A stretch of 27,419 nucleotides of DNA from positions 1 to 27,419 of IMG/VR virus record IMGVR_UViG_3300022856_000027; one strand, 5' to 3'. The notes beneath the pieces are model-generated. The model was not told the DNA's origin, did not search any database, and worked only from the letters and a program-made list of their open reading frames with translations. The position numbers and the translations under genes were made by a program. Source of the stretch: a virus. Positions 1 to 27,419 of the stretch are shown in pieces (the stretch's first letter is position 1; each line of letters opens with the position of its first letter).

Positions 1-69
1 GTCATACCACGCCTTGAGGACGTTGGTTTCGATCTGTTCTTCCACCTTGTTAAGGCTTCTCTTGGCCAT
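1..69 (-). CDS. Partial gene, N-terminus only; function unknown
   Basis: Reading leftwards from the ATG at 69-67 gives 23 codons, MAKRSLNKVEEQIETNVLKA followed by WYD, and the frame is still open at the window edge. A GGAAGG ribosome site lies about 7 bases upstream of the ATG. The visible part is a charged, probably helical start with no recognisable domain. It lies on the same strand as, and downstream of, the 171-residue protein gene. A terminase small subunit or another packaging or regulatory protein is possible, but nothing visible supports a choice. Confidence 0.6.
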   Translation of the reverse strand, partial: MAKRSLNKVEEQIETNVLKAWYD

Positions 70-138
70 TTCGTATCCTTCCAATGTTAACCGCAATGCT
101 TACATTGTATGGTGCGGGTGTGCAAGCGGTTTGTCCGC
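70..138 (-). promoter_or_regulatory. Leader of the left-edge gene with small inverted and direct repeats
   Basis: This 69-base gap carries CAATG (94-98) facing CATTG (103-107) around a 4-base centre, with a further direct CAATG copy at 82-86, next to the ribosome site. A 6-bp hairpin (124-129 with 135-140) overlaps the stop codon of the upstream gene and has no U-tract. The repeats could be an operator or only a structured leader. I see no convincing -35/-10 pair. Confidence 0.3.
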
Positions 139-654
139 TTATTGCCTCGGTTGTAAAGGCATATCTGCACGCTGCGCCGCGTCGTAAAGCGCCATGATCG
201 TCGCGGGTGATCCCGATGCGCGCCCGTCGTGGTATATCCTGCTGCGATTAGGGGCTTTAGGGAAACGAAGTTTTTCTAAATGGGAAGTGTTACATCTCAC
301 CATCGAAATATACCCCATCAGGCCTAATGTTTTTGAAATGTAAGGCCCCGCCGGTATTTCACCCAAGAGGTTTCTCATGGCATTGACAGACACAAACCCG
401 CCCCTGAACCCTGAAACGCTGTCAGATATTGCGATTCTGATTGATGTTATCGTCTTGTCGTTTTCGGATGACCGTTTTCCAAACTGCACACGCATTGAAG
501 TTTCCACTTGGTGCGCCCACCACATCTTCGCGCCCGCCACGATGTGAGGGTTTGGAAGGAGGATGCCCCCATTATCAAGTTCAGTTTGAAGTTCATCCGG
601 GCTGATGCCGCCGAATAGTGCAGATACCTGTTTGATATTTAATAACTTTTTCAT
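139..654 (-). CDS. Putative DNA-binding protein carrying the primase-helicase C-terminal domain
   Basis: This 171-residue protein has two parts. Residues 1-60 (KKLLNIKQVSALFGG, then SPDEL and PNPHIVAG) look like a small winged-helix or excisionase-like DNA-binding fold; this is inference from pattern only. Residues about 75-164 closely match residues about 758-854 of the primase-helicase encoded at 1084-3690. Both have GFRGG, VS-NA, GPY, GY, RCNTS, FPKAPNR and IMALYDAAQR in the same order, with about half of the aligned residues identical by eye. The ATG follows an AAGGG ribosome site. The gene is more AT-rich than most of the window. It borders the AT-rich segment 655-1083, so a role in origin recognition or primase recruitment is plausible but unproven. 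Confidence 0.75.
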   Translation of the reverse strand: MKKLLNIKQVSALFGGISPDELQTELDNGGILLPNPHIVAGAKMWWAHQVETSMRVQFGKRSSENDKTITSIRIAISDSVSGFRGGFVSVNAMRNLLGEIPAGPYISKTLGLMGYISMVRCNTSHLEKLRFPKAPNRSRIYHDGRASGSPATIMALYDAAQRADMPLQPRQ

Positions 655-684
655 GTCTTAGACCCTTTCCTATGTTTAACCCAT

Positions 685-715
685 ACTCAATCCTAACGGG
701 TTGTTTGGGTTGAGT
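685..715. repeat. Imperfect inverted repeat (13-bp arms, 5-base loop)
   Basis: The arms 685-697 (ACTCAATCCTAAC) and 703-715 (GTTTGGGTTGAGT) pair at 11 of 13 positions around a GGGTT loop. It lies in the untranslated leader of the gene at 139-654, or within the candidate origin. It could be an operator, an attenuator or an origin hairpin. Confidence 0.35.
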
Positions 716-1044
716 CTAGCAAAAAAGTGCTGCCCGGATAACTGACATATCTAAAAACCCCGATCACACCTCATAAACCATTGATAAACTTAAACCTTTT
801 TCAGTATTATCCGTTTTCTGCCCGGACCGTGACGCTTCCAAACCTGTGGCTATAGCGGGAAAGAGTCATCGTCTATAATTTACAGTATTTATAAAACCTT
901 ACATTTCTTGCACGTAATGAAACACTTCAATATACCGTCACAGTTTGGGTACAACAGAATATATGTATATAAACCAAACACTTAACAGGTGTAACGCTTG
1001 AATTTTCATCCGGGCACAAGCCCAGACTATCCGGGCAGAGCCAT

Positions 1045-1078
1045 AAAAAAGCCCCGCCACAATTTAATGAGGCGGGGC
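1045..1078 (-). terminator. Rho-independent terminator of the primase-helicase gene
   Basis: Just after the primase stop codon, on the minus strand, lies a perfect 8-bp stem (GCCCCGCC at 1051-1058 with GGCGGGGC at 1071-1078) with a 12-base AT-rich loop, followed by six T residues (complement of 1045-1050). This isolates primase transcription from the candidate origin. Confidence 0.9.
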
Positions 1079-1083
1079 GTTAT

Positions 1084-3690
1084 TTATAGACCTGGCATTT
1101 TAATTACTGTTGACCGCACCGGCCCGCCGTCACCCAGTCGTTGCGCTGCGTCATACAGCGCCATGATGCTTGCGGGGTCGGTGCCCGTATGGTCTGCGAT
1201 ATGATATAGGCGGCATCTGTTCGGTGCTTTGGGGAAGGTATTAAGCTCTGAACGCGACGTGTTGCACCGCGTAGTGTGCCTGTAGCCTATCTGTTCAAGC
1301 TGCCGTGCCAGATACGGGCCGCCTGGCACTTTGAGGTCTTCAGACTCCAGCAGGTCACGAACCGCATTGAGCGACACCCACCCGCCCCTGAAGCCTACAG
1401 CCCCTTCCGTCACAGCCGACCGGATCAGCCCCGCCGCCGCCCCGTCACCCGCGTGCATCGCCTCAGCGGTGCTGGACGTCACAGGCGCGCGGGACGGCGC
1501 CACATCAAGCGCCAGGTGGCCCAGATAGCCCCGCACCGCCTCGGCCCCACCTGCACCCCACCAGTCGTAGTAGGATCCCCACCAGTCGCCCGTGCCGCCT
1601 GTCCACCATTCAGGATAGAACGCCCGCGCGGCTTCGTCCTCGGTTTGTAGGGCTGAGATGAAATGTGCGTAGCGGCGTTCGCCCGGCGTGGCCAGCATGC
1701 AATGCAGGTGGTTCGTGGTGAAGATCCAGTTGGTGAAATTCTGCGCGTCGTAGGAGCCTTTCCCTTTGCCGTGAATGTGCGCGGCATCGTCGGTGATCCA
1801 CGGCTTGATCTTTTCGGCCAGCACCGACAATTCGCGCTTGCTGTGGTCGCCTATCTCGTTCACCACGATCAGCGTCTTGCGGTCCATATAGCCATTGAAG
1901 TCTGTGGCTATCACGTCAGGTGATGGGTGCGCCACATTCTTGCGCCCGTGACAATACGCGACGGCTTGGGAAATTGTTCCCTTACCGCACCCAGGCGTGC
2001 CTTGCATCACCGGCGACCAGCGCAACATGACGCCGGGCCGCTGCACCAGATGCGCCAGAATTTGCAACAGCGTGTGCTGGTCGGCAGCGTCCGGGAAGTT
2101 TGACCGGATGACGTGCAGGAACGGATCAACCGCATCAGGCCCCACAGGCGCTGCGGGCGCGGTATGCCCTGGCTCGTAGACGTTCCGGATCTTGCGCCCC
2201 TTGTCGTCATAAAGATCAACGCCTGCCAGCGGGTCATAGCCTGTCGCGTGGTAACTGAGCGTGTCAGGATGCTCCCACCAGTAATCCGCCGCCAGCTTGG
2301 CCCGCGCGTTGCCTGATGACGGGTCCATAATCATGATCGGCGGCAGTTGCGCCATGGCGTCTCTGAATTGTGTGCGGGCCTGAGGCTGCATCCCACCCCT
2401 CGCATCCACCGCCACGGCCTGCCCGGCTTCATTTCGGACAATGAAATAATAATTCAACTCCGCGTATTCCGGCGTCTGTAACGCAATGGCACCCTTGGCC
2501 GCCAGAAAAGCCGTGACAGCACGCTTCACCGCCGCCTGCATTTTTACTTTGATGCCGTGCGGCTTGCATTCCTCGAGCACTGTGTCTCGATCAACCGGCG
2601 ACAGCCGCGCCACCTCGTCGGCCAGCAACTCCGCGGCTGTAAGGGGATTTGATTGTATCTTGGCACATATCAGATCGACCACGCTTGCCGCGCGCGGCGC
2701 ACTGGGCATCCCCTGCCCCGGCGCGGTCGGCATCATACCGGCCGGAACGTGAGACGGGCCGGGCATATTCATCAGGCGGTGTCGCGCTCCAATGCCCGCC
2801 ACGTTCGCCCCGGCCCGCTTGGCGTGGTAGCCTATTGTTCCCATTCCCGATCCACCATTTTTTCCGGGCGTGAAAGACGCAAACCGCTTGCTCAACTCTT
2901 TGGGGTCGTAATGCCTGCTACGGCTCGACCACGCATCTGCAACTTGTAACCCTTCGTCACTGCCCCCTGACACGTCTACGATGGCCGCAATGATGGTGTG
3001 CCAGTGCTTGTCACCCCCTTTATGATCCGATTCCAGATCAGGGCTGATATACGTGAGCAATTCCTCCATCTCGGCCAGACTGGACGGCGTGTCCCGGCGC
3101 GGCGCTGGCATCACAGGCGCTTCGACCGTCAGGCGCTTATAAAAATCACCTGCCCCGTCGGTTGATGTGTGAACCACACGGGACATATGCGTCGCGCTTC
3201 CTGGCTTCAGGTGCCAGAACCCCGGCAAGCGCATCACGCGCGGCAAGTCTTTGACGGCTGGATCACCGTCGAATTTCTTGATCAGCGCGTCCTGCAGCGG
3301 TGTGAATTGTTCAAGCGTCACGTCATTGACAAGCCAATATGCGTGCCATTTGCCGGGCGAACTTTCGACTTCGATGTGCGGGGTTTCCCATTCCCGGACA
3401 GGCTCAATCGGTGCGCCGTCAAGATCCAGCCAAAGCGCACGAACCCGTGTGATATTCTCAGCTTTGCGGCCCGTGCCGTCCGTTGCATTGATGGTGATAA
3501 ACACACCAGCGCCACGGCTTTGCAGATCGGTCAGACTGTCGGCATGATCCGCAAGCGTGCCGTGAAACACCCGCGCCAGTCGGTTATCTTTCCGGGCCGA
3601 GTCGTCGTCAAACGTCTGGAATGTGAATGATGTTGCATCAGGATCAAGTAACCGCAGGAATGATTCGGCCTGCGCCAGATCGGGCGTCAC
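1084..3690 (-). CDS. PrimPol-type primase fused to SF3 helicase (DUF5906-like)
   Basis: This 868-residue replication protein should synthesise primers and unwind DNA. The N-terminal RepB/AEP primase-like part shows LDLD (D89, D91), KWH (114-116) and RVMRLPGFWHLK (151-162). A PriCT-like helical region follows at about 205-290, then a P/G/M-rich linker (about 309-335). The SF3/DUF5906 helicase has Walker A GTPGCGKGT (564-572), Walker B LIVVNE (607-612), TTNH (658-661) and an arginine pair at 672-673. Residues 695-713 are unusually rich in Trp. The C-terminal domain, about 758-854, is repeated in the protein at 139-654. Translation starts at a GTG (3690) after GGTGAG, overlapping the stop of a 20-codon ORF. 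It has its own terminator. Confidence 0.9.
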   Translation of the reverse strand: MTPDLAQAESFLRLLDPDATSFTFQTFDDDSARKDNRLARVFHGTLADHADSLTDLQSRGAGVFITINATDGTGRKAENITRVRALWLDLDGAPIEPVREWETPHIEVESSPGKWHAYWLVNDVTLEQFTPLQDALIKKFDGDPAVKDLPRVMRLPGFWHLKPGSATHMSRVVHTSTDGAGDFYKRLTVEAPVMPAPRRDTPSSLAEMEELLTYISPDLESDHKGGDKHWHTIIAAIVDVSGGSDEGLQVADAWSSRSRHYDPKELSKRFASFTPGKNGGSGMGTIGYHAKRAGANVAGIGARHRLMNMPGPSHVPAGMMPTAPGQGMPSAPRAASVVDLICAKIQSNPLTAAELLADEVARLSPVDRDTVLEECKPHGIKVKMQAAVKRAVTAFLAAKGAIALQTPEYAELNYYFIVRNEAGQAVAVDARGGMQPQARTQFRDAMAQLPPIMIMDPSSGNARAKLAADYWWEHPDTLSYHATGYDPLAGVDLYDDKGRKIRNVYEPGHTAPAAPVGPDAVDPFLHVIRSNFPDAADQHTLLQILAHLVQRPGVMLRWSPVMQGTPGCGKGTISQAVAYCHGRKNVAHPSPDVIATDFNGYMDRKTLIVVNEIGDHSKRELSVLAEKIKPWITDDAAHIHGKGKGSYDAQNFTNWIFTTNHLHCMLATPGERRYAHFISALQTEDEAARAFYPEWWTGGTGDWWGSYYDWWGAGGAEAVRGYLGHLALDVAPSRAPVTSSTAEAMHAGDGAAAGLIRSAVTEGAVGFRGGWVSLNAVRDLLESEDLKVPGGPYLARQLEQIGYRHTTRCNTSRSELNTFPKAPNRCRLYHIADHTGTDPASIMALYDAAQRLGDGGPVRSTVIKMPGL

Positions 3691-3749
3691 GGCGTCTCAC
3701 CATGCTCAAAGCGGGCGGATCGTGTCTCGATTGCTTTGAAATTGGTCAT
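3687..3749 (-). CDS. 20-residue ORF translationally coupled to the primase gene
   Basis: The ATG at 3749 follows an AAGGG ribosome site, and the ORF encodes MTNFKAIETRSARFEHGETP. Its TGA overlaps the GTG start of the primase gene in a GTGA arrangement, so it could work as a coupling leader peptide. The start resembles phage proteins that begin K-A-I-E-T followed by a RFRSRLEARWAV-like stretch, so it may be the stump of a deleted gene; this comparison is from memory. It could also be chance. Confidence 0.35.
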   Translation of the reverse strand: MTNFKAIETRSARFEHGETP

Positions 3750-3854
3750 GGAAAGCCCTTGTTCGGGCCAAGCCTTGCGCTGGAACGCGCGTCATGGTAT
3801 CTAAGGCTCAGCGTTGTGACAGATGCACCCTACCGCCTTGCACCTCGCATGGCA

Positions 3855-3882
3855 AGCCCCGTCCCTTAAACCGGACGGGGCT
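3855..3882. terminator. Strong hairpin at the end of the helicase-methyltransferase operon
   Basis: A perfect 10-bp stem, AGCCCCGTCC (3855-3864) with GGACGGGGCT (3873-3882) and an 8-base loop, begins right after the stop codon of the TetR-like gene. On the plus strand it is followed by TTACTTAT; on the minus strand the T-tract is weak. Position and stem strength suggest termination of the minus-strand operon. Confidence 0.65.
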
Positions 3883-4095
3883 TTACTTATCCAGCAGCGC
3901 CCGCACAGCCGCCCGCAGATCAGGCATCAGGAAATAATGCTTCACCGTCTCGGGGCTTGTTGGCGGCACGCATTTGTTGGCCACGTCTTGGCGGGACCAT
4001 GAGTCCAGACACCCGTCGGCCTCACGCGTCAGGGCGATGGCGGCCCGGAGGATCACCTCGCGCCGACCTTCCGGCGACATTCTTACTCGTTTCAT
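3883..4095 (-). CDS. Short TetR-like HTH protein
   Basis: This 70-residue protein looks like just the DNA-binding part of a TetR regulator. It has a basic N-terminus, a first helix (REVILRAAIALTREADG), then SRQDVANKCVPPTSPETVKH and YF at about 34-55, which fits the TetR helix-turn-helix and its following Y-F motif. No ligand-binding domain follows. The ATG sits behind AAGGAG and overlaps the stop of the zinc-ribbon-like gene (ATGA). It is the last gene of the minus-strand early operon and could regulate phage or host transcription; targets are unknown. Confidence 0.7.
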   Translation of the reverse strand: MKRVRMSPEGRREVILRAAIALTREADGCLDSWSRQDVANKCVPPTSPETVKHYFLMPDLRAAVRALLDK

Positions 4096-4274
4096 CTGTC
4101 AAACTCCTTCGGGTTACGACGGCATTCCCAGCAAGGGCCACCTGTTTCGTGTGGGTACCCGCAATTGCACCATTTTCCGCTTGGTAAACGATGAATTGCG
4201 GCCTGTTCAGCCCGATATGCTCCATCGTTTTCAGGGCACCAAGCGCCTGACCCTTTATTGTCTCTGCTCCACAT
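4092..4274 (-). CDS. Small cysteine-rich, zinc-ribbon-like protein
   Basis: This 60-residue protein ends with a cluster of cysteines (C36, C38, C48, C51: KWCNCGYPHETGGPCWECRR), spaced as in a small zinc-binding knuckle. Function is unknown. The start is chosen because AAGGAG lies 8 bases upstream of the ATG and the same leader (AAGGAGTNTGACAGATG) precedes the next gene. It begins 21 bases after the methyltransferase gene and its stop overlaps the TetR-like start. A competing longer frame (4022-4372) overlaps both neighbours and is less likely. Confidence 0.65.
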   Translation of the reverse strand: MWSRDNKGSGAWCPENDGAYRAEQAAIHRLPSGKWCNCGYPHETGGPCWECRRNPKEFDR

Positions 4275-4295
4275 CTGTCAGACTCCTTTGCATTA

Positions 4296-5330
4296 CTATT
4301 GCCAGTTATTGACCGTCTTGTCAAACGCCTTGATAAACAGCGCGGCGGCTTGCGGCACGATTGCATTACCATACCCGCGCAGCCGCATCACGCGGCGGGC
4401 TTCTTTGGTGCTTTGCGCAAGCGGGCTGGAAGCTGGCACGAAATCGCCGCGTGGCACCACGCATCCGGGAAGCCCATCAGCCAGCCGCTGAAAGCTGGAT
4501 TTAACTGGCCGCCACTTTCCATCGCGGCAGAACAGCCAGTCAACATCGTCCCATCCGCCGTGATCCGTGCCGCTTGGGGATTGGCTGACAGCCACGCCAC
4601 TCTGCCCAACAGCGCGTTCAACGGGACGTTGGTGCATTCCCTGCCGTCCTTGTGGTCCCTGGTCGTCGGCGTCGGCCAGCCGCTCAGATTGTAGCGTATC
4701 TGATCCTCCAGATTCCGAATGTCGTTTGTCTTCCACCTGTTCCCCCCAGCATCGCCCCGAGCCCTCGGAGTCATCCAGCCGGACGGCACCAAAGAATGTT
4801 CGTTGTCGGATGTGCGGCGCGCCGACGCCCGCAGCCGGTATATCTGACGCCCCAACGGCGTAACGTGCGGCTTCCAAACGGTGGAATAGATCGTCGAGCC
4901 AGGTCCATTCAGGTTCGCCTCCAACGCGCTTTGCAGACTTTCCGAACACAGCCGCGCTTGCGACCTGTTCGCCAAACAGCACAGGGGGGCGGCAAGCCCT
5001 GACCAGACTGATAAAATGGGGGGCAAGGTGTCGCGCATCGTCTTTTCCTTCCAATTTTCCGGCCGCGCTGAACGGCTGACAAGGCGGCGACCCGGTCCAG
5101 ACCGGGCGCGTTGAGGGCCATCCCGCCAGCTTGAGCGCATAGGCCCACCCGGCAATCCCGCAAAAGAAATGGCATTGCGTGAAGCCTTCCAGATCAGCTG
5201 GCTGCACATCAAGGATCGACCGGGAGTCGACCACGCCGTAGGGGATCAGCCCGTCAAACATCAACTGCCGGATCCACGCGCAGACCTGAGGGTCATTATC
5301 GTTGTAGTAAATGCTGGGCCGGGGCATCAT
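4296..5330 (-). CDS. DNA (cytosine-5) methyltransferase, orphan
   Basis: This 344-residue enzyme should transfer a methyl group from AdoMet to cytosine C5. It shows motif I FFCGIAG (55-61), the motif IV catalytic loop GSPPCQPFS with C84, motif VI EQV (121-123, where ENV is usual), motif VIII RQR (175-177) and the motif X-like GNAIVPQ (321-327). The target-recognition segment lies between motifs VIII and X and its specificity cannot be read by eye. No partner endonuclease is visible, so protection from host restriction or self-marking is the likely role. Its ATG overlaps the stop of the HD gene (ATGA). Confidence 0.9.
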   Translation of the reverse strand: MMPRPSIYYNDNDPQVCAWIRQLMFDGLIPYGVVDSRSILDVQPADLEGFTQCHFFCGIAGWAYALKLAGWPSTRPVWTGSPPCQPFSAAGKLEGKDDARHLAPHFISLVRACRPPVLFGEQVASAAVFGKSAKRVGGEPEWTWLDDLFHRLEAARYAVGASDIPAAGVGAPHIRQRTFFGAVRLDDSEGSGRCWGEQVEDKRHSESGGSDTLQSERLADADDQGPQGRQGMHQRPVERAVGQSGVAVSQSPSGTDHGGWDDVDWLFCRDGKWRPVKSSFQRLADGLPGCVVPRGDFVPASSPLAQSTKEARRVMRLRGYGNAIVPQAAALFIKAFDKTVNNWQ

Positions 5331-5773
5331 AGCGTCACCACCACGCCCAGTGCCTCAGCCCGCACAAACAACCATCGACGACACTCGGGCCAGCCGTCAC
5401 CGTTCAGCGTATGCGGCGCGTGATGCCTGGCCCACATATAGGCGTCAAGCCGGTCTGCAAACTTGAGACGCTCATATTCGTCCGGCGTCAACTCGGGCAG
5501 CCCCGGCCAGATACGATCCAGCGCGGCCCGCTCTTGCTCGTGGATGACCGTTGCACCCTTTGCCTGTGCTGGCACATCCCCTACCACGGATTCCCCGTCG
5601 TCATGCACCAGCGCCCATTGCAGCAATGCATTGGATGCATCGGGCCACAGCTTAAGGATGATGCGCGCCACCCGCCCGCCGTGTCCCGCCAGCGTGTCAA
5701 CGGTCTGCGCCAGATCGGGGTTGGTGTGCCAGCGCCGGACAAAGCTGGCCCTGAATTGTGCCTCTAGGGTCAT
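5327..5773 (-). CDS. HD-domain phosphohydrolase, 5'-deoxynucleotidase (YfbR)-like
   Basis: This 148-residue protein carries the HD signature: H31 in GHGGRVARI, H57-D58 in ALVHDDGESVVGDVP with E61 and D66, and D107 in KFADRLDAY. The HDxxE...GDxP spacing resembles YfbR-type 5'-deoxynucleotidases, which dephosphorylate dNMPs. A phage could use this for nucleotide salvage or to protect a modified nucleotide pool. It sits between the helicase and methyltransferase genes, with 4-base overlaps on both sides, so all three are probably translated together. The substrate is inferred. Confidence 0.75.
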   Translation of the reverse strand: MTLEAQFRASFVRRWHTNPDLAQTVDTLAGHGGRVARIILKLWPDASNALLQWALVHDDGESVVGDVPAQAKGATVIHEQERAALDRIWPGLPELTPDEYERLKFADRLDAYMWARHHAPHTLNGDGWPECRRWLFVRAEALGVVVTL

Positions 5774-7398
5774 GTGCGTGTCGCCTCCATAATAGTGTCC
5801 CTCAATTCCAGCGCCGCTCGCTCGGACAGCCCCTGTGCGCTCATCACATCAAGCCCAAACCTGAAAAGGAACCGGCTTTGCATAGCCTCATCCGAGTCAC
5901 CCGCAGCCAGCCGCATCCCGCCCCATCGCCGCATGGCGTCGGACAGGGACGACTGTGCCGCCTGGTTCCGCCTGTGCCGGGCGCGGATCCCCGCGGCCAC
6001 AATCTCAGACGCGCCGTAAGGTATGGCAGGCTCGGCGGCTTGTATCTTGGCCGCCCCGGCCCTCAACGTTGCCAGCAGTTCCAGCGACATTTCGGACAGC
6101 ACCCCGTCTACCTGATCCGGTGACGACCGCCCGGCAGGGACGTGATCGGCGCCGCAATAAGGGCACGCAAACACGACGGCCTCATATGTCAGCAGGCATT
6201 CCGGGCAGACCCTGACCGGCACCGCGTCGGGATTGCCATTGGCCTTGCGCGTCTCGTCTTGCCAGAGCGTCCAGGTGCGCGGCGTATCGGGCAGGCCGTG
6301 CTTGGCCGCCATGCGGACCACGTTGCCCACGTGGTCGATGACGATACCGTGGGTCTTGCCCGGAGCGGGTGTCAGGCATCGTGCAAACTGCTGGCAAAAC
6401 AATCCGAAGCTGGCAGTCGGGCGGGCCATGATCACAACATCACAAGACGGCACATCGACCCCCTCGGCGAAAAGATTGACGTTGGTAAGGACTTGCAACT
6501 CGCCTGCTGCAAACTGATCGAATTGCGACTGGCGCAGGCTGTCATTGCTGGTGGCGTCCAGTGATGCGGCACGGATGCCCTCCGCCACAAACCGATCTGC
6601 AATGTCCCGCGCGTCCTGCACATCGACGGCAAAGACGATGGCTTGCCTGCCCGGAACGTGGCGCTGGTATGTCTCAACCACATCGCCGATTATTTCCGAC
6701 TTGCGGGCGGCCTTGGTGGACGCGGGTGTGAAATCGCCAGTCGATCCGATCCGCAACAGCGCCTCGTCAATCCCGGTCTGTGACGCGATGACCCGATATT
6801 CGCAGACCATACCGATGTCGATCAGATCGCGCATGCCCGGCCCTTGCACCATCGCGTGAAAAACCCCGTGCTGATCGGCGTGCAATGACTTCTTGTCGGC
6901 CCTGATTGGCGTGGCCGTAACCCCCAGCCCCTTGGCGTTAGGGAACAGTGCAACGGCTTTGCCCCACTTGTTTTCCTGCAACAGATGCGCCGCCTCGTCG
7001 GTGGTCCAGCGCCGGATCGAGTTGCACCACGCATCGCCAGGCTTGAACCGGCGGATAAGGGTATCAACACCGGCCACGCTGACTGAGGCGCGCGGATCGT
7101 AGAAGTTCCGGCCCGTTGTTTTGACGTGCTGCGATATGCAGTAATTTATGACCGGCTGAGGCGCGATGATGTTGTGGTAAATGCCGGTCAGCGCATAGGT
7201 GCGGCTGATCTGTCCGACCAGTTCCTGCCGATGGACAATGGTGCAAGACCGCTCCCCATCGGCGTTCAGCGCGGCAAATGTCACGGTCTTACCGCTGCGT
7301 GTCGGCATCACGGCCAGCACGTTTTGCGCCCCGTTATCCCACTTGGCGCGGATGTCGTCGATCAGTTGCGTCTGGTATGGTCTGAGTGTGATTGTCAT
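5770..7398 (-). CDS. SF2 DEAD/DEAH-type helicase with zinc ribbon
   Basis: This 542-residue DNA-dependent ATPase/helicase resembles type III Res-subunit and phage helicases. It has Walker A MPTRSGKT (31-38), a DEAAH motif II (134-138), motif III TATP (161-164), motif V TNVNLFAEGVDVP (305-317) and motif VI with Q336/R340. A zinc ribbon follows (C398, C401, C412, C415), then a helical C-terminal region of unknown role. It is the first gene of the left early operon. No good Shine-Dalgarno precedes the ATG at 7398, and a candidate promoter lies so close that a leaderless transcript is possible. Confidence 0.9.
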   Translation of the reverse strand: MTITLRPYQTQLIDDIRAKWDNGAQNVLAVMPTRSGKTVTFAALNADGERSCTIVHRQELVGQISRTYALTGIYHNIIAPQPVINYCISQHVKTTGRNFYDPRASVSVAGVDTLIRRFKPGDAWCNSIRRWTTDEAAHLLQENKWGKAVALFPNAKGLGVTATPIRADKKSLHADQHGVFHAMVQGPGMRDLIDIGMVCEYRVIASQTGIDEALLRIGSTGDFTPASTKAARKSEIIGDVVETYQRHVPGRQAIVFAVDVQDARDIADRFVAEGIRAASLDATSNDSLRQSQFDQFAAGELQVLTNVNLFAEGVDVPSCDVVIMARPTASFGLFCQQFARCLTPAPGKTHGIVIDHVGNVVRMAAKHGLPDTPRTWTLWQDETRKANGNPDAVPVRVCPECLLTYEAVVFACPYCGADHVPAGRSSPDQVDGVLSEMSLELLATLRAGAAKIQAAEPAIPYGASEIVAAGIRARHRRNQAAQSSLSDAMRRWGGMRLAAGDSDEAMQSRFLFRFGLDVMSAQGLSERAALELRDTIMEATRT

Positions 7399-7509
7399 GC
7401 GCTATTACTATCCAGCCCGCCCCGGCCCGTCAAGGTAATAATAGGTATTTACAACCCCGCCCGCATCGGTTAGTAGAGGGTAATACCAAACCAAACAGGA
7501 GACTACCTA
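7399..7509. promoter_or_regulatory. Divergent early control region
   Basis: This 111-base gap separates the minus-strand helicase operon from the plus-strand replication operon. Plus strand: TTTACA (7448-7453), 17 bases, TAGTAG (7471-7476), then AGGAGA before the ATG at 7510. Minus strand: TTGACG, 17 bases, TAGTAA, only a few bases before the helicase ATG. GGTATT (7443-7448) and AATACC (7481-7486 region) form an inverted pair, and GGTAATA recurs, as in promoter modules downstream. An operator shared by both directions is plausible. The -10 matches are weak. Confidence 0.5.
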
Positions 7510-8109
7510 ATGCAGATCACCTTTGACCCCCACAACGTCCAGGAATGCGCCACGATTGCCCGCTTGCTTGGCACCGCCGCCCCGGCACCTGCACAGCCCG
7601 AGACGGCACCTGCACAGCCCGAGACGGCACCTGCACAGCCCGAGACGGCACCTGCACAGCCCGACACAGACTGTCACGGCATGACCCACGACGACGCAAT
7701 CCACAGCACGCCGCCCAGCTTTAACGCTGACGGATCCTGGCGGGCCAAGCGCGGCGCAAAAGAAGCCTATGAAGCTGCGGTCGCCGCCGCTACGGCACCC
7801 GCACCAGCACCCGCACCAGCACCCGCACCGCAAGGGATGCCTGTGCCGCAACCGGCCAGCGCGGCCCCGGCAACACCGCCCGCCCCGATTGATTACAAGA
7901 CAATGGCGCAGCGGTTCATGGCAAAAATGGCTGACCCTGACGGGCTGCCCGCAGAATATGAGGCAATCTATGCCGCCCTGTCCATCGGTTATGACGATCT
8001 GGAAACTAACCAGACCAGCATCGCCCGGCTCTCAGATTATATGGACGCGGTAGACAACGGCGACGACCACGACGGATGCGTCCGCCATGCCATGAGCGCC
8101 GACCAATGA
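7510..8109 (+). CDS. Phage protein with DGxWRxKRG motif and Ala/Pro/Gln repeat
   Basis: This 199-residue acidic protein opens the plus-strand replication operon behind an AGGAGA site. Residues about 24-52 are four copies of a seven-residue APAQPET-type repeat. Next comes HDDAIHSTPPSFNADGSW followed by RAKRG, a motif seen in phage proteins near replication genes (IHS...DGxWRxKRG). A second low-complexity linker (APAPAPAPQGMPVPQP) precedes an acidic helical C-terminal region of about 75 residues. Biochemical role is unknown; replication or recombination accessory protein is the best guess. A terminator-like hairpin follows the stop. Confidence 0.75.
   Translation: MQITFDPHNVQECATIARLLGTAAPAPAQPETAPAQPETAPAQPETAPAQPDTDCHGMTHDDAIHSTPPSFNADGSWRAKRGAKEAYEAAVAAATAPAPAPAPAPAPQGMPVPQPASAAPATPPAPIDYKTMAQRFMAKMADPDGLPAEYEAIYAALSIGYDDLETNQTSIARLSDYMDAVDNGDDHDGCVRHAMSADQ
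7585..7664 (+). repeat. In-frame 21-bp tandem repeat, four units
   Basis: Three identical 21-base units (7585-7605, 7606-7626, 7627-7647) and a fourth that matches for 17 bases (7648-7664) lie head to tail inside the gene at 7510-8109. Each adds one seven-residue APAQPET-type unit, so copy-number change would keep the frame. Perfect identity implies recent expansion. Confidence 0.95.
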
Positions 8110-8116
8110 CGCACCG

Positions 8117-8141
8117 GGCGGGCTGTTGCGGCCCGCCTTTT
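8117..8141 (+). terminator. Intercistronic rho-independent terminator
   Basis: The stem GGCGGGC (8117-8123) with GCCCGCC (8131-8137) and a 7-base loop is followed by TTTT (8138-8141), just downstream of the stop at 8109. It may limit transcription into the nuclease gene. A near-identical hairpin lies at 10391-10413 without the T-tract. Confidence 0.75.
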
Positions 8142-8167
8142 ACACCATAGATGGGAGACACACACCA

Positions 8168-9238
8168 ATGACGATTGAAACCCGCCCCAGCGCCGCCCAC
8201 CGCTGGACGAAATGTTCCGCCGCGCCATTGTTTGCCAGCCGCGCCGGACCGCAACCGACCAGTGACGCCGCGCGGGAAGGCACCTGCGCGGCATGGGTGG
8301 CTGAGTTGATGCTGACTGACAAGCCTGTCGCGGTCGGCATGACCCACGAAAACGGCTGGGAAGTTGACGCCGACATGATCGACCACATGCAGGACTATGC
8401 AGACATCTGCCGCGCGGATGGCGGCAAAATGTGGGTTGAGCAGCATGTAGGATTATCGGAAAAAATATACGGGACGCCCGATTGCGCAACGCTGGCTGAC
8501 GGCGTGCTGACCGTCCGGGATCTGAAATATGGCTTCAGACTTGTATCGCCAGACAGCCCGCAATTGATCATCTATGCGGCTGCGATATTGCTTGCACCGC
8601 CCGGCCCGGTCCGCACGATCCGCACCGAGATTTACCAGCCGCGCGGCTTTCACCAAGACGGCCCGCGCCGTTGGATCGACTGGACTACGGGTGAAATCCG
8701 CGCCAAAGCGGCATGGATCATCCAGCGCGCTGAAGAATGTTACAAGCCAGATCCTATCGCCACGCCCGGCGACCATTGCCTGTATTGTGACGGCGCGGTC
8801 GGCTGCGTGGCGCTGCAACAGACAACCGCCACGGCGCTGGCCATTGCCGAGATGACCGGCCACCGCGACCGGACACCGTTTGAAATGTCTCAGGCATTGC
8901 ATTTTTACCGGAACGCGTTGGAAATTATCAGCGCAGCGGCAAAGGCCACCGAGGTGGAAGCCGAAGCGCGGGCCAAGCGCGGCGAGCGCCTGCCTGGGTG
9001 GGGGCTTCTGCCTCGTCTGGGTAACACGCGCGTCAAAGCATCGCCCGCAGCCATCAAGGCGCTGACCGGAAAGGACGCCACAAAAATTGTGCCGATGAAT
9101 GTTGGCGACCTCAAACTCGCAGGCTTGACCGAGGCGCAATTATCGCTTATTACCGAACGACCAACCATCGGCCACAAGCTGACCACGCTGGATCAGGACG
9201 CCCTGACACGGCAACTCAACAGGAGCAACACGACATGA
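8168..9238 (+). CDS. DUF2800 PD-(D/E)XK nuclease, RecB/Cas4-like
   Basis: This 356-residue protein matches the phage DUF2800 family of probable nucleases. It has E37 in REGT, D105 in GTPD, and the D118-L-K120 core followed by Q132 in PQLIIYA, the RecB/Cas4 arrangement. A cysteine cluster, C204, C207 and C213 with C191 nearby, may bind a metal or Fe-S centre. The C-terminal region is helical. I chose the ATG at 8168, behind GGGAGA; an upstream TTG at 8126 would lie inside the terminator hairpin. The stop overlaps the start of the GapR-like gene (ATGA). Recombination or end processing is the likely role. Confidence 0.85.
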   Translation: MTIETRPSAAHRWTKCSAAPLFASRAGPQPTSDAAREGTCAAWVAELMLTDKPVAVGMTHENGWEVDADMIDHMQDYADICRADGGKMWVEQHVGLSEKIYGTPDCATLADGVLTVRDLKYGFRLVSPDSPQLIIYAAAILLAPPGPVRTIRTEIYQPRGFHQDGPRRWIDWTTGEIRAKAAWIIQRAEECYKPDPIATPGDHCLYCDGAVGCVALQQTTATALAIAEMTGHRDRTPFEMSQALHFYRNALEIISAAAKATEVEAEARAKRGERLPGWGLLPRLGNTRVKASPAAIKALTGKDATKIVPMNVGDLKLAGLTEAQLSLITERPTIGHKLTTLDQDALTRQLNRSNTT

Positions 9239-9522
9239 GCGGACCCGGACACAACTCAGTTGCAGGCGAGGAACTTCTGCAATTTATTGAACGGTGGGAG
9301 CAGTTGAACATCGAAAAACGCGAGATTGCGATGGTTCAAAACGAAGTCATGGCCGAAGCCAAAGGGCGCGGATATGACACCAAGCTGATCCGCAAGCTGA
9401 TTGCCGAACGCAAGCGCAAGCCTGACGATATAGCCGAAGAAGAAGCCGTGCTAGAAATGTATCGGGAGGCGATAAAGATGCCGACCGGACCTCGCAACCA
9501 ACCAACTAATGGAGACCAATAA
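9235..9522 (+). CDS. GapR-like DUF2312 protein
   Basis: This 95-residue protein matches DUF2312. It has the SGPGHNSVAGEEL start, a helix with IERWEQLNIEKREIA, then EVMAEAKGRGYDTKLIRKLI and RKR. GapR proteins are alphaproteobacterial nucleoid proteins that bind overtwisted DNA ahead of forks and help topoisomerases. A phage copy in the replication operon could manage supercoiling at phage forks. It overlaps the preceding gene by 4 bases and ends 1 base before the next start. Confidence 0.85.
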   Translation: MSGPGHNSVAGEELLQFIERWEQLNIEKREIAMVQNEVMAEAKGRGYDTKLIRKLIAERKRKPDDIAEEEAVLEMYREAIKMPTGPRNQPTNGDQ

Positions 9523-9523
9523 T

Positions 9524-10381
9524 ATGTCACGCCACACCGAATACGGAAACAGCCCAGTCGGACGCCTCATCTCGGGCGACCCGTGGGTGAAGCAGACCAC
9601 CGACGCGAACAACCGGGAAATCCCGCCTGAAAAGCGGTCATACTGGTTCGCCGTGGCGATTGAAAAGAACGCCCCCGGCATGAATGAGATGCTTGGCCTG
9701 ATGTTCAAAGCCGCGCAGGCCGGATACGGGCAGGCTCCGCACATCATGGCGCAGATCAACATGGGGCTGGCGGCCACGGCGTTTAGCTGGAAAATTGCGG
9801 ACGGCGACGAAATGCGCGCCAATCCGACAACCGGCGCGCAGGAGCCACGCTGGAAGCACGGCAAGGGCTGCTGGATCGCAAAGTTTTCGACCACGCTGCA
9901 AATCGCATCGGCCAAATACAACGGCGCCGTGCCGGCATATTGCGACCCGAGCGAAATCAAGCGCGGATATTATGTCACCGTGCCATTCTCCACATCTGCC
10001 AATGGGAACATGGACCACACGGCAGGCGTCTATCTGAACCCCCAGACCGTTTGCCTCGTCGGGTTCGGCCCGGAGATTGTCGGCGGCCCATCGCTGGAAC
10101 AGCAGCTTGGCGCAGGTCCGGGTGCGTATATGCCCGCAGGTATGACCCAGACCCCGCAACTGCCAAGCGGTGCTGCGCAGGCTGCACCCGCACCGGCCCC
10201 GTCAGGTATGCCCGCACCCGCCCCTGCACCATCGGGTATGCCCGGCCCCCAGCCGCAGACCTCTGGTATGCCGACGCCTGCCGCCAGTGGGATGCCTACG
10301 GCGACTGGATCAGGTGGTAATCCGCCCGCATACAGCGGTTATATGGCACCTGCAACGGGCGGTGGTATGCCTGGCGCGTAA
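9524..10381 (+). CDS. Probable single-stranded DNA-binding protein (DUF2815-like)
   Basis: This 285-residue protein lies where phages with DUF2800 often carry the DUF2815 ssDNA-binding protein. Residues 1-190 look like a globular, aromatic-rich fold with GVYLNPQTVCLVGFGPEI near the end. The remainder is a long disordered tail with repeated SGMP, PAPAP and AGM units. No acidic tip typical of bacterial SSB is present. The start is chosen at 9524, behind GGAG, over an in-frame ATG at 9509. Gene order and the C-terminal motif support the call. Confidence 0.7.
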   Translation: MSRHTEYGNSPVGRLISGDPWVKQTTDANNREIPPEKRSYWFAVAIEKNAPGMNEMLGLMFKAAQAGYGQAPHIMAQINMGLAATAFSWKIADGDEMRANPTTGAQEPRWKHGKGCWIAKFSTTLQIASAKYNGAVPAYCDPSEIKRGYYVTVPFSTSANGNMDHTAGVYLNPQTVCLVGFGPEIVGGPSLEQQLGAGPGAYMPAGMTQTPQLPSGAAQAAPAPAPSGMPAPAPAPSGMPGPQPQTSGMPTPAASGMPTATGSGGNPPAYSGYMAPATGGGMPGA

Positions 10382-10390
10382 CGGATCATA

Positions 10391-10413
10391 GGGCGGGCTG
10401 TCATGGCCCGCCC
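10391..10413 (+). terminator. Intercistronic hairpin without U-tract
   Basis: GGGCGGGC (10391-10398) and GCCCGCCC (10406-10413) form a perfect 8-bp stem with a 7-base loop, just after the SSB-like gene. The absence of a T-tract suggests RNA stabilisation or weak attenuation. It closely resembles the hairpin at 8117-8141. Confidence 0.5.
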
Positions 10414-10440
10414 GTCACACGCAACAGGGAGACACACGCT

Positions 10441-10635
10441 ATGAAATCTAACATCATCGACATTGACGTTGAGGTAACGCACCGGACAGAAAAAGCGGTT
10501 TTGGTTCACACAGGCATCAAAGAAGAATCTGTATGGCTGCCTCTTTCTCAAATCGAGATTCAACATTCGGGATTTCCAGGAATTGAAACTGTCACGCTGC
10601 CTGAATGGCTCGCACTGGAAAAGGGTCTTATTTAA
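10441..10635 (+). CDS. Small conserved phage protein
   Basis: This 64-residue protein begins with a beta-rich stretch (IIDIDVEVTHRTEKAVLVHT), then WLPLSQIEI, and ends VTLPEWLALEKGLI. This ending is familiar from small proteins near phage replication genes, but their function is not known to me. The ATG follows GGGAGA. The stop overlaps the next start (TAATG). Confidence 0.7.
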   Translation: MKSNIIDIDVEVTHRTEKAVLVHTGIKEESVWLPLSQIEIQHSGFPGIETVTLPEWLALEKGLI

Positions 10636-10841
10636 TGACACAATTCAAGCCCGGCGACAGAGTGACCCACAATCCGACCGGCGAGGAATGGACGGTGGAC
10701 AGAGCCTATGGGTCTTATGTGGTTCCAGCAGGCTGGCCTGAGTCGCACGCCCTTGCCGCTGATTGCACGTTGATTTGCGGCTGCACCACGTCAGACGAGC
10801 GGGAAGCCTGCACCAGAGCGTGCGACACTGTGGCGCTGTGA
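10635..10841 (+). CDS. Small phage protein (KPGDRVTHNPTGEEW type)
   Basis: This 68-residue protein starts with a KOW/SH3-like strand pattern, FKPGDRVTHNPTGEEWTVDR, followed by GWPESHALAADCTL and several cysteines (CGC, C). Similar small proteins occur in phage early regions; role unknown. The start at 10635 overlaps the preceding stop, and the TGA at 10839-10841 overlaps the polymerase GTG. Confidence 0.65.
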   Translation: MTQFKPGDRVTHNPTGEEWTVDRAYGSYVVPAGWPESHALAADCTLICGCTTSDEREACTRACDTVAL

Positions 10842-12781
10842 CAGAGTGGAACGACTTCCCATACGACCTTGAATCCTACCCGAACGTATTCAGCGCGGTA
10901 ATCGTTCACGCCCCGAGCGGCACGGAATGGATTTTTGAGGTGTCTGACCGGGTGAACCAGTCCCGCCAGTTGCTCAACTTCATTCACGCCCTCAGCCAGC
11001 ATCCCGGCAATCGTATGGTGGGCTATAATAACGTCGGATACGACTATCCGTTGCTGCACGCCCTGTTGCGGTTTGACTTGTTTACCGCTGCCGATGCCTA
11101 TCAGATATCCATGGGCATCATCGAGACGCCGTGGGACGACAGGTTCCGCAATACCGTCTGGGCGTCTGACATGATCGTTCCGCAAGTCGATCTGTTCAAG
11201 ATCCACCACTTCGACAACCAAGCGCGGCTGACCAGCCTGAAGCAGATCGAGATTGCCCTACAGTTGCCGCACGTTGCGGACCTGCCATTTCCGCCCGGCA
11301 CGGTCCTGACGCCCGACCAGATCCCGCAGTTGCTCGGATACAACCGGCACGACGTGGCCGCCACCCTGCAATTCTACCGGCAGTCCGCGCCTGCGCTGGC
11401 GTTTCGGGATGAGATGTCGGCCGAGTTGGGTATCGACACGACAAACCTCAGCGATACGTCAATTGGATCTGAAATCTTTATTTCCGAAATGGAAAAAAGA
11501 GCGCCAGGACTGGTGGGCAAGCGCGGGCGTTGGAACCAGACACAACGCCCTGTGATGAATCTTTGGGAATACTTGTGGGACTATATCACATTTGACCATC
11601 CTGAATTTCAAAAGATTATTGAGTTTTTCAAAGCAAGCAGTGTTACAAAAACCAAAGGTGTTTTTAAAAATCTCAACGCAAACTGCTACGGTATTGATTT
11701 TAAGTTTGGGATGGGTGGCATACACGGCGCGAAAAATAACACGACAATGCGCAGCTGCGCAAACCGTGTTATCCAAGGCCGTGACGTAAAAAGCTACTAC
11801 CCCAACTTGTCAATCAAGAATAGAATTTACCCTGCACACTTGGGTGAAGTGTTTTGTGATATTTACGAAGACCTTTATATCCGAAGACAATCATTCCCCA
11901 AGTCAAACCCGAGGAACGGCGCACTAAAGTTGTCGCTCAACGGCGGCAGCTATGGTAAAACAAACAGCGAGCATGGCCCTTTTCGAGACCCCGCTGTTAT
12001 GCTGACGATCACGATCAACGGACAGCTTTTGTTGTGCATGTTGGCCGAACGGCTGGCGGCCATCCCGACGCTGGAATTGATCCAAGTCAACACCGATGGA
12101 ATTGAATATATCGTGGACCGGGACCGGGTGGGCGAGTGCGACGCGGTGTCGGCGGAATGGGAAAAACTGACCGGGCTAGAATTGGAGTCTGATGACTACC
12201 AGAGTTTCCACCAACGCGATGTAAATTCGTACCTGGCGATTGATGCGCGTGGCGGCGTGAAGTGCAAGGGCGCGTTTGAGTATCAGCACGGGCTAGGCTA
12301 CGGCGACGGCTGGCATAAAAACCAATCGTGCAAAATCATTGCCATTGCCGCCGAGGCGTATCTGGTGCGCGGCGTGCCGGTGGCCGATACCGTGGCGGCC
12401 TGCGACAACGCGTTTCACTTTATGCACACACTGAAAGTCCAGCGCGGCGACAGGGTAATGTTGGGCGGCGATCTGTCCGACTATGACTGCCAGTGGACGC
12501 CACCAGACGCCAAGGGGCGGCCCGTGAACCGCAAGATGCACAGCGGCGGGGTGGCACAGCAGCGGACGGGCCGCTACTACGTCACCCGCACGGGCGGCGC
12601 GCAGTTGTGGAAGATCATGCCGCCGCTGCCCAAGCTGCCATCGCACGACCGGCCCCAGGCGATCCTGAAGGGTGAGACGGTGCTGATGTGCAATGATCTG
12701 CACGACTTCGACTGGGCGTTGCTGGACCGGGATTATTATGCGCGGGCCGCTTGGGACCTGGTTCTCAGCACCGGCGGGTGA
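10838..12781 (+). CDS. Family B DNA polymerase with 3'-5' exonuclease
   Basis: This 647-residue replicative polymerase starts at a GTG that overlaps the preceding stop (GTGA); a longer ATG start at 10763 would lie inside that gene. Exonuclease motifs: Exo I D10-L-E12, Exo II N64-N65...D69, Exo III Y168...D172. Polymerase motifs: A DVKSYYP (316-322), B KLSLNGGSYG (364-373) and C QVNTDG (416-421), where an Asn replaces the first Asp of the usual DTDS. The segment encoding about residues 207-375 is markedly AT-rich compared with both flanks, suggesting recombination within the gene. It probably works with the nearby primase-helicase, SSB-like protein and clamp. Confidence 0.9.
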   Translation: MTEWNDFPYDLESYPNVFSAVIVHAPSGTEWIFEVSDRVNQSRQLLNFIHALSQHPGNRMVGYNNVGYDYPLLHALLRFDLFTAADAYQISMGIIETPWDDRFRNTVWASDMIVPQVDLFKIHHFDNQARLTSLKQIEIALQLPHVADLPFPPGTVLTPDQIPQLLGYNRHDVAATLQFYRQSAPALAFRDEMSAELGIDTTNLSDTSIGSEIFISEMEKRAPGLVGKRGRWNQTQRPVMNLWEYLWDYITFDHPEFQKIIEFFKASSVTKTKGVFKNLNANCYGIDFKFGMGGIHGAKNNTTMRSCANRVIQGRDVKSYYPNLSIKNRIYPAHLGEVFCDIYEDLYIRRQSFPKSNPRNGALKLSLNGGSYGKTNSEHGPFRDPAVMLTITINGQLLLCMLAERLAAIPTLELIQVNTDGIEYIVDRDRVGECDAVSAEWEKLTGLELESDDYQSFHQRDVNSYLAIDARGGVKCKGAFEYQHGLGYGDGWHKNQSCKIIAIAAEAYLVRGVPVADTVAACDNAFHFMHTLKVQRGDRVMLGGDLSDYDCQWTPPDAKGRPVNRKMHSGGVAQQRTGRYYVTRTGGAQLWKIMPPLPKLPSHDRPQAILKGETVLMCNDLHDFDWALLDRDYYARAAWDLVLSTGG

Positions 12782-12800
12782 CGGGAGGAACACCCGCCGG
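12771..12800 (+). terminator. Hairpin overlapping the polymerase stop codon
   Basis: CCGGCGGGTG (12771-12780) pairs perfectly with CACCCGCCGG (12791-12800) across a 10-base loop that contains part of the stop codon. No T-tract follows. It could protect the 3' end of the polymerase message or cause pausing before the promoter at 12863. Confidence 0.55.
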
Positions 12801-12862
12801 GCTTGGAGACACCACACAACACGGACACTGTGCATTATTTTCGGCAGCTGCGCAATGGGGTG

Positions 12863-12924
12863 TTGACACGGTAGGTAATAGGTGGCAATAAGGATGCAAC
12901 AGAAACGCAACCGGAGACAAGACA
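12863..12924 (+). promoter_or_regulatory. Promoter-leader module, copy 1
   Basis: TTGACA (12863-12868), an 18-base spacer, AATAAG (12887-12892), then a leader with CCGGAGA before the ATG at 12925. The first 36 bases match 13909-13944 at 33 positions, and the leaders are also alike. The spacer contains GGTAATAGGTGG, a possible binding site because related GGTAATA sequence recurs in the divergent region at 7433. Confidence 0.7.
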
Positions 12925-13110
12925 ATGCATGCCACCATCAAAAACGCAGCTTACAAAATCTTCAACACCGAAGCCGACGCTGTTGCAGCCCTAGCCACTC
13001 TGGGCTTTGAGGATGGCGAACTGGCGATCCGCGTAGATCCCAAAGGATCGGGCCGCTGCTTTATCGAAGTCCTTGACTTGGACGACGGCGCAGTGATCGG
13101 GCGGATATAA
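12925..13110 (+). CDS. Small protein of unknown function, 61 residues
   Basis: It starts MHATIKNAAYKIFNTEADAV and has a compact alpha/beta pattern with an acidic end (LDLDDGAVIGRI). I do not recognise the family. It is the first gene behind promoter module 1 with a good CCGGAGA site. Codon use matches the surrounding phage genes. Confidence 0.6.
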   Translation: MHATIKNAAYKIFNTEADAVAALATLGFEDGELAIRVDPKGSGRCFIEVLDLDDGAVIGRI

Positions 13111-13112
13111 CC

Positions 13113-13310
13113 GTGACCCACCACACCGAACGCCCCTGCGCCGCCGTCGGGCTGACATCCTACCGCTACGGTCATATCATGATCGGCGCGACCAGCACGC
13201 AGGATGCCTTGAACGAAGCGAACCGGTCCCTGACACACGGCACAGTCACGGTTGACCGGCTGGAAATATGGAACGCCCTGACCGGGCTTTATGAGAATGT
13301 GACGACATGA
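13113..13310 (+). CDS. Small protein of unknown function, GTG start
   Basis: This 65-residue protein starts at a GTG two bases after the previous stop. Its first codons lie in a 23-base direct repeat (13114-13136) that recurs at 13472-13494. The middle has STQDALNEANRSL, suggesting one helix between strands. The stop overlaps the next ATG (ATGA). Family unknown. Confidence 0.55.
   Translation: MTHHTERPCAAVGLTSYRYGHIMIGATSTQDALNEANRSLTHGTVTVDRLEIWNALTGLYENVTT
13114..13136 (+). repeat. 23-base direct repeat, copy 1
   Basis: Identical to 13472-13494. It begins at the second base of a start codon (GTG here, ATG at the other copy) and would encode the same N-terminal residues THHTERP in both frames. 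Confidence 0.9.
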
Positions 13311-13474
13311 AACTCACACCGGACGAACTGGCAGAAGCCGTCAAAAAGATAGTGACTGATAACGGTGACATTTTGACAGGACTGTTATTCGACACGCTTT
13401 ACGGCAGCCATTCATACCGCACCGTTACATCACGGGGTTTGGATGGGACGCCTGTGGCGGTTTTTATGGCATGA
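13307..13474 (+). CDS. Small protein of unknown function, 55 residues
   Basis: This ORF runs from the ATG at 13307 and encodes MKLTPDELAEAVKKIVTDNG, then DILTGLLFDTLYG, and ends AVFMA. The ATG overlaps the previous stop, and its own TGA (13472-13474) overlaps another ATG at 13471. The helical, hydrophobic centre suggests a small soluble fold; function unknown. It is too short for many ORF callers. Confidence 0.55.
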   Translation: MKLTPDELAEAVKKIVTDNGDILTGLLFDTLYGSHSYRTVTSRGLDGTPVAVFMA

Positions 13475-13494
13475 CCCACCACACCGAACGCCCC
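13472..13494 (+). repeat. 23-base direct repeat, copy 2
   Basis: Identical to 13114-13136. Here it lies between the stop of the 55-residue ORF and the ribosome site of the next gene, or it encodes an N-terminal extension of that gene if the ATG at 13471 is used. Confidence 0.9.
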
Positions 13495-13530
13495 AGCCCC
13501 GCCCACCACAACGCAACCGGAGACATCACC

Positions 13531-13725
13531 ATGAAACTTGAAATTGACAGATACGATTTTGAACGCATCATTATGCTGCTGGACGCAGCGGACAATGCGC
13601 TGACCGTTGCCGCCAATCTGGAAAAGCGCCAAGAGGCAGGCAAGCCATTGCGTCAGATCACGGCGCAGGAACGCGCAAAAGGAACGCGCGAAACTGTGGC
13701 CGAAATGATTGCTAAATATCTATGA
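13531..13725 (+). CDS. Small helical protein of unknown function
   Basis: This 64-residue protein reads MKLEIDRYDFERIIMLLDAA, then helical charged sequence with EKRQEAGKPLRQITAQER. The ATG at 13531 is preferred because CCGGAGACATCACC precedes it, the same ribosome-site pattern as at 12925 and 15402. An alternative ATG at 13471 would add 20 residues encoded partly by the 23-base repeat. The reading frame stays open beyond its TGA into the next candidate gene. Confidence 0.65.
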   Translation: MKLEIDRYDFERIIMLLDAADNALTVAANLEKRQEAGKPLRQITAQERAKGTRETVAEMIAKYL

Positions 13726-13773
13726 CACACCTTTATCATCTATGCCACAACGCGCGCCGGATGGACCGGCACA

Positions 13774-13977
13774 GTGGAGGCGGAATTGTGGGCACGGTTC
13801 AAAGCGGTCAGGCCCCAGGACGCTTGCGCTGTCACACCGGCCCGCCCTGCACTGCATCCGATACCTGAACAAATCGACGCGGCTCTTGAATGGGCGCGCG
13901 AATACCTGTTGACAGGGTGGGTAATTGGTGGCAATAAGGATGCAGAGAAACACACCGGCAAGGAGCCAAGACCATGA
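13774..13977 (+). CDS. Candidate small protein, weakly supported start
   Basis: This 67-codon GTG-initiated frame has the codon pattern of its neighbours and a plausible helical segment, PIPEQIDAALEWAREYLLTG. No clear ribosome site precedes the GTG. The same frame is open upstream to the TGA of the preceding gene, and that stretch (FIIYATTRAGWTGT) also looks protein-like, so this may be the rest of a once longer protein. Promoter module 2 lies in its 3' end. Its stop overlaps the next ATG. Confidence 0.4.
   Translation: MEAELWARFKAVRPQDACAVTPARPALHPIPEQIDAALEWAREYLLTGWVIGGNKDAEKHTGKEPRP
13909..13973 (+). promoter_or_regulatory. Promoter-leader module, copy 2
   Basis: TTGACA (13909-13914), an 18-base spacer and AATAAG (13933-13938), then a leader with AAGGAG ahead of the ATG at 13974. 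The first 36 bases differ from module 1 at only three positions. It would drive the 49-residue gene and the clamp-nuclease pair. Confidence 0.7.
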
Positions 13978-14123
13978 ACAGCCAGAGCATCAACCAGATC
14001 ACCGCCCGCGCAGCACAAGAAGTTGCAGAATTTATCGGTGTCACTGCACAGGTTGCCATGCGCGACCACGCCGACGCGGTTTTCAAAATGACCTGCGCAA
14101 TCATGGCCGCCCGCGCCGCCTGA
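13974..14123 (+). CDS. Small helical protein of unknown function, 49 residues
   Basis: It encodes MNSQSINQITARAAQEVAEF, then IGVTAQVAMRDHADAVFKMT, and ends CAIMAARAA. This alanine-rich, amphipathic sequence is probably one or two helices. It sits directly behind promoter module 2 with AAGGAG 8 bases upstream of the ATG. No family recognised. Confidence 0.55.
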   Translation: MNSQSINQITARAAQEVAEFIGVTAQVAMRDHADAVFKMTCAIMAARAA

Positions 14124-14132
14124 GACACAACC

Positions 14133-14157
14133 GGGCGGGCGCGTAACAGCCCCGCCC
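14133..14157 (+). terminator. Intercistronic GC hairpin before the clamp gene
   Basis: GGGCGGG (14133-14139) pairs with CCCGCCC (14151-14157) around an 11-base loop. No T-tract follows. It is the third GGGCGGG-type hairpin in an intercistronic gap of this operon. Confidence 0.4.
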
Positions 14158-14184
14158 ACCACCAACCAAACCGGAGCAAACCAA

Positions 14185-14856
14185 ATGAAAACCATCACAC
14201 CCACACCGACCCCGACAACGTTTTTCCTGCCCGCCGACGACCTGCGCGCGGCGTTCCAGTGTATCAGCACCGAACAGACCCGTTACTATTTGTGCGGCGT
14301 GCTGATCGAGGCGGACAAGTTGGTCGCTCTGGACGGCCACCAGATGCTGACGATTGAATTGCCGGACGGCTGCCACGTCGGCACGGAATGTTTCACGCAA
14401 CGCATGGACGCGCCACGGATGCCCGGAGCCACCGGCACGCCAGCAGGCGCGGGGTTCATCCTGTCTTGTGACGCAACCGACAAGGCGTTCAAAGCCAAGG
14501 CGTTTGGCGGCGATCTATGGGTTTATGGTGACATTGAAACCGGGATCCTACAGTTTGTGATCAACCACGGCAAGGGCGGCGAGATGTCTCGTGTCGGCGT
14601 GCTGGAATTTAGCGTGATCGACGGCACCTATCCCGACTGGCGGCGCGTAATGGCCAAGGGCGACGGCGGAACGTCCAGCATGTGCTACGATCCTGCCGTG
14701 CTGGGCAAGCTGATCAAAGCCGCTGACGTGATCGACAAGGGCAAGGGCATCCGGCTGACCGGCGGCGCAACGCCGGGCGACTCAATCAAGGTAGAGTTCA
14801 AAGGGCTTGATCGGTTGCACGGCACGCTTTATCCGATGCGGTGGAACCAGACATGA
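14185..14856 (+). CDS. DnaN-like sliding clamp, short form
   Basis: This 223-residue protein resembles domains II and III of the bacterial polymerase clamp. TRYYLCGVLIEADKLVALDG followed by H matches the start of DnaN domain II (RYYLNGM...ATDGHRL). VIDGTYPDWRRVM matches the domain III entry (VDGRFPDYRRV). The C-terminal LYPMRW matches the terminal MPMRL. A DnaN protomer has three domains and about 366 residues, so domain I appears missing. The length is close to two-domain clamps such as T4 gp45, so a trimeric ring is possible (inference). It would tether the phage polymerase. The ATG follows CCGGAGC. It is coupled to the VRR-NUC gene. Confidence 0.7.
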   Translation: MKTITPTPTPTTFFLPADDLRAAFQCISTEQTRYYLCGVLIEADKLVALDGHQMLTIELPDGCHVGTECFTQRMDAPRMPGATGTPAGAGFILSCDATDKAFKAKAFGGDLWVYGDIETGILQFVINHGKGGEMSRVGVLEFSVIDGTYPDWRRVMAKGDGGTSSMCYDPAVLGKLIKAADVIDKGKGIRLTGGATPGDSIKVEFKGLDRLHGTLYPMRWNQT

Positions 14857-15377
14857 CCCTCAAAGACTGGCAGGCCCGGTGGGGCCACCACATCCCCGCA
14901 CAGGCGCTTGCCGAGTTGACGGCTATCCTGAGTCCCGTAATGCCATCGCCCACCCCCACGGCACGTCACAGTGAGGCCGTGGGGGCAGCACAGATACGTT
15001 TGGCAGCGGGCCGTGCTGGCGTGCCGATCTGGCGTAACAATCAGGGCGGCTGCACCGACCAGACGGGCCGCCTGATCCGGTTCGGGCTGGGTAACGAATC
15101 GCCCGCCCTGAACGCGCGCTGGAAATCGTCCGATCTGATCGGGATGCTGCCCGTGGTGGTCCAGCAGTCACACGTCGGCAAAACGCTGGGGGTGTTCCTG
15201 GCGGTCGAAACCAAAAAACCAGGCTGGCACCTGACGCCCGGCGACAAGCGCGGCCAGGCGCAGGCGGCTTTCCTGCAATCCGTTCGCGGGTTCGGCGGTG
15301 TCGGTGGGTTCTGTTGCACATCCGACGATTTTTTAATGTTGACGCGGGCGGCAATAGCTGGTAATTGTAGGTTATAG
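14853..15377 (+). CDS. VRR-NUC domain nuclease
   Basis: This 174-residue protein carries the PD-(D/E)XK pattern of VRR-NUC enzymes, which cut branched or flapped DNA. E41 lies in an N-terminal helix, D94 in SSDLIG, E119-T-K121 in VFLAVETKKPG, and Q135 in GQAQAAFL. The preceding WRNNQGG and FGLG motifs also fit. The ATG at 14853 overlaps the clamp stop (ATGA) and is preferred over GTG at 14841. Its coupling to the clamp suggests Holliday-junction or replication-intermediate processing. Confidence 0.85.
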   Translation: MTLKDWQARWGHHIPAQALAELTAILSPVMPSPTPTARHSEAVGAAQIRLAAGRAGVPIWRNNQGGCTDQTGRLIRFGLGNESPALNARWKSSDLIGMLPVVVQQSHVGKTLGVFLAVETKKPGWHLTPGDKRGQAQAAFLQSVRGFGGVGGFCCTSDDFLMLTRAAIAGNCRL

Positions 15378-15401
15378 AAACACCAACCGGAGAAACCGAC
15401 C
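15339..15401 (+). promoter_or_regulatory. Possible third promoter-leader module
   Basis: TTGACG (15339-15344) is followed by GGCAATA and GGTAATTG elements, as in modules 1 and 2 but in a different order, and then by a leader with AGAAACACCAACCGGAGA ahead of the ATG at 15402. The -10 is poor, so promoter activity is uncertain; leader similarity is clear. Confidence 0.35.
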
Positions 15402-15629
15402 ATGACCGAGCAAGAATATGAAATGAACGCCGCTGCAATCGCCACCGCCATCTGGGAAATCAGCACGGGCAACGGGCGCGACCTGGACGAGGAATTGCAC
15501 GATAGTCACATGCAGAACTGCCACGACGCTGCAGCTAACACATACATCGACGACATCACCATTGATGAATGGCAGGCGGATGCGCTGGCTCAGGTCCAGT
15601 CCGCAGCTATCGCGCGCGGGTGCATCTGA
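15402..15629 (+). CDS. Small acidic protein of unknown function
   Basis: This 75-residue acidic protein starts MTEQEYEMNAAAIATAIWEI and contains DDITIDEWQADALAQVQ. Predicted mainly helical, with no recognised family. A CCGGAGA ribosome site lies ahead. Its TGA overlaps the next ATG by one base. The acidity could suit a DNA mimic, but this is only a thought. Confidence 0.6.
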   Translation: MTEQEYEMNAAAIATAIWEISTGNGRDLDEELHDSHMQNCHDAAANTYIDDITIDEWQADALAQVQSAAIARGCI

Positions 15630-15877
15630 TGGCATACGGAACAGCAAACCACAACGGCGAGGATGTGGAGGTGGTGTTTATTGCCACCGGCGTTGTCACC
15701 GACTATGGCGTGGACCGCTCACCCACTTGGATCGAGTGGGATAATGTGGAGATCAACGATCTGACGATACTGGGGGTTGCGGTCGATGTGTCAAAGCTGC
15801 CGGTTGATCTGCAAGAGGCGATCTATGCGCTGGCCGACAATCTCGAATTTGAACAGGAGGATCCCGACTATGACTGA
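15629..15877 (+). CDS. Small phage protein of unknown function
   Basis: This 82-residue acidic protein has a beta-rich start (YGTANHNGEDVEVVFIATG), WIEWDNVEIND, and a helical C-terminus with LPVDLQEAIYALADNL. The ATG at 15629 overlaps the preceding stop. Similar short phage proteins exist near replication genes, function unknown to me. Its end overlaps the next start by 8 bases. Confidence 0.6.
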   Translation: MAYGTANHNGEDVEVVFIATGVVTDYGVDRSPTWIEWDNVEINDLTILGVAVDVSKLPVDLQEAIYALADNLEFEQEDPDYD

Positions 15878-16013
15878 CAACAAACACCCTCGCTTTGCCA
15901 ACCTGCGCACCGGAGGCAACATGCCCCGCAAACGCCCAGGCTTGATCCGCGACGTCATCAGTCTGTTACTCATCATCGCCATGTGTGTGGCGTTTTATGT
16001 GGTGACACCGTAA
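15870..16013 (+). CDS. Small single-pass membrane protein, possible dual start
   Basis: The ATG at 15870 follows AGGAGG and gives 47 residues. The C-terminal half, LIRDVISLLLIIAMCVAFYV, is one transmembrane segment after a basic stretch (PRKRPG). A second in-frame ATG at 15921 has its own GGAGG site and would give a 30-residue form that keeps the basic residues and membrane segment. This resembles dual-start holin/antiholin genes, but it lies at the end of the replication operon and not in the lysis cassette. It faces the convergent spanin gene 30 bases away. Confidence 0.65.
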   Translation: MTDNKHPRFANLRTGGNMPRKRPGLIRDVISLLLIIAMCVAFYVVTP

Positions 16014-16043
16014 ACCGACCATCCTGCCCGTCGTGCTGTATGC

Positions 16044-16244
16044 TCATAGCGCACCATCCAAGATAACCAATATCGGCAGGCAAAGCGCACGGGCGGCAGG
16101 CAGATCATCGCCAGCCAATGCACCGGCACACGGTCCAACAAACGGAGCGCTGGCGTCAATTACCGCCGCCGCGCTGCCGGTCTGCAATGTCGTGCAACCG
16201 ATTAATCCTGCCAGCATCACTGGCACCAATCCCCAGGTCTTCAA
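16044..16244 (-). CDS. Small phage lipoprotein, candidate outer-membrane spanin
   Basis: Starting at the TTG at 16244, MKTWGLVPVMLAGLIGC is a lipoprotein signal peptide with lipobox LIGC (Cys17). The mature part is about 50 residues with two further cysteines. AAGGAG lies 7 bases before this TTG; the TTG two codons earlier is too close to it. The start is inside the preceding membrane-protein gene, an 89-base out-of-frame overlap, as in Rz/Rz1-type pairs. It is not proline-rich like Rz1, so a non-spanin lipoprotein remains possible. Confidence 0.6.
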   Translation of the reverse strand: MKTWGLVPVMLAGLIGCTTLQTGSAAAVIDASAPFVGPCAGALAGDDLPAARALCLPILVILDGAL

Positions 16245-16422
16245 TGTCAATCTCCTTGCGCTTAGCGATGTAGCTTCGGGCCTCAGCGTTTTCCGCTTGT
16301 GTTATGGCGTCACGGGTGGCGTCTCTGCGCGCGGCCATGATGATGCCCAGAAAGGCAAGGACCGCCACCCACGCGCCTAGAATCCACCGCACAGGGCGGC
16401 TGGAAAGGATTGCGGCGATCAT
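16156..16422 (-). CDS. Inner-membrane spanin-like protein
   Basis: This 88-residue protein has an N-terminal membrane segment, WILGAWVAVLAFLGIIMA (about 13-30), then a basic turn and a charged helical periplasmic region (RDATRDAITQAENAEARSYI). This is the architecture of an i-spanin. The ATG at 16422 overlaps the holin stop (ATGA); a GTG nine bases earlier is less likely. With the overlapping lipoprotein gene it could bridge both membranes for the last step of lysis. Confidence 0.6.
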   Translation of the reverse strand: MIAAILSSRPVRWILGAWVAVLAFLGIIMAARRDATRDAITQAENAEARSYIAKRKEIDIEDLGIGASDAGRINRLHDIADRQRGGGN

Positions 16423-16601
16423 GTCGCCCACCCATACCGCTTGGCCATCGCATAGACGCCCTCAACCGCCGCACCCATGCCCAAAGACAGCACCATCACA
16501 GCGTCGGGATCCATTGCCAGCATCTCACCTGCCTCTGATCCGGCCAGGTATCCAATGCCGTAGCGCAGGATGATCCGCGCGAATGGTCCGATGTTCGTCA
16601 T
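16419..16601 (-). CDS. Holin candidate
   Basis: This 60-residue protein has two hydrophobic stretches, ARIILRYGIGYLAG and AVMVLSLGMGAAVEGVYAMA, separated by an acidic loop (SEAGEMLAMDPD). Size, topology and position directly behind the endolysin gene (ATGA overlap) and before the spanin-like genes fit a small holin. The first stretch is weak as a membrane span. Confidence 0.6.
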   Translation of the reverse strand: MTNIGPFARIILRYGIGYLAGSEAGEMLAMDPDAVMVLSLGMGAAVEGVYAMAKRYGWAT

Positions 16602-17152
16602 GTGCGCTTGCCTTTAATAAGGGATGCCAGCAATTCAAGGATACGCGACCATAGGCTTGTGACCGGCGCAGATGTGTCATGGGGCGCAATAGGTGCAGGA
16701 CTGACCACACCGTCCCACCACGCGCGTGCGTCGAAGCCGGGGCATTGCGTGGCCGCTCCGGGCATGTCGCGGTGGCCTTGAACCTTGGCGTTAGGAAAGC
16801 GCCCTAGCAATTCACGGATCAGCGCGATTTGTGCCTTGATCTGGGCCGGGGTCCGATTGTCTACACCGATGTTTGGTGCATCTAGGGTCACGCCACCCTC
16901 AACGCAGATGCCTACAGATGCGCTGTTTTCGCCTTGGGAATGCGCGCCCGTTTCAAATCGCCCCGGTTGCGACAGGTCACGGCCAGTCTCAACCATCCCA
17001 TTTTTGCGTATGAAGTAGTGATAACCGATTTCGCGAAACCCGCGCGCCCGGTGCATCGCGTCAATATCAGCGGCGGTGAAGTCGCGCTCAATAGGCGTCG
17101 CGCTGTAGTGCTGCACGATCCAGAGAACCTTGCTGTCTGGCTGATAAGTCAT
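16598..17152 (-). CDS. N-acetylmuramoyl-L-alanine amidase endolysin
   Basis: This 184-residue enzyme should cleave the amide bond between muramic acid and the stem peptide. It is an amidase_2/T7-lysozyme-like zinc enzyme: H15 in QHYSAT, Y44/H45 in GYHYFIRK, H127 in GHRD and C137 in QCPGFD. The catalytic domain ends near residue 147; the tail closes with an amphipathic, basic helix (SLWSRILELLASLIKGKR), which may aid membrane contact. No signal peptide is present, so release should depend on a holin. It overlaps genes on both sides by 4 bases. Confidence 0.9.
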   Translation of the reverse strand: MTYQPDSKVLWIVQHYSATPIERDFTAADIDAMHRARGFREIGYHYFIRKNGMVETGRDLSQPGRFETGAHSQGENSASVGICVEGGVTLDAPNIGVDNRTPAQIKAQIALIRELLGRFPNAKVQGHRDMPGAATQCPGFDARAWWDGVVSPAPIAPHDTSAPVTSLWSRILELLASLIKGKRT

Positions 17153-17379
17153 TTTCCCATCCCCCTCAATAGCGTCTTTATGTCTGACCCGATTTCGTCA
17201 AGCCTGCGATCCACGCGGTCTCGACTGTCTTTCGCGGCTTCCATGTCCTCTTTGCGTTGAGACCACAGCCGTTTAATATCGGCAGCGTTTGCAATCCCCC
17301 GCGATTCCAGCCTGATAAACCAAACAATCACGCCGATAGCAGCAGCGATAATTGCCCAAAAGTCGCGCACTAATTCCAT
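17149..17379 (-). CDS. Membrane-anchored coiled-coil protein in the lysis cassette
   Basis: This 76-residue protein has one N-terminal membrane segment (FWAIIAAAIGVIVWFI) followed by a charged heptad-like helix (ADIKRLWSQRKEDMEAAKDS). XhlA-like lysis accessory proteins and some i-spanins look like this. The ATG at 17379 is chosen over GTG at 17382 because of its spacing from AGGA. The stop overlaps the endolysin start. Confidence 0.65.
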   Translation of the reverse strand: MELVRDFWAIIAAAIGVIVWFIRLESRGIANAADIKRLWSQRKEDMEAAKDSRDRVDRRLDEIGSDIKTLLRGMGK

Positions 17380-17392
17380 CACATTCCTGCCT

Positions 17393-17569
17393 TTAATAAT
17401 GCCCCGGGTCTTGGCTGTCTAAAAACCGCCCATCGCCCCAGCCGTTGCGCTTCAGCAGATAACCAAGACTGTAGAGGGAAAACACGGGCAGGATAACAAA
17501 GCCGAGGGATAGGAACAAAACTGTACGGACAAACCCGATCACGCTCGTTTGTGCGTATTTGCTTTCCAT
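17393..17569 (-). CDS. Small membrane protein, 58 residues
   Basis: The ATG at 17569 overlaps the previous stop by one base. The protein has a long hydrophobic stretch, FVRTVLFLSLGFVILPVF, continuing into SLYSLGYLLK, then a polar tail. One long or two short membrane spans are possible. Function is unknown; given its place before the lysis genes, a holin-like role should be considered. Confidence 0.6.
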   Translation of the reverse strand: MESKYAQTSVIGFVRTVLFLSLGFVILPVFSLYSLGYLLKRNGWGDGRFLDSQDPGHY

Positions 17570-17979
17570 CAGATTTTCACCTGCGCCGCATAAACAAAAA
17601 TATCGTCAATCTGTTCCGGCGTGAAACCATCGCTGCCAAGCGCGTCAATTAGACCGTTTGTGCGCCGGATTTCCGTTGCATATTCCCAAGCGATAGCCGC
17701 TTTGGGGTCAGCATCCGCAATGGCCTGCACCGTGCCAATAAGGTCAAGTTGCCACAAGGTGACGCGGATTTGCGCGGGGCTGGTAACCATTGTCTCCCGT
17801 TTGGCGGCAAGGGCTTCGGCTTTGGTCGGGACGGGTGGCACGGTCAATTCCATGCCGCCAGCAATCGCCAACTGCACCCGCTGGTAGTCCTCATTTGCCG
17901 GGTCATTCGGCACGGACATAACCTGCCCACCGATTGTGACCTGATAACCGTTTGCGGTCTGTGTGATTTGCTCAATCAT
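17569..17979 (-). CDS. Tail fibre-associated / assembly-like protein
   Basis: This 136-residue protein begins MIEQITQTANGYQVTIGGQV and has a Pro-rich joint (VPPVPTKAEALAAKR), then a helical domain, RVTLWQLDLIGTVQAIADAD, ending near FTPEQIDDIF. Such two-part proteins usually follow tail fibre genes and help fibre assembly. The start at 17979 overlaps the fibre stop (ATGA); a longer frame to 18177 lies inside the fibre gene and is rejected. Confidence 0.6.
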   Translation of the reverse strand: MIEQITQTANGYQVTIGGQVMSVPNDPANEDYQRVQLAIAGGMELTVPPVPTKAEALAAKRETMVTSPAQIRVTLWQLDLIGTVQAIADADPKAAIAWEYATEIRRTNGLIDALGSDGFTPEQIDDIFVYAAQVKI

Positions 17980-18953
17980 GCTGTCAACTCCGATGTGGCT
18001 GAAAGAATGGCCGACTTCGATCTGGTAATAATACTCGTTCCGCTGGTCCATTCCCAAATTGCATGGATACCGTTTGCAGGTTTCGCCGTTACAGAAGCTA
18101 TGGCCGCGGCGTTCACAGAGGATTCCAATAGAACTGCAACGGTTGGGGCTGCCCTCATTGCAACGGGTAAAAACCAAGTGTGCCCAACGCTAACCGATGA
18201 ACCCCCTAACGACCCATCGTGCCTAAATTCCGCATTGCAAATTTGGTAATACCTCTGGCATTTTATAAGTTCTGCGCCATAATCCATCCGCTCAAACGCA
18301 GTCGCAATAGTTCCCAATTCAATTTGTGCATCAGTATAAGTGCCACCCGTAAACCTTACAGTAGTATTAGTGTTTGCGGTCAGGGTGAATGTCGCACCTT
18401 TTGCGCGCGAAACCCCGTTAACTGTAGCCGTTGCCGTGCCTGTCCAGTTGATAACGTAGGTGCCTCCAACAATGTTTGCGCTCTCGATAACCTGCGAAAC
18501 ACCGCCAGCCGGGGCAGTCATTGTGCGCCCCGAGGCCGCACTTGTAAACGTCAGGTTTTGGCCGCTGGTGACGACAAACCAACGGTCAAGGGTGAATTGG
18601 TTTGCAACAGCCGTTGCAGTACCGCTGACGTAGGCCCGCTCATTGACGCGGCCCGATCCGTTGATGATTAGGTTGCGGCCTGAAAGTGGGGCAAATGCAA
18701 CGGCAGTTCCTAAATAATTGACAATTAAAGATTTTCCACTTTGCGCCGAAATATCCGGCAACGTGCCAGACAATGCCGTTGCTGCGACCTCCTCTAGCCG
18801 CGCCTGCACCCACGGCAAGGCAATTTGCAATTCAGAAACATTCGTCCCGCTTAGCCATGAAAGATAGGCGTCAACATTGTTGTTAAAGTCCGTATCCGAT
18901 TGCCCCTTTGCAGGAAACGGCAGCGGAAAATCTGTTATAACTGGCGTGGTCAT
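17976..18953 (-). CDS. Tail fibre / receptor-binding protein
   Basis: This 325-residue protein starts with a short anchor region (FPAKGQSDTDFNNNVDAYLS) typical of distal tail fibres. Its centre and C-terminus contain beta-rich sequence beginning NLIINGSGRVNERAY, with FTLDRWF and the FERMDYGAELIKCQRYYQ motif found in many phage fibre and carbohydrate-binding domains. It probably contacts the host surface. It overlaps its upstream neighbour by 4 bases. Confidence 0.8.
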   Translation of the reverse strand: MTTPVITDFPLPFPAKGQSDTDFNNNVDAYLSWLSGTNVSELQIALPWVQARLEEVAATALSGTLPDISAQSGKSLIVNYLGTAVAFAPLSGRNLIINGSGRVNERAYVSGTATAVANQFTLDRWFVVTSGQNLTFTSAASGRTMTAPAGGVSQVIESANIVGGTYVINWTGTATATVNGVSRAKGATFTLTANTNTTVRFTGGTYTDAQIELGTIATAFERMDYGAELIKCQRYYQICNAEFRHDGSLGGSSVSVGHTWFLPVAMRAAPTVAVLLESSVNAAAIASVTAKPANGIHAIWEWTSGTSIITRSKSAILSATSELTA

Positions 18954-19855
18954 AGGCTTTCAACCTCCAAAATTACGCTCGAAATGCCGCGCACGTCGGC
19001 GGTTGTTTGTGCGGATGTAATAAACCCATAACTTGCCAACTCATTGTTCGCGCCTTCTCCGGCAAAAATACCGGCTTCACCGTCCATATCATCAACCAAT
19101 CGCCAAAATCCAGCGGCCTCAAAGTTTTGCAGCATAATTGGATAGCTTGTTTTTGCTGCCGGGGTTCTGCGCAATAGCGTTGTAAGCGTGCCTTCGGTCC
19201 TCTTGATGGATCGGCTGCGTAATGTGCGCACAGCCTTAGTGCCAAGCGTTCCATAGTTTTGCACAACTCCCAGTGTAATGGCTGACGCCTCAGCGTTAGC
19301 ATACAGGTTTGTTAGCGTTAATTCAATAGTTGCGCCTTGTGGGATTGCAAGATCAAAATTCAGATATTTGCGTTCTCTGGATTGCGGCGTAAACAACCAC
19401 CGCGCGAACGATCCGTTGTAGGACGTGCTGTCCTTAACGGTGTAAGAAACATTGGCAACATCACCCGTTGTCGTGACAGTGCCAACAATTGTGATGGACG
19501 TAGCGTTAAGCCCAAAGATTGCAATCGACGTTACGCGGGTCAGGGATTCCAGCGTGTATGTAATGCTTCCCGCGCGAATTGTTTTGGTTTCAATCACCCG
19601 GTATTTGTCAGCCCCGAATTGCAAATCAAACGCCGCATAACGATTGGCGGGGCCAATGTCGAACCAATCTGTGCTAGCGGCAAGCCCCGGCTCTTGCGTG
19701 GTGCTGGCCGCCGATACCTCGAAGTTGCGTTCACCCACCCGCCGCTGATTGCCAAGCGTATAGGTGCCAGCCGTCCAGGCCGTTTCTAGCGCCACGTTTG
19801 ACGCCGTGATATTGGCATCACTGATCAGGATTGGCCGCATTACTTTTAGGGTCAT
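18950..19855 (-). CDS. Distal tail protein
   Basis: This 301-residue beta-rich protein lies between the tape measure and fibre genes. It has repeated short Ser/Thr/Val-rich strands (TSIAIFGLNATSITIVGTVT) and a C-terminal GFWRLVDDMDGE region. This position and composition fit a tail-tip or minor tail protein that connects the fibre to the tube end. The exact family is not recognised. It overlaps both neighbours by 4 bases. Confidence 0.65.
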   Translation of the reverse strand: MTLKVMRPILISDANITASNVALETAWTAGTYTLGNQRRVGERNFEVSAASTTQEPGLAASTDWFDIGPANRYAAFDLQFGADKYRVIETKTIRAGSITYTLESLTRVTSIAIFGLNATSITIVGTVTTTGDVANVSYTVKDSTSYNGSFARWLFTPQSRERKYLNFDLAIPQGATIELTLTNLYANAEASAITLGVVQNYGTLGTKAVRTLRSRSIKRTEGTLTTLLRRTPAAKTSYPIMLQNFEAAGFWRLVDDMDGEAGIFAGEGANNELASYGFITSAQTTADVRGISSVILEVESL

Positions 19856-22800
19856 GCTGTCTCCAAAATGGTCAGTTGACCCTCAGTATTGTTTGCAGTT
19901 TGCCCAGTATAGGCCGCTGTAAATTCGCTTGTCGATTGCAAACGATCAATGCGGGCGTTTAGGGCTTTAAGTTCGGCCAGCATTTCAGCCGATGAACGCT
20001 CCGGCGTGTATTCAATGCCGTTCGATGCACGTGACGTGCCGCGCATAAAATCAACGCCCGTTGCAAACAGGTCTTCATTCACCAAAGACCGCAAGCTGTC
20101 GCCCAGCGCGTCGGCCCCGGCGCTGATTTCTGCAAAGGCGGGCGACAGCTGCATCAGGGACGCCACCAGCCCGCTATCGCCCAGCGCGTCGGCCTCATCC
20201 ACCAGCGCCCGGAACGCGGCCCGCGTGGCAGGCAGGGTATCAATCCCAAGCGCCAGCATTTCAATGGAAAGCAATTCCGTTGCCCGAGCGATACGTTCCG
20301 CGTCGGTGAAGAAATTCTGATAATAGGACTGTGACACCGCGTTGAAGTTTTCAACCGCCTGCGTAAGCCCCGCAAATGCCGGGGAAAGCATGATCAGCCC
20401 CGCCGCCAAGTCGATATTGCCCGCAAGCTGTGCGCTGTCCACAAGACCCCGAAACGCTGCCCGGTCCTGTGGAATTGCACTGACGCCCAATGCGGCCAAA
20501 GAAGCCGCAAGCCGTGACGTTGCATCAGCCCGCTTTTCCTCGCCCGTATAGAACGCATCATAATAAGCCGCCGTGGATGCCGCGAAATTATCAAGAGAAC
20601 CGAACAGGCTTGCAAACGTATCAGCCGCTGCCGCCCCTGCCAATGAAACGCCATATGCCGAAAAGCCCAGGCTTTGGAACACGTCGTTTACAACGGTAAG
20701 CGACTGCGCCAGCCGCGATATAGCAACCATTGCGCCCTCGCCGTCTTTTTGCAGCGCCTGCAACCCGGGGATCATGCCCGCAAAGGCATCACCCAGCCCT
20801 ACAAATGCGTCCGTGACGGCCTTTTGCGCGTCCGCATCAGACATGCCCTTAGTCGACACATTGATTGTGTGGGCAAAGTTGCCAAAGGTGGATCCGGCAA
20901 TGCCCAGCAAAGCCGCCGCGTCAACGATGCCGCCCTGAATTTCCCCAACTGCCTTAATCAGCGGGTTTGCGATTTCATCGCTGGCGTTTTGGAAGCTGGT
21001 TCGCACCTTTTTGGACAAGCCCCAAAACCGCTTGGTTTCGATGGTTTTGAAAGTCTGCACCAGCGTGCCCATGCCGTTGACTGTCAATTTCAAGCCTGCG
21101 TCAAGTTCCTTGGTTTTCTTTTTGAAGAACGAAACCACCGCGACAACCGCAAGCAATGGCGCTGCAATAGCCCCAATCGCCGTGGATATGCCCGCCAATC
21201 CGCCAACCGACAGCCCGCCCGATACAGCGCCCGTAAGCCCGCCCAGGCCCCCGTAAACGCTTGTCATGAACCCTGCGCCAAAGTTTGAGCCGATGGTGCC
21301 CAGAACGCCGCCAATGCCGCCCAGCATCCCGCCGCCGCTGCCCAAGTTGCCAAGCATCCCCAATGGCCCGCCACCGCCGGCCGCGCCCGCAAGAGCCTGC
21401 GTTGCCCCTCCAACACCGCCGCCACCAATACCCAAAGACAGCATGACGCGGTTCTTCAGGTAAAACGCGATGATCTGTTTCAGCGTGTCCTTGGCGATGT
21501 TCAGCAACCCCTTGAAGCCACCCTTGAACCCGTCAACCATCCAATCAACCGCGCGCCCGATCCCGCTGACAACCATACCCTCGATTGCGTCTGCATATGC
21601 TTTCACGGCCTTTTCGGCTTCGGTCATTTCAATGTTAAATGCCTCAGCCTCGGTCGCAACCTTTTTGATTTCCTTTGCGGCCTTGCCCGCCGCCCCGCCG
21701 GATCCAGCGCCGCCGCCCGTTTCACCAAGGGAATTGTTTAGCTGATCTGCCGCCACAGCAGCGCCTTCAGTTTCAATAGCGCTTTGGGTCATTGCATCGC
21801 GCAGCGCTTGGATTGATTCCATGGGGGCGGAAAACCCGTCTTTTGCCGCAGTTGCCGCGGATGTTGCCGCTGACGCTAAATCTTCGGCGGCAACCTGTGC
21901 TTTGCCTAATTCTTGAGTAATGACTGCGCTGGCCCCTTGTAGGTTGGAACCAAACAGCGCATTCAAGCCGTCCGCAACCACCCAAGTCAAATCAACAAAG
22001 GCACCAGCCATCACTTTAATTGCACTCAGGAAAAATGCCTGTATGTTGGCAGACATTGCCGCAACCGACTGTCCAATAAACTCCACACCCAAGCCGATGC
22101 GCTGCCACGCATCGACCGCTACATCTGCCACAAGGCGCATCGCTTCGCCAAACCCACCAGCCGCTTTGACCAGCCGCCCGAACATTGCGACCAGATACCC
22201 CGCCCCGACAATCAACGCGCCGACGCCTGTGGTGATCAGCGCCGTCTTGAGTATTCCCAGCGCGCCGGTCAGAGAGAACGTTGCAATCACCGCTGCGCCC
22301 ATTGCCGCAACATATGGCCCCGCAAAAACCGCAGCAGCAATGCCCGAGCTGTATGCAATGACGTCGATGTTTTCGACCACGGCTGTAATAACTGGCAACA
22401 GCATGGTCAGCGCGTTTATGCCCATCTCAGCCGCCGCAAATAGCCCCGTGCCGATAGCCTGAACCGCCGCAAAGAAAGCCGGATCGGAAACCACCTTAGT
22501 CAGGCTTTCAATGGCATCGCGCAATCCCTTTGCGCCCGGCCCGGACAATTCAAAAAGGTCTCCAAAAGCATTGCGCAAGGATGCCAGCGCACCGCCAAGA
22601 GTGTTGCGTGCAGCCTCTGCCGACCCGCCGAATTGCTTTTCCAACTCTGCCAGAATGATTGTCTGCGCGCCGATTGTATCGTTGGCCGCGACCATCCCTT
22701 TAACCATTTCCTTTTGCGCTTCGGTGAACTGGATGCCCGACCGGGAAAGCGCAGTCATACCCAAGACCGGATCATTCAGCGCCTTGCCGACTTGCAGCGC

Positions 22801-23292
22801 CGCCGAGTTCAGGTCAGTGCCCATCGCCGTTGCCAAGTCCAGCGTGGCTTTGGTTGCCGCGTCAAACTGGTCGCCCCGCACCTGCGTGAATGTCAACAGC
22901 AAACCTTGCATTGAGTTGATCGCTTCATCGCCAAAATTTGTGACCTTTTGCAGCGCCGCCGCGTGCCTGTTCAAGTCATCCACGCTTTTGCCAGCCGCTC
23001 CGCCTGTCGATGCAAGGGCCGCGCCAAGCTGCGCCTGCACCTTTTCTGCCTCGACCGTAGCGTCGATAAAGCGGTTAAACTGCGCACTCAGTGCGACAAT
23101 ACTGACCGCCGCCGCCACTGCACTTGCCGCCGCTACGGCCAAGCCCTTACCCATACCGGCAAATGCGCCCTCCGCGCGGCCCGCGGATCCACCGGCCCGA
23201 TCACCAGCGCCTGCAAACTTGTCCAGATCATCGCTGGCCGTCCGCACGGGTCGGCTGTCAACCTGTAGTCCGACCGATGCCATGTCATCCAT
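19852..23292 (-). CDS. Tail length tape measure protein
   Basis: This 1146-residue protein fits the lambda-type tape measure family: length, alanine-rich helical N-terminus, an early LNDPVLGMTALSRSGIQFTE motif, and large hydrophobic stretches at about 295-370 and about 715-745. It sets tail length and enters the host membrane during DNA delivery. Residues 902-974 and 982-1054 are two 73-residue repeats. The start at 23292 follows GGGAG and lies just after the chaperone frameshift gene, as usual. At about one residue per 1.5 angstrom of tail, the tail could be roughly 170 nm; this is a rule of thumb. Confidence 0.9.
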   Translation of the reverse strand: MDDMASVGLQVDSRPVRTASDDLDKFAGAGDRAGGSAGRAEGAFAGMGKGLAVAAASAVAAAVSIVALSAQFNRFIDATVEAEKVQAQLGAALASTGGAAGKSVDDLNRHAAALQKVTNFGDEAINSMQGLLLTFTQVRGDQFDAATKATLDLATAMGTDLNSAALQVGKALNDPVLGMTALSRSGIQFTEAQKEMVKGMVAANDTIGAQTIILAELEKQFGGSAEAARNTLGGALASLRNAFGDLFELSGPGAKGLRDAIESLTKVVSDPAFFAAVQAIGTGLFAAAEMGINALTMLLPVITAVVENIDVIAYSSGIAAAVFAGPYVAAMGAAVIATFSLTGALGILKTALITTGVGALIVGAGYLVAMFGRLVKAAGGFGEAMRLVADVAVDAWQRIGLGVEFIGQSVAAMSANIQAFFLSAIKVMAGAFVDLTWVVADGLNALFGSNLQGASAVITQELGKAQVAAEDLASAATSAATAAKDGFSAPMESIQALRDAMTQSAIETEGAAVAADQLNNSLGETGGGAGSGGAAGKAAKEIKKVATEAEAFNIEMTEAEKAVKAYADAIEGMVVSGIGRAVDWMVDGFKGGFKGLLNIAKDTLKQIIAFYLKNRVMLSLGIGGGGVGGATQALAGAAGGGGPLGMLGNLGSGGGMLGGIGGVLGTIGSNFGAGFMTSVYGGLGGLTGAVSGGLSVGGLAGISTAIGAIAAPLLAVVAVVSFFKKKTKELDAGLKLTVNGMGTLVQTFKTIETKRFWGLSKKVRTSFQNASDEIANPLIKAVGEIQGGIVDAAALLGIAGSTFGNFAHTINVSTKGMSDADAQKAVTDAFVGLGDAFAGMIPGLQALQKDGEGAMVAISRLAQSLTVVNDVFQSLGFSAYGVSLAGAAAADTFASLFGSLDNFAASTAAYYDAFYTGEEKRADATSRLAASLAALGVSAIPQDRAAFRGLVDSAQLAGNIDLAAGLIMLSPAFAGLTQAVENFNAVSQSYYQNFFTDAERIARATELLSIEMLALGIDTLPATRAAFRALVDEADALGDSGLVASLMQLSPAFAEISAGADALGDSLRSLVNEDLFATGVDFMRGTSRASNGIEYTPERSSAEMLAELKALNARIDRLQSTSEFTAAYTGQTANNTEGQLTILETA
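20131..20589 (-). repeat. Tandem 73-residue repeat in the tape measure C-terminus
   Basis: Two protein repeats, encoded at 20589-20371 and 20349-20131, share YY..F.T..E..A.AT..L...+.ALG+, RAAFR.LVD and LSPAFA in register, with a 7-residue joint. DNA identity is lower, so the duplication is old. Confidence 0.85.
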
Positions 23293-23297
23293 GCGGC

Positions 23298-23657
23298 TTA
23301 CTCCCGGAACGGCTGTGGCGTGTTTTTGCCATTCGACTCAAACAATTCACTTGCATAAACCCCGCTCATTTTTTGCAGCCATTGCGCTTCGTCGCCATCA
23401 AACTTCAGCCCCACATTTGCGGCCCACGCCTGAATTTCTAAATGGGACAGGGCCACCGGCCCCATCCCGCCTTGCATTGTTGGCCCGACATCCATCAGCC
23501 ATTCCGCAAGATAAGCACGAAATGGCAGTTCAGGAAAGTCAGGTTCTTCATTTGCTTGCTCCAAAAAACTCCAACGCGTCTGCTTTATGTCCTTTGGCTG
23601 TGCACATAACCAAGCGTGCTGTCGTGCCCAGAGACAAAGCGCCTCTAGGCTTGTGCG
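23298..23657 (-). CDS. Tail assembly chaperone, frameshift extension (GT)
   Basis: This frame is open from the slippery site at 23657 to the stop at 23298 and is reached by a -1 shift from the upstream chaperone frame. The fused product would be about 266 residues: 147 from the first frame and 119 from this one. This segment has SFLEQANEEPDFPELPFRAY and LAEWLMDVGP. An independent TTG start at 23564 is possible but no ATG fits. Location just before the tape measure matches lambda G/GT logic: the long form links the tape measure and tail tube subunits. Confidence 0.8.
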   Translation of the reverse strand, partial: RTSLEALCLWARQHAWLCAQPKDIKQTRWSFLEQANEEPDFPELPFRAYLAEWLMDVGPTMQGGMGPVALSHLEIQAWAANVGLKFDGDEAQWLQKMSGVYASELFESNGKNTPQPFRE

Positions 23658-24097
23658 AAAAAATTGGCCCGGTCCTTCAAGAACTCAGTCACTTCGTCCA
23701 ATATTGACGGATATTTGCGATAGATCGCAAACGCCGCTTCTTCCGAAAACTCCACAGGCTTCCCGTCAAGGCTCAGGTTTTCCCAGCCGATGGTCGCATC
23801 AACGGCGGTCTGAATAATTCCCTCTTGCCCTTCATCGATCAGCGCACCAATTTGCGCCTCGGTCATTTTGGCGAAGTCCATCTTGCCGCCGCGCCGCTTC
23901 AGGATGCTGGTTGCGCGCTTGCGGGCTTTGGCCTTTGCCGCAGGGGCGTCAGGGCCGAGCAGGTTGAGGCGCATGGGCTTGGACGCGTCGGGCGTGCCGT
24001 CCTTGCCTGTAACGTATGCCGGCGCGTCTGTGCGGAGGTTTGTGAGGTGCAGCCAAGCGCCATTTTCTGATGCTGATACTGAGTCGAAACAATCCAT
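23645..24097 (-). CDS. Tail assembly chaperone (G)
   Basis: This 150-residue protein lies between tail tube and tape measure genes. It has a mixed N-terminal region and a helical C-terminus with FAKMTEAQIGALIDEGQEGI and VEFSEEAAFAIYRKYPSILD. It ends ANFFAQA, and the slippery run is encoded by the two Phe codons, three codons before the stop. The ATG follows AAAGGA. The short form should be the main product. Confidence 0.8.
   Translation of the reverse strand: MDCFDSVSASENGAWLHLTNLRTDAPAYVTGKDGTPDASKPMRLNLLGPDAPAAKAKARKRATSILKRRGGKMDFAKMTEAQIGALIDEGQEGIIQTAVDATIGWENLSLDGKPVEFSEEAAFAIYRKYPSILDEVTEFLKDRANFFAQA
23657..23663 (-). other. Programmed -1 ribosomal frameshift site
   Basis: The minus strand reads AAT TTT TTC in the chaperone frame, so T TTT TTC is a canonical X XXY YYZ heptamer. 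Only three codons follow before the stop, while the -1 frame is open for 119 codons to 23298. Confidence 0.85.
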
Positions 24098-24127
24098 GGT
24101 TTATATCCTTTGGTTTAGGTTAAATTC

Positions 24128-24158
24128 GGGGGGTGCGGTAAACCACGCCTCACCCCCC
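24128..24158 (-). terminator. Hairpin after the tail tube gene
   Basis: GGGGGGTG (24128-24135) pairs perfectly with CACCCCCC (24151-24158) around a 15-base loop that can form a smaller inner stem. In the transcribed direction the tail is GAATTTAACC, so termination would be partial. Such a hairpin would let the abundant tube protein be made in excess over the downstream chaperones. Confidence 0.6.
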
Positions 24159-24179
24159 TAGCCTGCGGGAGTTGCAGGA

Positions 24180-24623
24180 TTACGACGCGGCGACTTCCAC
24201 ATCGGCGCGCGTGAACTCGATATTGCAGCTTGCCATGTTGACCGACCCGACCGACTGGCCGCGCGGGAAAGACATGACCTTGCCCATGATGTAACGGATC
24301 GTGCCGTCGCTGCGGGTTTCGCGGAAGCTGATTTCGTCCTTAGACGCCAGCGCGGCAAGCAAGATGATCTGGCCAGCATTGGCAGAGTCGTAGCCAAGCG
24401 GAACCGTGATCGAGCCATAATTCAGTTCGCCGTGGAATTTGTTCACGATGCCGGTTTTCAGCGGGGTAAACGTGACCGCAGAATATGCCGCGCCAAACTC
24501 GGGAATTTCGGACGCCTCTCCCACCTCGGTCCACGACAGCGCGACGTATCCGGCTGCGTCGAATGTTGCGGGGGTAGCTGCCGAGACGGACAGAAACCCG
24601 CCGATGCCTTCAGTAAGTGCCAT
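24180..24623 (-). CDS. Major tail tube protein
   Basis: This 147-residue beta-rich protein (ALTEGIGGFLSVSAATPATF, SWTEVGEASEIPEFG, FTPLKTGIVNKFHG) fits siphovirus tube proteins in size, composition and position between tail terminator and chaperones. The ending SVNMASCNIEFTRADVEVAA is typical. A strong AAAGGA site precedes the ATG, consistent with high expression. Confidence 0.8.
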   Translation of the reverse strand: MALTEGIGGFLSVSAATPATFDAAGYVALSWTEVGEASEIPEFGAAYSAVTFTPLKTGIVNKFHGELNYGSITVPLGYDSANAGQIILLAALASKDEISFRETRSDGTIRYIMGKVMSFPRGQSVGSVNMASCNIEFTRADVEVAAS

Positions 24624-24660
24624 GATATTTTCCTTTCATGGGCGTGGATAGGCGGGATGC

Positions 24661-24885
24661 CTATTTCAGGACCGGGACAAGACCCGATGTAAATTCAACC
24701 AGAACTTCGCCGTCCGCCTCAGTGGCATCAACCACCGTGCCGGAATAAGTGACGCCGTTGGACATTGCGAATTGCAACACGTCGCCAGCCTTTGGCGTTC
24801 TGCCGCTGTAGATCATGGCAGGCGTTGTGCCGGTTGGCGTAGGCATTGTAACGATGCGCGCGCCAAGGATTGGTTTGGTTTTCAT
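24661..24885 (-). CDS. Small tail-region protein of unknown function
   Basis: This 74-residue protein starts MKTKPILGARIVTMPTPTGT and is beta-rich with no membrane segment. AAGGAG precedes the ATG at 24885; the longer start at 24918 would overlap the previous gene. It lies between the tail terminator and tube genes and may be a minor tail component. Confidence 0.6.
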   Translation of the reverse strand: MKTKPILGARIVTMPTPTGTTPAMIYSGRTPKAGDVLQFAMSNGVTYSGTVVDATEADGEVLVEFTSGLVPVLK

Positions 24886-24887
24886 AT

Positions 24888-25325
24888 TTAGACGCTCCTT
24901 TGAAAGATTGCGCTGCAACGGATCGACACGTTCTTGCGAAAGTATGTGCCGTCCATCGCGCCGGGTTGTGGGTCGCCCATGTCTGTCACCTGAATTTGAC
25001 CGTCTCCGGCGGATAGTATCAGGTCAATGGGGAATTGGTCAATAATGCGCTGCGCCTGGTCGTCGGCCTCATCCTCGAACGTGCCCTCGTCCACAAAGAC
25101 CGCCACAAACAGCCGAACGACCATCCGGCTTGACTTGGACAGGCCGAAACGCTCCGGCGGGGTGGTGGTAAAATATGCCAGCCAATACGGCGGCTCAGGC
25201 GTGATGTATTGCAGCGACGGCGTGTCATAAACTCCGGGCGCGTTCTCGCCCCATACAATCGGCGGCGCGGATGGCGTGGCGGCAAGGCGCGTGCGTAGCG
25301 CGGTTTTGATGTCTTTGTGGTTCAT
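24888..25325 (-). CDS. Tail terminator protein (DUF4128-like)
   Basis: This 145-residue protein begins MNHKDIKTALRTRLAATPSA, has an ERFGLSKSSRMVVRLFVAVF stretch, and ends with a beta-rich FRKNVSIRCSAIFQRSV. This pattern fits tail terminator proteins, which cap the tube and join tail to head. The start at 25325 overlaps the previous stop (ATGA). Confidence 0.75.
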   Translation of the reverse strand: MNHKDIKTALRTRLAATPSAPPIVWGENAPGVYDTPSLQYITPEPPYWLAYFTTTPPERFGLSKSSRMVVRLFVAVFVDEGTFEDEADDQAQRIIDQFPIDLILSAGDGQIQVTDMGDPQPGAMDGTYFRKNVSIRCSAIFQRSV

Positions 25326-25750
25326 CCGACCCGTGCCTTTGCTTTTGCAATAGATGCCCGCACAATCGCGGGCCATTGATCAACGGCGCCCTCGACAAAG
25401 TGCGCGCCCACCTGGTTGTAAGTCCGGCCTAGCTTGTCATCACCCACAAAGCCGTTATTCACACGCCTCGCGTATTCTGCTGTCCAAGTGAATGTTGCCA
25501 GATCGCCACCTTTCATTCCTGCGGCTGCAAGAATGTAGGAAGATGCACCCTCACCCATAGCGCCTCCTGCCACCGACGATTGCAGGCTGTTGCGCAAGTT
25601 GCCCGTGTCAACAGGCATGCGTCCGCCTTTGGCTTTGGTCTGTTGCGCCACGGCGATGACGGATTGCGTCGCGTCCTTCAGCACGGCGTCAATTCGCTTT
25701 TCGGTCTTTTTTGTCCACTGGTCCAAAGTTGCAAAAGTATATTTTGCCAT
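25322..25750 (-). CDS. HK97 gp10-like tail completion protein
   Basis: This 142-residue protein has the family hallmarks RMPVDTGNLRNSL and TAEYARRVNNGFVG, with GAHFVEGAVDQWPAIV near the end. Such proteins act at the head-tail joint. It overlaps its neighbours on both sides. Confidence 0.85.
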   Translation of the reverse strand: MAKYTFATLDQWTKKTEKRIDAVLKDATQSVIAVAQQTKAKGGRMPVDTGNLRNSLQSSVAGGAMGEGASSYILAAAGMKGGDLATFTWTAEYARRVNNGFVGDDKLGRTYNQVGAHFVEGAVDQWPAIVRASIAKAKARVG

Positions 25751-26793
25751 TATTCCAGCCTCGCAAAGAAGTCGATGCGGATATCAGAATAACACCTGCA
25801 ATTCACGGTCTCACCGGCCGGTGCGCCAAGCGACGTGTCGCCGGGATACATCATCTGGTATCCACCCACAATGAACGGCACGCCCTGCGGAACAGGGTCT
25901 TGCTTGTCCGCGTCAAGGTGAGACTGTCGCGTCTTGCCATCCTCACCCGTGCTGTCCCAAGCCCTAACCACGTCTCCCGCCTGAACATCGTTGTTCGGGT
26001 TTTCGATCAACTGGTCCAGCGCCTCTTGCCGCCCTGCGTTCAACGCCTTGAGCGTTTCGGTGCGGGCGATTGTTTCGCCGCGCAACGCAAGCAGCCGATC
26101 CGAATACCGCGCCGCCATCCGGTCAATGTCCGCCTGTGCCACCGGCTTGCCGTCCGCCATAGCCCGGCGCACGATCCCGTCAAAGCGTTTGTCGCGCCGC
26201 GTGCGCGTAAAATAGTTTGCCATGCTGTCGGGGTCGGTCAGTTCACCACGCATATTCTGCACATAGCCCGCCTGCCTGCTGTGCAGCCCCACCAGACCGC
26301 CTTGCCGCTTGCCGTTGACCACGCGCCCGCCGATGTCCAGTGCGGTGCGCAGCGGCCCTGCGCCTGCCTCCAGCCCGGCCCTGATCGTCTGGGCTATCAT
26401 CACGCGCGTGTCGTCCAGCACCTCAGTCACTAGCCGCGATCCAAGATCCAGCGCGATCCGCTCGGCACGCTCATTCCGGCCCCCGAACGACTGCACAACC
26501 CGGTTGGCAATCGGGGCGCGGCGCGTGGCGTGTTGGAACGCGCCCATCTGGTAATTGCCACCAGCGTTCATGGCTGCCGTGATTGCCGTATCGGTGCGGA
26601 ACAAATCGGCCGCATCGAACCGCAGCGCGCGGAACGCCGCGTCCACATCACCGCGCGCAATGGCGGCTTCAAGTGCCTTCATATCCGCTTGGCTCTGCAC
26701 CTGGCGCATAGCCGCGACAAACTCCGACCGGACGCCCGGCCAAGTGTCGTCCAGCCGCTTCAGGAACGCTTTGCGAGTGTCGCGGGTTGTCAT
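25750..26793 (-). CDS. Mu F-like minor head protein
   Basis: This 347-residue protein has the C-terminal region of the phage Mu F / SPP1 gp7 head morphogenesis family: GETIARTETLKALNAGRQEA, WDSTGEDGKTRQSHLDADKQ, and YPGDTSLGAPAGETVNCRCY. The N-terminal 200 residues are helical. It helps procapsid assembly or DNA ejection. The start forms TAATG with the previous stop. Confidence 0.85.
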   Translation of the reverse strand: MTTRDTRKAFLKRLDDTWPGVRSEFVAAMRQVQSQADMKALEAAIARGDVDAAFRALRFDAADLFRTDTAITAAMNAGGNYQMGAFQHATRRAPIANRVVQSFGGRNERAERIALDLGSRLVTEVLDDTRVMIAQTIRAGLEAGAGPLRTALDIGGRVVNGKRQGGLVGLHSRQAGYVQNMRGELTDPDSMANYFTRTRRDKRFDGIVRRAMADGKPVAQADIDRMAARYSDRLLALRGETIARTETLKALNAGRQEALDQLIENPNNDVQAGDVVRAWDSTGEDGKTRQSHLDADKQDPVPQGVPFIVGGYQMMYPGDTSLGAPAGETVNCRCYSDIRIDFFARLE

Positions 26794-26993
26794 TAGTATT
26801 TCACCGATTCTATGCAGAGTATCAGCGCATCGTCTGGGCTGAACCCTTGCGCGATACTGGCATTGTAGTGTAGTCGCCGGACAGCGGCAAGCAACACCGC
26901 TTTACGCGCTTCGCCGGGTAGTGCACTTTCCGCAGCGGCAAACAACGCTTCGGTGCTGGCTACGTCCATCATGCGCTTGGCTGTGTCGGTCAT
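26793..26993 (-). CDS. Small protein between head genes
   Basis: This 66-residue, mostly helical protein (MTDTAKRMMDVASTEALFAA; GEARKAVLLAAVRRL; FSPDDALILCIESVKY) is not recognised. It overlaps the minor head gene start (TAATG) and is probably cotranslated with it. Confidence 0.6.
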   Translation of the reverse strand: MTDTAKRMMDVASTEALFAAAESALPGEARKAVLLAAVRRLHYNASIAQGFSPDDALILCIESVKY

Positions 26994-27009
26994 ACATCCA
27001 CCTCATCCA

Positions 27010-27417
27010 TCAAGGTTTGTCAGGCCAGACGACACTAAACGGAAACCCAGCTTGATCTGGCACATCGCGCAGGGCTTGACGGTAGGTTGTCATTGCCTCG
27101 CCCATTGTGTTGTCGCTTAGGGCTTGCCAGTCTGTTGCTTGCAGGAGTTGGTCACGATGGTTGCGAACCGCTGCCTCTGCTTGATCTTGTGGCCTATTGA
27201 CGACCGTGTAGCCAATGAACCAGCGATTACCGTGAATAGGCTGACCTACCTGAGACTGGTCTACCTCGCCTGTGATATGGTTTGTGGCGTCGTCTTCTGT
27301 CTTCAGACGGATCACCTCTTTGTGAGGCATATCACCCATTACTAAATTTTGTACCAACGGCTCATAGGCTGGCTTAGACAGTTCAATCACTGGATGCACC
27401 AGATGGCGCTTCAGCAT
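27010..27417 (-). CDS. Tail fibre-assembly-like protein (Phage_tail_APC type), possibly partial
   Basis: The 135 residues visible from the ATG at 27417 end with a classical motif: AAVRNHRDQLLQATDWQALS, then YRQALRDVPDQAGFPFSVVW plus PDKP. This matches the Phage_tail_APC/DUF4376-type C-terminal domain of proteins that help tail fibre assembly. The frame may extend beyond the window edge, so the start is uncertain. Its place directly upstream of head genes, far from the fibre gene at 17976-18953, is unusual. Confidence 0.7.
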   Translation of the reverse strand: MLKRHLVHPVIELSKPAYEPLVQNLVMGDMPHKEVIRLKTEDDATNHITGEVDQSQVGQPIHGNRWFIGYTVVNRPQDQAEAAVRNHRDQLLQATDWQALSDNTMGEAMTTYRQALRDVPDQAGFPFSVVWPDKP

Positions 27418-27419
27418 CG

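Follow-up and report, generated by a model that had tools for sequence, protein, structure and literature searches.

The gap at positions 655–1083 of the window (a whole viral contig of 27,419 bases) is probably a replication origin, at which the primase-helicase would bind facing iterons through a C-terminal winged helix, melt the AT-rich core between them, load and prime. The two-cluster layout is conserved among relatives, and all the iterons of a gap are switched together with a few residues in the primase wing. The original prediction regarded this gap as an origin with inverted iterons; according to the conserved layout and this co-switching, it is the best-supported reading at the sequence level. 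The features are summarized in Table 1.

The gap is 429 bases long and has a GC content of 41%, against roughly 55–65% across most of the contig, as expected from the prediction of an AT-rich gap in a GC-rich genome. The four copies of TGCCCGGA are located exactly as predicted. L1 and L2, beside the primase terminator, point one way, and R1 and R2 point the opposite way. Two clusters thus face each other across the core. The predicted inverted pair was also found: CTGCCCGGATA at 730–740 has its exact reverse complement at 1028–1038 (11/11 match). None of 2000 dinucleotide shuffles of the gap contained a GC-rich 8-mer at four copies. In the whole window, TGCCCGGA occurs 9 times (1.5 expected), and the five copies outside the gap are scattered. 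Three of the five are located in a helicase gene (5770–7398, copies at window 6200–6655), and these may be extra binding sites or a coding coincidence. The imperfect half-site and L1 form GCCCGGA-TAG-TCTGGGC. This half-site, the facing arrangement of the two clusters and the relatedness of the two flanking genes go beyond the original prediction. Within the core, the block 871–897 is recognisable in both helicase classes described below. The predicted A/T tract at 958–973 is present, but it is not purely A/T, as one G is located at 965. The primase terminator, also predicted, is a strong 8+2-pair hairpin followed by T6 (−21.8 kcal/mol, z = −3.8), and it is kept in nearly all relatives.

Table 1. 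Features of the gap and of its two flanking genes (window positions).
Feature	Position	Strand	Remarks
P0001, 171 aa	139–654	−	Accessory protein; aa 72–162 resemble the primase C-terminal domain
P0001 codons 136–138 (Asn-Arg-Ser)	241–249	−	Counterpart of primase 824–826
P0001 Asn122	289–291	−	Together with 136–138 fits the local iteron type
Iteron R2, TGCCCGGA	731–738	+	Sequence match
Iteron R1, TGCCCGGA	819–826	+	Inverted relative to L1 and L2
AT-rich core	827–1008	.	182 bases, 64% A+T, between the iteron clusters; proposed melting and priming region
Iteron L2, TGCCCGGA	1009–1016	−	21 bases from L1
Imperfect inverted half-site GCCCAGA	1020–1026	+	Between L1 and L2, read directly
Iteron L1, TGCCCGGA	1030–1037	−	Sequence match
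Intrinsic terminator of primase	1045–1078	−	Hairpin 1051–1078, T run 1045–1050
Primase-helicase, 868 aa, GTG start	1084–3690	−	Pfam: RepB_primase, PriCT_2, DUF5906
Primase C-terminal domain, about aa 738–855	1126–1479	−	AlphaFold2 model; candidate iteron-binding domain
Primase codons 824–826 (Asn-Arg-Cys), wing	1213–1221	−	Track the iteron word
Primase codon 810 (Asn), wing residue	1261–1263	−	Tracks the first iteron bases

Forty loci encoding primase relatives were compared, and more were added by a scan for the conserved terminator. In the close relatives with the region, the terminator, two or more iterons, an AT-rich core and facing inverted iterons are always present directly after the primase. 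The arrangement of two iterons on each side of the core is similar in the relatives, and the gap begins at the primase stop codon in the window and in the relatives, the position 3' of the initiator gene that origins of the PICI/SaPI type occupy. The gene downstream of the gap varies (P0001, MAKRSL.. or MQMPRN..). The layout thus stays with the primase whatever gene comes next, and the repeats can be assigned to the primase. These results also bear on the alternative that the primase domain or P0001 binds the repeats only to regulate the neighbouring genes, and that replication starts elsewhere. R2 is located just upstream of P0001, in many relatives a plausible promoter for the next gene overlaps with the gap at its right end, and repeated sites are often bound by repressors. 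However, the gap stays while the downstream gene differs, the left cluster immediately follows a terminator, a place that requires no promoter, the iterons flank a long conserved AT-rich core, and the specificity tracks the helicase-primase rather than a regulator. We regard such purely regulatory sites as improbable.

In the relatives of the primase class found in the window (class I), the iteron words are TGCCCGGA, GGCCCGGA, GGCCCGGC, TGGACA and CCCCGGCT, and they are switched as a set. When nine words were counted against the gap types, each regular word was essentially confined to its own type. At the sequence level, this matrix and the wing covariation described below point to recurring short sites, each set matched to its own initiator, as in iteron-type origins. 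The original prediction took loss of the repeats in close relatives as evidence against an origin. TGCCCGGA is indeed absent in many relatives, but another word replaces it in an equivalent two-cluster layout. As the replacement word is accompanied by a matching change in the primase wing, the loss of TGCCCGGA counts as support for the origin. GC skew, which was proposed as a check, gives the origin no support: in the window and in three related contigs, among them the 40,502-base contig described below, the cumulative skew is monotonic, with no change of polarity at the gap. When iteron clusters lacking a primase (decoys or satellites) were sought by pattern, the D-pattern gave no new matches other than chance ones, and a hold-out scan using the leader of the downstream gene gave only partial gaps in which the primase end is missing.

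The DUF5906 part of the window primase is an NrS-1-type SF3 helicase, and a PDB relative of the primase-helicase is 6k9c (the helicase part of a phage primase). A C-terminal winged-helix domain is predicted after the helicase. The last ~130 residues were modelled with AlphaFold2 from 49 sequences with moderate to good confidence (pLDDT 80), and the predicted order of elements, H-S-H-H-S-(short helix)-S-H, is that of a winged helix. A fold search of the PDB with this model gave no significant match, and the matches among viral predicted structures are other phage primases. Thus, the winged helix is a reading of the predicted element order and not a proven match.

According to a column test of 29 class I primases, in which 101 alignment columns have three or more states, no column other than 810, 824, 825, 826 and the last residue keeps a single state among the primases of each word type. 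Residue 810 is N with words starting with TG, H with GG, and I with the AC/CC types. The states of 824–826 across the word types are NRC, MRC, NRS, TKT and KQS. In the model, residues 810 and 824–826 are located where one wing strand ends and the next begins, and not in the preceding helix. In the comparison between the primases of type A (the type of the window) and type D (the type of L012), the between-type distance is clearly above the within-type distance only at 809–848 (0.368 versus 0.11/0.15). The N-terminal third of the primase is exchanged freely across the word types. In the sequences, the word switch tracks the four wing residues, and this suggests a lock-and-key code. As a separate observation, N-terminal primase modules (aa 1 to about 190–290) are swapped freely among L014, L015, L020, L023 and others, while the helicase part stays. 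The variation of N-terminal primase modules, helicase halves and downstream genes makes the region a gene-exchange hotspot, and the gap might instead be another cis-acting site (a packaging site, a partition site or a recombination hotspot). Among the genes examined beside the gap, however, no terminase or partition gene was recognised, and the word switching follows the primase wing. Another cis-acting site is therefore highly improbable.

The terminator scan revealed a second class of primases (class II), which has a VapE-like helicase half (PF05272) and a different C-terminal domain. The VapE-type helicase half is non-homologous to that of class I, and the N-terminal primase part is related in several class II members. 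The class II words are GTGGCAC, GTCAACCC, GTCCCCCT and GTCAACCT, together with two irregular types, and the gap core is conserved. The differences in the core are 0.139 within types and 0.212 between types, and those in the iterons are 0.120 within types and 0.526 between types. The class II C-terminal domain is nearly invariant except for the stretch after AGWR, where the wing segment follows the word: VSKTVRGSK with GTCAACCC, VSKTVMGKK with GTCAACCTA, and VSKKVMGTK with GTCCCCCTA. SKT is found with CAACC and SKK with CCCCC, and VRG is found with words ending in CC and VMG with words ending in CTA; these apparent parallels are a pattern read from few types and not a fitted code. In the distant pair L194/L196, all eight iterons on both sides (8/8) change from GTGAGGC to GTGAAGG, the core is almost identical, and few C-terminal residues are changed. 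That iterons and wing appear to switch in concert, and do so in two unrelated classes of helicase, is an addition to the original prediction.

The main statistical rival is hitchhiking, owing to the proximity of wing codons and gap: the end of the primase would be exchanged together with the gap as a single block, and any residue in this neighbourhood would follow the word without contacting it. The wing codons are about 180–250 bases from the first iteron, and the class I backbone tree is compatible with each type having arisen once (four type changes, the minimum possible). On the poorly resolved class II tree, eight type changes are counted; judged from these trees, independent switches appear to be few. 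The spacer that separates the first iteron from the wing codons, however, is not type-specific. It is identical in L014 and L035, and in L011 and L024, with residual type clustering present. A spacer common to different types argues against plain linkage. In class II and in L194/L196, the cores are nearly unchanged while all the iterons change. P0001, on the far side of the gap, has matching wing residues, and the columns even closer to the gap track the type less well, with the exception of the last residue. Pure linkage is, in our judgement, very unlikely, and recognition of the word by the wing is the preferred reading.

Several loci deviate from the rule. L034 has an A-type wing beside a GTGGCAC gap, and at its positions 2000–2420 a frameshifted class I primase end is joined to a class II GTGGCAC gap. 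This locus may be a recombinant, a decayed gene or an assembly chimera; as the frameshift is located in the C-terminal domain of the primase, L034 is probably chimeric or decayed. L185 and L186 have the GTCCCCCT wing, yet their words are GGTGCC. The GTGGCAC wing is also found in L031, L144, L165 and L169, whose array is mixed (GTGTATC and GTGCCAC) and perhaps represents an intermediate of a switch. Among distant class I primases with the domain, an array within 400 bases downstream was found in only 3 of 33. Downstream arrays throughout the whole domain family were thus rejected, and the rule covers this phage group and some distant members.

P0001 consists of N-terminal ~60 aa and a reused domain of the primase type. 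Its residues 72–162 show 53% identity to the primase C-terminal domain over 96 residues, and the predicted fold is the same. Both proteins for which the original prediction proposed binding assays (the 139–654 protein and the primase-helicase) therefore carry the candidate recognition domain. Outside the wing, P0001 is about 50% identical to every primase type. In the window, in L014 and in L042, the wing residues of P0001 or its homologue fit the neighbouring origin: N..NRS is found beside TGCCCGGA, and N..VKT (TGGACA-type residues) beside TGGACA. Among the loci examined, homologues were found only in L014 and L042, and P0001 was rejected as a part of the conserved origin. P0001 may act as an independent protein on the same iterons, either regulating the origin or competing for it. 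Odn, a protein that attacks the origin of a rival element, shares the origin-binding domain of an initiator in the same manner; no nuclease match to P0001 was obtained in Pfam, PHROG or NCBIfam. As P0001 has no recognisable nuclease and fits its own origin, self-control or exclusion of same-type phages appears more likely than attack on a different type. An imperfect inverted repeat at 678–715 (AACCCA..TGGGTT, ACTCAA..TTGAGT), just upstream of P0001 and similar in L014, is a possible operator for the N-terminal part of P0001 itself.

In the proposed mechanism, the primase-helicase produced from the upstream gene would bind the iterons on both sides through the C-terminal winged-helix domain, with the wing as the main reader of the iteron word. 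The copies at the two facing clusters would melt the AT-rich core and load as helicase, and the loaded enzyme would prime synthesis for the phage's own DNA polymerase. We infer binding, melting, helicase loading, priming and the direction of replication; the assembly on facing clusters, the melting and the loading are proposed by analogy to the SaPI/PICI replicons. A wider reading, to which we give somewhat less than an even chance, is that two unrelated initiators (DUF5906 and VapE-like) at the same locus read iterons mainly through the wing, with a modular residue-to-base code, repeated concerted switches and about nine or more specificities, and that P0001, as a free-standing reader, changes along with the switch and has an effect on the origin, either self-control or same-type exclusion.

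In the case of SaPI/PICI, the origin is the region 3' of the initiator gene, and two iteron sets flank an AT-rich region (PMC6092414). The iterons are recognised by the C-terminal domain of the SaPI Rep helicase (PMC7581432). The window resembles these elements in the proposed origin directly 3' of the initiator gene and in the two iteron sets around an AT-rich region. In SaPI/PICI, primase and helicase are sometimes fused, and the Rep C-terminal domain reads the iterons, as the primase may do here, judging from the sequences and the model. The pri-rep-ori organisation was stated in 2018 to be in no other known bacterial replicon (PMC6092414). PICIs, however, are helper-induced satellites without full virion genes, whereas the phages described here are tailed and of full size and carry head, tail, lysis and DNA polymerase genes, and here the wing residues and the words appear to switch together in two unrelated helicase classes. 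In the PLEs, the origin-binding domain of RepA covaries with the origin as a module, and Odn carries a similar domain and attacks the origin (PMC8263062). The likeness includes the covariation of domain and origin, module swapping, and a second protein with the origin-binding domain (Odn there, P0001 here). In contrast, PLE RepA belongs to the RepA_N proteins and has neither helicase nor primase, and Odn is a nuclease against a rival element, whereas P0001 has no recognisable nuclease and fits its own origin. In SCCmec, the isolated C-terminal domain of Cch2 binds AAGTG direct repeats just downstream of the gene (PMC7581432). There, as would be the case here, the C-terminal domain of a D5/primase_C-type helicase binds direct repeats downstream of its own gene, but one conserved site and no switching are described in the passages considered, and the primase is a separate polymerase.

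The window phage is comparable to P4 in that primase, helicase and origin recognition would be united in one protein, which is a proposal for the window phage. The alpha protein of satellite phage P4 combines these three functions, and P4 uses a separate replication region (ori/crr). No sequence match to P4 was seen for the window. In lambdoid O/ori, closely related replicons can differ in the iteron word and the initiator specificity. The proteins of lambdoid O and geminivirus Rep are unrelated to those described here, and initiation is helicase-loader based (lambda) or rolling-circle (geminivirus). Closely related geminivirus replicons likewise can differ in the iteron word and the specificity of Rep (PMC12548392). 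PMC6092414 mentions P4 alpha along with its cognate ori.

If the origin reading is true, these phages provide a natural experiment on the joint change in specificity of an initiator and of all the binding sites dispersed around it. The close pairs L011/L012, L004/L005 and L194/L196 would make the wing-to-base code directly testable, the SaPI/PICI origin plan would be extended to ordinary tailed phages, and a set of candidate orthogonal small origins would be available. Competing phages, satellites, decoy origins (PMC4488673) and P0001-like proteins would then be a pressure that may drive origin diversification.

The contig is derived from a full-size tailed phage. The tape measure, tail terminator, tail chaperone, head morphogenesis, amidase, DNA polymerase, helicase and SSB-like genes were recognised in the window. 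Against named phages, the window gave no DNA match, the primase matches all show less than 60% identity, and no relative of P0001 was found. In the bacterial genomes searched, neither a relative of the primase C-terminal domain nor a D-type iteron cluster was found. Rfam and tRNA scans gave no match. A related contig of 40,502 bases (L116, L117 and L118) has a 46-base direct terminal overlap and is probably a complete circularised genome of the same phage group. The N-terminal part of the ORF at 7510–8109 (+) contains about four tandem 21-base units (seven-residue repeats) at window 7583–7660. GGCATACC occurs four times in 160 bases (window 10205–10364), partly with a spacing of 30 bases, near the end of the Gp2.5-like SSB gene. 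A second pocket of low GC content (about 40–43%) is located at window 11451–11900, within the DNA polymerase gene (10763–12781).
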